From Candidatus Poribacteria bacterium (GTDB lineage: Bacteria; Poribacteria; WGA-4E; B28-G17): a DNA stretch of 56,809 nucleotides. The notes under the pieces were generated by a model. The model was given only the letters and a program-made list of their open reading frames with translations. It made no database searches and was not told where the DNA came from. A program made the position numbers and the translations under genes. Below, piece after piece: positions 1 through 56,809 of this stretch. The stretch is taken from NCBI GenBank assembly GCA_021162805.1, contig JAGGXZ010000139.1, positions 1-56,809 on the forward strand. Reading direction: 5' to 3'. Numbering within the stretch: position 1 is the stretch's first letter; every line of letters starts with the position of its first letter.

Positions 1-357
1 CCCTTCGAAGGTGTTCTCGTGTGGCATGAGCTCATCCCCATCGGCTATTCTCATTCTGGCGATGAACCCAAGCCTGGCGATCTTCCGTCCGCCATGCGGG
101 AACTCCTGGCGATATATATATATCGCCGGCCGATCATCCTGCCTCAAAACTCCTTCCCTCAACCATCTGCGGAACCTCTCCGCCGCTTTGGGATAATCGG
201 GCTCGAGCAGCAGGTAGACCATGTTATATGGGTTTAAGCTTTTATAAAACTCCTTCTCTCGATCCGAGATCACATCATACGGCGGGGTAACCACCTCCTC
301 GATCCTCACCCGTGACGTGTCATAAAGCACGCCTCTGAACGGCCTGATCTCCAGCAT
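1..357 (-). CDS. DUF1015 family protein, N-terminal part (cut by window edge)
   Basis: Reading leftward from an ATG at 355-357, 119 codons stay open to the first base of the window, so only the N-terminus is present. The protein opens with MLEIRPFRGVLYD, followed by a VVTPPYDVISDREKE segment and SLNPYNMVYLLLEPD. This pattern of IRPFRG, then PPYDVI, then NPYN is characteristic of DUF1015 proteins, which are usually about 400 residues long and of unknown function. The stop of ndk lies one base before this ATG. The GGAGGAG in the last ndk codons is placed to act as its ribosome binding site, so the two genes are probably translated as one operon unit. The family call is firm; function cannot be given. 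Confidence 0.85.
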   Translation of the reverse strand, partial: MLEIRPFRGVLYDTSRVRIEEVVTPPYDVISDREKEFYKSLNPYNMVYLLLEPDYPKAAERFRRWLREGVLRQDDRPAIYIYRQEFPHGGRKIARLGFIARMRIADGDELMPHENTFEG

Positions 358-358
358 A

Positions 359-775
359 TCAGCATATCTCCTCCGGCGAGAAGATCACCTCCAACTCCCT
401 TTCGGCGCTTCGGGGCGAATCGGATGCATGAACGACATTTTCCCTGGTGTCAAGCGAGAAATCACCCCGAATCGTTCCGGGTTTGGCCTCAGTTGGGCTT
501 GTGGCACCGATCATCGTCCTGGCGATCGAGATCGCCGATTCGCCCTCTATCGCCATGGCGACGATCGGCCCTGAGGTCATAAACCGGATCAATCCCTCAA
601 AGAATTCCCTCCCTCGATGGGGTTCATAAAGTTCTTCGGCCTTCTGGCGTGAAAGCTTGAGCATCTTCAATCCGACGATCCTAAATCCTTTGCGTTCGAA
701 CCTGGATATCACCTCACCAACCAGACCGCGTCTGACGCCGTCCGGTTTCACCAGTATCAGCGTTCTCTCGATCAC
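359..775 (-). CDS. ndk: Nucleoside diphosphate kinase
   Basis: Transfers the gamma phosphate of ATP to nucleoside diphosphates through a phosphohistidine, balancing cellular NTP pools in the cytosol. The 138-residue protein has the full family length. It begins [20 protein letters not shown], and the active-site histidine sits in NVVHASDS near residue 116, equivalent to the usual NxxHGSDS; Gly is replaced by Ala here. Its ATG overlaps the stop of the upstream aminotransferase gene (ATGA), and the DUF1015 gene follows after one base, giving a three-gene operon read leftward. The identification is secure. Confidence 0.97.
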
Positions 776-1971
776 CCTTCCACCTCGTCCAGAGCCCTTT
801 TTATCCTGTCAAGCCCCTCTTCGATCGTCTCCTCCGAAGTGGCGAAGGAGAGCCTGACGCATCCATCGTCGCCGAAAGCCATTCCGGGCACAAGGGCCAC
901 ATTGGCCGACTCGAGCATCGCATCGGCGAAATCGAGCGATCCGTTTATGATCTTACCATTCAATCTCTTCCCGAAATAGAACGAGACGTTCGGGAAGACA
1001 TAAAAGGCGCCTTGGGGTCTGACATAGCTGATCCCCTCTATCTCATCCAGCTTCGAGCAGATCAGATCACGCCGTTTTTCGAAAACCTTTCGCATCCTCT
1101 CAACCTCGTCCTGGTCCCCTCCCAACGCCGCCAGAGCAGCCGCCTGCGAGATAGAGGTTGGGTTAGAGGTGCTGTGGCTTTGTATTCTGCTCATGGCGCT
1201 GATCACCTCTTCAGGACCGGCGGCATATCCTATCCTCCAGCCGGTCATAGCGTACGACTTGGAGACACCGTTCACGAGGATCGTCCGTTCTTTGAAGGTC
1301 TCATCCAGAGCTGCCACGCTTACGTGCTTTAACCCATCATATATCAGCTTTTCATAGATCTCATCTGATATAATGTAAAAATCGGCTTCGACCGCCAGCT
1401 CGCTGATTCCCCTCAGGAGCTCTTCCGGATAAACGGTTCCGGTCGGGTTAGCAGGTGAGTTGAGAATGATGGCCTTGGTTTTCGAGGAGATCCTCTTACG
1501 CACATCATCCGGAATCATGCAATATCCGGTTTGAGACGATGTTTGGACGATCACGGGGGTTCCGCCTGCCAATCTTACCATCTCCGGGTAGCTTACCCAG
1601 TATGGCGCGCCGATTATGACCTCGTCGCCGGGATCGCATATGGCCATGAGGATGTTGTAGATCGAGTGTTTGGCACCACAGGAGATGATCACCTGGGAGG
1701 GCGAATAATCGAGTCCGTTCTCACGCCTGAGCTTTTCGACCACAGCCTCTTTGAGCTCGTTGATTCCGGAGCTAGGGGTATATTTCGTGAATCCCGATCT
1801 TATCGACTCGATCGCCGCCTCCTTTATCGGGAGGGGGGTGTCGAAATCCGGTTCTCCGGCGCCGAAACTGATAACGTCTATCCCTGCCTTTCTCATCTCG
1901 GCCGCTTTGGCGCTTACGGCCAGAGTGGCCGACGGCTTAACCTGCTTGGCTCTATTAGATATCCCTCTTAT
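772..1971 (-). CDS. Class I aspartate aminotransferase, probable ATA start
   Basis: PLP-dependent aminotransferase of the AspC/AspB type, moving amino groups between aspartate and 2-oxoglutarate. Visible motifs include [12 protein letters not shown] near the N-terminus, [11 protein letters not shown], the PLP-lysine segment [17 protein letters not shown], and a C-terminal RLSFA. The only in-frame ATG (1894-1896) lies after the conserved N-terminal arm; starting there would lose the [14 protein letters not shown] segment that family members keep. Upstream the frame holds no ATG, GTG or TTG before a stop at 1993-1995. It does hold an ATA at 1969-1971, seven bases after a GGAGG (1979-1983 on the plus strand), giving 399 residues, the usual family length. 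I therefore choose ATA; a base error for ATG is the alternative. It is the first gene of the ndk operon. Confidence 0.88.
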
Positions 1972-2012
1972 GGCAAACCTCCACGGGGAAGATTACTCGT
2001 GATGATAGGTTT

Positions 2013-2041
2013 AGTATATCACAAAGGTCATCTATCGTCAA
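2013..2041 (-). promoter_or_regulatory. Sigma-70-type promoter for the aminotransferase-ndk operon
   Basis: On the minus strand a TTGACG (-35, plus positions 2036-2041) is followed after 17 bases by TATACT (-10, 2013-2018). The predicted transcript would start about 35 bases before the ATA start codon. The near-consensus hexamers and ideal spacing make this a good promoter candidate. Confidence 0.65.
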
Positions 2042-2047
2042 AAACTC

Positions 2048-2076
2048 TTGAAATGCGCCGAGAGATCTGATAATCT
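2048..2076 (+). promoter_or_regulatory. Candidate promoter for the VWA/membrane protein operon
   Basis: TTGAAA (2048-2053) and TAATCT (2071-2076) are separated by 17 bases and lie about 36 bases before the TTG start at 2113. It runs back to back with the promoter of the divergent aminotransferase operon, the two -35 elements being only a few bases apart. The -10 element is a moderate match. Confidence 0.4.
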
Positions 2077-2112
2077 TATTCGGCACTTAAAGCACGAAAT
2101 GGAGGATGTGCT

Positions 2113-3009
2113 TTGCCGTTTAGGTTCGCCCAACCCTCTCTCCTGTGGCTTATCATACCCACCCTGATAATCGGCATTGGCATAGGAGTTCGGGATCTGT
2201 TCCGGCTGAGGAGAGTCAGATGCGTTGTCCCGATCTCGATCAGGTTGCGGATCTTGAAGCTCTCCCTGCTTATCTGCTCGCTCCTGTTGATCATATTATC
2301 CCTGGCTAGACCGCAATACGGCCTCAAATCGGGGATCGTTGAGGTTCCATCGATGGAGCTTATCATCGGCTTAGATGTTTCGGCCAGCATGTCCAGTGAG
2401 GATGTTCAACCTGATAGGTTCAGCAGGGCGAAGGAGGAGGCTTTCTCACTGCTGAGGAGGATTTCCGGCGATCGGGTTGGTGTCATACTGTTTGCGGGCC
2501 GGGCTTTCCCCATCTGTCCCGTAACTGAGGATCTGGAGGCGGCGCGATTAGCTGTAGATTCCGCCCATATAGATATGGTCCCAGCGCCCGGCACGAAGTT
2601 TACCCCGCTCATCGAGGAATCCATCAGCTCGTTCTCCCCTGAGAGGGATACCCCCAAATGTCTGGTGATTATAAGCGATGGAGAGGCTCATGAGGAGATA
2701 GATGAGATCCTGAAAGCCGCTCGAAAAGCCCGCGATGAGGGTATCAGGATATTTTGCATCGGAATCGGAACCGTCCAAGGGGCGGTTCTCCCCGAAAAAG
2801 GGGTCATCTCCAAGCTCAACACAAGAGTGTTGGAGGGAGTATCCAAAGCTACAGGGGGTATCTGGGCGACAACGGTCGAAGACATCTGGCCTCAGATCGC
2901 ATCGATCGGTAGAGGAAGGGCTAAAAGGAGGGTTATCAGATATGCGGAGAGATTCCAGTATGCTGCCCTGCCGGCGTTTATCCTTTTAGCGGTGGAGGTA
3001 CTGTTATGA
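2113..3009 (+). CDS. Membrane-anchored von Willebrand factor A domain protein (BatA/BatB-like)
   Basis: A 298-residue protein with two N-terminal membrane helices (about residues 8-25 and 50-66), then a VWA domain, then a possible C-terminal hydrophobic helix. The metal-ion-dependent adhesion site is intact: DVSASMS near residue 87, a threonine in the GTKFTPL segment, and ISDGEAH with the later acidic residue. The topology matches the BatA/BatB proteins, which usually sit with an MoxR ATPase and BatD; none of those is seen here. The start is a TTG preceded by GGAGG (2101-2105) at seven bases; an ATG at 2106 is in another frame. It overlaps the next gene by four bases (ATGA), so the two are probably co-translated. 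The ligand is unknown. Confidence 0.85.
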   Translation: MPFRFAQPSLLWLIIPTLIIGIGIGVRDLFRLRRVRCVVPISIRLRILKLSLLICSLLLIILSLARPQYGLKSGIVEVPSMELIIGLDVSASMSSEDVQPDRFSRAKEEAFSLLRRISGDRVGVILFAGRAFPICPVTEDLEAARLAVDSAHIDMVPAPGTKFTPLIEESISSFSPERDTPKCLVIISDGEAHEEIDEILKAARKARDEGIRIFCIGIGTVQGAVLPEKGVISKLNTRVLEGVSKATGGIWATTVEDIWPQIASIGRGRAKRRVIRYAERFQYAALPAFILLAVEVLL

Positions 3010-4868
3010 CCAGATACAGGGCCATACTCATCGGTTCGATCCTCATATTTCTCAACGCCTTCTGGATGATGCATGCGTCCATATGGAACGCCGGATATCC
3101 CACCACGGTCTCGTTCTTTTACAACGTGATATTCATCCTTTTCCTCATCACCATGTTGAACCTCGCTGTGCGGCATTTAAAAACGGATTTTTCCCTCAAC
3201 CGGAGTGAGCTTCTGCTGATATACGTGATGCTCTCAGTTGCATCGGCGGTGGGCGGGTTGGATATGCTTCAGATACTCATCCCACTTATAAGCGGGGTTT
3301 TCCTGCTGGCCACGCCTGAAAACGAGTGGATGTCCCTTTTCGGGAAATATATCAAGGACTGGATGGTGGTAAGGGATAAGGAGATCCTGCTTCTCTACTC
3401 ACAGGGTGAATCCACCCTTTACCTGCGCAGACACATAATGGCTTGGGTGAAACCCATAGCCGCTTGGGGTTCGCTCGTCGTGGCGCTGATCATCGTCATG
3501 GCCTGTATAAGCGTGATCCTCAGGAGGAGATGGACCGAGCAGGAGAAACTGAGCTATCCGATCATACAGCTCCCGCTGGAGATGAGCCACTCGGGTTTCT
3601 GGAGGAACAGATTGATGTGGCTGGGGTTTGCGCTCGCCGGCGGGATGGACGTGATAAACGGATTACATTTTCTCTACCCCTCGGTGCCGGGCATAGGTGG
3701 GAAACTTTACGACATCGCCCCATTCTTCACCGAAAAGCCGTGGAACGCCATCGGATGGACGCCGGTGGCCCTCTTCCCATACGCCATCGGCATGGCCTTC
3801 TTCATTCCGCTTGATCTGTCCTTTTCATGTTGGTTTTTCTACATCTTCTGGAAGATCGAACGGATAGCCGCTGCCTCCATGGGATTCAGAAATCTACCCG
3901 GGTTTCCGTATCTGGATCAGCAGGCATCAGGGGCTTATCTCGGCCTATTCGTCGTGGCGATGTGGGGCAGCAGGCGATATCTGGGCGAGGTGATAAGGAG
4001 GGTAATCCACGGAGAGAGGGAAAAACAGGGGGAACCGGTCAGTTACAGGGTCGCCTTCATCCTTGGCGGTATCGCATTTACCTATATACTGCTCTTCTGC
4101 CTCAGGGCGGGGATGAGCCTTTGGGTGGCGGTGATTTTCTTCATCCTGTATTTTGCCCTATCGACGGCGATAACCCGCATGAGGGCTGAGCTGGGATCAC
4201 CCGTCCATGATCTGCACTTTTCAGGGCCGGACATGATACTGACGACCGCTCTCCCCACCCGATCCTTCAGCCCGTACGATCTGACGACCATCTCCTTCTT
4301 CCATTTCTTCAACAGGGCGTATCGAGGCCATCCGATGCCCCATCAGCTTGAAGGGTTTAAACTCGCAGAGAGATCCGGCATGAACGTGCGGAGGTTATTC
4401 CTGGCCATCATCATCGCCGGGACTTTGGGTTTCTTCGCCTCAGCATGGGGATATCTGGATGCGGCGTACAGATACGGCGGCAAGACGGGATATGCCTGGA
4501 GGGCCTTCAGCAGGCTTGAAAGCTGGCTTACAGCGCCTCGTCCGGCCGATATCCCGGCTACGGCTGCCATCTTTGTGGGATTCGGATCGACGCTGCTGCT
4601 GTATTGGATGAGAATGCGCTTCTTCTGGTTCCCGTTCCATCCTGCCGGATTCGCCGTCTCGAATAGCTGGTCCATAAACCTATTCTGGTTTTCGATCTTC
4701 GTCAGCTGGCTGATAAAATACCTGATACTTAAGCATGGGGGGATCAAAACCCATAGGAAGCTGATCCCGTTTTTCCTGGGATTAATCTTGGGTGAGTTCG
4801 TCGTAGGGGGATTCTGGACTCTCAGGGGAGTGCTTTTCAAAACACCCACGTATAAGTTCCTGTTTTAA
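3006..4868 (+). CDS. Polytopic membrane protein, DUF6785/DUF6784-like
   Basis: A 620-residue integral membrane protein with roughly a dozen hydrophobic segments. It opens with a helix containing AILIGSILIFLNAFWM, has a loop with RRRWTEQEKLSYPIIQLPLEM, and another with RAELGSPVHDLHFSGPDMI. The EKLSYPIxQLPLEM loop and the overall layout match large uncharacterised membrane proteins with paired DUF6785 and DUF6784 regions, found in Planctomycetes, Armatimonadetes and Poribacteria and distantly reminiscent of oligopeptide transporters. Transport is therefore only a guess. Its ATG overlaps the stop of the VWA gene. A 24-base palindrome lies just after its stop codon. Confidence 0.7.
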   Translation: MTRYRAILIGSILIFLNAFWMMHASIWNAGYPTTVSFFYNVIFILFLITMLNLAVRHLKTDFSLNRSELLLIYVMLSVASAVGGLDMLQILIPLISGVFLLATPENEWMSLFGKYIKDWMVVRDKEILLLYSQGESTLYLRRHIMAWVKPIAAWGSLVVALIIVMACISVILRRRWTEQEKLSYPIIQLPLEMSHSGFWRNRLMWLGFALAGGMDVINGLHFLYPSVPGIGGKLYDIAPFFTEKPWNAIGWTPVALFPYAIGMAFFIPLDLSFSCWFFYIFWKIERIAAASMGFRNLPGFPYLDQQASGAYLGLFVVAMWGSRRYLGEVIRRVIHGEREKQGEPVSYRVAFILGGIAFTYILLFCLRAGMSLWVAVIFFILYFALSTAITRMRAELGSPVHDLHFSGPDMILTTALPTRSFSPYDLTTISFFHFFNRAYRGHPMPHQLEGFKLAERSGMNVRRLFLAIIIAGTLGFFASAWGYLDAAYRYGGKTGYAWRAFSRLESWLTAPRPADIPATAAIFVGFGSTLLLYWMRMRFFWFPFHPAGFAVSNSWSINLFWFSIFVSWLIKYLILKHGGIKTHRKLIPFFLGLILGEFVVGGFWTLRGVLFKTPTYKFLF

Positions 4869-4889
4869 CGACCTTGATCCGATCCTTTG

Positions 4890-4913
4890 CCCCCTTCCCC
4901 GCGGGGAAGGGGG
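4890..4913. terminator. 24-bp perfect palindrome between convergent genes
   Basis: The bases from 4890 to 4913 form a perfect inverted repeat with CCCCCTTCCCCG as the left half. It sits in the 61-base gap between the rightward membrane protein gene and the leftward secreted protein gene. The position suits a bidirectional terminator, but no T-run follows on either side and the hairpin would have almost no loop, so it may instead be a dispersed repeat or protein-binding site. Confidence 0.4.
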
Positions 4914-4929
4914 TGAGAGAAGTCAAGCT

Positions 4930-6627
4930 TTAACGCGCTCCGCCGCCCGATATCGATGTGATCTGCTTTATATCCTCCAGCGAAAGGCTCATCCTACCGC
5001 GCGCCACACCTCTTTCGTCCGTTCCCGATTTGGATATGGCCATGCTATATCTTTCGGGAACGTTTTGAATCAGCATATACGTGGCAGCGGCATTCGGTTG
5101 AGAAGCTGAGATGGATTTCAGGATAGACTTGATTATCCCCAGCGGCGAGATGAGCACCACGGTTGTCGGTTTCGGTAGTAGCTCTCCGGTAGTCCCGTAA
5201 AATCCATCCATATCCGCGGCCGAACTTCCCCCTTCCATGGCGTCTAAGACGTCGTGGATCGGATTTGAGGAGATCGATCCGGCGATTATAAGCCTATCAC
5301 CTTTGGTGGCGTATAAGATCTTGATCTCCGGAGGAAGTTGAATCCCTCCGCCTTGAGGCGCTGTTTCGGGAGTGACCTTATATTTTACCTTCAGCGATTT
5401 TATCTCCACCCCCTTATACAGTTCCGTCTCGCCCTGCTCGACCGATTCGACCTCGAAAGGTATCCGTTGTCCGGGCAACATCCCGTTTAACTTCCTGATC
5501 AACCTCGGCGAGGAATCGAGATACCTCCTCACCTTTTCGGGGTCCACAACTTTGAAAACCTGTATCCCTTCATAGAAGGGAGGACCGGAGATGTTGAGGG
5601 CAAATGAGATCATATCGCCCACGCCGGCCCAGAAATCACTCACGAGCCTTTCCGTCTCCTTGTCCACCTGGATTTGATCCTTCATCTTCTCACGCGTGAG
5701 CATAAATATCCCCTTTAGATCTCCCACCCCGCATACCTGGTAAGGCGGCAGATTCGAGAATTCATCGAGTTTGACGGGTTTCCCCCCGCTGAGGTCCGCC
5801 AACTCCGATCCGGATTTGAATCTGACGGCGCTGTCTATCCTCACCTTCACCCCTTCTATTTCGACGTTTATCCCCAGAAGCTGGATCTGACCCATCATAT
5901 CCGCCGCCATTCTGCTTTGTGCTCTTAACAGGGATACGGCGGGGTTCGATTCGCCCGATCGTTCGATCTGATGGGGAAGCTGCTCTATGAGAGCACCATA
6001 TATGCCCATTATATCGGCCACCTTTATGAAAGCGGCAACGTCATCATCCATGCTCAGCGATAAGGATTGATATTCGGCGTTCTCCAGGATGGGTTTTGAT
6101 CTATGGCTGTAAAGATCTATCGCTGCCCTCAGTCCCTCGAAGTCATTGCTGAAGGCGAAGATGTTATGCAATATCGTGTAACACCCCTCGCTGGACCTGT
6201 AGTATTTGGCCCCGGAGTAGATATCGGCCTGTGGATTAGGGATCAAAGCGGCCAGTGATGCCTCGAGCTTGGCCCTATCCGCTACGCCTATCAGAACGAA
6301 GAACTCCTTCAGATCAGGTGTCGTGAAGACAACGGCGAAATCGCCTTTCACGTCAAATCCGAGCTTCTCCAGATCTGAGACGTTTTGATATTTTCCGCCG
6401 AAGGATCTCCTGAGCAATGCCGCCAGAGGATCACCGCCCGGCTCCGTCCCCATCGGCGTCATCTGGGAGACCAGCTCCTTCAGGTTATCGCTCAACCCTC
6501 TGAGCGACTTAACCCTCACAAACCCCACCGATGAGTCCGGGATAAGCTGAAGAACGCTCCCGCCTGAAAGCATCGAGAAACTGATAAGGGTTGATATGAT
6601 CAGGAGATACAATTTGATTCTTCTCAT
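4930..6627 (-). CDS. Secreted DUF3352-like protein of unknown function
   Basis: A 565-residue protein with a clear signal peptide (MRRIKLYLLIISTLISFSML, cleavage near residue 22-26). The mature part begins LQLIPDSSVGFVRVKSL, then has a SDLEKLGFDVKGDFAVVF segment, a long middle region repeating about 200-residue alpha/beta units, and ends with a GGGAR tail. The opening (a hydrophobic strand with pro-asp-ser before a val-arg-val strand) resembles DUF3352 proteins, which are exported or lipoprotein-like and uncharacterised. No catalytic motif is visible. The gene stands alone between a convergent membrane protein gene and a divergent oxidoreductase gene. The protein is certainly expressed as a long single frame; the family call is tentative. 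Confidence 0.6.
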   Translation of the reverse strand: MRRIKLYLLIISTLISFSMLSGGSVLQLIPDSSVGFVRVKSLRGLSDNLKELVSQMTPMGTEPGGDPLAALLRRSFGGKYQNVSDLEKLGFDVKGDFAVVFTTPDLKEFFVLIGVADRAKLEASLAALIPNPQADIYSGAKYYRSSEGCYTILHNIFAFSNDFEGLRAAIDLYSHRSKPILENAEYQSLSLSMDDDVAAFIKVADIMGIYGALIEQLPHQIERSGESNPAVSLLRAQSRMAADMMGQIQLLGINVEIEGVKVRIDSAVRFKSGSELADLSGGKPVKLDEFSNLPPYQVCGVGDLKGIFMLTREKMKDQIQVDKETERLVSDFWAGVGDMISFALNISGPPFYEGIQVFKVVDPEKVRRYLDSSPRLIRKLNGMLPGQRIPFEVESVEQGETELYKGVEIKSLKVKYKVTPETAPQGGGIQLPPEIKILYATKGDRLIIAGSISSNPIHDVLDAMEGGSSAADMDGFYGTTGELLPKPTTVVLISPLGIIKSILKSISASQPNAAATYMLIQNVPERYSMAISKSGTDERGVARGRMSLSLEDIKQITSISGGGAR

Positions 6628-6710
6628 CCCTTACCCCCTGAGAGTTTAAAATTGACTGATCCTTTAGACGATCTCCCGCCGCAGTTAGTTTACCTCGCAT
6701 GGAATACACT

Positions 6711-6738
6711 TTCCTTCAGTTTTAAACTGTGTTATAAT
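6711..6738 (+). promoter_or_regulatory. Candidate promoter with inverted repeat before the first Gfo/Idh/MocA gene
   Basis: A perfect TATAAT (6733-6738) precedes the oxidoreductase gene, but the -35 region (TTCCTT, 6711-6716, spacing 16) is poor. Between the two lies the inverted repeat CAGTTT-T-AAACTG (6717-6729). A weak -35 with a palindrome overlapping the core would suit control by an activator or repressor; this is inference. Confidence 0.4.
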
Positions 6739-6768
6739 TCAGGATCAAATCGGATGAGGAGGTTTATC

Positions 6769-7740
6769 ATGGGTGAACCTCTCAGATTTGGGGTGATAGG
6801 TTTAGGCGTCGGGATGTCCAGGGCGAGAATGGTTATGGAAGCAAAGGAAGCCGAGCTGGTCGCCGTCTCCGACCTTATCGAAGAGAGAAGGCAAAAGGCG
6901 GCGGAGAGCTTCGGCTGTGACACATATGAAAACTACCATGAGATGCTTGAGAGAGATGATATAGACGTCGTTATGGTGATGACGCCCAGCGGGCTTCATG
7001 GCAAAATCGGTATGGATGTCGCCAAGGCCGGCAAGCATGTGATAACCACTAAACCCATGGATATCACCCTTGAGGCGTGCGATGCACTGATAGAGACCTG
7101 CGAAAAGGAAAACGTCAAACTGATGGTCGACTTCGGCGAAAGATATAACGGATGGAATCGAAAGATCAAAAAGGCGATCGAGATAGGGGCTATCGGCGAC
7201 CCGATACTAATCGAGGTCAGAATGAAATGGTGGCGATCGGAGGAGTATTATGAGGGATGGCACGGAACCTGGGAGCTGGACGGTGGAGGATCCATAATGA
7301 ACCAGGGAGTTCACCAGATAGATCTCATGCAATGGTTCATGGGGCCGGTCGATTCGGTATGCGGACATTACGGCGTATACGGACATAAGAACTGTGAGAC
7401 CGAAGATCTCACCGCTGCCCTCGTTAAGTTCAAAAACGGAGCGGTGGGAACGATTCTCACCACGACCACCTGCCCGAAAGGGAAAACGACCATGATCGAG
7501 ATACATGGGCTGAAGGGGGTTATAGGGAAAGGTCCCCAGGTATGGGAGTTTGTCGGTGAAGAGCCTCAGATAGAGATTGAGCCGCACCCGAAGAACATCG
7601 TAGAGGACGCCATACAGGTTATCAAATACGGAGCCCAACCGGCTGTCGACGGATATGAGGGGAGAAAATCGGTCGAAATAATCCTGGCCATATACAAATC
7701 CTCCAGAGAGGAGAGATGGGTGAAACTTCCGCTCAAATGA
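6769..7740 (+). CDS. Gfo/Idh/MocA family NAD(P)-dependent oxidoreductase
   Basis: A 323-residue sugar or inositol dehydrogenase-like protein. The N-terminal Rossmann fold shows FGVIGLGVGMSRARM, the family EKP-type motif appears as TTKPMDI with the lysine kept, and the C-terminal substrate domain has GGGSIMNQGVHQIDLMQWF with the usual His of the active site. The start is the ATG at 6769, six bases after GAGGAGG (6756-6762). A longer open frame upstream would run through the promoter and is not believed. It is followed by a UroD-like gene 66 bases on, probably in the same transcript. The substrate is unknown; proteins of this type in such genomes usually act on sugars or sugar acids. Confidence 0.9.
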   Translation: MGEPLRFGVIGLGVGMSRARMVMEAKEAELVAVSDLIEERRQKAAESFGCDTYENYHEMLERDDIDVVMVMTPSGLHGKIGMDVAKAGKHVITTKPMDITLEACDALIETCEKENVKLMVDFGERYNGWNRKIKKAIEIGAIGDPILIEVRMKWWRSEEYYEGWHGTWELDGGGSIMNQGVHQIDLMQWFMGPVDSVCGHYGVYGHKNCETEDLTAALVKFKNGAVGTILTTTTCPKGKTTMIEIHGLKGVIGKGPQVWEFVGEEPQIEIEPHPKNIVEDAIQVIKYGAQPAVDGYEGRKSVEIILAIYKSSREERWVKLPLK

Positions 7741-7806
7741 GGATCTCATCAGGAGGCCGCTCGAACATCGAGCTGCCCCCTTTCAACCGGGGAGGTGAGA
7801 GGATAG

Positions 7807-9066
7807 ATGGAGATACCGGAGAAGGACAAAACGATACTACGCCAGCTCGCTGAAAAGGTGGCCGAGATAGCCGATCTGCCCGTGCAGAGGGAGAAAGCCG
7901 AGATGTGGCGCCGGCTGAACCAACTTGAACCCGTAAAGCCGATGATCTGGATCAACGAGATCCCCTGGCATGAGATGGATGTAAGCGGTGAGCTGGAGAT
8001 CCGATCAACACATCCCTTCGCCCGTGGGCTGGAAGCGCAGCTCAGAAGAACCATATACCAGTGGGAACATATGCCGGGAGATATGGTGGTCGAGAGGAAG
8101 ATCTATTCCCCGTTGGTCATCCGCGACACCGGATTCGGGATCAGAGAGGTATCGGATATCGTCAGGGTCGACGCCAGGGGCGTCGCCTCGAGAAGGTTTC
8201 ACCCTCAGATCGGAAGCGAGAAGGATCTGGAGAAGATAAAAACGCCTGTGATAACGCATGATGCCGAGGCCAGCGAGCGAAACTATCAGATGATGGTCGA
8301 TCTCTTCGACGGCATACTGGAGGTTGAAAAGCGAGGGGTGGCCGGAATATGGTTTGCCCCATGGGATCAACTGGTCACATGGTGGGGGGTGGAACAGGTC
8401 TTCATGGACCTCATCCTCCGGCCGGAACTCGTGCATATGGCCATGGATCGGCTGGTAAACGCCCATCTCAGCAGGCTGGATCAACTGGAAAAGCTCAATC
8501 TGCTGTCATTAAACAACAGGAACGTAAGGATCGGTTCAGGTGGATACGGCTACACCGATGAATTGCCTCAGGAGGATTTCGATCCGAATCACATACGGAG
8601 CGCGGATCTATGGGGCTGTGCGACGGCTCAGATATTCTCCGATGTCTCGCCTCAAATGCACGAGGAGTTCGCCCTGAGGTATGAGAGGAGATGGCTGGAG
8701 CGTTTCGGTCTGACCTATTACGGCTGCTGTGAGCCGCTTCACCACAAGGTGGGGATCTTGAGGAGCATACCGAACCTGCGCAAGATATCCATGAGCCCTT
8801 GGGCGGATCTCGATAGAGCCGCCGAGGAGGTGGGTGATAGCTACGTCATCTCATACAAACCCAATCCGGCCGTTCTAGCTGTGGATGAATGGAATCCCGA
8901 TTTTGCCCGTAAGGAACTGCGCAGGGCCTTGGAGAAGACAAGGGGATGTGCCGTCGAGGTGATAATGAAGGACATATCCACTGTTCGATACGAGCCGCGA
9001 AGACTTTGGGAATGGGCCCAGATCGCCGCCGAGGAGACGGAAAGGGTTATCTCCTCTCGCGCTTAG
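7807..9066 (+). CDS. Uroporphyrinogen decarboxylase-like (corrinoid methyltransferase-type) protein
   Basis: A 419-residue protein of the UroD-like superfamily. It differs from true HemE, being longer and lacking the N-terminal RQAGRY-type motif, and instead resembles the large group of UroD-domain proteins related to MtaA/CmuA corrinoid methyltransferases. Recognisable parts are IWFAPWDQLVTWWGVEQVFMDL, FALRYERRWLERFGLTYYGCCEPLHHK cut short as a probable metal or corrinoid site (Cys-Cys-Glu with two His), and SYKPNPAVLA. The ATG follows a GGAGGTGAGAGG stretch. The downstream end overlaps the opposite-strand phosphatase gene by 20 bases. The methyl donor is unknown. Confidence 0.8.
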   Translation: MEIPEKDKTILRQLAEKVAEIADLPVQREKAEMWRRLNQLEPVKPMIWINEIPWHEMDVSGELEIRSTHPFARGLEAQLRRTIYQWEHMPGDMVVERKIYSPLVIRDTGFGIREVSDIVRVDARGVASRRFHPQIGSEKDLEKIKTPVITHDAEASERNYQMMVDLFDGILEVEKRGVAGIWFAPWDQLVTWWGVEQVFMDLILRPELVHMAMDRLVNAHLSRLDQLEKLNLLSLNNRNVRIGSGGYGYTDELPQEDFDPNHIRSADLWGCATAQIFSDVSPQMHEEFALRYERRWLERFGLTYYGCCEPLHHKVGILRSIPNLRKISMSPWADLDRAAEEVGDSYVISYKPNPAVLAVDEWNPDFARKELRRALEKTRGCAVEVIMKDISTVRYEPRRLWEWAQIAAEETERVISSRA

Positions 9067-10207
9067 CCAGGAGTATGGTTATATCGTCGGCCGGAGGTTT
9101 GCCACCTCTGAACTCGTTCAGGACATCGAGTATTTTGCGTCCCAATCTATGGGGTGGATCACAGTGGCAGCTGGCCACAAGGTTGAAGAGCCTCTCAAAC
9201 CCGAAGAGATCCCCTTCAGGGCTTTCGGATTCAACTATACCGTCTGAATACATCATCAGTCCGTCGCCGCTCAACCACTCCACAGTTACGAAGTCGTAGG
9301 GGTGGGGATCGAGGTATCCGAAGCCAAGAGGCATATTTGTGGCTTCCAGTTCGATGATCTCCTTGCCTCTACAAAGAAGCGGATATGGATGTCCAGCGTT
9401 GACGTAGTGGAACACATCATCTTCAAAAAGCACATAGCAGCAGGTCACGTAAGCATGGGTTCTTCTACCGGCATCTATGACAACCTGTTCGAGGGTTTCC
9501 ATCACGGCGGTCGGAGACGGGTCGATTCTGATCTGCGTGTGCAGGGCACTTCTTATAAGTGCTACGAGCAAAGCGGCATCTATCCCGTGCCCCCTGCCGT
9601 CAGCTATTATGCAACATACCTTTCCGTTGGGCAGAGCGATGTAGTCGAAGTAATCGCCTCCGACCGTCTCAGCAGGCACGCAGGTGCCCCATAGATGCAG
9701 ATCGCCGACCCTGAGCTCACCCGACGGCAACATATTTTTCTGGATCTCAGCCGCCCGTTTCAGATCCTGTTCCCGCTTTGCCTTCTCCTGCAATACCTCC
9801 ATCTGGCGAAGCGTATCCTGCCTTATCCTGGAGGTTAACAGACGTAAAAGACGACGGGCGACGCTCGGATATTCCTCGATCATCCTCCAGAAATCATCCC
9901 TTGTGATCCGAATGGCTCTCATGGGCTCAGCAGCAACCACCGATGCGCTTCTAGGCGCATTATCTATCAGGGCCATTTCCCCTATGCACTCGCCGGCACC
10001 TCTCTGTGTGATCTCCACCCCATCGCGGAGTATTCTCACGCTGCCCTCGATCACCAGATAGAGAGCATCGCCGGGATCGCCCTGCTCGATAAGCACGTCA
10101 CCCGGCGAATATTCCAATACCTGAGAGGAGAAGGCGAGATGTTCTAGGACTTCGTCCGGCACCTCATGAAAGAGTGCTGCCTTCTTAAGCATCGAAATCG
10201 TAGTCAT
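9047..10207 (-). CDS. Cyclic-nucleotide-binding/SpoIIE-type serine phosphatase
   Basis: A 386-residue cytosolic signalling protein with two parts. Residues about 8-125 form a cNMP-binding (CAP-like) domain, with LIEQGDPGDALYLVIEGSV and a phosphate-binding-cassette-like GECIGEMALIDNAPRSASV. After a helical linker rich in charged residues, residues about 185-384 form a PP2C/SpoIIE phosphatase, with VGGDYFDYIAL, IADGRGHGIDAALL and GLMMYSDGIVES carrying the metal-binding aspartates. Such RsbU-like phosphatases usually dephosphorylate an anti-sigma-factor antagonist; none is adjacent. A TATAAT-containing promoter lies upstream. The first metal motif reads DGRGHG rather than the common DVSGHG. Confidence 0.92.
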   Translation of the reverse strand: MTTISMLKKAALFHEVPDEVLEHLAFSSQVLEYSPGDVLIEQGDPGDALYLVIEGSVRILRDGVEITQRGAGECIGEMALIDNAPRSASVVAAEPMRAIRITRDDFWRMIEEYPSVARRLLRLLTSRIRQDTLRQMEVLQEKAKREQDLKRAAEIQKNMLPSGELRVGDLHLWGTCVPAETVGGDYFDYIALPNGKVCCIIADGRGHGIDAALLVALIRSALHTQIRIDPSPTAVMETLEQVVIDAGRRTHAYVTCCYVLFEDDVFHYVNAGHPYPLLCRGKEIIELEATNMPLGFGYLDPHPYDFVTVEWLSGDGLMMYSDGIVESESPEGDLFGFERLFNLVASCHCDPPHRLGRKILDVLNEFRGGKPPADDITILLAKRERR

Positions 10208-10247
10208 TTCCCCACCGCATCTGTGAATCCGTTATTTCAATCGCTTG

Positions 10248-10277
10248 ATTATACCAGAACCCCTACGGGAAAGTCCA
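10248..10277 (-). promoter_or_regulatory. Candidate promoter for the cNMP/SpoIIE phosphatase gene
   Basis: On the minus strand TGGACT (10272-10277) and a perfect TATAAT (10248-10253) are 18 bases apart, placing transcription start about 35 bases before the phosphatase ATG. The -35 element matches four of six consensus bases. Confidence 0.5.
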
Positions 10278-10297
10278 GAAACTATTGGAACCTTCTC

Positions 10298-10326
10298 TTG
10301 CTTCCACGACGGAATTCGGGTATTAT
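10298..10326 (+). promoter_or_regulatory. Candidate promoter for the methyltransferase/GH99-like operon
   Basis: TTGCTT (10298-10303) and TATTAT (10321-10326) are 17 bases apart, about 32 bases before the ATG at 10358, giving a short leader containing the GGAGGA ribosome binding site. Confidence 0.5.
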
Positions 10327-10357
10327 TATCCGGCAGACTATCGTGGAGGAGATCGAG

Positions 10358-11245
10358 ATGAGTTCAGGACCGATCGTTAGGCACGTGATCGCGGCCCTTT
10401 CATCATATGAGGTCTTCCGGGATTATCGATCGGGCCGGATACCATATGAGGATTACCTCAACTGGCTCGAGGCGAACGCCGAGGATCTGGAGAGAGCGGT
10501 CGGCGGCCGACGAACTCTCCGCTTTCTGGCCTCCCGCTATCCCCCCGATTTCGAGGCCAATGCTGAGGCTATCTTTGAAGATCTGCTCCGGGAGGGATTC
10601 ATCCAAGACCGCCCGGATAGGAATAAGTTCAAACGATTCCGCTCCAGTATGGAGGAGCTCTTCGATCATGATGGGCTTAGAACCTATATCCATCCGGATG
10701 AGGCACAGTTGGCTTATATGCTTTCCATGGCGGTGAAACCGAAACGGATGGTGGCGATGGGTTCCTACTATGGCTATTGGGCGATCTGGGCGCTTCCCGG
10801 GGTGTCCGAGGGAAGGGGAGAAGCCCTGTTGATAGATCCAAACCCCGGGGTGTGCGATCTCGCTGAGCGGAACCTAAAGCGGCTCGGCTACGATAAGATA
10901 GCCGCCGTCATCAGGGACAAAGCCGAGAACGTGATCCCCGATCTTCCGGCGGATGTGGATCTCGCTATGCTGGACGCTGATGGAGATCATTCCTATCCCT
11001 CCATCTATCGAGGGAAGGGGATATATGCGCTCCTGGCGGAGCTCATAGCACCCCGTATGAAAGAAGGCGGATTGCTCATCGTGCATAACGATTATCTTCC
11101 GGAGGTGGGAGCGAATCGGCTGTCAAAACCGTTCCTTGAACCTCTATGTTCTCGAATTGAGCTTTTTCACGAGGTATGCCGCAGACATTTCAGCCGGGGT
11201 TATGTGGCACCGACCCCGGACGGATTCGGGGTGTACCGAAGATGA
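10358..11245 (+). CDS. Class I SAM-dependent methyltransferase-like protein
   Basis: A 295-residue protein with a helical N-terminal region (about residues 1-110) and a Rossmann-type methyltransferase core. The core shows MVAMGSYYGYWAIWALPG in the SAM-binding loop position, LLIDPNPGVCDLAERNL with the acidic residue for the ribose, DLAMLDADGDHSYPSI, and GGLLIVHNDY. These match the methyltransferase 24/O-methyltransferase group in outline. The loop is GSYYG rather than the usual GxGxG, so activity is not certain. The ATG at 10358 is chosen because GGAGGA lies seven bases before it; the open frame extends upstream into the promoter. It overlaps the following secreted hydrolase gene by ATGA, so the two are probably co-translated. 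Confidence 0.75.
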   Translation: MSSGPIVRHVIAALSSYEVFRDYRSGRIPYEDYLNWLEANAEDLERAVGGRRTLRFLASRYPPDFEANAEAIFEDLLREGFIQDRPDRNKFKRFRSSMEELFDHDGLRTYIHPDEAQLAYMLSMAVKPKRMVAMGSYYGYWAIWALPGVSEGRGEALLIDPNPGVCDLAERNLKRLGYDKIAAVIRDKAENVIPDLPADVDLAMLDADGDHSYPSIYRGKGIYALLAELIAPRMKEGGLLIVHNDYLPEVGANRLSKPFLEPLCSRIELFHEVCRRHFSRGYVAPTPDGFGVYRR

Positions 11246-12333
11246 GGAACTTGCTCCTTCTGCTTTTGACGGGCCTCGGACTCCATGTGGCAAAACCGGG
11301 GCTGGAAAGGATGACGGAGCCGCCGGGGAGATTCATCGACCTTAAACCCGATGATATCAAACCGGCGAGAGCCTTCAGAGATGATGAGCCGGTCGTGGGC
11401 ACCTTCTTCTTCTACTGGTACGATTACCCCTCCAAGGCCCATTTCATCAATCCCGACGGGACAGACGCCTTGGTCGATCATCCCGTGTATCCCGAGATGG
11501 TAAGCTACAAATCCAGCAGATGGTGGAGGAAGGAGCTGCTGGACGTGATGGATGCGGGGATAGACTTCATAGCGCCCGTCTATTGGGGCGTTCCGGGGCA
11601 TCCTGAGGGATGGAGTATCAAGGGTCTTCCCCCGCTCGTTCAAGCCTGGGATTCCCTCCGTTCAGAGGGTAGGCAGCCCCCTCAGATAGCCCTTTTCTAC
11701 GACACGAGCACGCTTAGGCATAATCCCGATGGGGTTCACGCCGATCTGGCGAGTGAGGAAGGGAAAAGGTGGTTCTATGCGACCGTGCGGGATTTCTTCA
11801 GCCTTATACCGCCGCGATGCTGGATGATGAGAAAGGGCGGACCGGTTATCTTTCTCTACAGCGCAGCTTTCGCCGCGAGACAGGACCCTGAGGCGATACC
11901 TTATCTCAAGAGGCGTTTCAAGGAGGATTTCGCCTGTGAACCCTTTGTGGTGAAGGAGATCTCCTGGCAGGGGGATGCGGATGCGGTTTATGCATGGGGA
12001 GGAGCGCTGAAGCCCAGGATCCATTCCGTAGCATCCATCGGCCCGGGGTATGATCATCATGCCGTTCCAGGCCGAAAACCGCTCGTTGTAGATCGTGAGG
12101 GCGGGGATTTCTACAGACGGGCATGGGAGGAGGTGCTGGCGATCGATCCGGAGAGAAGGCCTAGAATGGTAATGATAGAGACGTGGAACGAGTTACATGA
12201 AGGGACGGATATATGCGAGACAAAGGAACACGGCAGGGGATACATAGAACTTACAAGGCATTACGTCGAGATGTACCGATATCCCGTTTCCTGTTTCTCG
12301 TTATATACCGCTCGGCCGCTATCAGATCCCTGA
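11242..12333 (+). CDS. Secreted GH99-like/DUF5010-type glycoside hydrolase
   Basis: A 363-residue exported protein. The N-terminus MRNLLLLLLTGLGLH is a short signal peptide. The mature part begins the TIM-barrel pattern of GH99-like and DUF5010 proteins: VVGTFFFYWYDYPSK, then WWRKELLDVMDAGIDFIAPVYW, IALFYDTS, GPVIFLY, and near the end MVMIETWNELHEGTDI, where the glutamates are plausible catalytic or binding residues. Family members act on mannan-like polysaccharides, but the substrate here cannot be read. The ATG at 11242 overlaps the stop of the methyltransferase gene. Its last 83 bases are also coding on the opposite strand for the second Gfo/Idh/MocA protein. Confidence 0.75.
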   Translation: MRNLLLLLLTGLGLHVAKPGLERMTEPPGRFIDLKPDDIKPARAFRDDEPVVGTFFFYWYDYPSKAHFINPDGTDALVDHPVYPEMVSYKSSRWWRKELLDVMDAGIDFIAPVYWGVPGHPEGWSIKGLPPLVQAWDSLRSEGRQPPQIALFYDTSTLRHNPDGVHADLASEEGKRWFYATVRDFFSLIPPRCWMMRKGGPVIFLYSAAFAARQDPEAIPYLKRRFKEDFACEPFVVKEISWQGDADAVYAWGGALKPRIHSVASIGPGYDHHAVPGRKPLVVDREGGDFYRRAWEEVLAIDPERRPRMVMIETWNELHEGTDICETKEHGRGYIELTRHYVEMYRYPVSCFSLYTARPLSDP

Positions 12334-13300
12334 GGCCGTCCTTAAAAGTTGATAGGGGCTGAGTTTCGAAGAGTATGGAGTTTATGAAATGCTCGGCCAT
12401 CCTCACGGCGGCAGGATAGCGTGGGAGATCCGGCCTTAGGAATTCACCCGATTTGCCCCTATATATCAGGATGTCGCTCGCATCCTTTGAAAGCGGAGCG
12501 GCGAGTTTCAGGTCTATCTTGCCGTCCTCAAAACATATCTTGTAGAACTCCTCCCATCTGTTTCTGAGGCCGTATTGGGCCATCTCGAGCGAGCAGGTGA
12601 CCCCGCTTTCTGAGATCATCACGACCAAAGCATCGTTCGGATCGATGTAATCTACCCTTATCCCCTCACCTATCAGGTATCTCAATAGGTTTATCTGTCC
12701 GATATAGAAGGTGATGAATCTGAGATAAAGGGACTCAAGTCCTGGCGACACATAATCGGGTATCGGCTCAGGCGTTATCCCAAACGTCTCCCCCGTCATC
12801 CTCCCATAGGGCCATTCTCTGAAGGGCATGGTGATTCTCACATATGTGATCCTCCCGCATTCCCCCGATCTCCTCCAGTCCTCCACCGTTTTTTTAGCCA
12901 TCTCCACCGCTGGATCGAATTTCCTGATGTATCCGAGATGGCATGGGGCTTCCGCTTTGTCCGCCATCTCGACAAGGCGCTCGGCCGTTTCAACCGATGC
13001 GGCTATGGGAATATCGGCCAGCACCGGTATCCCCCTTTTAATCACATCGGGCAAAAGGATATGATGGGATCTGAAATCCGTGCTTACCACCACGCCATCC
13101 GGTTTCTCCTTATCGAGCATCTCACTGTAATCCCGGTAGATCTTCCCGATACCGTATTTTTGAGCGGCCACTTGAGCCGATCTTACTCTATCGTCCGATA
13201 AAGCGACCAACTCACACCCCTCTATCTCCCTATAGCTGGCCATATGCAGCAGCTGAGCTCTTACGCCCGCGCCTATGAATCCCAATTTCACCTTTCCCAT
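12251..13300 (-). CDS. Gfo/Idh/MocA family protein lacking the usual EKP lysine
   Basis: A 349-residue oxidoreductase-like protein. The dinucleotide-binding start is VKLGFIGAGVRAQLL and the fold continues with VALSDDRVRSA and PDGVVVSTDFRSHH. Where most members have a C/V-EKP motif with a catalytic or binding lysine, this one reads VLADIPIAAS, so the lysine is absent. The substrate domain has CHLGYIRKFDPAV and no clear GGG-H segment. The protein may therefore bind rather than oxidise its ligand, or be a divergent member. The ATG at 13300 has GGAGG (13308-13312) seven bases before it; the frame is open further upstream. Its 3' end overlaps the GH99-like gene by 83 bases on the other strand. Confidence 0.85.
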   Translation of the reverse strand: MGKVKLGFIGAGVRAQLLHMASYREIEGCELVALSDDRVRSAQVAAQKYGIGKIYRDYSEMLDKEKPDGVVVSTDFRSHHILLPDVIKRGIPVLADIPIAASVETAERLVEMADKAEAPCHLGYIRKFDPAVEMAKKTVEDWRRSGECGRITYVRITMPFREWPYGRMTGETFGITPEPIPDYVSPGLESLYLRFITFYIGQINLLRYLIGEGIRVDYIDPNDALVVMISESGVTCSLEMAQYGLRNRWEEFYKICFEDGKIDLKLAAPLSKDASDILIYRGKSGEFLRPDLPRYPAAVRMAEHFINSILFETQPLSTFKDGLRDLIAAERYITRNRKRDIGTSRRNAL

Positions 13301-13429
13301 TTCTCTGACCTCCCCGCGAACCTTCCTCCGTCGATGAAAGGAGCAAAAAACATACCATAAGGCCAATGGGATTGGCATAGAAGTTGCTTCAGTTCGTTAA
13401 AAAACATCGAGAAAGGGAGGTTGAAGGCC

Positions 13430-13770
13430 ATGACAGGGTGGCTTTCCAAAAGGGAGAAAGGCTTCACACTTATGGAACTCCTGATAGCCGTGGCCATCGT
13501 AGCGATACTGGCCGGTGTGGGTATTCCGGTCTATACGAAGCTGCGCAGCAGCGCCAAACACACCGAGGCAAGCGCTAACCTGGATGGGATCAGGACAGCC
13601 GAAGAGGCCTACAAGATGACGAACGGTACCTACATCAACTGTGCTGCCTCTCCTAGGGATGTATCCGATCTGGCGACGGCGGGGAATCAGACGGTGACAT
13701 GGCAGGATCGGGGGACGGGGTTCACAGCTATAGGGTTTCAGCCGAACTCCGGGGTTAGGTTTGTGTATGA
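13430..13770 (+). pseudogene. Type IV major-pilin-like gene, 3' end lost and joined to pilT
   Basis: The ATG at 13430, nine bases after GGGAGG, opens a class III prepilin: a short leader MTGWLSKREKG, cleaved by prepilin peptidase before FTLMELLIAVAIVAILAGVG, then the alpha-1 spine and a globular head with TAEEAYKMTNGTY. Pilin-like sequence ends near GVRFVYEE. From about 13770 onward the DNA is pilT, read out of frame here until a stop at 14074, so the last 300 bases of the open frame are not pilin. The expected last strands of the head are missing. This looks like a deletion that joined the pilin gene to the middle of pilT; the alternative is an assembly collapse. Confidence 0.75.
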
Positions 13771-14654
13771 AGAAGGAGCTCGACTTTGCCTTCGGCGTGG
13801 AGGGACTGGCCCGGTTCAGAGTCAATCTGTTTCGTCAGCGAGGAACTCCGGCGGCCGTGTTGAGGCTTATACCGTTCAAGGTGAGGGGGATAAGAGAGCT
13901 CAGCCTGCCCCCGGTCGTAGCCGATCTGGCCATGAAGCCCAGAGGGCTTATACTGGTGGTCGGCCCGACAGGGAGCGGCAAATCCACCACGCTGGCGGCG
14001 ATGATAGACCATATCAATTCCAACGCCCGGAAACATATCATCACCATCGAAGACCCGATAGAATTCTGGCATGAGGACAAGCTCAGCTACATCAGCCAGA
14101 GACAGGTGGGACAGGACACTGCCTCCTTTTACGACGGGCTGAAATACGCCCTTCGGGAGGATCCCGATGTGATCCTGATAGGTGAGCTGAGGGACTTGGA
14201 GACGACCATGGCAGCTATAAGTGCTGCTGAGACCGGCCATCTCGTCCTAACTACACTGCATACCATCGGGGCAGATCAGACGGTGGACAGGATCATAGAT
14301 ATGTACCCTGCCCAGCAGCAGGAACAGATCAGAATTCAGCTCTCAATGACGCTCCAAGGGGTGCTATCTCACGCTCTCTTGCCCAGGAAGGATGGCAGGG
14401 GTAGGGTGCTGGCTCTGGAGATAATGGTGGCCACCCCAGCCATAAGGAGCCTCATAAGGGAGGGTAAAACCCACCTGATCAATGCTCAGATACAGACCGG
14501 AGGGGAGTTCGGAATGCAGACGCTGGATCAAGCGTTGAGAAAACTATATCTGCGGGGACTGATCAGCTATGAGACGGCTATGGGAATGGCGAGAAATCCT
14601 GAGGAATTGGCGAGGATGCTCCGGGGGGCGATAGGTTGGGAAAGGCAGCGCTGA
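13767..14654 (+). CDS. pilT: PilT twitching ATPase lacking its N-terminal ~65 residues
   Basis: Retraction ATPase of type IV pili. From KELDFAFGVEG onward the protein follows PilT closely: FRVNLFRQRG, Walker A GPTGSGKSTT, ITIEDPIEF, Walker B with VILIGELRDLETT, and the AIRSLIREGKT and GGEFGMQTLD motifs. The Walker A lies only about 66 residues from the first possible start (ATG 13767, or TTG 13761), whereas it is near residue 130 in PilT of Pseudomonas. The missing part is the N-terminal PAS-like subdomain including the SDLHL motif. No good ribosome binding site precedes the start. The 3' end overlaps pilB by 19 bases. It is probably inactive as a retraction motor, if the sequence is right. 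Confidence 0.85.
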   Translation: MKKELDFAFGVEGLARFRVNLFRQRGTPAAVLRLIPFKVRGIRELSLPPVVADLAMKPRGLILVVGPTGSGKSTTLAAMIDHINSNARKHIITIEDPIEFWHEDKLSYISQRQVGQDTASFYDGLKYALREDPDVILIGELRDLETTMAAISAAETGHLVLTTLHTIGADQTVDRIIDMYPAQQQEQIRIQLSMTLQGVLSHALLPRKDGRGRVLALEIMVATPAIRSLIREGKTHLINAQIQTGGEFGMQTLDQALRKLYLRGLISYETAMGMARNPEELARMLRGAIGWERQR

Positions 14655-16381
14655 ACAAAAAATATGAGGAGGTGCTCAGAAAGAGGAAGTTGCTCACCGA
14701 GGAGCAGATAGAGAGGGCTCTAATCGAGGGAACAAGGCGCGGGGAATATCTACATCAAGTGGTTGTCGATATGCACCTGCTCGATGCCACTACCGCCCTT
14801 CAGGCCGCCTCGGAGGAATGGGGGATAGGATATGTGGAGCTCATAGACGAAGAGCTCGATCCCGATGTGGTTAAACTCTTCCCCGAGGCGATGGCCAGAA
14901 GGTTGATCAGCATACCCATAGGTAGAGACGATGGGACGCTTTCGGTGGCGATGGCCGATCCCTTCGATCTCTTCGCCCTGAGGGAGATGGAGATCAGAAC
15001 ACATTCAAAGCTGAAAATACAACCCTACCTAGCTCTGCCCTCAGAGATAAAGAGAAAACTGGAGGAGATATATGGAAGGGAAAGCGAGGAAGTGGTCTAC
15101 GACTTCCTCCTTCAAGATGAGCTTGATGAAATAAGGGAGATCGAGGAGTACCTTGAGGAAGAGGAGGAACAGGGAGCGGAGATCGATCTTATGGGGTCCG
15201 CCATAGAGGAGACACAACGGTCATACGTGATAAGGCTCGTCTGGAAGATAATCCTTCAAGCTATCAAGGAGGGAGCAAGCGACATACACATCGAGCCTTT
15301 CCCCAGGGAATCGGCCGTCAGGTTCAGAGTGGATGGCAGCCTGCAATATAAACGTCCTATTCCCAGGCCGCTCCATAACGCCGTCATATCCAGGATCAAG
15401 ATCCTCTCCAAGATGAATATAGCCGAAAAGAGGCTTCCGCAGGACGGTAGAATAGGGCTCAAGGTAGGGCCGAGAAAGGTGGAGCTGAGGGTATCCGTCA
15501 TACCCGCCGTTTATGGCGAAAGCGTTGTTATGAGGATACTGGATAAAAGCAGGGCTATAATGCCGCTTTCGGAGCTCGGATTCAGCGATGAGAACCTGAG
15601 GACGTTCGAGGAAATGATAAGGAAGCCCTATGGAATGATACTCGTCAGCGGCCCGACCGGAAGCGGTAAATCCACCACCCTCTTCTCAGCGCTCAACACC
15701 ATAAAGAGGCCGGAGCTGAAGATACTGACCGTGGAAGACCCTGTTGAGTATAACCTCGAGGGGATAGTGCAGGTGCAGGTCAAGGAGGAGATCGGCCTGA
15801 CCTTCGCCAGAGTGCTCAGATCCTTCCTCAGACAGGACCCCGACGTAATAATGATCGGTGAGATGAGGGATCAGGAGACGGCCTCCATAGCCATAAGGGC
15901 AGCCCTGACCGGACATCTGGTCTTCAGCACCATCCATACCAACGACGCCTCCAGCAGCGTCACGAGGCTGGTAGACCTCGGCATCGATCCATTTCTCGTC
16001 GCCGATTCGGTGTTGCTCGTTGTAGCCCAGAGGCTGGTGCGGAGGATATGCGATAACTGTAGGGAGGAGATCGAGCCCACCGGTGAGATGCTCGATCTGC
16101 TGAGAGAACATAGGATTCCGCTGGAAGATCTGCATATATCCAGGGGAAGAGGATGTAAGAGGTGTAATTTCACGGGACTGAAAGGGAGAACAGCCATACA
16201 TGAGCTCCTCGTGGTGGATGAGGAGATAAAAGAGCTTATCCTCAAGGGAAAAACCGCTATGGAGATCAAGGAGTTCGCCAGGATCGAAAAGGGCATGAGA
16301 ACGCTCAGGGAGGACGGATTCGGAAAGGTCGCAAAGGGGATAACGACCTTTGAGGAAGTGATAAGCAGAACTCTGGAGTGA
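14636..16381 (+). CDS. pilB: Type IV pilus assembly ATPase PilB
   Basis: Extension ATPase that powers pilus assembly on the inner face of the membrane. The 581-residue protein has the full family length: an N-terminal GspE_N domain (about 1-150), an acidic linker with a run of glutamates near residue 170, then the ATPase core with SDIHIEPF, an arginine-rich segment, Walker A GPTGSGKSTT near residue 340, VEDPVEY, Walker B with DVIMIGEMRD, HTNDASSSVTRL, and the zinc-binding cysteines CDNC and CKRC. The start is a TTG at 14636 inside the end of pilT. No lesion is visible. The stop overlaps the region of the HD-GYP gene start. Confidence 0.95.
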   Translation: MGKAALNKKYEEVLRKRKLLTEEQIERALIEGTRRGEYLHQVVVDMHLLDATTALQAASEEWGIGYVELIDEELDPDVVKLFPEAMARRLISIPIGRDDGTLSVAMADPFDLFALREMEIRTHSKLKIQPYLALPSEIKRKLEEIYGRESEEVVYDFLLQDELDEIREIEEYLEEEEEQGAEIDLMGSAIEETQRSYVIRLVWKIILQAIKEGASDIHIEPFPRESAVRFRVDGSLQYKRPIPRPLHNAVISRIKILSKMNIAEKRLPQDGRIGLKVGPRKVELRVSVIPAVYGESVVMRILDKSRAIMPLSELGFSDENLRTFEEMIRKPYGMILVSGPTGSGKSTTLFSALNTIKRPELKILTVEDPVEYNLEGIVQVQVKEEIGLTFARVLRSFLRQDPDVIMIGEMRDQETASIAIRAALTGHLVFSTIHTNDASSSVTRLVDLGIDPFLVADSVLLVVAQRLVRRICDNCREEIEPTGEMLDLLREHRIPLEDLHISRGRGCKRCNFTGLKGRTAIHELLVVDEEIKELILKGKTAMEIKEFARIEKGMRTLREDGFGKVAKGITTFEEVISRTLE

Positions 16382-16386
16382 GAACC

Positions 16387-17454
16387 ATGAGAAGGGATAA
16401 GGAGTTTCTAGAGATGATATCATCCGTCCTTTATGAGGCGGAGGATATCGATCTGCTTCTGCAGAGGATAGGGACTTTAGCCAGCGATCTGGTATCCGCC
16501 GAGGGTTCATCGATCCTTATCTTCAGCGATGATAGATCTCACCTCTATTTCAAGCACTCCAGAGGCAAAACGGCACCCATCCTGAGAAGAATCAAAGTGA
16601 GTTCCGGAATCGCATGGTGGGTCGCTCAAACCGGCGAATCGGCAATCGTTAACGACGTGGAATCGGACTCCAGATTCACCGGAGAGGTGGACAGGATCAC
16701 AGGGCTTAGGACACGAAATCTGATATGCGTTCCCCTGAAGGAGGGGGACAAGGTCATAGGCGTGATAGAGGTGATAAACAAAGTCGGAGATGGAGGATTC
16801 ATCCGAGAGGATCTGGAACTGTTGGAGATGCTGGCCCGTCAGGTGGCCGTCGCAATTACGTTCGCCGAGAGGCTAGAGCGATATCGGAACTTCTTCTCAA
16901 ACTCGATAGAGATATTCGTCAAGGCGATCGAAACGATCGGGGTGAGGAGGGGGATAATGTTCCCCGGGCACTGCTGGAGGATCGCCGAGGCATCCACCTT
17001 CATGGGACAGCTCCTGGGGGTAAACGGGAAAGAGCTCGACAGACTCTATTACGGCGCCGCGCTGCACGACATAGGCATACTCGAATGTCGGGATGAGGTA
17101 TGGGAACCGGTGCTGGAGGAGCCCTGGCAGAGCCTTAAAAACCATCCGGTCGCAGGTGCGAACATGATCAGGGAGATCAAACTCCTGGCCGATTCATCCC
17201 CCATAATCAGACATCATCACGAGAACTTCGACGGAACCGGTTATCCGGACGGGTTGGAGGGCGAGAAGATACCCATAGGTGCCAGGATAGTCTCCGTGGC
17301 CGAGAGGTATGAGGAGCTGCTGCTCAATTCCTCTCAGACGAACGGCTCGAGGAGGACGATCGTGGATAAAATGGAGGAGATGGCAGGCAAAGAGCTTGAC
17401 CCCGGGATTGTTGGGATATTCCTCTCAGAGATTCTGAGGGTGAGGGGAGATTAG
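16387..17454 (+). CDS. GAF/HD-GYP domain protein (putative c-di-GMP phosphodiesterase)
   Basis: A 355-residue cytosolic signalling protein placed between pilB and pilC. Residues about 15-160 form a GAF sensor domain (SSILIFSDDRSHLYF, GIAWWVAQTGESAIVND, LICVPLKEGDKVIGVIEVINK). Residues about 175-345 form an HD-GYP domain with GHCWRIAE, ALHDIGIL, HPVAGANMI, HHHENFDGTGYP and the GARIVSVAERYE segment, so metal ligands and the GYP are all present. Family members hydrolyse cyclic di-GMP, which commonly controls pilus extension. The ATG at 16387 has GGAG at eight bases; a GTG at 16378 overlapping the pilB stop is the other option. Its position within the operon suggests direct control of this pilus. 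Confidence 0.9.
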   Translation: MRRDKEFLEMISSVLYEAEDIDLLLQRIGTLASDLVSAEGSSILIFSDDRSHLYFKHSRGKTAPILRRIKVSSGIAWWVAQTGESAIVNDVESDSRFTGEVDRITGLRTRNLICVPLKEGDKVIGVIEVINKVGDGGFIREDLELLEMLARQVAVAITFAERLERYRNFFSNSIEIFVKAIETIGVRRGIMFPGHCWRIAEASTFMGQLLGVNGKELDRLYYGAALHDIGILECRDEVWEPVLEEPWQSLKNHPVAGANMIREIKLLADSSPIIRHHHENFDGTGYPDGLEGEKIPIGARIVSVAERYEELLLNSSQTNGSRRTIVDKMEEMAGKELDPGIVGIFLSEILRVRGD

Positions 17455-17456
17455 GA

Positions 17457-18653
17457 ATGGCGAGGTTTAGATTTTCCGCCAGGGATAAAAAAGGAATGCT
17501 GAGGAGGGGAACCATCGAGGCGGAAACTGTTTCCTCACTCGTGAGACAGCTTAGGGATAGGGGACTGCGCGTGATGTCCGTCTCACCCATAGGACATAAA
17601 CCCGGATCAGGCTCCGTCCTGAGGAGGATCGTTCTCATCAAATCTAAGGTCAAGCCCAAGGATCTGGCGATCTTCACCAGACAGTTCGCCATGATGCTTG
17701 AAGCAGGTGTAGATATCGTCAAATCGCTTTCGATCATAGAGGAACAGACGGATCATGTGACGCTGAAGGAGGTTATAGGTGAAATCAGAGAGGAGGTGGA
17801 GAGAGGACGGTCGCTTGCGGAGGCGATGGGGATGTACCCGAAGGTGTTCGACCGTTTCTACATCCACATGATGGAGGCGGCTCAAACCAGCGGCTCCTAC
17901 GAGAACGTGCTTATGGATATAGCGACCGATATCGAGAAAAGGGAGAGGATAAAGGGCAAGGTGAAATCATCCCTGATGCCCTCTCTGACAACTCTCGGGT
18001 TCGCCTTAATGCTCTGTTTCAGCCTCATAAGGTTCGTCGTCCCTCAATTCGTGGACCTCTATAACGGCGTCGTCAATCTGCCCAGACCGACTCAGATCCT
18101 TCTGGACGTGAGCCGATTCATACAGGGACGAGGAGGAGCGATTCTCCTTCTGGGAATTATATCGACAGCCATCATCCTCAAAAAGGCCATATCGAACGGG
18201 ACAGGAAGATACATATGGGATGAGATGAAGTTCAAGATGCCCCTTTTCGGCCCCCTGATAAGGAAGATCGCCATAGGTCATTTCGCCAGGACCCTGGGAT
18301 TGCTCTTGGGAAACGGCGTGGATTATCTCCTTGCTCTGGACATCGTCGCCAATGCCTCTAAGAACGTCTTCCTATCCCAGATCCTGCGACGGGCCAGGGA
18401 TCAGGTTAACAGGGGAATGCTCCTATCCAAGTCGCTCATGGAAAGCGGCATCTTCCCGCCCATGGTCATACAGATGATCTCATCGGGCGAGGAGGCGGCG
18501 AGACTTCCGGAGATGCTCGAGAGGATATCCCGCATATGTGAGGAGGAGATAGATAGATCGGTTGAAAGGTTGAGCGGGATGGTGATCCCGATCATGACTC
18601 TGATCATCGGCGCTATAGTGGGCGGCATACTGCTGAGCCTCTATCTGCCATGA
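17457..18653 (+). CDS. pilC: Type IV pilus inner-membrane platform protein PilC
   Basis: Polytopic protein of the GspF/PilC family that sits under the pilus and couples to PilB/PilT. The 398 residues contain two GspF repeats, about 65-190 (FTRQFAMMLEAGVDIVKSL) and 270-390 (HFARTLGLLLGNGVDYLLAL), each followed by hydrophobic helices; the last helix ends in LIIGAIVGGILLSLYLP. Length and ends are normal for the family. It starts two bases after the HD-GYP stop and its own stop overlaps the pilM remnant start by ATGA. Confidence 0.95.
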   Translation: MARFRFSARDKKGMLRRGTIEAETVSSLVRQLRDRGLRVMSVSPIGHKPGSGSVLRRIVLIKSKVKPKDLAIFTRQFAMMLEAGVDIVKSLSIIEEQTDHVTLKEVIGEIREEVERGRSLAEAMGMYPKVFDRFYIHMMEAAQTSGSYENVLMDIATDIEKRERIKGKVKSSLMPSLTTLGFALMLCFSLIRFVVPQFVDLYNGVVNLPRPTQILLDVSRFIQGRGGAILLLGIISTAIILKKAISNGTGRYIWDEMKFKMPLFGPLIRKIAIGHFARTLGLLLGNGVDYLLALDIVANASKNVFLSQILRRARDQVNRGMLLSKSLMESGIFPPMVIQMISSGEEAARLPEMLERISRICEEEIDRSVERLSGMVIPIMTLIIGAIVGGILLSLYLP

Positions 18654-18931
18654 AAAGGCCGGATGGACTGATACAATCGTTAAAAAGCCGGTTTGAGTAC
18701 CACATGGCCGATTATCCCCCTCCGCAGCGGGTGATCCTGACAGGCGGACTCTCCCAGTTGCCCTTTATGGTGGAGCTTCTCTCGTCCGAGCTCTCCCTCC
18801 CTGTGGAGAGGATAAGATATCTTGACCGGTTCGATCTGGATCGAAGGGGTGAAGGGGTGAAAGAGATGATTGACAATCAAGCTCTGTTCGCCACGGCGAT
18901 AGGGTTGGCTTTGAAGGTGATGGCGGAATGA
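18650..18931 (+). pseudogene. pilM: PilM remnant: C-terminal end only
   Basis: PilM is an actin-like cytosolic protein of about 350 residues that binds PilN. Only 93 residues remain here. The segment RVILTGGLSQLPFMVELLSSEL with the later FATAIGLALKVMAE matches the end of PilM (the VLTGGGA-LPG strand and the final helix). The first residues MKRPDGL could be the original PilM start, which in homologues runs straight into the GLDIG phosphate-1 motif, so the pattern suggests an in-frame internal deletion of roughly 250 codons that kept both ends. The ATGA overlap with pilC and the overlap with pilN are preserved. The ATPase-like core is absent. Confidence 0.75.
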
Positions 18932-19518
18932 AGGTAGTAGAGGTAAATCTGCTTCCACCTGAATATGCGCCTGAAAGCCCATATAGTGTGAGGAACATAA
19001 TCATACTCCTCCTCTCATTCCTGATACTCGGTTTCCTCATACTCATCGCCTTGCAACTTGTGGCGTTAAAGGAGAGATACGTGGCGGAGAACGTGAGGTT
19101 GGTTACAGCGATTAACGCCTTCAAGAAGGAGAAGGGGAAATTGGACTCCCTTCTCGAAAGGAAATCCGAGCTGGAGAAAAGATTCGAGATGGTGAGGGAG
19201 GCTTTAGGGAGGAGAAGGACATGGGCGGATAAGCTCACCGATATCTGGAGGGCAATACCGGATGGGATATGGCTTCAAGGCATATATCTGCGCGGGGTGG
19301 AATCGCAGGGAATACCATCGCTCAGGATATCGGCTTCCGCCCTCGACCTTGGACGTATAGAGAAGTTCATCCGACGGCTTAAAAGGTCGCCGTATTTTAA
19401 GGGGGTTATCTCCATCTCCGTGAATCGTCAAACCACCTCAGGGGGTGGCTTCTATAATTTCGAGTTGAAGCTTCCGCTCAAAGAAGATTCAACAGGCCAG
19501 CTTCCACTTACAAGGTAG
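18928..19518 (+). CDS. pilN: Type IV pilus alignment protein PilN
   Basis: Bitopic inner-membrane protein that links cytosolic PilM to periplasmic PilO. The N-terminus VVEVNLLPPEY is the conserved INLLP motif that docks into PilM, followed by one membrane helix (about residues 23-48), a coiled-coil region and a ferredoxin-like domain with IPDGIWLQGIYLRG. The 196-residue length is normal. It overlaps the pilM remnant by four bases. Because PilM lacks its core, the INLLP motif here may have no partner. Confidence 0.92.
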   Translation: MKVVEVNLLPPEYAPESPYSVRNIIILLLSFLILGFLILIALQLVALKERYVAENVRLVTAINAFKKEKGKLDSLLERKSELEKRFEMVREALGRRRTWADKLTDIWRAIPDGIWLQGIYLRGVESQGIPSLRISASALDLGRIEKFIRRLKRSPYFKGVISISVNRQTTSGGGFYNFELKLPLKEDSTGQLPLTR

Positions 19519-19526
19519 GTATAGTC

Positions 19527-20093
19527 ATGTTCCTGAATGTTTTGAAGAGGTCTCTTATATACATGCTCATGTGGGCCATAACGATGTTCTCCTTCTACCT
19601 CATCGTGTGGAAGCCAAATGTGGAGGAGATCGAGGCGCTTGGAAGGCAGATCTCGATCAACCGGAAGAGCCTGAGCATGATACAGAAACAGATAAAGGAG
19701 GCCCCTGAGATCAACGAGGAGGAGCTCAATATGATTGAGAAATCCCTCGACCTGTTCCTGGCCAGAATACCAGCCGAGGTGGATCTGCCAGATATACTGG
19801 AAAGGGTGAGAGAGTTGGGGATCCGGAGACACGGGCTACGGATAAACTCCCTATCCGATGTGAGATCGGTCAAGGTGGCGGATAAAAAGGGGGGGTATTC
19901 AAAGGCCATATACAGGCTCATCGCTGAGGGCGATTTCAGAGGAATGGTAGGATTCATACGGGATTTGGAGAGCTCCCAGAGGCTCATCTCGATCGAATCC
20001 TTCTCCATAAAGGCAAGGGAGCTCGATCTGATGTTCGCCGTCCTCTACTGTCCGATTAAGGCGGAGGTGAAATCGGATGGTGAGACTCGATAA
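19527..20093 (+). CDS. pilO: Type IV pilus alignment protein PilO
   Basis: Bitopic inner-membrane protein, 188 residues: one helix at about residues 9-28, a coiled coil through residue 75, then a ferredoxin-like domain with EVDLPDILERVRELG and a C-terminal MVGFIRDLESSQRLISI segment, as in PilO. It pairs with PilN in the periplasm. The 3' end overlaps pilP by 17 bases. No damage is visible. Confidence 0.9.
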   Translation: MFLNVLKRSLIYMLMWAITMFSFYLIVWKPNVEEIEALGRQISINRKSLSMIQKQIKEAPEINEEELNMIEKSLDLFLARIPAEVDLPDILERVRELGIRRHGLRINSLSDVRSVKVADKKGGYSKAIYRLIAEGDFRGMVGFIRDLESSQRLISIESFSIKARELDLMFAVLYCPIKAEVKSDGETR

Positions 20094-20526
20094 CCTTATA
20101 TTCATCGCGATAGCCGTTCTGCTGGTCATATGCGGAGCGATGGAGTATCGGCTGATCGAGAGAAGGATATCCGCTATGCCAATGCTGAGGCTAACACATC
20201 AGGTGAAGGAGAACGAGAAGCTGAATGAGATGCTCAAATCGATTCTGCGTCCCACTTCGATCACCCCTTTACCCTCAAAAGACCCGTTCGAGCCCCCGGA
20301 TCTCCTGAAAAAGAAAGGGGATGAAGGGATCGAACTGAAGCTCACGACGATCTGTTGGAGTCGATCCAGAGCGATGGCCGTCGTAAACGGCAGGATATTC
20401 GAGGAGGGGGAGAGCGACCCAACGAGCAGGTTTACGGTCGAGAGGATCGATCCCGACGATGTGATCGTCAGACTGACAAAAGGAGGGAGTAAAACCTTGA
20501 AGATCAAGGGGGTGAAGGGACAATGA
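20077..20526 (+). CDS. pilP: PilP-like pilus protein
   Basis: A 149-residue protein between pilO and the secretin gene. It has an N-terminal membrane helix (about residues 8-24) rather than the lipobox of proteobacterial PilP, a linker with PSKDPFEPP that matches the conserved DPF motif, and a small beta domain (KLTTICWSRSRAMAVVNGRIFEEGE) of the PilP/GspC homology-region type. It should connect the PilNO complex to the secretin. Assignment rests on the DPF motif and gene order. Confidence 0.8.
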   Translation: MVRLDNLIFIAIAVLLVICGAMEYRLIERRISAMPMLRLTHQVKENEKLNEMLKSILRPTSITPLPSKDPFEPPDLLKKKGDEGIELKLTTICWSRSRAMAVVNGRIFEEGESDPTSRFTVERIDPDDVIVRLTKGGSKTLKIKGVKGQ

Positions 20527-21449
20527 GGCTAAAGATCCTCATCATCATTGCGATCCTGATTTCAACCCTCTGGTTTTCAACCTTCTGCTGGGGATTGATA
20601 GCCAGGATAACCTCAATAAAGCTCAGTCAGGAGAACGGGGGTCTTGTTGTAAGGCTGGAGGGAAACGGCAAGATGGAGTTTCTCCTCAGACCGAGCTACT
20701 ATAAAGGCGATAAGCTCGTGCTTTTCGGTGATATCCCAAACTCCTATTGTTTCGTAAACGGTAGGAGACGATGGAGGAGTCTGAACCCGCCGGATGAAAG
20801 AGTGGAAAAGGTACTACTTGCCCAGTATACCTTCAATCCGCCCGTGACGAGGTTGGTCTTCCTTCTGAGCGAGGAGGTCTATCCGGAGGTGCGGAGCGAA
20901 CGCCGTTCGCTGATACTCTTCTTTCCGCCCAACGAGCCGAAAGGCGACCAACCGATCATGGATAAAATCGTGACCATAAGGTCGGAGGGCGAGACGCTGG
21001 GGAAAATGTTGAGGCTGCTCTTCGAACAGTATGGGGCAAATTTCATCGTCGAGAAGGGGGTGGATGTCAATCAGAAGGTCACCCTCAACCTCAGGGATGT
21101 GCCGCTCAGAGTGGCTCTCAGGGAACTTTTGAGTTCGCTCGGCTATCGGTTCGAGGAGACCGAAGGAGGAATAATAAGGGTAACAGCGAGGAGGAGCCAG
21201 CCTCAGGTCAAACCGCCCCCCCAACCTCCTGCTGGGTTTGCCGTTAAGACCTTCCGGCTGAAATACATATCCCCTGCCAATATCATACGGGCCCTGAGCG
21301 GAACGCTGCCTGAGGGGATCAAGGTCACGGGAGATGAGGCAAGTCGAACCTTAATCCTGTCGGGCGATGAGGTGGGGATAAAAAGGCTGGAGCCCATGGT
21401 AAGAAAGTTGATAGGGGAGATAGACCTGCCCCACCTGAAATGCCAATGA
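20523..21449 (+). CDS. pilQ: Secretin PilQ, N-terminal half (frameshifted)
   Basis: Periplasmic half of the outer-membrane pilus secretin. After a signal peptide (about residues 1-24) come an AMIN-type domain (about 28-130), an STN/N0 domain (about 148-225, with LNLRDVPLRVALRELLSSLGY) and a first N1 domain (about 245-305, with KTFRLKYISPANIIRAL). The frame then ends within a few codons at TGA after LPHLKCQ. In the other frame the sequence continues directly into the rest of the secretin. Adding one C to the CCCC at 21429-21432 would restore DLPPPEMPMKREIEE and a single protein of about 640 residues. The gene starts inside the last codons of pilP (ATGA). Confidence 0.85.
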   Translation: MRLKILIIIAILISTLWFSTFCWGLIARITSIKLSQENGGLVVRLEGNGKMEFLLRPSYYKGDKLVLFGDIPNSYCFVNGRRRWRSLNPPDERVEKVLLAQYTFNPPVTRLVFLLSEEVYPEVRSERRSLILFFPPNEPKGDQPIMDKIVTIRSEGETLGKMLRLLFEQYGANFIVEKGVDVNQKVTLNLRDVPLRVALRELLSSLGYRFEETEGGIIRVTARRSQPQVKPPPQPPAGFAVKTFRLKYISPANIIRALSGTLPEGIKVTGDEASRTLILSGDEVGIKRLEPMVRKLIGEIDLPHLKCQ

Positions 21450-22453
21450 AGAGGGAAATCGAGGAGAAGCCTAAGCCTATCAAGAGGGTGTTTAAGATCG
21501 TCTACTCCGATCCGGAGGAGCTCAAGCGTATATTTACACCTCTGCTCTCCACTCAGGGTAAAATAGAAGCGATTACGGCCTCAAAGGGAGGATACGAAAT
21601 AAAGCAGCCTTCAAACGCAAACGGCGGATACCTGATAATCTCCGACCTTCCGGAGGTGATCTCGACGATCGTGGAGGAGCTTAAAAAGCTCGATCGTCCC
21701 GCGCCTCAGGTGGAGATACGGGCATATATCATCGAGAGGACGATATCCGATGAGGAGCAGATGGGATTTAGCTGGAATTTCGGATATAGGAAAAGGAAAC
21801 TTACCCTCAACGGCAGATCATCGGAAGATACGAGATCGAAGGGATTTTTGAACCTGCGCTACGGCACTCTATCTCCCGCCGAGTTCAACGCCGTTTTAAG
21901 GATGATCTCATCCAGTTCCAGGGCGAGAGTGCTTTCCAATCCCAGCATCACCGTCCTTGAAGGCCAGCAGGCGAGATTCCATAGTGGAGACCAGGTGGGA
22001 TTTTCGAAGGTGACGATACAGCAGGGGATAGAGATGGTTGAAACGGAGTTCAAGGACCTCGGCGTGGTCCTGACCGTCACACCTCATGTTAAGGAGGGGA
22101 AAGCCGTCATGCTGGACATAGACATACAGGTCAGCGATCTCGGCGAATTGACCAAGACGGGTGAGCCGACGATCTCGACCAGAGAAGCACAGACCGAGGT
22201 GCTGGTGCGGGATGGTGAGACGTTGGTCATAGGAGGGCTGACATCTGAGAGAAAAATCCGTTCGACGGAGAAAACCCCTCTCCTGGGCGATATCCCGCTT
22301 CTGAAACGGCTCTTCACCTCTCACAACACAACTTCCAAGAGAAGCGAGGTGATCGTCTTCATAATTCCGAGAATAGCTAACCCGGTCGGAACTGCAGGTA
22401 ACTCTCCAGAAGACAAATGCGTCGGCCTTGTCCAGTCGCCTCGAAATCCCTAA
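21440..22453 (+). CDS. pilQ: Secretin PilQ, C-terminal half (frameshifted)
   Basis: Contains a second N1 domain (RVFKIVYSDPEELKRIFTPL) and the membrane-pore secretin domain: VEIRAYIIERT, ARVLSNPSITVLEGQQA, FKDLGVVLTVTPHV, ISTREAQTEVLVRDGETLVIGG cut here for length, and PLLGDIPLLKRLF with the terminal VIVFIIPRI. There is no signal peptide, and the ATG at 21440 lacks a ribosome binding site, so this half is unlikely to be made or exported on its own unless ribosomes shift at the C-run. It is best seen as the second part of one pilQ gene broken by a one-base loss. Confidence 0.85.
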   Translation: MPMKREIEEKPKPIKRVFKIVYSDPEELKRIFTPLLSTQGKIEAITASKGGYEIKQPSNANGGYLIISDLPEVISTIVEELKKLDRPAPQVEIRAYIIERTISDEEQMGFSWNFGYRKRKLTLNGRSSEDTRSKGFLNLRYGTLSPAEFNAVLRMISSSSRARVLSNPSITVLEGQQARFHSGDQVGFSKVTIQQGIEMVETEFKDLGVVLTVTPHVKEGKAVMLDIDIQVSDLGELTKTGEPTISTREAQTEVLVRDGETLVIGGLTSERKIRSTEKTPLLGDIPLLKRLFTSHNTTSKRSEVIVFIIPRIANPVGTAGNSPEDKCVGLVQSPRNP

Positions 22454-22461
22454 GATCGCCC

Positions 22462-22668
22462 TCATGATATCGCTTGATCCCGCGCCCGATATACGCTGCA
22501 TAGTATCAACTCCGGTAACACCTCCGCCAATCGCAATAACGGCAGTATGATCCCGGCTTGACCGTAGCAGTAACCGGTCCCGACCACCTTCGGATTTCTC
22601 AGGGTGGGCCAGGCGATCAATACGGAGCCGTTCCTCTCCATTAGCCTGTAACGAAGGCGTAAATTCAT
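22462..22668 (-). CDS. Small ORF coupled to ybbR, LanC-like motif
   Basis: A 68-residue frame whose ATG overlaps the stop of the upstream ybbR-domain gene (ATGA), as expected of a translated operon member. Its middle reads VVGTGYCYGQAGIILPLLRL, which resembles the cysteine motif of lanthionine-synthetase C-like (LanC) proteins (G-x-CxG-xxGI followed by a leucine-rich helix). A complete LanC domain has about 400 residues with seven such repeats, so this would be a remnant. The family link rests on one motif and is weak. It ends nine bases from the convergent pilQ stop. Confidence 0.4.
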   Translation of the reverse strand: MNLRLRYRLMERNGSVLIAWPTLRNPKVVGTGYCYGQAGIILPLLRLAEVLPELILCSVYRARDQAIS

Positions 22669-23081
22669 CGCCTGATGATCTCTATCTTACGGGGTTCGAC
22701 GTAAAGGAGCACCATGCCTTTGGGCAGGACGAAATCGGTGTCTAATATCTCCACCGATTCATCTCCCTCCTTGATTCTATCCGCTCTGATCTCAGCTTTG
22801 ATCGATGAGATCTCGTCAAGCGAGAGATGATCTGGCACCTTTACCGTAATGGTTACCTTATCCTGGGCGAGCTTTAACCTGCCGTTTTCCCCCTTTATCT
22901 CTACAGGGACGGAGTCGATCCTGACCGAATTAACATACCATTGTCGCCGAGTCTGAGGCTGCACCGACGCTTTGAAGGGTATCTCCCTTTCGCTCTGCCA
23001 GGAGTAAAGCCACAGTGCCGCCGCTATGAGCACACATGCCACCTTGATCTCCACGTTCCTGAAGATTTTTCTCTCCTTCAT
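22665..23081 (-). CDS. YbbR-domain protein (CdaR-like partner of diadenylate cyclase)
   Basis: A 138-residue protein with one N-terminal helix (about residues 10-28, VEIKVACVLIAAALWLY) and one extracytoplasmic YbbR-like domain (VPVEIKGENGRLKLAQDKVTITVKVP cut here for length). In Firmicutes the CdaR protein carries four YbbR domains and modulates the CdaA cyclase; here there is only one. It overlaps the cyclase gene by four bases, the usual cdaA-cdaR order, which supports the role. Confidence 0.85.
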   Translation of the reverse strand: MKERKIFRNVEIKVACVLIAAALWLYSWQSEREIPFKASVQPQTRRQWYVNSVRIDSVPVEIKGENGRLKLAQDKVTITVKVPDHLSLDEISSIKAEIRADRIKEGDESVEILDTDFVLPKGMVLLYVEPRKIEIIRR

Positions 23082-23857
23082 CTCCGTTCCTCTCCTCTCT
23101 CGTTGGTGGAATGGAGGAGATATGAGCTGAGCATTCTCTCGAGCGTCAATGGGTTGAGATCCTGATGTAGTTTGCCCTCGGCAGCCAGCGAGATGATACC
23201 CTTGTCCTCTGAGACGATGACGGCTATCGCATCTGTGCTTCGGCTCAGTCCTATAGCAGCTCGATGTCTATAGCCGAAGCCGATCTCTTCACCCAAAAGA
23301 TCCCTGGATATCGGCAGGATAACGCTTGAAGCAGCTATGCGAAGGTTGCGTATCACCACCGCCCCATCTCTCACCGGGCTCTCCGGCGAGAAGATCGTCA
23401 GGATCAGCTCCCAGGTGATAAGGGCATCCATCTTGATCCCCGATTCAACGAAGTAATCGAGCTTATCCTCCCTCTCGAAGACGATAATTCCCCCGACGCC
23501 CGATTTGACCATTCGTTCGGCGGCCTTCGATATCTCCGAGATGCACCTTTGCAGATCCGTGTTCCCCCCCAGGATGGTCCATCTCTGTCCCAATCTGGAA
23601 AGGGCGCCTTTGAGTTCGGACTGAAAGAGTATGATAAAGGCTATCACTCCCCAGGTCCAGAACTTCCCCAGCAGCCAGGATGCGGCTCTCAGATGGATGA
23701 GATTCGCCAGGAAGGAGATGATCGCCAATACGGCTATCCCCTTTATCGCCTGAGCGGCCTTTGTGCTTCGGAGCATCATAAAGAACTGATAAAGCACAAA
23801 GGAGACGAGAGAGATGTCAATCAGTATGAGGATTACGTCCTTAACTATATTCAGCAT
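23078..23857 (-). CDS. cdaA: Membrane diadenylate cyclase CdaA
   Basis: Makes cyclic di-AMP from two ATP molecules. The 259-residue protein has three N-terminal membrane helices (about residues 5-28, 36-55, 64-82) and a DisA_N cyclase domain. The catalytic motifs are both present: DGA at residues 164-166 (context SPVRDGAVVI, where most have a histidine or leucine-histidine pair before DGA) and RHRAAIGLS at 197-205. It lies between folP and the ybbR-domain gene with short overlaps on each side. A typical following gene, glmM, is not present. Confidence 0.95.
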   Translation of the reverse strand: MLNIVKDVILILIDISLVSFVLYQFFMMLRSTKAAQAIKGIAVLAIISFLANLIHLRAASWLLGKFWTWGVIAFIILFQSELKGALSRLGQRWTILGGNTDLQRCISEISKAAERMVKSGVGGIIVFEREDKLDYFVESGIKMDALITWELILTIFSPESPVRDGAVVIRNLRIAASSVILPISRDLLGEEIGFGYRHRAAIGLSRSTDAIAVIVSEDKGIISLAAEGKLHQDLNPLTLERMLSSYLLHSTNERGEERR

Positions 23858-25059
23858 GACTTAAGGCGGCAGATAGCATCTGTCATAACGGCGACCCGTT
23901 TCATCTGCTTAACGTCATGCACTCTCACAACATCAGCACCGTTCGCTATTGAAATCGCCACGGTGGCCGCCGTTCCCTCCAATCGCTCTTCCACAGGCAG
24001 ATCTCCCAGCGCTTTGCCTATAAAGGATTTGCGTGATGTGCCGATGAGAATCGGAGACCCTAGCGATTTGAACTCCCTCAGCCTGCGGAGTATCTCGATG
24101 TTGTCCTCATACCTCTTGCCGAAACCTATTCCAGGATCGATCATGATCCTATCTCGATCGACGCCGCCTTGAAGGGCTGCTTCGATCCTCTCATCTAGGA
24201 AGGAGTAGATCTCAGAGATAAGGTCATCATACTCAGGGGATACCTGCATGGTTTTAGGAGTGCCCTTCATATGCATCAACACCACGCCGACCTTCCCCCT
24301 TGCGGCCAGATCCACCATCCTAGGATCTCTAAGGGCTGTTATGTCGTTTATAATCGAAGCGCCGGAATCTATAGCCTCTTCAGCGACTGAAGGCTTATAT
24401 GTATCGATGGATATAGGTAGATCGATTCTTCTGGCGATCTCCTTTATGACGGGGATCACCCTTCTTTTCTCTTCATCATCATCGACCGGATCGGCGCCCG
24501 GGCGAGAGGATTCACCGCCCACATCTATGATATCGGCTCCTTCCTCGGCCATCCGCTCGGCGTGCGCTATAGCATCATCAAGCTTGAGAAATCTGCCGCC
24601 GTCCGAGAAGGAGTCGGGTGTGACGTTCAGGACCCCCATTATGAGCGTCCTTTGGCCTAGGATTATCTCCCTTCCGGCACAGTCCATACATCTTCGGCCC
24701 TCAAGTTCGTAGTTATCGATCGCCTTTCTGATTTCCTCGGCCGCTCCTTTCAACCCGAAGGGCTGAACTGAAAGCTTTTTCAGGAACCCTTCAAACTGTT
24801 TCTTAGTTCCCATGACTAGGACGGTGGTTCTTTCCGTCTCGAGCGTCAGGGTCTCCCTTGCGGTGGCGACCTCTCCCCCCAGCGAAAGCATCTCCTGTTT
24901 CATGATATTGGCGGCCGTGGTTCTAACCCCTTCGACCCTGACCAGATAATGGAGCCCTTTGGGCGTCATTATCCTGGTTCCATAGATGGTCGCGCCGATC
25001 CTTTGTATCTCCCTTTTAATCTCATCTTCACGCTCAAGCTTCAGAACCCTTGCCCTCAT
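23851..25059 (-). CDS. folP: Dihydropteroate synthase, long form
   Basis: Joins 4-aminobenzoate to the pterin pyrophosphate in folate synthesis. The enzyme domain starts near residue 138 with [15 protein letters not shown], followed by [37 protein letters not shown] and [10 protein letters not shown], with [10 protein letters not shown] near the end; all substrate-binding motifs are intact. The first 120 or so residues form an extra domain ([21 protein letters not shown] cut here) known from the long FolP form of some Firmicutes and other thermophile-related bacteria; its role is unknown. The ATG lies inside the last codons of ftsH, a 26-base overlap. Confidence 0.95.
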
Positions 25060-28000
25060 CGCTAACCTCTGTCGGGCCGTTGAACTTCGCAGGCTGTGCC
25101 TCTTCGAGGCTCGGTCTCGGGCCGAGGATCTCCTCGATCTCCTTGGCGTCGAGCACCTCCTTCTCCAGCAAAGCTTCGGCCAGCCTTTTGAGCTTGTCCA
25201 TGTTGTTTTGGATTATGCCTTTCGCCCTGTCATAACATTCGTTTATTATCCGCTTCACCTCGTTATCTATCTCAAGTGCCGTTCGCTCGCTATAATCCTT
25301 ATGTCTTGCCAACTCCTTACCCAAGAAGATCTGTTCCTCCCGTTTGCCGAAGGTAACCGGTCCGAGTTTCTCGCTCATCCCCCATTCACATACCATCTTT
25401 CTCGCCAGCTCCGTTGCCCTTTCAAAATCGTCCTTTGCGCCTGTGGTCGGATCGCCGAATATCAGCTCCTCCGCGACGCGCCCTGCAAGACGTGTGGTTA
25501 TCTCGGCCAGCAGATATCTCTTGCCGTAGTTGTGCCTCTCCTCCAAGGGTAACTTCTGGGTGATGCCAAGGGCCCTTCCTCGGGGGATAATACTGCACTT
25601 ATAATTCGGGTCTCCTTCGGGCAGCAGATGTGAGACCAAGGCGTGACCTGCCTCGTGGTAGGCGATAACCCTTTTCTCCTTATCGCTTATCAGCATGCTT
25701 CTCCTTTCGGGCCCCATCATCACCTTATCCTTGGCCTCCTCAAGGCACTCCATATCCACGAACTCCTTGTTCTTTCGGGCAGCTATAAGAGCCGCTTCGT
25801 TGACCATGTTCTCGATGTCGGCTCCGGAGAAATAGGGTGTTCCCTTTGCCAGGATTTCAATATTATCCCAGACCTCCGGTGCCGTTCTGACGTTCTTCAG
25901 GTGTATCTTGAAGATCTCAGCCCTACCCTTCACATCGGGCAGATCGACGACGATCTGTCTGTCGAATCTTCCCGGCCTCAGGAGCGCCGGATCAAGTATA
26001 TCCGGTCTGTTCGTGGCCGCGATGACGATCACGCCTTCGGAGGAGTCAAACCCGCTCATCTCGACGAGCAATTGGTTGAGCGTCTGTTCCCTCTCATCAT
26101 GCCCCCCGCCGATACCTGCTCCCCTGTATCTGCCGACGGCATCGAGCTCATCGATAAAGATTATGGCAGGTGCGTTCTTCCTGCCGGTTTCAAAGAGATC
26201 TCTCACACGACTGTTGTGAAGCAATATGGGTTTTTCACCGCCGAAGAACGCCTCATTTTCACACCCACATAGGTCATAGACATATCCATCATACGGCATA
26301 GCCACAACTTCCCTAACGATCGGGCTCTTCCATTGGTTGGGTATATCCGGCTCTTCATCCGCCAGCGGGTTACACGTTTTTCCTATTATAAGCCTCCAGT
26401 ATTTACCTCCAGGAAGCGGCTTACTTTTAATGATACGCCCTGGTTTTTGGTTCATCTCCTGGATCCCAACGGCGATACCATGCATTGAACACAACCATGC
26501 TAACTCGAGAATTAGCTGACGACTGGCGGAAGTAACGGAGAGTTTCCCCTCTTTGGTGGTATAGCCATCTCCGAGCACGTAACCTTCGAGGTACGACCTG
26601 AAATATTCGAACGGTAGATCCCATAGTATCTCAGGGATATGTTTGTTTCTGCTGCCGTTTCCACAAAGCGTGGCGAAAAACCTGCCGAGAGGAGCAGAAT
26701 GATAGGTGATGCGTACCGTGTTATCCGTCGTCTCAGTAAGCTTCGGCTCCAGATTGAATATCTTTTTCACCAGGTGAATCAAATCGAGATGTAGTTCCGT
26801 CTCGTGTTTGCCGAAGATGAATTCCACGAATTGGCCCGGGGACCTCCCCTCAGCGGTGTAATATCCCAGAAGCTTCATTAGAGCCGGTGTAACGGTCACT
26901 TTCTCCGGGAGGCCGATCTCAAAGGATCTATAGGTCAAGGGGCGTGGAATATGAACTCCCCTCTGCCAATTTCCTACGGTCGCCTGCGATACGCCTATGA
27001 TCTGAGCTATTTGGCGTTGAGACATGTCCTCAGCATGTTCTAAAGCGAACTTATACTTCTCAGCAAATTCAAACTTCTCCTCAGCGACCAGCAACACTAC
27101 AGGCTCTTCAGCTGGTTCAAACCTATGAGCTCTAACATGGTGAGGGGTACCATATTCCGGGGAGTGTTTTCCTCTCACCTTGAACGGCAGTGAGACCAAT
27201 ACATCACCGGGCTTAAGATCACGCGTGGGTTTAGCTATAATACCGTTGCGGGTTCGGACGAACACGCTATGATCGCCCGTTGTTCTCACCTTACCTCCGA
27301 GATATCGGATTTCATAGATTTCATTTACCTTGTGGCGATATACCCCATAGACACTCTTCCAGGCGCTGCACCCGAAGAACCTTTTAGACGATCCCTTAAA
27401 CTTGGATTCTTTCTCCTCGAAACCTAAAGTTTGAACGCCCTTAACTGGAACGATAAATCCCTCTTCGCCATCCCGGTAGAACTGATCTACGAACTCGCCT
27501 ATAGGCATCAACCTGGTACCCCGTTCCGATCGAATCAACACGGGGGTATCCCCTGTGACGGATGCTCCCACACCTACAAACATCTCCACGAAATCGGAGC
27601 CGCTTATGCTGAAGAAGGGAACACCGGCTTCGCCCGCCACAGCACGTGCGAGCAGGGTGTTGTGCGAGATAAATCCATTCGAAATAAAGGAATGATCGGT
27701 GGGAACGGTGAAATCGTAGACATCTGCATAACCATATTCGATAGATTGAACCGGGGAGAAGAACAGATCGATACTTGCTAATCGCGAGAGATATTCCACT
27801 TCATCCTTGCGAACTATATCTCCGAAGGCCTGCACGAATTCCTTTAGTGTATTGCGGGAAACGCGGCCTCGATCTCGCACTTTATCAATAAGCGCTGCCA
27901 ATCGACTTGTGCTTCTTCCGGATAAGCTAAGCTCCTTCCAGCATTCAACGAGTATATCGCTGATGTTGTAAAATAGGTCCACATTTGTGTTGGTTCCAAC

Positions 28001-29473
28001 GTTTGCCCTCTGCAGATATTCATCCATCAATTTCTGTTTACGCTTCAGCCTAAACCCGATCTCTCTGGCGAATTTGGGCAGATAAACACCGGAGATGGTT
28101 ATCTCATAAACCCTGTGCGGATGGTTTCGGCCAACCTCGGATTTGACGCGAAGCTTGGGAACGATACCAATGTTCAACAGCATCGCTGTTACTTGATCGG
28201 CCAACCTCTTGCTCGTCGTGCTGTAACCGAAGGCATACCGCTGGAAGTAACCGTCAGCGTCAAACAATCCCTGAAGGAACGATATCTGCACCTCTTTAGG
28301 AGCTTGTAGAACGGTGTCGGGAACTGATTTGTCATCCGCTATCTCCGCATCCTGAGTCGTTAACTCAACTCGGTTGCTTACGCTCATATTGCCATCGCCC
28401 GTCAGCAATCCCATCAGATAAGCCTGCTCCTCATCCACTTCGCTCGAATGGCCGAAGATTTGAGTGTTAAATTTAATCGCTGCGATGTCCCCCTCTTTAA
28501 GCTCGGAGAGCGGTCGGAATTCCAACCTCCCATCCTCGTTCATCATGATGATGGGGTGTTCCGGAGTACCTTCAATCGTCACCCCCTGTTTCAGCGTAAT
28601 CCGGATCGTAGGTTGTTTCCCAAGATGATACCAATGCGACGCCCGATTAACTTTGGGCTTCAACGTATTCAGATCTATCGTAGGAAGATAAGCCCCTTCA
28701 ACCATATTTGTATGGGGATCAACCCAGAAATACCTCGGAATATCCTGTATCTCAATTAGACCTTTATTGGTAAGAATGAGGGTATCACCTACGACGCATT
28801 TCCCTGTGCCGGGGGGACCGACCAGAAGCACGCCTTTTGGTATCCTTCCGCCGAGACGCTGATATTTCTTCGGATCTCTGAGGAAATCCACTACCTCTCG
28901 TAGCTCCTCCTTCGCCTCCTCGCATCCGGCCACGTCATCGAAGGTTTTCTTCGGATGCGATTCGCTGAACCTTTTGGCTCTGCTCTTGCCGAAGGAGAGG
29001 GCTTTGTTTCCCGCCCCCTGCATCTGTCTGGAGATGAAGATCATGACGGCTATGAACAACACCACAGGGAGAAGGCCGCTGAGGAGCATCGTCAGCCACT
29101 GAGGGAAGTGCGAGGAAGGCTCTATGTAGAAGGTCACACCGTATTTCAACAGCTCCTCCTCAAGCGGATAGTTGGAGAACGGATCCCTCGGTATCCTGAA
29201 CCTCTCAAACGGCCTGGACTCTATGACCTGCCTTCCCTGAACGGGGAGATACTGCGGTTCGGTGAACTCCCCCTCGATCCACTCCTTACCTATATATACC
29301 CTCGCTACCTTCCCCTGTTCGATGAGCTTATGAAATTCACTGAAGGGAAGGTTATCGTATGTCTGAGCTTTTTGAGGTCTAAGTATCTGATAGGATGCGA
29401 AGACGAGAATAGATACCAGAATGAGCCAAACAAGCATCCCTCTGGCATTTCTGTTCACGAGAAATCCCCTCAC
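25034..29473 (-). CDS. ftsH: FtsH membrane protease interrupted by two inteins
   Basis: ATP-dependent zinc metalloprotease that degrades membrane and short-lived proteins. The 1479-residue product contains 649 residues of FtsH and two inteins of 380 and 450 residues. FtsH parts in order: membrane helix (13-30), periplasmic domain, second helix (132-148), AAA domain with GPPGTGK (residues 219-225) then intein 1 (226-605), 32 residues ending in the pore motif MFVGVGA, intein 2 (638-1087), then [22 protein letters not shown], the SRH region, and the protease domain with HEAGH (1273-1277) and a later aspartate. Both inteins must splice out for a working enzyme. The first GTG is at 29473; a GTG at 29458, six to seven bases after GAGGGG, may be the true start. 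A good promoter lies upstream. It overlaps folP. Confidence 0.95.
26213..27562 (-). other. Intein 2 in FtsH, beside the pore-loop motif, with DOD endonuclease and helix-turn-helix
   Basis: A 450-residue intein between FVGVGA and SRVRDLF. It starts with serine ([10 protein letters not shown], block A), has block B with [12 protein letters not shown] (T-x-x-H), an inserted helix-turn-helix ([19 protein letters not shown]), LAGLIDADG-type motifs LLGYYTAEG and LEGYVLGDG about 95 residues apart, block F with [16 protein letters not shown], and ends LLHN with serine as the +1 residue. Ser1, TxxH, final His-Asn and Ser+1 are all present, so splicing looks competent. The spacing of the endonuclease motifs is normal, so the endonuclease may be active. 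Confidence 0.93.
27659..28798 (-). other. Intein 1 in FtsH Walker A, with shortened DOD endonuclease
   Basis: A 380-residue intein inserted after the lysine of GPPGTGK, directly before the threonine of the ATP-binding loop. It begins [13 protein letters not shown] (block A, Cys1), has block B with [10 protein letters not shown] (T-x-x-H), DOD motifs MGLLTGDG and LQGLFDADG, and block F with [16 protein letters not shown] ending ISHN, with threonine as the +1 residue. All splicing residues are present. The two DOD motifs are only about 47 residues apart, roughly half the usual distance, so part of the homing endonuclease is missing and it is probably inactive. Confidence 0.93.
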
Positions 29474-29498
29474 AATCCTGATAAGAGATTACAGTTTC

Positions 29499-29527
29499 AG
29501 TATACCATACCAGATCGTCGGTAGCAA
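29499..29527 (-). promoter_or_regulatory. Sigma-70-type promoter for ftsH
   Basis: On the minus strand TTGCTA (29522-29527) and TATACT (29499-29504) are 17 bases apart, immediately after the uvrD stop at 29530. This gives ftsH and the genes after it (folP, cdaA, ybbR) their own start, besides any read-through from uvrD. Confidence 0.6.
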
Positions 29528-29529
29528 GG

Positions 29530-31872
29530 TTAATTTGAAACCCCGATCCTCACCACCTCGCAGATCTCTCCGCGGCCTTCAAACCCTTCTAAGATCTCCT
29601 TTATGAAGGTCCGCTCCTTTAAGTTGAGCGATGGAGTGGTTATATAAAGTTTCTCCTTCGCTCTTGTCAACGCCACGTACCAGATCCGCCTCTCCTCTCT
29701 CAGTTGCTTTTCCCTCTCGATCCTCCAGTGGTTCTTTATCCCGATCTCATCGTATACGCTTAGGAGTCTTTCCCTGGAATCAACGTATGGATCCAATTTA
29801 AAGGGTCTTTGGCCATCCACCTTGGTGTTTATCAGCAGGCCGTCCTCCTCATCGAACATCAGCTTCGGTATCTTGGACTGTGCGGGGAAGATCCTCTCCT
29901 TGGCGTTGACCACGAAGACCACGTCGAATTCCAGCCCCTTGGCCTGATGAACGGTCATGATCCGCACCACCTCCTCCATTTCCACCTCAGCTTCTTCCTC
30001 CCCGATCTCCCTTTCGACGGAAAACTGGATGTAACTGATGAAATCCTCAAGCCTCTGCCATCCGCCGACTGCCGTCCGACGTTGGATGTTTTTGGCCTCA
30101 AATCTCCCTGCCAGATGCAGGATCTTCCGCAGATTAGCGGCCACCCTGATCGATTCGCTCTCCGAAAGCCTTTCCAACAACAAGCTGTATCCGCTCAACT
30201 CGATAACCCATTTGGCGATTCGGTATACCGAGACATTTTCCTCCTTTATCAGCCGGCTGAGGTCGATCAGCGTGTGTCGAAGCCTCACCAGCCGCTCGGC
30301 TATGTCCCGTCCGAACTCCTCGTTTAACCTTACGGGATCGGAGATAGCGCGGAAGAAGGACTCGGGATCGATCCTTCTGAGTCTGTATATCGATTCGTCA
30401 TTTAAGCTCACGGCGGGGGATTTAAACGCTCTGATCATCGCCTGATCATCGTTTGGATCGAGGCAAAGCCTCAGATAACAGACTATATCCTTGATCTCCT
30501 CCCTGTCATAGAATCCCACGCCTCCGACGGTCAGGTATGGGATCTGCTCCCTCCTTAAGGCGTCTTCATAGGCTTTGGCATGTTTCACGCTTCGCATGAG
30601 TATGGCGATCTCGTTCGGTTTGACCTCCTTCTCTATCAGATCCCGGATCGACCGGGCGATGAACTCCGCCTCAGAGGTTCTGTCGGGTGCTATGACGATT
30701 TGGACCTGTGGTTGATTGGCGTAACCTTTAAGCTCGGGTTCTAGTTTGACGGCCCTTAGGGCGAAATTCGGGTCGAGCGTTATGGAATGATGGGCGACTT
30801 CGAGGATTTCGCCGTAAGATCTGTAGTTTTTGGTGATATCCAGCGATTTCCCCCCCCACTCCTCCGCTCGAAAATCCTCGACGTTCTCCACCCTTGCATC
30901 CCGCCAACCGTAGATGGATTGTTTGTCATCGCCCACCACCGTCACGTTGGACATCCTCTCATCGGCCGCCAGCAGTTTCAGCAGCTTAAATTGTGCCTCG
31001 TTGGTATCCTGAAACTCATCCACAAGGATGTATCTGAACTGAGATCTATATTTCTCCCTTATCCGATCGTTTTCCGAGAGCAGATCGTATGCCCTGAAGA
31101 TGAGGTCGGCGAAGTCGAGCCTGTCCTCCTCCGCAAGCCTTCGCTGATATTCGCTGTAGATCAAGTATATCACCTCTTCCATCTCTCTCTCATATCTCAG
31201 CTGATCTTCCACAGGTTTAAGCCTTCTTGAAAGCGCATCTCGGGTTCGATCTGGCATTTCCTCTACCAGGTCCGATTCTCGCAGTCTGTGCAGTTTATCC
31301 CTGAAGTTGCTTCTTCCCGAAGCCGACATCCTTTTGAAATCCTCCGGGGATATCAACCTATCCTTGAGGTGGAGGATGAAATTGAAGAGGTGCCTGTAAA
31401 ATAGATCAGTATCGGTGAAATCGATATTAGGGTATTCCTCTGGGCTGAAGGGTATACGGAGGTTAAAGAGATCATCCACCACATGGTGGAAGAGCAGCCT
31501 CGCCTCCAGCTCATCCATAACCTCGAACTCGGGATCCAGCCCGGCCTCGAAGGCGTTCTCCCTAAGCACCCTACCGCAGAAGGAATGGAAGGTGCTGACC
31601 CAAAGTCCCGTGAAATCCAGCGGGTTCTTTATGATCCCTTCCTCCCTGGCCAATCTGATGATCCTGCCGGCCATCTCATCGGCGGCTTTGTTGGTGAAGG
31701 TCAACGCGAGGATATTGTGCGGTTTGAGATCGGGATGGTCTTTCAGAAGTCGGACGAACCGGTGTGTGAGGATGGTAGTCTTGCCCGTCCCAGCCCCGGC
31801 GATCACCTTCAGGGGTGAATCGATCGGGTGTGTTATGGCCTCCTGTTGTTGGGGATTAGGTTTGAGCCTCAT
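29530..31872 (-). CDS. UvrD/PcrA-type superfamily 1 DNA helicase
   Basis: A 780-residue ATP-dependent 3'-5' helicase for DNA repair and replication restart. It has the complete motif set: an N-terminal Q-motif LNPQQ variant (KPNPQQQEAI), Walker A AGAGTGKTT, TFTNKAADEM, YILVDEFQDTN, GDDKQSIYGWRDA, LTKNYRS-like ITKNYRSYGE, TVHQAKGLEFDVVFVV and VALTRAKEKLY. The length fits UvrD or PcrA; which of the two cannot be said. It is the first gene of the leftward cluster, with a promoter at 31913-31942 and AAGGTG before the ATG. It diverges from fmt. Confidence 0.95.
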   Translation of the reverse strand: MRLKPNPQQQEAITHPIDSPLKVIAGAGTGKTTILTHRFVRLLKDHPDLKPHNILALTFTNKAADEMAGRIIRLAREEGIIKNPLDFTGLWVSTFHSFCGRVLRENAFEAGLDPEFEVMDELEARLLFHHVVDDLFNLRIPFSPEEYPNIDFTDTDLFYRHLFNFILHLKDRLISPEDFKRMSASGRSNFRDKLHRLRESDLVEEMPDRTRDALSRRLKPVEDQLRYEREMEEVIYLIYSEYQRRLAEEDRLDFADLIFRAYDLLSENDRIREKYRSQFRYILVDEFQDTNEAQFKLLKLLAADERMSNVTVVGDDKQSIYGWRDARVENVEDFRAEEWGGKSLDITKNYRSYGEILEVAHHSITLDPNFALRAVKLEPELKGYANQPQVQIVIAPDRTSEAEFIARSIRDLIEKEVKPNEIAILMRSVKHAKAYEDALRREQIPYLTVGGVGFYDREEIKDIVCYLRLCLDPNDDQAMIRAFKSPAVSLNDESIYRLRRIDPESFFRAISDPVRLNEEFGRDIAERLVRLRHTLIDLSRLIKEENVSVYRIAKWVIELSGYSLLLERLSESESIRVAANLRKILHLAGRFEAKNIQRRTAVGGWQRLEDFISYIQFSVEREIGEEEAEVEMEEVVRIMTVHQAKGLEFDVVFVVNAKERIFPAQSKIPKLMFDEEDGLLINTKVDGQRPFKLDPYVDSRERLLSVYDEIGIKNHWRIEREKQLREERRIWYVALTRAKEKLYITTPSLNLKERTFIKEILEGFEGRGEICEVVRIGVSN

Positions 31873-31912
31873 GATTTTTTCACCTTTATAAGGGCCTCAC
31901 CTACTCGGAGAT

Positions 31913-31942
31913 ATTATCTTACATTGGGCAAACGACGGTCAA
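31913..31942 (-). promoter_or_regulatory. Candidate promoter for uvrD
   Basis: On the minus strand TTGACC (31937-31942) and GATAAT (31913-31918) are 18 bases apart, about 41 bases before the uvrD ATG. It is back to back with the fmt promoter, with about ten bases between the two -35 elements. Confidence 0.55.
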
Positions 31943-31952
31943 GTATATCCGC

Positions 31953-31981
31953 TTGACATGCTCACCGCTCTAAGGTATAGT
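31953..31981 (+). promoter_or_regulatory. Sigma-70-type promoter for fmt-PASTA-rpe
   Basis: A perfect TTGACA (31953-31958), 17 bases, then TATAGT (31976-31981), about 44 bases before the fmt ATG. This is one of the best promoter matches in the window. Confidence 0.75.
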
Positions 31982-32024
31982 ATCTTCGCCATTCCAACCA
32001 GAAAAAGGAGGATGCAACCGGGCG

Positions 32025-32975
32025 ATGCTGAAGATCATCTTCATGGGAACCCCGAAATTTGCCCTCCCTTCGCTTAAAGCTCTGTATGAATCGGATTTCA
32101 TCGAGATACTTTCCGTCGTAACGAAGCCGGATGAGCCTAGGGGACGGGGGATGAGACATATGCCGCCTCCCATAAAAACGGCGGCCGAGAAACTCGGATT
32201 AAAGGTATATCAGCCGAAAAGGGTTTCCTCTCCTAAGTTCATCCCGAAACTCAGAGAGATGGCGCCTGATGTGATCGTGGTCGTGGCGTATGGACAGATA
32301 CTTAAGCCGGAAGTTCTCGAGATTCCCCTCAAAGGATGTGTGAATCTTCATCCCTCACTCTTGCCCAGATATCGAGGTCCCGCTCCGATCCAGTGGGCCA
32401 TAATCAACGGGGAGGAGGAGACGGGTGTGACGGTGATGTTCTTAGATGAGGGGGAGGACACGGGCGATATAATCGCACAGAGACGGGTGAGGATCGGTGA
32501 AGGTGACACCGCTGAAACCCTACACGACCGGCTTTCACAGATCGGTGCGCAGCTTCTGGTTGAGGTGCTGAGAGATATGGATCGAGGGAAGGTGAGTCGA
32601 CGGAGACAGGATCATGCCCAGGCCACCTATGCCCCTAAGCTGAAAAAGGAGGATGGCCATATAGATTGGACGGCGGATTCCGCTCGGATATGTAACCTGA
32701 TCAGGGGAACGAAACCATGGCCCGGCGCATACTCTTACCTCCAGGACGGCAGGATGATCAAAATCCATGAGGCGATCTCCTCCCAACCGGATGAGGGACC
32801 GGAGGTCGATCTGGAACCGGGGCAGATCTACGTCTCACCGCGTAACGATCTCTTCGTTAGAACAGGGGACGGGTGGGTTAGGCTCCTTTCCGTCCAGCCT
32901 GAGGGGAAAAGAAGAATGAGCGGCCCTGATTTTGTAAACGGATACAGGGTCAAAACCGGTGATAGGTTAAGATGA
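32025..32975 (+). CDS. fmt: Methionyl-tRNA formyltransferase
   Basis: Formylates the initiator methionyl-tRNA using 10-formyltetrahydrofolate. The 316-residue protein shows IIFMGTPKFALPSL, VVAYGQILKPEVLEIP, the catalytic-site segment NLHPSLLPRYRGPAPIQWAI with its Asn and His, VTVMFLDEGEDTGDII with the catalytic Asp, and the C-terminal tRNA-binding OB domain with INLIRGTKPWPGAY-like ICNLIRGTKPWPGAYS. The AAGGAG lies 14 bases before the ATG, a little far. It heads an operon with the PASTA gene and rpe, each overlapping the next by four bases. A def gene, often paired with fmt, is not in the window. Confidence 0.96.
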   Translation: MLKIIFMGTPKFALPSLKALYESDFIEILSVVTKPDEPRGRGMRHMPPPIKTAAEKLGLKVYQPKRVSSPKFIPKLREMAPDVIVVVAYGQILKPEVLEIPLKGCVNLHPSLLPRYRGPAPIQWAIINGEEETGVTVMFLDEGEDTGDIIAQRRVRIGEGDTAETLHDRLSQIGAQLLVEVLRDMDRGKVSRRRQDHAQATYAPKLKKEDGHIDWTADSARICNLIRGTKPWPGAYSYLQDGRMIKIHEAISSQPDEGPEVDLEPGQIYVSPRNDLFVRTGDGWVRLLSVQPEGKRRMSGPDFVNGYRVKTGDRLR

Positions 32976-33940
32976 GTGAGGAAGCGCTCGTCAAAGCGGT
33001 GAAGATATCCCTGATATCTCTGGTTCTGATTCTGTTTGTGGGGATGATCTTCGTCTTTATCATCCTTCCCCGCCAGATCAGAGGTAAGGTGGTTGAGGTG
33101 CCTAACGTCGTGGGCAGGAGAGCCGAGGAGGCCGAAAGGAAACTGATCGGCCTGCGGCTTCGTCCCGTTGTAGAGACACGCAGGTTCAGCAACACCGTCC
33201 CCGAAAACCACATCATAGCCCAATCGCCCCAGGCAGGTATGAAGGTTAAACTTGGTGGCAAGGTGAATCTGGTCGTCAGCCTCGGCAGGGATAAGGTGAC
33301 CGTGCCCGATCTCACGGGCAAGATGATAGACGAGGCCGAATCGATGTTAGGCGAGGTGGGTTTAAGGGTGGGGGTGAGATCACGTGTGTATTCGGAAAAG
33401 CCATCCGGGATCATCATAGCCCAGAATCCGCCGCCCAAGAGCGTGGCTGCCAGGGGAGATCCCGTGGATCTGTTGATAAGCGACGGAATCTATCCCGAAC
33501 CCTTGATAATGAACGATCTCAAGGGGATGAAGCTGGAGAAGGCTGAGGAGGCGATCCGGAATAGCGGGCTCTCAATCGGGGAGGTGAGTTTCCAACAGGC
33601 GAAGGATCGTGAGGCGGAGACGATCATCTCGCAGAACCCATCGCCTGGAAGCCCGATCAAGGCGGGGGATAAGGTGGATCTTGTGGTGAGCGTGCCGCAG
33701 GTGAAAAAGAGGCTTTCCTCACGCCCGGTGGTTATAAGGCATATCGTCAATCCCAATGCCGAGGGTGAAGTGCATGTCAGGATCGTAGTGGAGCATCAGC
33801 GGGGGATAGAGAGGCTCGTAGATGGGTATTTCTCCCCAAGCGAGAAGATCGAAAGGCTGGCCTTTGTCGTCGGTAAGGCTGTGGTCAGGATCTATGAGGA
33901 CGATATGGAAAAACCGGTCAAGGAGGAGGTCCTTAGATGA
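32972..33940 (+). CDS. Membrane-anchored PASTA-domain protein without a kinase domain
   Basis: A 322-residue protein with one N-terminal helix (about residues 12-30) and then three PASTA domains (about 40-108, 110-176, 180-247), each with a PNVVG/PDLTG/NDLKG opening and an I-x-x-Q-x-P core (IIAQSPQAG, IIAQNPPPK, IISQNPSPG). A C-terminal basic and beta-rich tail of about 70 residues follows. PASTA domains bind peptidoglycan fragments; they are usually attached to PknB-type kinases or penicillin-binding proteins, but neither is attached here. Stand-alone PASTA genes beside fmt and rpe are common in several phyla. Its role is likely at the cell wall. Confidence 0.92.
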   Translation: MSEEALVKAVKISLISLVLILFVGMIFVFIILPRQIRGKVVEVPNVVGRRAEEAERKLIGLRLRPVVETRRFSNTVPENHIIAQSPQAGMKVKLGGKVNLVVSLGRDKVTVPDLTGKMIDEAESMLGEVGLRVGVRSRVYSEKPSGIIIAQNPPPKSVAARGDPVDLLISDGIYPEPLIMNDLKGMKLEKAEEAIRNSGLSIGEVSFQQAKDREAETIISQNPSPGSPIKAGDKVDLVVSVPQVKKRLSSRPVVIRHIVNPNAEGEVHVRIVVEHQRGIERLVDGYFSPSEKIERLAFVVGKAVVRIYEDDMEKPVKEEVLR

Positions 33941-34659
33941 GGATTCTCATATCACCTTCAATCCTCGCCGCCGACACGGGTAAACTCGAAGATGAGGTGA
34001 GAAGAGTGGAGGAGGCGGGGGCGGATTGGCTTCACATAGATGTCATGGACGGCCACTTCGTGCCGAACCTCTCCTTCGGCCCGAAGGTGGTATCGGATCT
34101 CAGAGGGCGATCGGATCTCCTCTTCGATGTCCATCTTATGGTGGATAACCCCCTGGATTTCATAGATCCGTTTGTGGAGGCAGGGGCGGATCTGATCACC
34201 ATACATCTGGAAGCCATATCCTGTGATGAGATCGAACATCTTATCGATGAGGTTAAATCGCGTGGGGTTATGGCCGGGGTGGCGTTGAAACCCGGAACCG
34301 ACTGGCATCCCCTAGAGCCTTTCTTTAAAAGGATGGATCTTATTCTACCTATGACCGTCAACCCCGGCTTCAGCGGTCAGAAGTTATTGGTGGAAGAGCT
34401 AGATAGAATAAGAGAGATAAGTAAAGCCGCATGCAGGATGGGTTCCCCCAGATTCATCCAGGCCGATGGCGGGATCAATCCGCAGAACGTCCATATGGTG
34501 ATCCAGGCGGGAGCGAACGTGATAGTATCTGGCACGGCGATCTTCAAAAGCGGAGATATCGCCAAGGCCATTCGAGATCTTCGAGGAGCGAGTTCCCCTA
34601 TGCGATCTGCTTCGACGATCGAGACGACGTGGAAGTGGCGCAGGGATCAAGGAGAATAG
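33937..34659 (+). CDS. rpe: Ribulose-phosphate 3-epimerase
   Basis: Interconverts ribulose 5-phosphate and xylulose 5-phosphate in the pentose phosphate pathway. The barrel motifs are intact: ISPSILAADTGKLEDEV, WLHIDVMDGHFVPNLSFG, FDVHLMVDNP, TIHLEA, LPMTVNPGFSGQK and QADGGINPQN, so the metal ligands and catalytic aspartates are present. At 240 residues it is about 20 longer than usual; the extra is a C-terminal tail rich in serine and arginine after AIRDLRG. The last 13 bases overlap the convergent endonuclease III-like gene. Confidence 0.96.
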   Translation: MRILISPSILAADTGKLEDEVRRVEEAGADWLHIDVMDGHFVPNLSFGPKVVSDLRGRSDLLFDVHLMVDNPLDFIDPFVEAGADLITIHLEAISCDEIEHLIDEVKSRGVMAGVALKPGTDWHPLEPFFKRMDLILPMTVNPGFSGQKLLVEELDRIREISKAACRMGSPRFIQADGGINPQNVHMVIQAGANVIVSGTAIFKSGDIAKAIRDLRGASSPMRSASTIETTWKWRRDQGE

Positions 34660-35327
34660 AGGGAAATAGAGGCGAAGCGATATCTGATAGGGCATCTGTG
34701 ACAGAGAGGCCTTTTCCTACATACCTCTTTACAGTGTCTCACTATAAGAGCGTGGTATTCGTTGTAGAGAGCCACATCGCGCGGGAGGTTCTCCATGAAA
34801 AGCGCCCTCAGTTTCTCGTATTCTATCCCCTCATCCTCGATCAATCCCAGACGTCGGAGAAGCCTTCTGGTATAGGCATCCACCACAAAAGAGGGTTTCC
34901 CGGCGGCATATAGGAGTATAGAGTCAGCTGTTTCCGGGCCTATACCGTGGATACCGAGGAGCTCATCGCGCAGAGGATCGAGATCCTGAGAGAGCATTCC
35001 CTCAAGCGATCCGTTATACCTCCTGAAGAGATGTTCCACGAAAGATTTAAGCCTTCTGGCTTTCAGATTGGGGTATCCCGCCGGTCTTATAAGCTCGGCG
35101 AGCTTTTTCTCATCGAGCTGAAGGATGAGGTGAGGGATGAGATCCCCGGCCGATTTGAGGTTTTCGACGGCACGCTCTACATTTCTCCATGCGGTGGCCT
35201 GTGTCAGGATCGCGCCTACGATCATCTCAAAAGGTGTCTCCGCGGGCCACCATCTCTGTGGGCCGTAGGCCTCATAGAGCGATCTATAGAGCTCGATCAG
35301 ACGATCTCCTACAGCTTCGGCTGCCAC
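34647..35327 (-). CDS. Endonuclease III-like HhH-GPD DNA glycosylase
   Basis: A 226-residue base-excision repair enzyme of the endonuclease III-related group (WWPAETPFEMIVGAILTQATAW). The helix-hairpin-helix reads GIHGIGPETADS (about residues 125-136) and the catalytic aspartate is D150 in FVVDAYTRR. At the place of the endonuclease III lysine there is Glu132, which suggests a glycosylase without the strong lyase step. The iron-sulfur cluster region has cysteines 199, 203, 209 and 212, but the last canonical cysteine, downstream of CxxC, is absent; C199 might replace it. Its start overlaps the DUF5916 gene by 19 bases, so it is the last gene of that leftward group. Confidence 0.88.
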   Translation of the reverse strand: MAAEAVGDRLIELYRSLYEAYGPQRWWPAETPFEMIVGAILTQATAWRNVERAVENLKSAGDLIPHLILQLDEKKLAELIRPAGYPNLKARRLKSFVEHLFRRYNGSLEGMLSQDLDPLRDELLGIHGIGPETADSILLYAAGKPSFVVDAYTRRLLRRLGLIEDEGIEYEKLRALFMENLPRDVALYNEYHALIVRHCKEVCRKRPLCHRCPIRYRFASISLYSP

Positions 35328-37384
35328 CTCATCCTATAGGCCACTTTGAAATATCCCACCTGTTCCCTTTTATCCCCCTCCTCGTTGTAGGTGTAAACGA
35401 GGAAGAGGTTGCTTTCGGGTTTAAACTCCCAGGAATAGAGGGCGAAGAGGCTTCTATGGCCGTCGAGCTTCCCCTCTGCGGTGACCCTCAAGGTCATATC
35501 CTGGGTGAACCTGTAGTCGAGGACGGATCGGATTATCCTTTGATCCTCCTCGCCCTCCATCCTAAGCCACTGCCCTTCAATTCTGATGGAGGCCATTTCA
35601 ACCGGCCTGAGGCTCAATCCGGGGCCAAGAAAGATCACGTTCCTCTCATCCCTGGTGCCGATCTTGAAATCCATATTGAGCGTCACAAACTTGGGTGGGA
35701 ACCAGCCGAAAAAGCCGTCTATGCTGCGATCGTTATATCCGATCGAGATGTCCTCCGGGTCCGTTCTGAACTCCTTCGAAAGGCCGGTTCTCAGGAAGAA
35801 ATCCCACAGACCTATCATTCCCCCGATCTCCCATCTCTCGTTTGTCCTGATGCCGTCGATCGTCTCGCCGTAGGAATAGCCCGATCCGAATCCCAAATGC
35901 CTCAGGAGCCTGCTCTTGAATTTCCTGTGAAATCCCCCCTCAAGCCTGATTCCCCTTCTACCTATGAAGATATCCGGCAGGAATCCCGCCTCTGCGGAGA
36001 AATCCTTTCCCACCTGCTGGAGGCCGATGGATATACCCACCGGATCTTTATTCCAGCCGCCCCTTATCGTGAAAGCCGTATCGGATTTTCCCTTTTCGCC
36101 TCTGTCGGTTTGGCTGGCCGCCATCTGACCTGAGAGGCTCAGTTCATGGGGAAATCTCAGCGAAAAGTCCACGCCTCCCACCCTGTTTGCGCCCCCGGAG
36201 TATTGTTTATTTACTGCCAGCAGGCCGATCGTCGATCTTTGTCCTACATCTCTCTGGATTCTGGCCACCATGAAGTTCGCCGGTGGTTCGATCTCCTCAC
36301 CCTCCTCATTTTCCACTTTTTCGGCCTGTGTGTCGAAAAGGGCGAAGCTATATCCGCCGACTTTGCCCACCGCCTTGGCTCCGACGAGGGGTTGGAGGAT
36401 CTTACGGGTGTAGAAGATATCGAGTGGCGTTCTGAAAAGCTCCTCTCCCTCCATGAAGAAGGGGCGTTTTTCGGGGAAACGGATCGGTATGTCCGAGAGA
36501 TTGATCCTTTCAGGATCCGCTTCGATCTGGGCGTAATCAGGGTTGACGGTCAGATCGACCGTGATGTTTGGGAGCGGTATCCTCACATCCACGCCCGCAT
36601 TTGCGTCCACCGATCCCTCCTCGACGTTGCCGCTTGAGGTGAGATACGGTTTAAACTCCATGGGTCTTGATGTCACCAGCCTTTCGGTGGGAAGCCCAAC
36701 CAGGTCACCGTAATATGCCGGATCATGGCTGCTCTCGCCCGGATACGCCCACACGTCCTCCTCATCCAGCCACTCGATGTTTCTGAGGAAGTTTATCCCC
36801 CAGCTTTCATCAGGTCCCTTTTCGAATCTGAGCTCACAGAAGGGTATGGCTATCTCGGCCGTCCATCGATCCTCCAACCTCTGCGATCGGGCATACCACT
36901 CGCAATCCCAACTTTTACCCCTTCGGAACGGCCCTCTCCTAGCCCTCGTGTATCGCTCCTCAGATTTAGTTGAAAGGGGGTTGACCGAGAAGATATAAGC
37001 GTTGCGCCTGTCGTGAAAGGTATCCAGCATCACCTCGACATAGTCGTCATTCCAGAACTCCTCATCGTGTCTGGTTGCATTTGCCTGTACCTTCTCCATA
37101 TCATGCATGAAACATTCGAAACCGACGTAGAGAAACTTATCGTCATAGAGGAGGTGGACAACTGTTCTCTCGGAAGGCTTTCCACCGCGCTGAGGTTCGT
37201 CCTGTATGAAATCATCGACTTTCGCTGCTTTCTTCCAAACATCATCGGTGAGAAACCCATCTATCTTGGGCGGACGATCCGTCCTGATGGCCTTAATCAC
37301 TTTCACGCTCCGTTCCGCCTGAGCGAAGATGACCGAGCAGAGGAGACAAAAGATGATGCTAAGAACCAGAGTTTTCAGGTGCAT
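35309..37384 (-). CDS. CBM9-like/DUF5916 outer-membrane beta-barrel protein
   Basis: A 691-residue exported protein. After a signal peptide (cleavage near residue 23, FAQAERS) comes a carbohydrate-binding family 9-like sandwich (about 32-230) with PPKIDGFLTDDVWKKAAKVDDF, YDDKFLYVGFEC and YVEVMLDTFHDRRNAYIFSV. This is followed by the DUF5916 region (about 240-691) with VNPDYAQIEADPERINLSD, FPEKRPFFMEG and FYTRKILQPLVG. The tail consists of alternating beta strands ending in the aromatic-rich YFKVAYRMRWQP, as in outer-membrane barrels. The role is probably binding or uptake of glycans at the surface. The last residue is leucine rather than the usual phenylalanine or tryptophan. It overlaps mazG by 26 bases. 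Confidence 0.88.
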   Translation of the reverse strand: MHLKTLVLSIIFCLLCSVIFAQAERSVKVIKAIRTDRPPKIDGFLTDDVWKKAAKVDDFIQDEPQRGGKPSERTVVHLLYDDKFLYVGFECFMHDMEKVQANATRHDEEFWNDDYVEVMLDTFHDRRNAYIFSVNPLSTKSEERYTRARRGPFRRGKSWDCEWYARSQRLEDRWTAEIAIPFCELRFEKGPDESWGINFLRNIEWLDEEDVWAYPGESSHDPAYYGDLVGLPTERLVTSRPMEFKPYLTSSGNVEEGSVDANAGVDVRIPLPNITVDLTVNPDYAQIEADPERINLSDIPIRFPEKRPFFMEGEELFRTPLDIFYTRKILQPLVGAKAVGKVGGYSFALFDTQAEKVENEEGEEIEPPANFMVARIQRDVGQRSTIGLLAVNKQYSGGANRVGGVDFSLRFPHELSLSGQMAASQTDRGEKGKSDTAFTIRGGWNKDPVGISIGLQQVGKDFSAEAGFLPDIFIGRRGIRLEGGFHRKFKSRLLRHLGFGSGYSYGETIDGIRTNERWEIGGMIGLWDFFLRTGLSKEFRTDPEDISIGYNDRSIDGFFGWFPPKFVTLNMDFKIGTRDERNVIFLGPGLSLRPVEMASIRIEGQWLRMEGEEDQRIIRSVLDYRFTQDMTLRVTAEGKLDGHRSLFALYSWEFKPESNLFLVYTYNEEGDKREQVGYFKVAYRMRWQPKL

Positions 37385-38171
37385 CTGACCCCTCCTTAAT
37401 CTGATCCCATATCTCGTCCATCTCCTCCAGCGACATGTCTCTCAGGTCTCTGCCCATACTTTCAGCCCGCTTTTCGAGTTCCCTAAACCGTCGTATGAAC
37501 TTCTCATTAGCCTTTCGGAGTGCCTCCTCGGGCTCGACCTGGAGAAGGCGGGCGAGGTTCACGATGGCGAATAACAGATCGCCGAGCTCCTCCTCGATTT
37601 CCCCAAGTTCACCGGAGGAGATGGCCTCCCTGAGCTCCTCTATCTCCTCCTCTATCTTCGGCAACACCTCCTCGGGCTTGCCCCAATCAAACCCCACCCT
37701 GGAGGCTCTCCCCTGAAGTTTTCGAGCTCTCAGAAGGCTGGGAAGGCTTGCCGGTATGCCGTCAAGTACCGATCGTCTGTCCTGATATCCCTTCTCCCTG
37801 CGCTTGATCGCCTCCCAATTGGAGAGCGCCTCCTGAGGTGAGGAGACGCGCACGTCGCCGAAGACATGAGGATGGCGTCTGATCAGTTTCTCGGTTATGG
37901 TCCGAACGACGTCATATGCGTCGAACAGATTCTTCTCGCTTGCGATCTGGGAGTGCAACATCACTTGCATAAGCAGATCCCCCAGCTCCTCACGCAGCTT
38001 ATCCGGATCGCCGGAGTCTATCGCCTCCAGCACCTCGTATGTTTCCTCCAGCAGATTTGATTTGAGCGTCTCGTGTGTCTGAGCTTTATCCCAGGGACAT
38101 CCGTTTTCGCCTCTCAGCGCCGCGACCACATCGACGAGCCTGTCGAAAGCCTTTACGTCCTTCCCCATCAA
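37359..38171 (-). CDS. mazG: Nucleoside triphosphate pyrophosphohydrolase MazG
   Basis: Hydrolyses nucleoside triphosphates to monophosphates, cleaning the nucleotide pool. The 270-residue protein has the two MazG domains of the long form. The first begins GCPWDKAQTHETLKSNLLEE and continues ELGDLLMQVMLH with the metal-binding glutamates and aspartate. The second has KIEEEIEELREAI and EEELGDLLFAIVNLARLL. The family tail lies within residues 225-265. Its end overlaps the DUF5916 start, an unusual neighbour, so the overlap is more likely genome compaction than shared function. Confidence 0.95.
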   Translation of the reverse strand: MMGKDVKAFDRLVDVVAALRGENGCPWDKAQTHETLKSNLLEETYEVLEAIDSGDPDKLREELGDLLMQVMLHSQIASEKNLFDAYDVVRTITEKLIRRHPHVFGDVRVSSPQEALSNWEAIKRREKGYQDRRSVLDGIPASLPSLLRARKLQGRASRVGFDWGKPEEVLPKIEEEIEELREAISSGELGEIEEELGDLLFAIVNLARLLQVEPEEALRKANEKFIRRFRELEKRAESMGRDLRDMSLEEMDEIWDQIKEGSDAPENSGS

Positions 38172-38184
38172 TCTCTCTCCTCTC

Positions 38185-39279
38185 CTAAGTTCGCTCTATC
38201 CCCCTTGTAGGCGGATAACACGCTATGAGTTTCATCCGACCCCTGTATTCATGCTCTTCAAGCGATGCGGGTATGAAGATACAATCACCCTGCCTGAGTG
38301 GAAGGGATCCGAAATCGCCTCTGATAACTCCTTCCCCCTCAACGATGACCCCTATGTAGAAGGTTTCCCTCGCGAGGGAGAGCTCACCGTTCACCTCGAG
38401 GCTTTCAGCGCTGAAGCACTTAGCTATCTCCTCGTCTATCAACCTCGTCACCCTGCCACCGGGGCTTTCCTCCGTTACCTTCGGCTCAAGCTTATATTTT
38501 CCTTCAAGTTCCTCTTCGCTCATCCCTTCATACTCGAAGACTTTAAGAGCTGTTTCCATCCCCAGCCCCATACTGCATTCCTCCTCGGTTAACACCGCTC
38601 CGCCGCTCCCCCTCCTTTCAACCAGCACGACGAAGTCCGTGGGCTCCTGAACCTCCACCATAAAAACGCCGGGACCGATGGCGTGAGGCACTCTACTTTT
38701 GACGAGATATACATCTCCGGGTTGAACGGGGATCCTATGTAGATAGCTCTCCATCGCCGGCACATCTTGTCTCACAACGGCCTCTTTGAATCCTTCCTCG
38801 CTCACGCTTGGCTTGAATCCGAGCAGGATATATGGGGGTTCAGGCATGTCCTCTCTAACGCGTAGGATTATCCACGATTCGGTCTTGCCGTAATCGGAGT
38901 TGAGATATCTTCTGGCGAAGGATTTATCGGGATGTGCCTGGATCTGGAGCCTCTCGGCCGAATCCAGGAGCTTTACCAACAGGGCTGTCGTCTCGCCGAA
39001 CCGGCTCAGGTGTCTCTCGCCCAGCATGTCCTGAGGGAAACGATGGATTAGATCGAGCAGGGTGACCGTTTCCCCTTCCCAAACGACCTTGCTCAGCCCT
39101 TCGTCAGGCGGATGTCCAGGGCCGTTTATAGCCCTTGTGATCGAGGCGGCCCACTCCTCGGGGTAGTTCCCATCCTTCGGATTTGGCTTGCCGCGCAGCT
39201 CATCTATCAATCTACCTCCCAGATATGACCGCCAGACGCGGTTGGGCAGACATTTGAGTGGCGAATTTATCTTCCTCAT
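38185..39279 (-). CDS. manA: Mannose-6-phosphate isomerase, class I
   Basis: Zinc enzyme interconverting mannose 6-phosphate and fructose 6-phosphate. The 364-residue cupin protein opens with NRVWRSYLGGRLIDEL (the usual -WG- region is altered to WRSYLGG), then shows LLVKLLDSAERLQIQAHPDK with Gln and His zinc ligands, the glutamate in YGKTESWIIL, and the histidine of SRVPHAIGPG. It resembles the shorter Firmicutes-type ManA. It is flanked by mazG 13 bases downstream and a metallophosphoesterase gene 15 bases upstream, in one leftward group. Confidence 0.92.
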   Translation of the reverse strand: MRKINSPLKCLPNRVWRSYLGGRLIDELRGKPNPKDGNYPEEWAASITRAINGPGHPPDEGLSKVVWEGETVTLLDLIHRFPQDMLGERHLSRFGETTALLVKLLDSAERLQIQAHPDKSFARRYLNSDYGKTESWIILRVREDMPEPPYILLGFKPSVSEEGFKEAVVRQDVPAMESYLHRIPVQPGDVYLVKSRVPHAIGPGVFMVEVQEPTDFVVLVERRGSGGAVLTEEECSMGLGMETALKVFEYEGMSEEELEGKYKLEPKVTEESPGGRVTRLIDEEIAKCFSAESLEVNGELSLARETFYIGVIVEGEGVIRGDFGSLPLRQGDCIFIPASLEEHEYRGRMKLIACYPPTRGIERT

Positions 39280-39294
39280 ATCCTCTCCTCCCTC

Positions 39295-39780
39295 TTATAT
39301 CTCCCTCAGATCGACCTCCATCGTGTCCAGATCGAGGATCGCTACGGTGGACCGACCCTTAAGCCATCCGCCCGCCTCACCCGGGTTGATCAGGAGCGTC
39401 TCGCCGATCCTTCTCACCTCCGGGACATGTGTGTGGCCGTAGATCACGACATCATACCGTCCGCTTTCGGCGATCGTCTCGACGAGGGCATCCTTGTGGG
39501 TCAGGAATATCCTCCTGCCTGAGACCTCGACCTCGACGTAATCCTCTGAGATCTCCCCTATCCCCTCGAATCTGGCCCTCAGGCCGAACTTTTCGCCGTC
39601 GTTATTGCCGAACACCCCTATAAGCTTACATCTAAGTTTCCCGAAAGGACCCGCGGTAAAGGGCGAGATGAAATCGCCGGCGTGCAACACCATTCCGACC
39701 TCCTCGTCGTTGAACAGCTCCACAGCCTTTTCGATCTTAGGTATATTGTCGTGGGTATCGGATATAACCCCTATCTTCAC
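39295..39780 (-). CDS. YfcE/MJ0936-type metallophosphoesterase
   Basis: A 161-residue phosphodiesterase with two metal sites. Motifs are MKIGVISDTHDNIPKIEKA (D-x-H), MVLHAGDFIS (GD), GVFGNNDGE (GN-D variant), FLTHKD (H) and VVIYGHTHVPEVRR (GHTH). Length and motifs match YfcE-like enzymes that act on small phosphodiesters; the natural substrate is not known. It is the first gene of the leftward manA/mazG group and diverges from the sialidase-like gene. Confidence 0.93.
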   Translation of the reverse strand: MKIGVISDTHDNIPKIEKAVELFNDEEVGMVLHAGDFISPFTAGPFGKLRCKLIGVFGNNDGEKFGLRARFEGIGEISEDYVEVEVSGRRIFLTHKDALVETIAESGRYDVVIYGHTHVPEVRRIGETLLINPGEAGGWLKGRSTVAILDLDTMEVDLREI

Positions 39781-39864
39781 GCCTCACCACCTCCGTTCTC
39801 ATCATTTGAGCGTCCGGATAATTATCGCTTGAAAGGCCTCTCAGGTCAAGTCGAGTCTGCGTGG

Positions 39865-39893
39865 TTGACGTGGAAATTGACCTGCCCTATAAT
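39865..39893 (+). promoter_or_regulatory. Sigma-70-type promoter for the sialidase-like gene
   Basis: TTGACG (39865-39870) and a perfect TATAAT (39888-39893) are 17 bases apart, about 36 bases before the ATG at 39930. The open frame of the gene extends upstream through this promoter, which supports the shorter start. Confidence 0.75.
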
Positions 39894-39929
39894 TATTCCC
39901 GACAAAAATCAGATGAGGGTGGAGGCGCT

Positions 39930-41039
39930 ATGATTTGTCTCTTGGCATCGGCGTTAACGGTTGACATCGGAGACGTTTCGGACGAGCGTTGGGTGTATCC
40001 GCTATGTCGACCGCTCGATGTGAGTGAAAACGGGCCGTTTGTGGCATTACCGGACGGGAACCTGCTGACGGTGGGCGGTGAGGGAATGCGGATAAGCTCG
40101 GATGACGGAAAGACCTGGTCGCCGCCGCATCCCGTCTGTCCCGGCATCAACGATAGGGAACCGGGTTCCCATTACCTTTTGCGAACCGAGAACGGCGTTC
40201 TCGTCATGGTCTACCTGGATTTCACCACTTACAGGTTTAGCTGGGACGATAAGGTGGGCGAGCCGAAGGAGGACTGTCGACTGGAGCTGTGGGCTATCCG
40301 CAGCCTGGATGGTGGAAGAAACTGGGTTGATAAACAGAGGCTTCTGGACGGTTACAACGCTAACTTCTTCGGTTTCATCCAAACGAGTGCGGGCCGGCTC
40401 GTGGTCGTCGCCGAACATCTTGTGAGCGATCCGGGCAGATGGGTCGTGTGCTCTTTCATCTCAGATGACGAGGGCAAGACGTGGAAACGGAACAATTTCA
40501 TCGATCTGGGCGGGCATGGACATCATGACGGGGCGACGGAGCCGACCGTCGCCGAGCTGAGTGACGGGCGCTTGCTCATGTTCATCCGAACAAATCTCGA
40601 CCGTTTCTGGCAGGCGATATCGGAAGACGGCGGAAGATATTGGCGTATCATCCAGCCGAGCCGGATAGATGCCAGTAGTTCTCCCGGATATCTGATTCGA
40701 CTGCATAGCGGCCGACTTGTGCTGGTTTGGAATCGCCTGAATCCCGAAGGGCGCGTTTTCCCCAGATCCAAACCCGGCCCGGCATCGGAGATGCCGGCAT
40801 CCTGGCATCGGGAGGAGCTGTCCATTGCCTTCTCCGAGGATGACGGAAGAAACTGGACGAAACCTGTCGTCATCGCCCGACAGAAAGGGGGACAGCTGAG
40901 TTATCCTTATCTTTTCGAACGCCGCCCCGGCGAGCTGTGGATCATCGTTGGATTCGCCTTCCGTAAGGGGTGGAAGGATCCACTGCCGCTCCGGCTTAAG
41001 CTGAACGAGGATGAGTTTATACGGGCTGTGAAGGGATAA
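39930..41039 (+). CDS. Sialidase/BNR-repeat exo-glycosidase-like protein
   Basis: A 369-residue six-bladed propeller protein of the sialidase superfamily. Five Asp-box repeats can be seen: SSDDGKTW, SLDGGRNW, SDDEGKTW, SEDGGRYW and SEDDGRNW. Arginine and glutamate residues suitable for the active site occur, for example in DGATEPTVAELSDGR and SPGYLIRLHSGRLVLVW, but a full sialidase arginine triad cannot be assigned by eye. There is no convincing signal peptide with the ATG at 39930 (GGAGG at 39921-39925), so it would be cytosolic; a weak hydrophobic start ICLLASALT is the only hint of export. It lies 75 bases before the GH42-like gene, and the two probably break down one glycan. Confidence 0.8.
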   Translation: MICLLASALTVDIGDVSDERWVYPLCRPLDVSENGPFVALPDGNLLTVGGEGMRISSDDGKTWSPPHPVCPGINDREPGSHYLLRTENGVLVMVYLDFTTYRFSWDDKVGEPKEDCRLELWAIRSLDGGRNWVDKQRLLDGYNANFFGFIQTSAGRLVVVAEHLVSDPGRWVVCSFISDDEGKTWKRNNFIDLGGHGHHDGATEPTVAELSDGRLLMFIRTNLDRFWQAISEDGGRYWRIIQPSRIDASSSPGYLIRLHSGRLVLVWNRLNPEGRVFPRSKPGPASEMPASWHREELSIAFSEDDGRNWTKPVVIARQKGGQLSYPYLFERRPGELWIIVGFAFRKGWKDPLPLRLKLNEDEFIRAVKG

Positions 41040-41114
41040 CATCATGACATCGAGGAGATGTAAAGGGCTTCGCCCGCCTTGGCAGTAACTTAACGCATGT
41101 AATGGAGCGATACC

Positions 41115-43199
41115 ATGGGATCTAAAATCTGGAAAGGCTGGGAGGAATACCAGGTCATCATGTGGAGCACAGGTGCTCCTAAGGAGTTATCAACCTGGTT
41201 TGAACGGCTGAAAGAGATGGGATGCACGGCTGAAGAGTGTTATCGAGACCGTGACCCGACTCCGTTTGTCCGATACCGTTTCGGATTCTACGTTGAGAAC
41301 CTTGTCCCCGAACTGGCGTATCTCCATTCCCGTCGGAAATTATATGACGAGGATTTCCGTAACTACACCTCCACTCAAGATAGGCGTTTTCTCGTGCGTA
41401 GGCCGTGCCTACATGATCCGGATTTCTGGAAGGAGATAAAACCACGGCTTCAGGAGCTAGTGCGCCCCTATGTATCCCATGACCCGCTGCTCTATAACCT
41501 CCAGGATGAGCTCTCCATCGGTTCATTCGCATCGCCGATGGATTACTGCTTCGGACCACACACCCTACGTGAGTTCCGCCGATGGCTCAGGGAGAGATAT
41601 GGGGCGCTTGAGGCGCTGAATCGGGAATGGGAGACTCAATTCGCCTCGTGGGACGAGGTCGAACCGATGACCACCTATCAGATCAAGAGGAGAGAGCGAG
41701 AAGCATTGGCCGAGGGACAACTGGAAAACTACGCTCCCTGGGCTGATCACAGGGAGTTCATGGATCTATCCTTTGCCCGCACGCTGGCCCGGCTTCGGGA
41801 GTTCATCCGCGAGCTGGATCCGACCACGCCTGTTGGGATAGAAGGCACACAGATGCCCAGCGCCTGGGGCGGTTATGATCTGTGGAGACTGTCACAGGTC
41901 ATCGATTGGGTAGAACCCTACGATATCGCCAACAGCCGCGAAATATTCCGCTCCTTCCTGCCATCTGATGCACCGGTGGTGTCAACGGTGTTCGGAAGCG
42001 ATATGCCCCGGATCAGACGAAAGCTCTGGTGGCTACTCCTACACGGAGATCGGGGCTGTATCATCTGGGACGACGAGAAAAGCCGTTGTATCGAGAAGGC
42101 CAAGGACGGTATGCCGATCACCGAACGCGGCAGAGGATTGGCCGAGATATTCGAGGAGCTGAAATCCATCGCGCCGATGCTCTTCAAGCTTCAACCCGTG
42201 ATCGATCCCATAGCGATCCACTACTCCCAGGCCAGCATCCGAGCGCATTGGATGTTTGACTCACGGGAGGACGGTGACTCATGGCCGCGCCGGTTCTCGT
42301 CCTACGAAGCCGCTCACTCTCTGTTTGCCCGCGTGCGCGATAGCTTCGTACGGATCATCGAGGATCTGGGATTGCAGTTCAGATTCGTCTCCTACGAGGA
42401 GATCGAAAACGGCGAACTTCTTAAAGGCGGATATAAGGTGCTGTTTCTACCTCAATCGGTGGCGATGTCGAGGGAGGAATGTCGACGAATAGAGGAGTTC
42501 GTTCGAGCCGGCGGAACGGTGATAGCCGATAACATGACCGCTACGATGGATGAGCATTGTAAACGGCTGCCATACGGACAGATGGATGAACTGTTCGGCA
42601 TCAAACGCGAGGAGGTAAGATGGAGACCAAAAGCGGAGGGCGGGTCACTGCCATCGGAGGTGCCGGAAGCTGCTCCACTTCAGGTTTATGAGCCTAATAT
42701 AGCCGTGACTACCGGCAAGGCGTTATACCTAATCGGGGAAAGCCCGGCCGTTATAGAGAACAAGGTGGGAAAGGGACGGACGATCTATCTCAACCTGGAC
42801 ATGCATGACTACGGCAAGCTCAGGCTCACCCCACCCAAAGGCGAGAATTACCTCGCTCTCTTCGGGCGGCTGCTGAGCGAGTCCGGTATAAATGCCCCCG
42901 TGAAGGTGCTCGATGCGACGACCGGACAACCGGTACCATGTGTTGAAATATGGCGGTATCGGAGTGAGGATTCGTATTACATCGCTCTGATGCGAAACCC
43001 CGAGTTCGATGTCGATTCGCTTCGAGATGTGGGATATCCCGATAACTCTGAGCTTGAGGCGAACGTTCAGATACAGGTTATCCTCCCGCGCCGAGCCCGC
43101 GTGGAGGAGGTGAGGAATGGAAAGGATCTGGGGATAACCGACAGGGTGGAGATGCGATTAGACCCATGGAGTCCGATCATTCTGAAGTTGTCCCGCTGA
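41115..43199 (+). CDS. GH42-like beta-galactosidase family protein
   Basis: A 694-residue protein with the layout of glycoside hydrolase family 42. An N-terminal TIM barrel (about residues 1-380) contains YNLQDELSIGSF, where the glutamate (N-x-x-D-E) may be the acid/base residue, and TLREFRRWLRERYGALEALN with the typical trp-rich segment. A trimerisation-type domain follows (about 385-600) with YKVLFLPQSVAMSREEC and GGTVIADN, then a C-terminal beta domain. No signal peptide is seen, so it is probably cytosolic. Many relatives in such genomes have lost beta-galactosidase activity, so the substrate is open. GGAG lies shortly before the ATG. Confidence 0.82.
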   Translation: MGSKIWKGWEEYQVIMWSTGAPKELSTWFERLKEMGCTAEECYRDRDPTPFVRYRFGFYVENLVPELAYLHSRRKLYDEDFRNYTSTQDRRFLVRRPCLHDPDFWKEIKPRLQELVRPYVSHDPLLYNLQDELSIGSFASPMDYCFGPHTLREFRRWLRERYGALEALNREWETQFASWDEVEPMTTYQIKRREREALAEGQLENYAPWADHREFMDLSFARTLARLREFIRELDPTTPVGIEGTQMPSAWGGYDLWRLSQVIDWVEPYDIANSREIFRSFLPSDAPVVSTVFGSDMPRIRRKLWWLLLHGDRGCIIWDDEKSRCIEKAKDGMPITERGRGLAEIFEELKSIAPMLFKLQPVIDPIAIHYSQASIRAHWMFDSREDGDSWPRRFSSYEAAHSLFARVRDSFVRIIEDLGLQFRFVSYEEIENGELLKGGYKVLFLPQSVAMSREECRRIEEFVRAGGTVIADNMTATMDEHCKRLPYGQMDELFGIKREEVRWRPKAEGGSLPSEVPEAAPLQVYEPNIAVTTGKALYLIGESPAVIENKVGKGRTIYLNLDMHDYGKLRLTPPKGENYLALFGRLLSESGINAPVKVLDATTGQPVPCVEIWRYRSEDSYYIALMRNPEFDVDSLRDVGYPDNSELEANVQIQVILPRRARVEEVRNGKDLGITDRVEMRLDPWSPIILKLSR

Positions 43200-43232
43200 A
43201 AGAGGCGAGGAACCCTCCCGAAGGGGGCCGGG

Positions 43233-43261
43233 TTGAATTTTCACCGAGCCGGTGATATAAT
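43233..43261 (+). promoter_or_regulatory. Promoter for the YCF48-repeat lipoprotein gene
   Basis: TTGAAT (43233-43238) and a perfect TATAAT (43256-43261) are 17 bases apart, about 28 bases before the TTG start at 43295. The region just before it (43210-43232) has an imperfect G/C-rich inverted repeat that might end transcription from the GH42-like gene. Confidence 0.6.
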
Positions 43262-43294
43262 TTCGCCGGATTTCATCCTAAAGAGGAGGAGAAA

Positions 43295-45193
43295 TTGAAA
43301 TTCAGGCCGGTTTTGCCGTTGATCCTGGTCATCCCTGTTCTCATCTTGATCGGATGCGGTGGGGATGTCGGAAGGGGATACTGGCAGATAATCCGTCGGG
43401 CGGATTGGGAGACGCATTTCGAGTCGGTCTTCTTCGTGGACGATAAAACCGGATGGGCTGTTGGACCGGCGTTAGCGGGCAATTCCGAAAGCGTTATCGC
43501 CCATACCACTGATGGCGGCAGAACATGGGTTCAGCAGAGAAGTGGAACCTTAAATCCGCTCCACAGGCTCTTCTTCGTGGACGGGGAAACCGGATGGGCG
43601 GTCGGTGATTTCGGAACGATACTGCATACCTCCGACGGCGGCGAGACATGGTCAAAACAACAGGCTCACACCCAGAATAACCTCTATGACATCTTCTTCG
43701 TCTCACATGATATCGGATGGGCGGTAGGGGATTGGGGAACGCTTCTTAAGACGGAAGACGGCGGTAAGAGCTGGAAGCGGATCGGAGAGGGGATCAAGAG
43801 GGAATCCCTGCGAGGGGTTTTCTTCTGGGACGAGAAGCTGGGATGGGCTGTCGGCTGGCAGGGGGTGATCCTTCATACCGCTGACGGCGGTAAGACATGG
43901 TCGAGGCAGAAAAGCGGCGTGGAGTACGAGCTAAGGCGAGTGTTGTTCGTCACCTCGAATGAGGGATGGGTCATAGGAAACTACAGGACGATCCTTCACA
44001 CCACCGATGGCGGAAAAACATGGTTGTATCCGACTAAGGGGACAAATGAGAAACACGTCAAGGTGTACGGCCACGTCCGCAAACCGGGTGAGGAGCTGCT
44101 CCATACCTTCATGCTTTATGACCTGAGCTTTACCGATCGAGAGCACGGGTGGATCGCCGGTGATATGGGGACGATCCTGCATACCGATGACGGCGGAAAA
44201 ACGTGGAAACATCAGGCAGGCGGGCCGATTCAAACCCCTGGAGGAAACGTGGTGCTCCAGGGAATCCGCTTCGTCAATCCGCTCGAAGGATGGGCGGTGG
44301 GGGAGTTCGGAACCATAATGCATACATCCGACGGCGGGAAGAGCTGGGAGTTTCAGTCGAGACAGGCCTATCTGCTCTCAGGGGTCTGCTTCATAAACGG
44401 GAAGATCGGCTGGGCCGTGGGCGATAGGGGTGAGGTGCTCTTCACGGATGACGGCGGAAGGACCTGGTATCCTCAGGATAGCTCCACGGGCGAATGCTTC
44501 GGGGATGTGTATTTCGTCGACGAGAAGAACGGCTGGGGCGTGGCGGAATGGGGAACCATCGTCCATACCACCGACGGCGGGAAAACGTGGAAGCTGCAGA
44601 AAAGCGGAACCAAGCAGGCACTTTTAGGCGTCTATTTCGTCGATAGGAGCTTCGGCTGGGTAGTCGGAAACGCCGGTGAGATCCTCCACACGGAGAACGG
44701 AGGTGAAACGTGGATGAAGCAGAAGAGCGGCGTCGATAGGGATCTGATGGATGTATACTTCATCGACAGGAACTACGGCTGGGTTGTAGGCGATGGCGGT
44801 GTGATACTGCACACCGAGGATGGCGGTAAGACCTGGATCAGACAGGGGAATTTCGATGTGTGGTTTCTGGGCGTGCACTTTGTAAACAGAAAAGAGGGGT
44901 GGGTCGTTGGTGTCGGCGGAACCATTATCCATACCTCCGATGGGGGTAGGAACTGGGTTAAACAATACTCCGGGGTGAAAAACTCACTCAGCGATGTCTT
45001 CTTCCTGAACAGCCGCGTCGGATGGGTCGTGGGCGGAGAAGGCACGATACTTGCTACAAGAAACGGAGGGAGAAATTGGAGCAAGAGGTTCAGCGGCACG
45101 AGGTATAACCTCAACTCGATATACTTCACCGATCCCAAACACGGCTGGATAACGGGGGATAACGGGATAATCTTGAAATTCATGCCGAGATAG
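43295..45193 (+). CDS. YCF48-repeat lipoprotein with about 14 propeller repeats
   Basis: A 632-residue exported protein. The N-terminus is a lipoprotein signal (LPLILVIPVLILIGCGG, lipobox LIGC near residue 20). The rest is made of about 14 repeats of 40-50 residues, each with a GWAVGxxGxILHT core followed by DGGKTW, for instance GWAVGDFGTILHTSDGGETW. Ycf48/HCF136, the photosystem II assembly factor, forms one seven-bladed propeller from seven repeats, so 14 suggests two propellers in tandem. No photosynthesis genes are near; such proteins in heterotrophs are of unknown role. The start is TTG, five bases after AGGAGG (43284-43289). Confidence 0.9.
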   Translation: MKFRPVLPLILVIPVLILIGCGGDVGRGYWQIIRRADWETHFESVFFVDDKTGWAVGPALAGNSESVIAHTTDGGRTWVQQRSGTLNPLHRLFFVDGETGWAVGDFGTILHTSDGGETWSKQQAHTQNNLYDIFFVSHDIGWAVGDWGTLLKTEDGGKSWKRIGEGIKRESLRGVFFWDEKLGWAVGWQGVILHTADGGKTWSRQKSGVEYELRRVLFVTSNEGWVIGNYRTILHTTDGGKTWLYPTKGTNEKHVKVYGHVRKPGEELLHTFMLYDLSFTDREHGWIAGDMGTILHTDDGGKTWKHQAGGPIQTPGGNVVLQGIRFVNPLEGWAVGEFGTIMHTSDGGKSWEFQSRQAYLLSGVCFINGKIGWAVGDRGEVLFTDDGGRTWYPQDSSTGECFGDVYFVDEKNGWGVAEWGTIVHTTDGGKTWKLQKSGTKQALLGVYFVDRSFGWVVGNAGEILHTENGGETWMKQKSGVDRDLMDVYFIDRNYGWVVGDGGVILHTEDGGKTWIRQGNFDVWFLGVHFVNRKEGWVVGVGGTIIHTSDGGRNWVKQYSGVKNSLSDVFFLNSRVGWVVGGEGTILATRNGGRNWSKRFSGTRYNLNSIYFTDPKHGWITGDNGIILKFMPR

Positions 45194-45206
45194 GGAGGGA
45201 TGAAGG

Positions 45207-46067
45207 ATGAACACCGCCAGGACGGCGTTTTTAATGATAGCGCTTACGCTTCTGTTGATGTTCATCGGAGGCATGCTGGGCGGCAGGGACGGGGCGATAA
45301 TCGCCCTGATCTTCGCCGGAGGGATGAACTTCTTCTCCTATTGGCTCAGCGATAAGATCGTGCTTGCCATGTACAGGGCCAGGGAGGTAGGGCCGAGTCA
45401 CAGGCTCTACAGGATAGTTGAGCGGCTGGCAGCCCGTTCCGGCATGCCGATGCCGCGCGTGTATGTCATTCCGACAGACTCCCCCAACGCATTTGCCACG
45501 GGGAGAAGCCCGAGACATGCCGCCGTGGCGGCGACAGAGGGCATACTTCACATGCTGGACGACGATGAGCTGGAGGCCGTTTTGGCACATGAGCTGTCGC
45601 ATATAAGACACAGGGATATCCTGATAGCGACCATAGCCGCCACGCTCGCCGGTGCGATCATGATGCTCGCCCATTGGGCGAGATGGGCGGCCATCTTCGG
45701 AGGTTTCGGCGGCAGGGATGACGATGAGGGAGGTGGCGCAAACATCCTGGTTCTGCTCTTCATGGTGATCGTCGCGCCGATAGCGGCGATGTTGATCCAG
45801 TTGGCGATATCCAGGTCCCGCGAATATGCCGCCGATGAGGGAAGCGCAAAGCTGTCGGGTAAGCCGCTTGCTCTGGCAAGCGCCCTTGTGAAGATCGAAC
45901 AAGGCGCCCGATACTATCCGCTTAAGGCAAATGAAGCGACGGCTCACATGTTCATCGTCAATCCGCTTAAAGGCGGGTTGTCAGGGCTGTTCAGAACCCA
46001 TCCACCGACCGAGGAGCGAGTACGTCGTCTCAGAAGAATCGCCGCGCAGATGGGAATCGTTCGATGA
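45207..46067 (+). CDS. htpX: HtpX-type membrane metalloprotease (M48)
   Basis: A 286-residue membrane protease for quality control of membrane proteins, overlapping in function with FtsH. It has two N-terminal helices (about residues 5-22, 28-46), the zinc site HELSH near residue 130 in [14 protein letters not shown], two further helices (about 145-160 and 182-205), and the third ligand in [15 protein letters not shown]. It lies 13 bases after the YCF48 gene, and its stop overlaps the start of the SMC gene by four bases, so these three are likely one transcript. Confidence 0.95.
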
Positions 46068-49003
46068 AGATCAAAAGGATCAGGCTAAAAAACGTCAAAA
46101 GCTACCTCGACCAGACGATCTCATTCCATGAGGGCGTCAACTTTATCTCCGGTCCCAACGGCTCCGGGAAGAGCACCATCGTCGAAAGCATAGGTTACGC
46201 CCTCTTCGGATGTAAACCCGAATATAGGTTCAGCGATTTCATACGGCACGGCCAACGACGCGGCGAGATAGAGATATGGATCGAGGCCAACGATGAAAGG
46301 GAATACCGCGTGATACGACGGTTCACCTCCCGAAGCGGTCAAGCCTGGCTGATACTCGACGAGGAGACGGGGATGGAGCTGGAGAGCGGCGAGACGGACG
46401 TCAAGGACTGGCTGAGGGAAAACCTGGGGCTGTCGTCCGGCGTCGAGCCTGAAAGCCTTTTCAAAACGGTCATAGGCGTCAGACAGGGAACCTTCGTCGC
46501 CCCCTTCCTCGCCACACCCAAAGAGCGGGAGAGATACTTCAACTCCATACTCAACCTGGAAAGCTACAGAGAGGCCTTCGAAAGGACGAGGGAGGCGGAA
46601 AGCCTCATCAGATCCGAAATCGAGCTGCTTTCAGAGAGGATCAAGATCCTCTCCGAAAGATGCCAGGGATATGAGGGGATGAAAGAGGAACTGGAGGAGG
46701 TCAGATCTGAGCTCAGATCGGTCGAGGAGAGCGAGGGGCGCTTAAGCTCCCTCTTAGCTGAAAGGAAAAAACTGTTGGAGATACAGCAGGAGCTGCAGGA
46801 GGAGATAAAGTCCCGAGAGGAGGAGATGGCGAGGCTGGAGAAGAGAATCGAGAGGACGAAGGCTGAGAGGAAGGGGATAGAGGATAAGATCACAGAGGCC
46901 AAGAAGGCCGCCGAGGTGCTGAAGCTCACCGAACCGGAGCATAAACGATATCTCCAGATAGAATCGGAGCTTGAGAGGATCGAGGAACAACGGAAGGAGA
47001 GGGATTCGCTCCAAAAGGAGGCACAGAGGCTACAAAATACCGTATCGACCCTCAGGGCGAAGTCAAACGAGCTTGCGAGGTTCTACTCGGAGGAGAGCCA
47101 ACGGCTTGAGGCGGAGATCGAGACGCTCTCTCAGGAGATCGAGGGAATCGAGTCGCAGATGGTAGAGGCCTCGCGGAAGTTGGAGGAGATCGATGAGCGG
47201 ATAAAGCGGTTCGACGAGATAGAGGCGAAGCTGAATGAGCTCCGGGAAACTGAGAGGGAACTCGACCGCATATCACAGAGCGTCTCTCAGATGAGGGAGA
47301 GGATCGAGGAGCTGAAAGGGGAGAGGGAAAGCCTGAGGGAAAGGGTGAGCCGCTTTGACGAACTGAAGAATGAGGTAGCTCGGGGCGAGAGGATCGAGGA
47401 GGAGCTGAACCTGAAACGGTCGGAGCTAGCGGCGCTTCAGGAGAGATTGAAGGCCGCCCGCAAAAACGCTCGGCTGGCGAAGGGCGGCAGATGTCCCCTG
47501 CTCTCCATCCCCTGCCCGGCCATCGAGGGCGGCGATCTCAAGGCCTTCTTCCAAAACCAGATCGAATCCATCAAGGCGGATATATCAAAATGTAAGGCGG
47601 AGATGGAGCCGCTGGAGGCGGAGGTTCAAAGGCTAAAGACCCTACGCCAGGAGCTGATGAAACTCGAAGGGGATAGGGATAGATTGGGGAAGGTTGAGGA
47701 TGAGCTGAAGGAGATCTCCGAAAGGCTGAATCGACGGATCTCCTCCATCCCGATATCCCACATCAACGGAGAGCTGGCCGATCTGAGGGATAAACTCGCC
47801 GCCGTAGGGATAAGAGCGGAGATCGAATACCCGCGGGCGCAGATCGAAAGGCCGGATGATCTGGCGGCACAAATGGACGGTATCATCCGATCGGTCGGCC
47901 GGGAGGTGGAAGACGCATTAAAGGAGATCAGGAAGGATCGGGAGAAGACGAGCAATCACCTTTCGGCGCTGAAGGCCGATAGGAACTCCAGGCTCAAAAG
48001 GCTGAGACAGGTCAGATCACAGCACGATAAACTGGAGAAGACACGGGCCGAGATCGAATCCCTAAATGAGGAGATACGAGCCAAGGAGCGGGATTATGAA
48101 CGTCTCTCGGAGAAGCTGAGAGAGTTTGAAGGTCTGGAAGAGGAGATCTCCAGGCTCAGGGATGAGCGCGAGCGGGTGCGCGAGGGACATGAACGGTATA
48201 TCCGTAACGAGCGGACGGCCCGTCAGATCGACGAGCTCAGAAGAGCATTGGCGAGCAAGGAGTTCGAGCTGGGCGAGCTCGAACAGGATCACGAGCTTCT
48301 CAACGTCAGGCTTGAAAGCCTCAGGTCGAAATTCGATCCTGATCTGCTCTCAAGGCTTCAAGACGAGGTGAACAAACTGAGCGGAGACCTGGCCGCCGTC
48401 AGGGAAAGGGTGAGGGGATTGAGGCGTGAGAGGGAGAGACTTGAGGGGCAGATCGAGGAGATGGAGGAGATAAAGAGACAGATCGAGGAGGCATCCCATC
48501 AAAGGGAGGGGAGCGAAAGGGCGCTCGAGCTGTTGAGCTTTCTCAGGAACAGGGTGCTTAACATGGCTGGCGACAGAATCGCCTCCAAATACAGGGAGAG
48601 CATCGCCCTGGAGGCTTCAAGACTTTACAGGGAGATCTCCGGTGAGCCGGTTACCCTCAGATGGGATGATAGCTTCGAGATAACCCTGGTCGACAGGACG
48701 GGGAGGGATGAGAGGGAGAGGAACTTCAAGCAGCTATCGGGCGGGGAACAGATGAGCGCCGCCCTGGCGATCAGATTGGCGCTTCTGAGCTTCCTCTCCG
48801 ACGCCCGACTGGGCATATTCGATGAGCCGACGGTCAATCTCGATGAGGATAGGAGGTTGAACCTCGCAAGGGCGATACCCTCCGCCGTGAGGAATTTCTC
48901 CCAGCTCTTCATCATCAGCCACGATGACTCCTTCGACTCGATCACCGAGAACGTCATCAGGCTTGAAAAGGATGAAAGAGCTGGAAGCAGATTGGCCGGG
49001 TAA
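46064..49003 (+). CDS. Rad50/SbcC-like SMC ATPase with a C-x6-C hook
   Basis: A 979-residue chromosome-repair-type ATPase. The N-terminal half-domain has [16 protein letters not shown] and Walker [10 protein letters not shown] (residues 30-38). Two long coiled coils (about 185-470 and 500-850) are rich in Glu, Arg and Lys. Between them at C477 and C484 lies [12 protein letters not shown], where Rad50 and SbcC normally have a CxxC zinc hook; here six residues separate the cysteines. The C-terminal half-domain has the signature [19 protein letters not shown] and Walker [14 protein letters not shown]. An Mre11/SbcD nuclease is not next to it. It overlaps htpX by four bases. The repair role is inferred. 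Confidence 0.9.
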
Positions 49004-49038
49004 TCCCTTACAAAACGCAAAGGAAGGAGAAGATCGAG

Positions 49039-50022
49039 ATGAAAACCCATATCCTTATCCTAGTAGGTTTAATGCTCGCCCTTTCGAGCACGCTCTGGGC
49101 GCAATATCAGATCGGCGACGCCTGGCTCGTGGACCAGGGTGCCGGACAGATAATCAGGATAATGGCGAGCAATCAGATCGATCCACAGGCGATATCCGGC
49201 TTCAAACAGCCGGTGGTAGCAGCGGTCAACCCGAAGGACTGGAGCCTGTGGATCGCCGACTCGGCCGCACAGGTCATAATAAAGTTCGACGCCGACAAAA
49301 AGCAGGCCGCCATGATAGAGGGCGTCAAAACCCCGTCGAGCATATCGATCGATCTCAGGGATGGATCGATATGGGTTGGTATGGAAAGCAGCGTCGCCAA
49401 ATATTCGGCCGGCGGCAAAAGGCTCTTCAGGATGGGCGGGGTTATCGAGGCATATGTCGCCGTTAACCCCAAGGACGGCACATGTTGGGTCACCGATTCC
49501 GGGAAAAGCGGGAATCCGCCCGGCAGGGTGCTGAAACTCGCCCCGGATGGAAGCCAGCTTCTGGTCGTGGACAAGGGATTCACCGAGCCCAAGGGCGTGG
49601 CGGTGAACCCAGCCGACGGAAGCGCTTGGGTGGTCGACAGCCAGGGCAATCAGGTGGTCAGGCTGGACGCCAACGGCAGGATCGTGGCGAAGGTGCAGGG
49701 CCTTAACTTCCCCTCATCCGTCAGCGTCAATCCCAGAGATGGAACCGCCTGGATAGCCGATACGCAAAACGGCCGTCTCATCAAGGTCGATCCCAGCGGC
49801 AAGATAATCCAGGAGATCTCTCAACAGATGTGCGGCAGCGTAGGGATCATGTTCCCCACATTCGTAACGGTCGATCCCAACGACGGCGGGATCTGGGTGA
49901 TAGACCAGATCATCAGACAGGTGCTCAAGTTCGACGCCAACGGCACACCTAAGATACAGATACCGCGTCAGATACTCAAAAACCCATCCTTCGTCACAGT
50001 TTCCTATCTGGAGAAGAAATGA
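49039..50022 (+). CDS. Secreted NHL-repeat-type beta-propeller protein
   Basis: A 327-residue exported protein. The signal peptide (MKTHILILVGLMLALSSTLW, cut after AQ near residue 22) is followed by about six repeats of 40-50 residues with the core VAVNPADGSAWVVDSQGNQ, then VVRLDANGR, as in NHL or Vgb/SMP30-like six-bladed propellers. No catalytic residues are apparent, so it may bind a protein or glycan partner. It follows the SMC gene by 35 bases with GGAAGGAG before the ATG, and its stop overlaps the start of the large CARDB protein gene, suggesting the two exported proteins are made together. Confidence 0.85.
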   Translation: MKTHILILVGLMLALSSTLWAQYQIGDAWLVDQGAGQIIRIMASNQIDPQAISGFKQPVVAAVNPKDWSLWIADSAAQVIIKFDADKKQAAMIEGVKTPSSISIDLRDGSIWVGMESSVAKYSAGGKRLFRMGGVIEAYVAVNPKDGTCWVTDSGKSGNPPGRVLKLAPDGSQLLVVDKGFTEPKGVAVNPADGSAWVVDSQGNQVVRLDANGRIVAKVQGLNFPSSVSVNPRDGTAWIADTQNGRLIKVDPSGKIIQEISQQMCGSVGIMFPTFVTVDPNDGGIWVIDQIIRQVLKFDANGTPKIQIPRQILKNPSFVTVSYLEKK

Positions 50023-52490
50023 TGGATCGGGTCAAAGGAGAAGGGAAGCAAGAGACAGGAGACAGGAGGGTATGTTTTTTGTTGCCCTTATTAATTCTTG
50101 TCTCCTATCTCCTGTCTCCCCTCTCCTTCGCAATAACGGACATAGCTATCGGCCCGGAGGACATCTCACTTTCAAACCCATCGCCCAGAGAGGGCGAGAT
50201 CGTTCAGATCACGATCACAGTCCATAACGTCGGCGGCGAGCCGGTCTCTCAGGCTGAGGACATAGAGGTATGGCTCTATGAAGGCCCGCCGGAGGATGAG
50301 GATTCGCTCAGAATACAGACGCTCAACACCATAACCGGCCTGGGAGCGGGCAGGAGCAAGGTGATAAGGTCCAGATGGCGCGCCCGATACGGCGTCAAAA
50401 GGATCTACGCCAAGCTTGACCCCGAAAATCTCATACCCGAAACGGATGAGACGAACAACCAGGCCTTCCTGGAGATAGACGTCAAACCCTTCCACTTCCA
50501 ACCCGTCTCCAAGGGACAGATCGATGAGGCGATCAGAAAAGGGGTCAGATGGATCAAGTCACAACAGGGGGAGTTCTTCAGGAGATGTCCTCTGGACGGT
50601 TCTGAAAATCCCATTGTGATGCCGATCTGTAAATATGACAGGATAACGCTTCTGGGGCTGCCGGTCGAAAGGAGGCCGAGCAGGGCGTGGGACCCCGTCT
50701 CCGGAGGCGTTGGCGCTACGGCCTTGGCCGTCATGACCCTGTTGGCGGCCGGGTTGGATGAGAACGATCCGGCCGTCAAAAGCGGACTGGATTATCTGAT
50801 CAAATATGACTGGAGCAGGGTGAACGACGTCTACTCATATGCTATGCTCATACCAGCGCTGGTTGCCACCGGCGATAAAGGGAAATACCTGAGCATGGTC
50901 CAACACGCCGTCGACTTTTTGGCATCGAGACAGTTGCTCGCTGAGAAAGGATTTTCCGATAGGGATGATGGGGGATGGGGATACGGGGCGGTGGCTGACG
51001 GCGCTCATATGCAGTATGTGATATATGCCCTATATGCGGCCAAAGAATGGCCGGAGATAAAAATTCCAAAGCGCACGTGGCTCAGGGCGGTCAAATGGAT
51101 TAAAACCACCCAGCATAACAACGGTGGGTGGAACTACAACCTGATCCAGAGCCCATTCGCCGAAGGGCCATATGGAAGCATGACCGCCACGGGACTTATG
51201 GCGCTGAAAGCCTCGGGCGTGCCCTTCACAGACGAGCACGTCCAGAAGGGGATAAAATGGCTCGAAAGACATTACACCGTCACAAGCAATCCAGGATCGT
51301 TTTCATGGCATTATTACTATCTGCTCTCGCTGATGAGGGCCATGGATATACCGCCCAAACAGGAGACCTTAGCCGGACATAACTGGTATGAGGAGGCGGC
51401 GAGCTTCATAGTGCAAAGTCAAAAGCCTGACGGCAGATGGGTCGACGTCGAAGCCCCGGGAATGGCAGGCCAGGAGTACTTCCCCACCACCTGTTTCGCC
51501 GTGCTCTTTCTGCTGAGATACCTGCCACAACCCGTCAAACCCGATTTCAGCGTCTCGTCCGAGGGCATCGAGATCAACCCGAAGGTGGCCCAGGAGGGGA
51601 AGCCGGTTAACATCAAGATCACCGTCTGCAAAGGGGGAAAACAGTTCGAGGGAAGGATTCCGGTCGGTATCTACGACGGCGATCCGAGCGTGAACGGGAA
51701 GCTGATAGAGCTGGTTCAGCTCACCCTGCCAAGGGAGATGTCGCTCGTCTCGACCAGCATAAACTGGAAGGCAGAGAGGCCCGGATATCACCGCATATTC
51801 GTCAGGCTCGATCCCAAGAACGAGTTCGATGAGCTCTTCGAGTGGAACAACATCGATTATCAGGAGATGGAGGTCAAGGGCACGGGTAGAGCTCAAAAGG
51901 TGAGTTCACAGATAAAGAGGATTTCCAAAGGGGTTTACAAGCTCGGGAGCCTGATCCTCGATACCAATCGAAATAGGATAGAGATCCCCGGCAGGGTGAA
52001 TCAGATTGCCGGGGTGATAGAGTATCTGGCCTGCGGTCGATACGGGAAGCTTCATGAAAGCGTGCTTGTCCTGGACGCCGAACCGGTTCACCTTTACTTA
52101 GCCCTTCTGAGGTTGGGGCTTAAGCCCGGGGATGCCGTCAGAACGAGAGGCGACCCGCGGAGGCCAAAAGGAGATGAGGTCGAGATCACCGTGGAGTGGG
52201 AGGAGAACGGCGTAAAAAAATCGGCTCGCGCGGAGAAACTCGTCTATGACGTTACAACCGGCAAGCCCATGCAGGAGACAAATTGGGTCTTCACCGGATC
52301 GAGGGTGATGGGGGGGATTCTGAGGGCACAGGCGACGAAGAGCTTCATCGCCACCTACCGCGATCCGGACGCTCTGATAAACAACCCTCTGCCCGGCGGT
52401 GCCGACGACACGGTCTATAAGGTCAACTCCGCCCTTATCCCGCCCAAAGGAACACCGATCAAGATGATCATAAAACCGGCTCAAAAGTAG
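50019..52490 (+). CDS. Exported CARDB / alpha-alpha-toroid / CARDB / YdjY fusion protein
   Basis: An 823-residue exported protein with four parts. A signal peptide (about residues 20-38, FLLPLLILVSYLL) follows a basic start. A first CARDB domain (about 45-155) has VQITITVHNVGGEPVS. Residues about 165-510 form a prenyltransferase/squalene-cyclase-like alpha-alpha toroid: GVRWIKSQQGEFF, GGWGYG, WIKTTQHNNGGWNY and QSQKPDGRWVD are QW-like repeats. A second CARDB domain covers about 520-635 (VNIKITVCKGG). The C-terminus (about 650-823) matches the YdjY domain, including EYLACGRYGKLHESVLVLDA, LALLRLGLKPGDAV and SALIPPKGTPIKMII. The toroid lacks a visible DxDD motif, so terpene cyclisation is unlikely. 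An inverted repeat lies in the signal peptide coding region. Confidence 0.8.
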   Translation: MMDRVKGEGKQETGDRRVCFLLPLLILVSYLLSPLSFAITDIAIGPEDISLSNPSPREGEIVQITITVHNVGGEPVSQAEDIEVWLYEGPPEDEDSLRIQTLNTITGLGAGRSKVIRSRWRARYGVKRIYAKLDPENLIPETDETNNQAFLEIDVKPFHFQPVSKGQIDEAIRKGVRWIKSQQGEFFRRCPLDGSENPIVMPICKYDRITLLGLPVERRPSRAWDPVSGGVGATALAVMTLLAAGLDENDPAVKSGLDYLIKYDWSRVNDVYSYAMLIPALVATGDKGKYLSMVQHAVDFLASRQLLAEKGFSDRDDGGWGYGAVADGAHMQYVIYALYAAKEWPEIKIPKRTWLRAVKWIKTTQHNNGGWNYNLIQSPFAEGPYGSMTATGLMALKASGVPFTDEHVQKGIKWLERHYTVTSNPGSFSWHYYYLLSLMRAMDIPPKQETLAGHNWYEEAASFIVQSQKPDGRWVDVEAPGMAGQEYFPTTCFAVLFLLRYLPQPVKPDFSVSSEGIEINPKVAQEGKPVNIKITVCKGGKQFEGRIPVGIYDGDPSVNGKLIELVQLTLPREMSLVSTSINWKAERPGYHRIFVRLDPKNEFDELFEWNNIDYQEMEVKGTGRAQKVSSQIKRISKGVYKLGSLILDTNRNRIEIPGRVNQIAGVIEYLACGRYGKLHESVLVLDAEPVHLYLALLRLGLKPGDAVRTRGDPRRPKGDEVEITVEWEENGVKKSARAEKLVYDVTTGKPMQETNWVFTGSRVMGGILRAQATKSFIATYRDPDALINNPLPGGADDTVYKVNSALIPPKGTPIKMIIKPAQK
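50052..50118. repeat. Inverted repeat inside the signal-peptide coding region
   Basis: GAGACAGGAGACAGGAG (50052-50068) recurs as its reverse complement at 50102-50118 with one mismatch. Each arm is itself nearly a repeat of GACAGGA. The arms are separated by 33 bases, so the mRNA could form a strong hairpin within codons 12-34 of the toroid protein gene. Short GACAGGAGACAGGAG repeats are known as dispersed elements in several bacterial groups. Confidence 0.75.
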
Positions 52491-52593
52491 CATACGGATT
52501 TTCCTGTTAGATCGCCATAGGAAGTGATCCATGTGTCAGCGATAATTTTGAGCCTTTTACTCGCGGTCTCATTCACTAGAGGAGGTGATTCAG

Positions 52594-53501
52594 ATGAGGA
52601 TTAAATTCAAGATAGGACCTCTACTCATAGCTTTTTCCTTGTAATCTCTGTGACTTTCTTCGTCATATCCCTTTTAATCTACATAGGATATAACCCTCCT
52701 CCAGATGAAAAACAGGGAATGTCAGTTCAAGCTGAAGAACCCCTCCCGGCGACATCCAAAGAGGTTAAAGGATCTCTGAAAGTTCAGTCAAATCCGATTC
52801 CCCGTTCTGAAAGGGCTCAGGAGGGCGGGAGACAGGCGAGATCCAGTGAAAGAGCGAAGGTATCCGGCGATGAGGAATTGGCCAAGGCCATTGAAGAGGC
52901 CTTGAAAGAAAAGCTGGATGAACAGGGGACTATACCCTCTCCCAGGGATGAAGGGAAGGAATACGATTACTCTGAATATGATAAGTTGTTCTACGGGATT
53001 GAAATAACGATAGGCGGCAGGAAAATCATGTGGAATCTAGACATGATAGGTGTCCCGATAGATGTTTCAGATCAGGCGGACCTTAGAGAATTCCAGCCGA
53101 CACCGGAGGAGAAGAGGAGAATGGATGAATTGGAAAAGAAGGGGTATGAGATACTTCAAAAATATGAGGTCGATAATATAGAGGATTTTAGAAAGTTGCC
53201 GAACGTTGATGAGGAAGATAGGATGCGGCTGGAGGAGATAGTGGCTGAGCTGGAGGCTATAAACGAACAAGCTCTGCGTCCCTCACCATCTGCCAGAGCC
53301 ACTTACGGAACTACAGAGGTCAGCCATTATCTTAAGGATGGCACAGTGATAACCTGGTATAGGAGAAAAGACGGAGCTTTGATAAGGCAGGTGAGAAAAC
53401 CCGACGGAACGGTGTTGAAGTTCGTCGCCGGATGGATTGATTGGAGCCAATATCCGGAGTGGATGAGGGAGGAGATAATAAAAAATGCAAGACCGGAATG
53501 A
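52594..53501 (+). CDS. Membrane-anchored protein of unknown family, frameshifted near its start
   Basis: The ATG at 52594 with AGGAGGTG upstream opens MRIKFKIGPLLIAFSL and stops. In the next frame the sequence goes on as LVISVTFFVISLLIYIGYN and runs open to 53501. Adding one T to the T5 run at 52632-52636 gives a continuous 300-residue protein with an N-terminal membrane helix, a low-complexity linker rich in Ser, Glu, Arg and Lys (about residues 40-110), and a C-terminal domain with EYDYSEYDKLFYGIEITIGG and YPEWMREEIIKNARPE. Without the correction only a GTG at 52650 without a good ribosome binding site would serve. I do not recognise the domain. The next two genes have the same layout. Confidence 0.6.
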
Positions 53502-53580
53502 TATCCCCGCGTATTGGGTCTATGACCAGAAGGGTTCTACCGAGGTAGAGAGGAAGATCTCCCAGTTCATCCTACTTAAC

Positions 53581-53630
53581 TGCACGAAATGGGGCACTTT
53601 TAGGGTACAGGTGCACGATTTGGGGCACTT
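53581..53630. repeat. Two 19-bp direct repeats, possible insertion-element end
   Basis: TGCACGAAATGGGGCACTT (53581-53599) recurs at 53612-53630 as TGCACGATTTGGGGCACTT, differing in two bases, with 31 bases from start to start, about three helical turns. The 260-base stretch 53502-53761 has no gene I trust. Sequences with CACGxxTTGGGGCAC recur at the multi-site ends of IS21-family elements, as I remember them, so this may be a left-over end. No transposase gene is nearby. Confidence 0.5.
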
Positions 53631-53761
53631 ATCCCATCCGCAGGCCGCATTAAATCGGAGCTCATCACTGGCACGATTGTTGCGCTAACCTACCCTGATA
53701 ATCGGTGGGGGATAATTCATCAGAGGGGAGGACTTCAAATACTCTTAGGAGGGTTCTAAGG

Positions 53762-54544
53762 ATGGAGAGATCGGCGAAGATAATGATCGTCCTCGCAATC
53801 ATCGCCCTTGCCTCTTTCATTGGCCTTCAGATCTGGACACACCACAAAACACAACAGATGAAGGCCAAATCGACAGCGGCAGCTCAGAAGCTGAGGGTGG
53901 AAAGGATAAAAAGGGTTGAGGGCGAGGGCACATCTTCAACCCCCGTCGGCAGGGGGATAAGGAAGGAGGCTAAGCATCAAGGTCTTGTCAGGACGGAGAC
54001 ATCAACATCCGATTTAACATATCCTCAAGGTGAGCGGCAATATAGCGAGGGTTCAAGCTCACAGACGGGAGAGACGTCTGCCGAGGAGGAGGTAGGGACG
54101 GATTGGAGGAAATACATTGATGAGAACGGGAACGTGACGGATTGGGAGAAGTTCAAGCTCGCCCGTATGCACTCACATGGATGGTATAAACCGGAAGATG
54201 TTCCCATAATCTATGAGAAACCTAAGGGGGATCCCGATGGGGTATATATCTGGGTGGAATATGTCGGGAAAGGGGGTAATAAGCCCATACCTGAGTATGT
54301 TAAGGAGAGAGGCAAAGAGCTAACGAAGGAGTTGAACAGGGCGGTCGAGATGAAGGATGCCAAGGAGATGTTCAGGATCACGAAAGAGCTGGATGAACTA
54401 TACAGACCTTACAAAAGTTGGGTGAGGGTAAAAGCTCATTTCGGGCAGATTCCGGAGTCGTGGTTTCCGTATTTTGAAGATATCTACAAATCTATAAGAG
54501 ATTCGGTAGTGCAGGAATGGAGAGCTGCACGGACAGCCCAATAA
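53762..54544 (+). CDS. Membrane-anchored protein of unknown family
   Basis: A 260-residue protein. An N-terminal membrane helix (about residues 7-25, IMIVLAIIALASFIGLQIW) follows a short basic start, then comes a low-complexity linker of about 90 residues rich in Ser, Thr, Glu, Lys and Gly, and a C-terminal domain with WRKYIDENGNVTDWEKFKLAR, HGWYKPEDVPIIYEKP and a helical end with PESWFPYFEDIYKSIRDSVV cut here. The layout (helix, disordered linker, globular end) is shared with the genes before and after it. The ATG at 53762 has AGGAGGG eight bases before it. I do not recognise the family and give no function; export to the periplasm with an inner-membrane anchor is inferred from the topology. 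Confidence 0.8.
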   Translation: MERSAKIMIVLAIIALASFIGLQIWTHHKTQQMKAKSTAAAQKLRVERIKRVEGEGTSSTPVGRGIRKEAKHQGLVRTETSTSDLTYPQGERQYSEGSSSQTGETSAEEEVGTDWRKYIDENGNVTDWEKFKLARMHSHGWYKPEDVPIIYEKPKGDPDGVYIWVEYVGKGGNKPIPEYVKERGKELTKELNRAVEMKDAKEMFRITKELDELYRPYKSWVRVKAHFGQIPESWFPYFEDIYKSIRDSVVQEWRAARTAQ

Positions 54545-54564
54545 TAACAGGGAAGCGAGGAGAT

Positions 54565-54612
54565 ATGAGAACGCTTGTGACGAAATGGGTGAGGAAAAGA
54601 GGATACCCATGA
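54565..54612 (+). CDS. 15-codon upstream ORF overlapping the next gene start
   Basis: ATG at 54565, directly after GCGAGGAGAT, encodes MRTLVTKWVRKRGYP and stops at 54610-54612, overlapping the ATG of the next gene (54609) as ATGA. A good ribosome binding site with termination exactly at the next start suggests a leader peptide that couples translation. It could also be chance, or the remains of a longer frame. Confidence 0.4.
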   Translation: MRTLVTKWVRKRGYP

Positions 54613-55307
54613 CTAAAAAGCTATCTGTTCTCCTGATCATTACGCTCTTAAGCGTCATCGGGTTCGGCGTCGTGCGTTATGTGACAAGACGGGAGAACGA
54701 TAGGACCGCTAAGGCTGTCCGGGTAGGATCCGATTATAAAGCCAACGCTCCCAAGGTAAATAGATCTGCCGTATTGTCCCACGCGAAGATGCCATCTGTC
54801 TCCTTTTCCGAACATGGGGAAACCCAGACGGTCTCCGAGGAGACACAGGTAGGTGAGGCTGAATCGATCTCACATCTACACCGTAGGGAAGGCGATGCGT
54901 CGCCGGAGGAATCCCAGAGAGAACTCCAGGAGGAGGGGAATTCCGCTCCACCTACATCCGGCGAGGAATCAGAGGGGGATTCCGGGCGGTTTGTGACGAT
55001 CATGGCTGGTAATCACAAGCTTCGATTGGAGCGTGGGAAGAAATACCTGATCATAGGCTCCAGGTGGAATCCTAACCCTCACCCCTACACGCCGGAGGAA
55101 TCTCAACGTCACGCTGAGTTGTGCCGCAAATTGATGGACCCTAACATTCCTGGGAGAGAGAAGGTTAGAATTTTGAAGGAGATAGAGGCTTTAGGGCCAG
55201 GTCTTGCCCTCGGAGCGGAATGGAGGGTCTATTACTGGTTCCCCCTGCCAGGACAGGCGGAACCTCCCGACTCCGAAGCCATAGTGATAGACCTTCGCGA
55301 TCGCTGA
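54609..55307 (+). CDS. Membrane-anchored protein of unknown family
   Basis: A 232-residue protein starting MTKKLSVLLIITLLSVIGFG, with one N-terminal helix, a linker of about 110 residues rich in Glu, Ser and Gly, and a C-terminal domain with RFVTIMAGNHKLRLERGKKYL (cut), HPYTPEESQRHAELCRKLMD and LGAEWRVYYWFPLPGQ. GAGG lies six bases before the chosen ATG; an ATG at 54585 is possible but its own site is poorer. Nothing in the C-terminal domain matches a family I know. It is the third of three genes with the same layout in a row, and its stop shares a base with the start of the BNR protein gene. Function unknown. Confidence 0.75.
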   Translation: MTKKLSVLLIITLLSVIGFGVVRYVTRRENDRTAKAVRVGSDYKANAPKVNRSAVLSHAKMPSVSFSEHGETQTVSEETQVGEAESISHLHRREGDASPEESQRELQEEGNSAPPTSGEESEGDSGRFVTIMAGNHKLRLERGKKYLIIGSRWNPNPHPYTPEESQRHAELCRKLMDPNIPGREKVRILKEIEALGPGLALGAEWRVYYWFPLPGQAEPPDSEAIVIDLRDR

Positions 55308-56374
55308 TGTCTCTTAGGAAGATGCTGATGAAATGGATGAGCCTACTATTCCTTATCGCTTTTATCATAACCCCCGCTTCAGCCCTGGAGTGGAAACAAA
55401 TCATGGCCGATTACCGCATCGAGTGTATGGCCATGCATCCCACCAAACCGATCATTTTCGTCGGAACCATCAACTACGGGATATACAAGACAACGGACAG
55501 AGGCGAAACATGGAAGAGAACCGACAACGGCATCCATCAACTGGCGTGGATATACTCCATCGCCATAAACCCACATGATCCCGATCAGATGTTCGTCGGC
55601 ACCGAGCTGAGGCTTTACAGGAGCATCGATGGCGGAGAGAGCTGGACACCTGTCAAAGAGATCGGGACGACCTCCATCTTCTCCGTTCATTTCGATGCGG
55701 TAAACCCCAGGATCATATATGCGGGTCCCTACAAGAGCACAGACGGAGGTAGAAGCTGGAAGGAGATGAACATACCCCCCAAGATAAAAATGAAAGGTCC
55801 GCTTCTCTTCGTAGATCCGAGGCGATCCGGTATCCTCTATGTCAGAAGGGTTATAGGGCTGGAACCTCCCGAGCTTTACAAGAGCACGGATGGAGGGGCA
55901 AGCTGGAAGAAGATAGGTAAGGGTATATTCCGCATCTCCATCGACCCATTTCACCCCGACATACTCTATGGGTCATCCTGGCAGGGGATATACAAGAGCA
56001 CAAACGGAGGGGAGAGCTGGAAGTTGATGAAGAAAGGTATGGAATTGCCTCCCGGCGTAGGGACAGACGTGTTAGTGAATCCGATCAATCCGAACGTGAT
56101 ATATGGCATGGTGGGCAAATGTCTTGGAGGGTTAAACGCCACGACGGAGATCTACATCAGCGAAAACGGAGGGGAGGAATGGAGGCTCCTCGATGAATTT
56201 CCAGGAGACAAATCGATCAGATGTTATGGTATACATCCTTTAGATCCGGATTATCTTTATATCGGCACGGAGAAAGGGGCTTGGAGGTGTAAACTTCCTC
56301 CCGTGAAGCCCTATTCGGTCGATATCGAAGGCAAGCGATTGGTGACATGGGGGAGGATAAAGGGAAGGAGGTGA
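55307..56374 (+). CDS. Secreted BNR-repeat (VPS10/sialidase-like) propeller protein
   Basis: A 355-residue exported protein. The signal peptide is MKWMSLLFLIAFIITPASA (cut before LEWKQ). Six Asp-box motifs follow at intervals of about 45-60 residues: KTTDRGETW, RSIDGGESW, KSTDGGRSW, KSTDGGASW, KSTNGGESW and ENGGEEW, as in large propellers of the sortilin/VPS10 or exo-sialidase type. Start choice is uncertain: the ATG at 55307 overlaps the previous stop, while 55328 has AGGAA about eight bases upstream. It is followed seven bases later by a similar gene, so the pair may be duplicates. Confidence 0.82.
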   Translation: MSLRKMLMKWMSLLFLIAFIITPASALEWKQIMADYRIECMAMHPTKPIIFVGTINYGIYKTTDRGETWKRTDNGIHQLAWIYSIAINPHDPDQMFVGTELRLYRSIDGGESWTPVKEIGTTSIFSVHFDAVNPRIIYAGPYKSTDGGRSWKEMNIPPKIKMKGPLLFVDPRRSGILYVRRVIGLEPPELYKSTDGGASWKKIGKGIFRISIDPFHPDILYGSSWQGIYKSTNGGESWKLMKKGMELPPGVGTDVLVNPINPNVIYGMVGKCLGGLNATTEIYISENGGEEWRLLDEFPGDKSIRCYGIHPLDPDYLYIGTEKGAWRCKLPPVKPYSVDIEGKRLVTWGRIKGRR

Positions 56375-56380
56375 AGGTAA

Positions 56381-56809
56381 ATGGTTTCAAGCCATATCAA
56401 GTTGATGGTCAGACGAAAGGTGGCGGGCTTTCTCCTTCTATTTGCGTTTGCTTTCCCCTTATGCGCTTCGTGGGAGAGGGTGCTATACAAGAACACCGAT
56501 TGTATAGCCCTGAACCCCATGACACATACGATGTTCGTCGGCGTGTTTAACGAAGGGATGTACAAGACGGTGAATGAAGGGAAAAGCTGGCGGAACATCC
56601 GAGTCGGCCCAGGACCGGCTCCCACCGTGATTTCCATAGCGATAGATCCGAAGGATGAGAGGATAATCTATGCCGGAACGTTTAAAGGACTCTTCAAAAG
56701 CGATGACGGGGGATGGAGTTGGGTGAAGATATGGCCGTATCGAACTCCGCCGATCACCATAGCCGTTGATCCCAAGGACAGCAGGGTTATCTATGCCGAC
56801 GTTTTCAAA
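56381..56809 (+). CDS. Second secreted BNR-repeat protein (cut by window edge)
   Basis: ATG at 56381, six bases after AAGGAGGTGA, opens a frame of 143 codons that is still open at the last base. The signal peptide VAGFLLLFAFAFPLCA is followed by SWERVLYKNTDCIALNP, then MYKTVNEGKSW and LFKSDDGGWSW as Asp-boxes, with IAIDPKDERIIYAG and IAVDPKDSRVIYAD between. The first repeats parallel those of the preceding gene (IECMAMHP, IYKTTDRGETW), so the two are probably paralogues in one operon. Confidence 0.85.
   Translation, partial: MVSSHIKLMVRRKVAGFLLLFAFAFPLCASWERVLYKNTDCIALNPMTHTMFVGVFNEGMYKTVNEGKSWRNIRVGPGPAPTVISIAIDPKDERIIYAGTFKGLFKSDDGGWSWVKIWPYRTPPITIAVDPKDSRVIYADVFK

Follow-up and report, generated by a model that had tools for sequence, protein, structure and literature searches.

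A type IVa pilus gene cluster probably in recent decay in an uncultured Poribacteria lineage

The gene cluster for one type IVa pilus system of an uncultured Poribacteria bacterium is probably in recent, locus-specific decay. It lies in the window analysed here, the whole 56,809-nucleotide contig C139 of a 4.35-Mb draft genome that comprises 232 contigs and is 95% complete. The cluster contains two joins between gene fragments and one frame break, and parts of its genes are missing; the counterparts in relatives are intact, and no second pilT was found in the genome. All lesions were read in one draft assembly; from it we infer that they are present in the organism, beyond the assembly alone, how large the events were and in what order they came, and that function was lost. 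The original prediction, made from the DNA letters, had described one join, of a pilin gene to pilT, and had missed the pilC/pilM join and the split pilQ. Because this second join and the split lie in the same cluster, the case is one of cluster decay rather than of a single odd fusion.

The closest named matches of the window PilT include Candidatus Poribacteria (top identity, 71%). The cluster was compared mainly with those of two relatives, G001, from the same family as the window genome, and G005, which matches DTYX01000705 (Candidatus Poribacteria UWMA-0232). Gene order is shared as pilin–pilT–pilB with G005, as pilB–GAF-HD–pilC with both relatives and as pilM–N–O–P–Q with G001. Whereas the type IVa clusters of G001 and G005 have full-length pilin, pilT, pilC, pilM and pilQ genes, as far as their contigs reach, the window cluster does not (Table 1).

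Table 1 Features of the window cluster, with the evidence for each (positions are those of the window).
Feature	Position	Strand	Evidence
Hybrid open frame, pilin front followed by ~100 residues read from pilT out of frame	13421–14074	+	ORF list; Pfam match for the N-terminal motif only
Type IV pilin 5′ part, 115 codons to VRFVYEE, C-terminal part absent	13430–13774	+	N_methyl motif; alignment to intact 195-codon G005 frame
Junction 1, pilin to pilT, frame change +1, at most ~8 bp ascribable to both genes (GAAGAAG-like)	13766–13780	+	Sequence; G005 comparison on both sides
Headless pilT, 295 codons from ATG, ATPase domain intact, first ~64 model positions absent	13767–14654	+	TIGR01420; G005 PilT; solved structures
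pilB extension ATPase, full length	14636–16381	+	T2SSE and MshEN domains; TIGR02538 positions 4–562 of 564
GAF-HD protein, beside pilB/pilC in relatives too	16378–17454	+	Pfam; relatives
pilC without its last ~12–15 codons	17457–18653	+	69% identity to G001 pilC, ending at residue 401 of a 413-codon frame
Junction 2, pilC to internal pilM	18645–18653	+	DNA similarity to G001 pilC contig ends at 18649
pilM 3′ fragment, 93 codons	18650–18931	+	60% identity to G001 PilM residues 260–356 of 361; PilM_2 positions 276–338 of 340, below cut-off
pilN	18928–19518	+	Pfam PilN
pilO	19527–20093	+	Pfam PilO
pilP-like gene	20077–20526	+	Weak T2SSB match below cut-off; same place in G001
pilQ N-terminal half	20523–21449	+	STN and Secretin_N; matches residues 244–428 of 759-codon G001 frame
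Frame break within pilQ	21430–21447	+	Single uninterrupted G001 frame, with the halves flanking residues 428/431
pilQ C-terminal half, secretin domain	21440–22453	+	Secretin, E = 6.2 × 10−47; matches residues 431–759 of G001 frame

The pilin frame from 13,430 carries the prepilin N-terminal motif (Pfam N_methyl, E = 1.4 × 10−8), and its match to the G005 pilin runs to V-R-F-x-Y, with the tyrosine codon at 13,766–13,768 and the glutamate codons at 13,769–13,774. The similarity stops at this motif, with pilT DNA beyond it, and the C-terminal globular region of the pilin is incomplete. PilT sequence begins at about 13,769, in the +1 frame relative to the pilin, and the third-codon-position G+C content shifts to the PilT frame across ~13,700–13,790. 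The ATG at 13,767, a possible start for reading PilT, sits within the pilin frame. The G005 comparison and the TIGR01420 profile, which the window PilT matches from position 65, agree with the original prediction that the pilin is normal up to GVRFVYEE and is followed by PilT from residue 65 in another frame, the pilin lacking its C-terminal strands and PilT its N-terminal subdomain. The word 'fused' suits the joined DNA, but not the protein, as the pilin frame continues past the junction as unrelated sequence until 14,074, with no in-frame protein fusion. In G005, pilin, pilT and pilB are intact and in the same order, and 535 bp separate the points that adjoin in the window; measured on this relative, ~535 bp are thus absent at junction 1. 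The predicted deletion gains support from this intact arrangement and from the failure to find a second pilT or the PilT front in the genome.

TIGR01420 scores the window PilT at 425 bits (E = 1.7 × 10−127) versus a cut-off of 319, over profile positions 65–343 of 343, whereas the intact G005 PilT covers positions 2–343. With positions 1–64 absent, the N2D domain of the window PilT is incomplete. The G005 protein is the closest PilT, with 72% identity across its residues 67–357, and solved PilT structures align with the window PilT from residue 68–93 onward. In a residue-by-residue alignment to the solved chains, the Walker A motif, Asp box, Walker B motif and His box are all kept. A PilT at E ≤ 1 × 10−45 is present in six of 83 genomes of the class, and of these six only the window genome has a best match that starts beyond the first four residues of the query. 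A search of the 95%-complete genome for a second pilT, or for the missing PilT front, found neither. In Geobacter PilT, the N2D comprises residues 1–100 and forms packing units with the C-terminal domain of the next subunit (PMC6858323). A PilT starting at about residue 65 would keep the catalytic domain and lose most of the hexamer contact to the next subunit.

The headless PilT might nevertheless be in use: translated from the ATG at 13,767, it would act as the shortened ATPase of a rebuilt pilus system. What is left of PilT is an open frame, as similar to G005 as stated above and complete in its ATPase motifs, GGTTAGG precedes the ATG by 7 bases, and stop and start codons overlap as ATGA both at pilC/pilM and at the pilQ split, all of which would suit such a use. 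However, about two thirds of the N2D is gone, the pilin would bear an unrelated tail, PilM is a 93-residue stub and the secretin half of PilQ begins without its N-terminal half, and we regard retained use as very improbable. Also very improbable is a reading in which the headless PilT, arising from the internal ATG or by a frameshift that fuses it to the pilin, would be the shortened ATPase of a rebuilt, non-retracting filament system.

Junction 2 is likewise of the deletion type, the truncated pilC continuing into the last quarter of pilM. After pilC, the relatives G001, G004 and G005 carry an ABC transporter and a permease, whereas the window carries the pilM fragment at this place. On the same G004 contig, the permease is followed by further frames, including minor-pilin-like ones, and then by a second pilB-like gene and a pilM front. 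Searches of the window genome returned, for an orthologue of the transporter ATPase, a best match of 46% identity, which is not orthologue-level; for the permease part of the query, none of the matches listed; and for PilM residues 1–259, only weak similarity to other PilM-like genes. With no orthologue-level match to the transporter, none among those listed to the permease part and only weak ones to the PilM front, the pilC–pilM interval was not found on another contig.

The other pil frames of the cluster remain open. Relative-rate tests, run as a check for relaxed selection, detected no significant acceleration in any single remaining pil gene. Because the frames are open and no single gene is significantly accelerated, any decay must be recent. 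Besides the frame break, the N-terminal part of pilQ is ~366 bp shorter than that of G001 (20,860–20,952, from alignment offsets), a multiple of three that may reflect natural domain variation.

In the remaining window genes that have a counterpart on the retrieved G001 contigs, including fmt, rpe, nth, mazG, folP and ftsH minus its inteins, no truncation or split was found beyond contig ends. The odd-looking ends of rpe and nth at ~34.6 kb were considered as truncations and dismissed, both genes being near full length relative to G001. On four further contigs of this genome, the genes in the stretches viewed seem uninterrupted, as judged by inspection rather than by a formal test. The two joins and the frame break fall within ~9 of the 56.8 kb and in one pathway, with none comparable in the other compared genes. 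Random placement of three lesions within ~9 kb would have a chance of ~0.004, a rough value, as not all outside genes are comparable and the locus was picked after the first lesion.

Two further differences were noted outside the cluster. The ftsH gene (25,034–29,473, − strand) carries two inteins. The first, which contains a LAGLIDADG domain, follows GPPGTGK inside the Walker A motif, and the second separates GVGA from SRVRDLF; G001 ftsH lacks the first and has a shorter version of the second. At 37,307–37,391, from the mazG-like gene to the neighbouring 691-residue gene, G001 is longer by ~716 bp, by insertion or loss.

Three lesions in one 9-kb stretch may also amount to one badly assembled stretch. 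The true cluster would then be intact, and the assembler would have skipped ~0.5 kb at pilin/pilT and several kilobases at pilC–pilM, triggered, for example, by strain variation or low coverage at the skipped stretches. Several features fit such a misassembly: the genome is a draft of 232 contigs from a single assembly, the frames that remain are open and resemble those of relatives, and both joins are of the deletion type, with lost parts that include the pilin C-terminal region and probably minor pilins, which frequently vary from strain to strain. However, the skipped pilC–pilM interval was not found on other contigs. The shared sequence amounts to at most ~8 bp at junction 1 and is likewise short at junction 2; a de Bruijn graph assembler at usual k would need more to make such a join. 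Moreover, the pilQ frame break is of a different type from the joins, the rest of the window yielded no comparable lesion, and the stretches read contain no Ns. A scaffold gap from which Ns had been removed was rejected on the last two grounds. Misassembly is the main rival reading, but we consider it clearly less likely than real decay.

Decay of the cluster, the reading that we prefer, would have involved three events. A deletion of about half a kilobase would have taken the rear of the pilin gene, which encodes the C-terminal part, together with the spacer and the opening ~64 codons of pilT, possibly through a short GAAGAAG-like repeat; this route is plausible because the stretch ascribable to both genes is at most ~8 bp, and proof would need the ancestral sequence. 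A second deletion would have joined pilC to the rear of pilM, taking from between them the ABC transporter and permease genes and probably minor pilins as well, and a frame break would have split pilQ. As a result, the pilin C-terminal region could not be made, most of the PilT N2D would be gone, PilM would be reduced to a stub and the PilQ secretin domain would be severed from its N-terminal half. Loss of the retraction motor and of an intact pilin from this system can be soundly deduced from these genes. Given the truncated pilin, the N2D loss, the PilM stub and the split PilQ, the system most likely neither assembles nor retracts.

The original prediction was of no functional fibre and no retraction motor unless intact copies exist elsewhere. 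For this system the prediction probably holds, as the genome has no other pilT that we could find. It does not extend to the whole genome, in which other pilin-based systems look intact: by inspection, a second type IV pilus-like set with pilB, pilC, pilin, pilM and pilQ-like genes and without pilT (C192 and C126), a type II secretion system (C214) and a Tad locus (C145). The loss of fibre and motor would therefore be confined to the system in the window.

If real, the decay would mean that a retractile pilus system has been lost in one Poribacteria lineage with its other pilus-like systems intact, perhaps as a sign of a changed lifestyle. Automatic annotation could call a retractile pilus that is absent, because the PilT fragment still exceeds the curated TIGR01420 cut-off. 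Such decay is most likely ordinary gene decay, for which there is precedent. Francisella tularensis type B carries pseudogenes of pilT, pilE and pilV, so that there too a type IV pilus system has naturally lost its retraction ATPase and pilin genes (PMC2941502). The damage differs, however: a point mutation has created a stop codon in the Francisella type B pilT (PMC2941502), whereas in the window a deletion has cut pilT and joined it to the pilin gene, and pilC, pilM and pilQ are damaged as well.

Follow-up and report, generated by a model that had tools for sequence, protein, structure and literature searches.

An FtsH gene of Candidatus Poribacteria with inteins at the Walker A loop and the pore-loop motif, probably acquired separately as homing elements

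The window examined here is a 56,809-nucleotide stretch of contig JAGGXZ010000139.1 (assembly GCA_021162805.1), which belongs to a Candidatus Poribacteria genome bin of 4.35 Mb (G000; 232 contigs, ∼95% complete). It contains an ftsH open reading frame into which two inteins are inserted in frame (Table 1). The reading frame is continuous, with no stops within its 1479 codons, and the gene next after it encodes FolP, as is also the case at the locus of a class-mate (L002 in G004, Dive96_bin1.70).

Table 1. Positions of the ftsH gene and its parts in the window
Feature	Positions	Strand	Remarks
ftsH ORF with two in-frame inteins	25034..29473	(-)	1479 aa precursor, GTG start
N-extein, FtsH residues 1-225	28799..29473	(-)	membrane/FtsH_ext region, ends GPPGTGK of Walker A
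Intein 1 (site a, Walker A GK^T), residues 226-605	27659..28798	(-)	380 aa
Middle extein, 32 aa	27563..27658	(-)	
Intein 2 (site b, FVGVGA^S), residues 638-1087	26213..27562	(-)	450 aa
HTH segment in intein 2	26900-27060	(-)	between splicing domain and endonuclease
C-extein	25037..26212	(-)	Walker B (FIDE), second region of homology, lid, HEAGH zinc protease (M41)

The host protein is a full-length match to the FtsH family (NCBIfam TIGR01241 FtsH_fam, 785 bits against a cut-off of 600). Pfam detects FtsH_ext, AAA, AAA_lid_3, and Peptidase_M41, together with two stretches each of Intein_splicing and LAGLIDADG_3, all exceeding their gathering scores, and the NCBIfam models intein_Nterm (both inteins) and intein_Cterm (intein 1) also score above cut-off. 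When both inteins are removed in silico, the result is an FtsH of 649 aa in which GPPGTGK/T (Walker A), FVGVGA/S (pore), FIDE (Walker B), and HEAGH (HExxH) are all kept. The GC content of the inteins (47-49%; 0.47 and 0.49 as fractions) is below that of the exteins (53-59%). Intein 1 is joined to its flanks at GPPGTGK^CVVGDT and GFISHN^TLLARAV, where the caret marks the junction, and its class 1 residues are complete (C1, TPEH in block B, H379-N380, and Thr+1); the junctions of intein 2 are MFVGVGA^SVTGDT and ILLHN^SRVRDLF, with an equally complete set (S1, TGDH in block B, H449-N450, and Ser+1). A HINT splicing domain is indicated by the two stretches matched by the Intein_splicing profile and, for intein 1, by a fold match. 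A class 3 mechanism was considered for intein 2 and rejected on motifs assigned by eye: residue 1 is Ser1, block F has the sequence VYDL, and the Cys two positions further on is not conserved in G004. A preliminary description of this DNA had placed two inteins between the Lys and Thr of Walker A and at FVGVGAS, and its positions are correct to the residue; its lengths of 380, 450, and 649 residues follow exactly from the ORF boundaries, and the splicing residues it called complete (Cys1...HN/Thr and Ser1...HN/Ser) are those found here. Its assignment of intein 2 to the pore motif holds for the FVGVGAS loop and not for the pore residue itself, since site b lies five residues past the pore Phe.

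In class 1 inteins, an N-S or N-O acyl shift at residue 1 (C1 or S1) leads to transesterification to the +1 residue (here T+1 or S+1), and cyclization of the Asn after the penultimate His is then followed by an S/O-N shift. With these residues in place, splicing of both FtsH inteins is predicted: after translation, each would excise itself and rejoin its flanks, through C1...HN/T at Walker A and S1...HN/S in the pore loop, and the product would be an FtsH of 649 residues in which the Walker A, pore, Walker B, and HEAGH motifs are all intact. Intein 1 lies between the catalytic Lys and Thr of Walker A, and for this reason productive ATP binding is not expected of the precursor. There is one M41 gene in G000, and hence a single ftsH was found, so splicing must suffice for whatever role FtsH has here. 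The proposal in the preliminary description that FtsH depends on two splicing events gains support from the split Walker A and the sole ftsH, and we infer that FtsH activity should require splicing of both inteins.

In FtsH, intein 1 was found in the window only. Over 387 genomes, the pattern GPPGTGKC matches in the window only, in a scan that covers AAA proteins with the exact motif and inteins beginning with Cys. The closest cellular relatives of intein 1 are MutS inteins at ITGPNMSGK^STYLRQ in three other Poribacteria (L140 in G001:C177, L124 in G004:C212, and L141 in G006:C31), that of G001 being the top BLAST relative (E = 5e-53), and the MutS of the window's own genome (G000:C95, 879 aa) has an empty Walker A site. 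Full-length phage relatives also sit at Walker A, in RecA (GPPSAGK^T and GKPGGGK^S), terminase (TerL, GFGK^T), and helicase (TGGGK^T), and others are found on E. coli-group plasmid records annotated as RecA or LAGLIDADG endonuclease. Viral contigs gave no match when searched with intein 1 alone and 80 loci when searched with an alignment (A3); at most full-length loci the insertion directly follows the Lys of Walker A, usually as GK^T/S, in terminases and helicases, and at the remaining ones it lies 3 residues upstream or in other terminase motifs. Some members of the family are inserted elsewhere: in RNR, in GyrA, and in terminases at positions other than the Walker A Lys. This distribution suggests a lineage that resides mostly at the Walker A loop and can colonize non-homologous P-loop ATPases (MutS, RecA, terminase, helicases, and FtsH). 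The tree places intein 1 beside the P-loop inteins of MutS and phage, a position that lacks support (54/74); it rejects an affiliation with the inteins of DnaB or V-ATPase and does not separate a MutS from a phage source, for which AU tests are uninformative. A nested position inside the MutS inteins was dropped, as neither the tree nor the AU tests place intein 1 within the MutS or the phage group. A jump may have run from MutS or phage to FtsH.

The endonuclease of intein 1 is damaged. Both LAGLIDADG motifs are present but 47 aa apart, compared with 84-103 aa in 21 relatives and with the ∼90-100 aa expected of an intact endonuclease; ∼45 aa are missing between them, which amounts to a deletion of the first endonuclease half. 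With its endonuclease deleted, intein 1 is probably a fixed passenger. An AlphaFold model (pLDDT 84.5, pTM 0.87) finds its best PDB matches in the PI-PfuI and TliVMA inteins, and RadA inteins also match.

Site b is more widely filled. Among 146 genomes, FtsH ORFs of ∼950-1030 aa were noted only in G001 (same family), G004 (same class), and G103. The first two carry a homologous intein exactly at site b with site a vacant; the long ORFs of G103, G106, and G113 are not intein-bearing and reflect upstream or tail extensions (upstream in G103). The pattern FVGVGA[S/T/C]xxGD, run over the 387 genomes, matches in the window, G001, G004, and G277, the last from another phylum, and in the 47 genomes of that phylum site b is filled in nine (G277, G403, G404, G407, G412, G414, G416, G417, and G420). 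Site-b inteins thus occur in twelve FtsH genes, the window counted, from Poribacteria and one other phylum. Sites a and b are empty in most relatives, including L003, G003, G006, G009, and G010, and most other Poribacteria are vacant. The comparison of FtsH homologues in related genomes, which the preliminary description had recommended, thus yields site b in G001, G004, and the other phylum and site a in the window only.

The endonuclease of intein 2 looks intact: its LAGLIDADG motifs, LLGYYTAEG and LEGYVLGDG, are 94 aa apart, within the ∼90-100 aa range, and have the acidic residue. The HTH segment listed in Table 1 has HTH-like counterparts in the site-b copies of the other phylum and is missing in G004. 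Across site b, the endonuclease is intact with the HTH (window), present without the HTH segment (G004), degenerate (G001), or absent (G277), a series from intact to absent that fits the homing cycle. Most site-b copies retain an endonuclease that reads as active. The predicted fold of intein 2 (pLDDT 38.5, from a two-sequence alignment) is too poor for fold matching.

The site-b inteins are more alike between the two phyla than their hosts would predict. Intein 2 shares 58-61% identity with the intact copies of the other phylum, where the FtsH cores share 63-66%, and 44% with the G277 mini-intein. Against the class-mate G004 the values are 54% for the intein and 78% for the core, and against the degenerate copy of the family-mate G001 they are 50% and 88%. 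For pairs within the other phylum whose cores are 75-78% identical, site-b intein identity is 56-66%, and it is by this measure that the similarity between phyla exceeds what the host core predicts. The ratio of intein to extein branch lengths is 0.52-0.62 between the window and the other phylum, 0.70-1.85 within that phylum, and 2.55 for the window and G004. Discordance between the tree of the intein and that of the host is not significant (AU p = 0.08 for the window with G004, and the window and G001 group together in both); strict topological discordance was accordingly given up as an argument, since a single Poribacteria group is not significantly rejected. We therefore draw the case for transfer from identities and branch-length ratios, and by these the site-b intein has likely spread horizontally between phyla. 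Intein 2 belongs to an FtsH-specific site-b lineage that is shared by two or more phyla, and it appears to be mobile still.

A third site is occupied in the other phylum. In the FtsH of G277 (L181:1235-5341 (-), G277:C164) there are again two inteins: site b is filled by a mini-intein of 184 aa, and site c (RNAP^C...HN^CIVFVDE), immediately before Walker B, by a LAGLIDADG intein of 495 aa. Among the 47 genomes, site c is filled in G277, G409 (L263), and G410 (L264). Within one genus (g314), the alleles comprise b (G407), c (G409 and G410), and empty (G406 and G408). Inteins recur in FtsH, in two phyla and at no fewer than three sites (a, b, and c). The preliminary description knew of no double intein in FtsH; in the open-access literature searched we found no report of an FtsH intein, and the novelty is provisional, but the arrangement is not unique because G277 carries b and c. 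No intein-containing FtsH model is among the NCBIfam matches, though NCBIfam has "exception" models of this type for GyrA, RtcB, and Tes.

The reading that we favor, at a probability of roughly 90%, is that these are two separately acquired selfish homing inteins at different stages of decay, which should splice to leave a 649-residue FtsH. Two unrelated class-1-type inteins would have entered the single ftsH gene independently as homing elements. Their selfish character is argued from patchy presence, vacant sites in close relatives, the endonuclease decay series, and similarity across phyla. Chance is excluded because relatives hold a homologous intein exactly at site b and sites a and b are empty in most. 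Exact deletion is almost the only way to lose an insertion at an invariant codon of a probably indispensable gene, and nucleotide motifs of this kind are sufficiently conserved to act as homing sites; together, these would account for the persistence of the inteins.

The preliminary description had suggested that splicing could act as a switch for membrane-protein quality control, that is, that one or both inteins respond to stress, redox, temperature, or membrane state and so set the amount of active FtsH. Precedents are Mycobacterium smegmatis DnaBi1 (PMC6195587) and Pyrococcus horikoshii RadA (PMC5790916), and intein 1 occupies the same kind of site as DnaBi1 and starts with Cys1, while its endonuclease is damaged, a condition that has been argued to favor co-option (PMC6195587). 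However, site a is filled in 1 of the 387 genomes scanned with GPPGTGKC and vacant in the family-mate G001, site b is patchy even where its host phylum is sampled at the level of a genus, with an active-looking endonuclease in most copies, and no conserved regulatory feature or sign of conditional splicing is seen in the sequence, which by itself is not decisive. We found no positive evidence for such a switch, and the distribution fits selfish elements; conditional splicing is improbable, and its more specific form, in which the P-loop intein was immobilized by endonuclease loss and then co-opted so that redox or membrane stress controls active FtsH, has an equally slim chance. Even less credible is that one or both inteins no longer splice, leaving a pseudogene or fragments that act separately: the intein 1 endonuclease has decayed, yet the decay is confined to the endonuclease, every splicing residue and extein catalytic motif is retained, the 1479 codons lack stops, and this is the sole ftsH found. 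An assembly artefact or contamination of the metagenome bin, to which the 232 contigs and the lower intein GC might point, is the least probable explanation, given the unbroken frame over both junctions with exact splicing residues, the recurrence of the site-b insertion in independent assemblies (G001, G004, and another phylum), and the shared FtsH-FolP order of the window and L002.

Two inteins in one ATPase have parallels, and P-loop insertions and multi-intein ATPases are already well known; ∼70% of bacterial and archaeal inteins are in ATP-binding proteins (PMC5050341). M. smegmatis DnaB has two inteins, DnaBi1 at the P-loop, which is inhibited by H2O2, and DnaBi2 at the H4 motif (PMC6195587). 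As in the FtsH described here, two unrelated inteins interrupt an essential ATPase; one is at the P-loop and has the P-loop Ser/Thr as its +1 residue, and one intein lacks a working endonuclease while the other retains it; unlike FtsH, DnaB is a helicase, and DnaBi1 is a class 3 intein with redox control known from experiment, whereas the FtsH inteins look like class 1. Mycobacteriophage TerL likewise offers several sites in one ATPase (PMC5050341): TerL1-a, the "classic" P-loop insertion that separates Lys from Thr, matches FtsH site a, and TerL1-e, at Walker B, matches site c. Phage terminases also hold relatives of intein 1, but TerL is a DNA packaging motor and not an AAA+ protease. The RadA intein of Pyrococcus/Thermococcus is a P-loop intein of an ATPase that matches intein 1 in sequence (E = 3e-8), and P. 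horikoshii RadA splicing is temperature-dependent by experiment (PMC5790916); it differs in being a mini-intein without an endonuclease in a recombinase host. The Poribacteria MutS inteins (G001, G004, and G006) share the phylum and the GK^S/T position with intein 1 and differ in host and in their longer endonuclease region. The site-b inteins of G001, G004, and the other phylum share with intein 2 the site, Ser1...HN/Ser, and 50-61% identity (44% for G277); none of these FtsHs also has site a filled, some lack the endonuclease, and the second site in G277 is c.

The window's genome is rich in inteins elsewhere. Intein_splicing matches also occur in DnaB, class II RNR (two inteins), RtcB, and FolE. 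The class II ribonucleotide reductase (L099:1388-5461 (+), G000:C192) has inteins at NP^C...SN^CGEQ and SK^C...HN^TINLPHE; the DnaB intein (L098, G000:C142) has 171 aa without a full endonuclease and the RtcB intein (L101, G000:C190) has 449 aa. GTP cyclohydrolase I (FolE; L100:1430-2773 (+), G000:C19) carries an apparent intein, SLCIHG...VKN^CEHHLLPF, with a provisional N-terminal boundary, and the literature search found no report of a FolE intein.

FtsH is a membrane protease outside DNA metabolism, and it appears to have been invaded repeatedly, at three sites and in two phyla, in a manner for which we found no description. Its inteins form a natural test set, with sites a, b, and c, endonucleases that are intact, shrunken, or absent, and empty sites within one genus, that addresses how inteins choose sites in ATPases, cross phyla, and decay.
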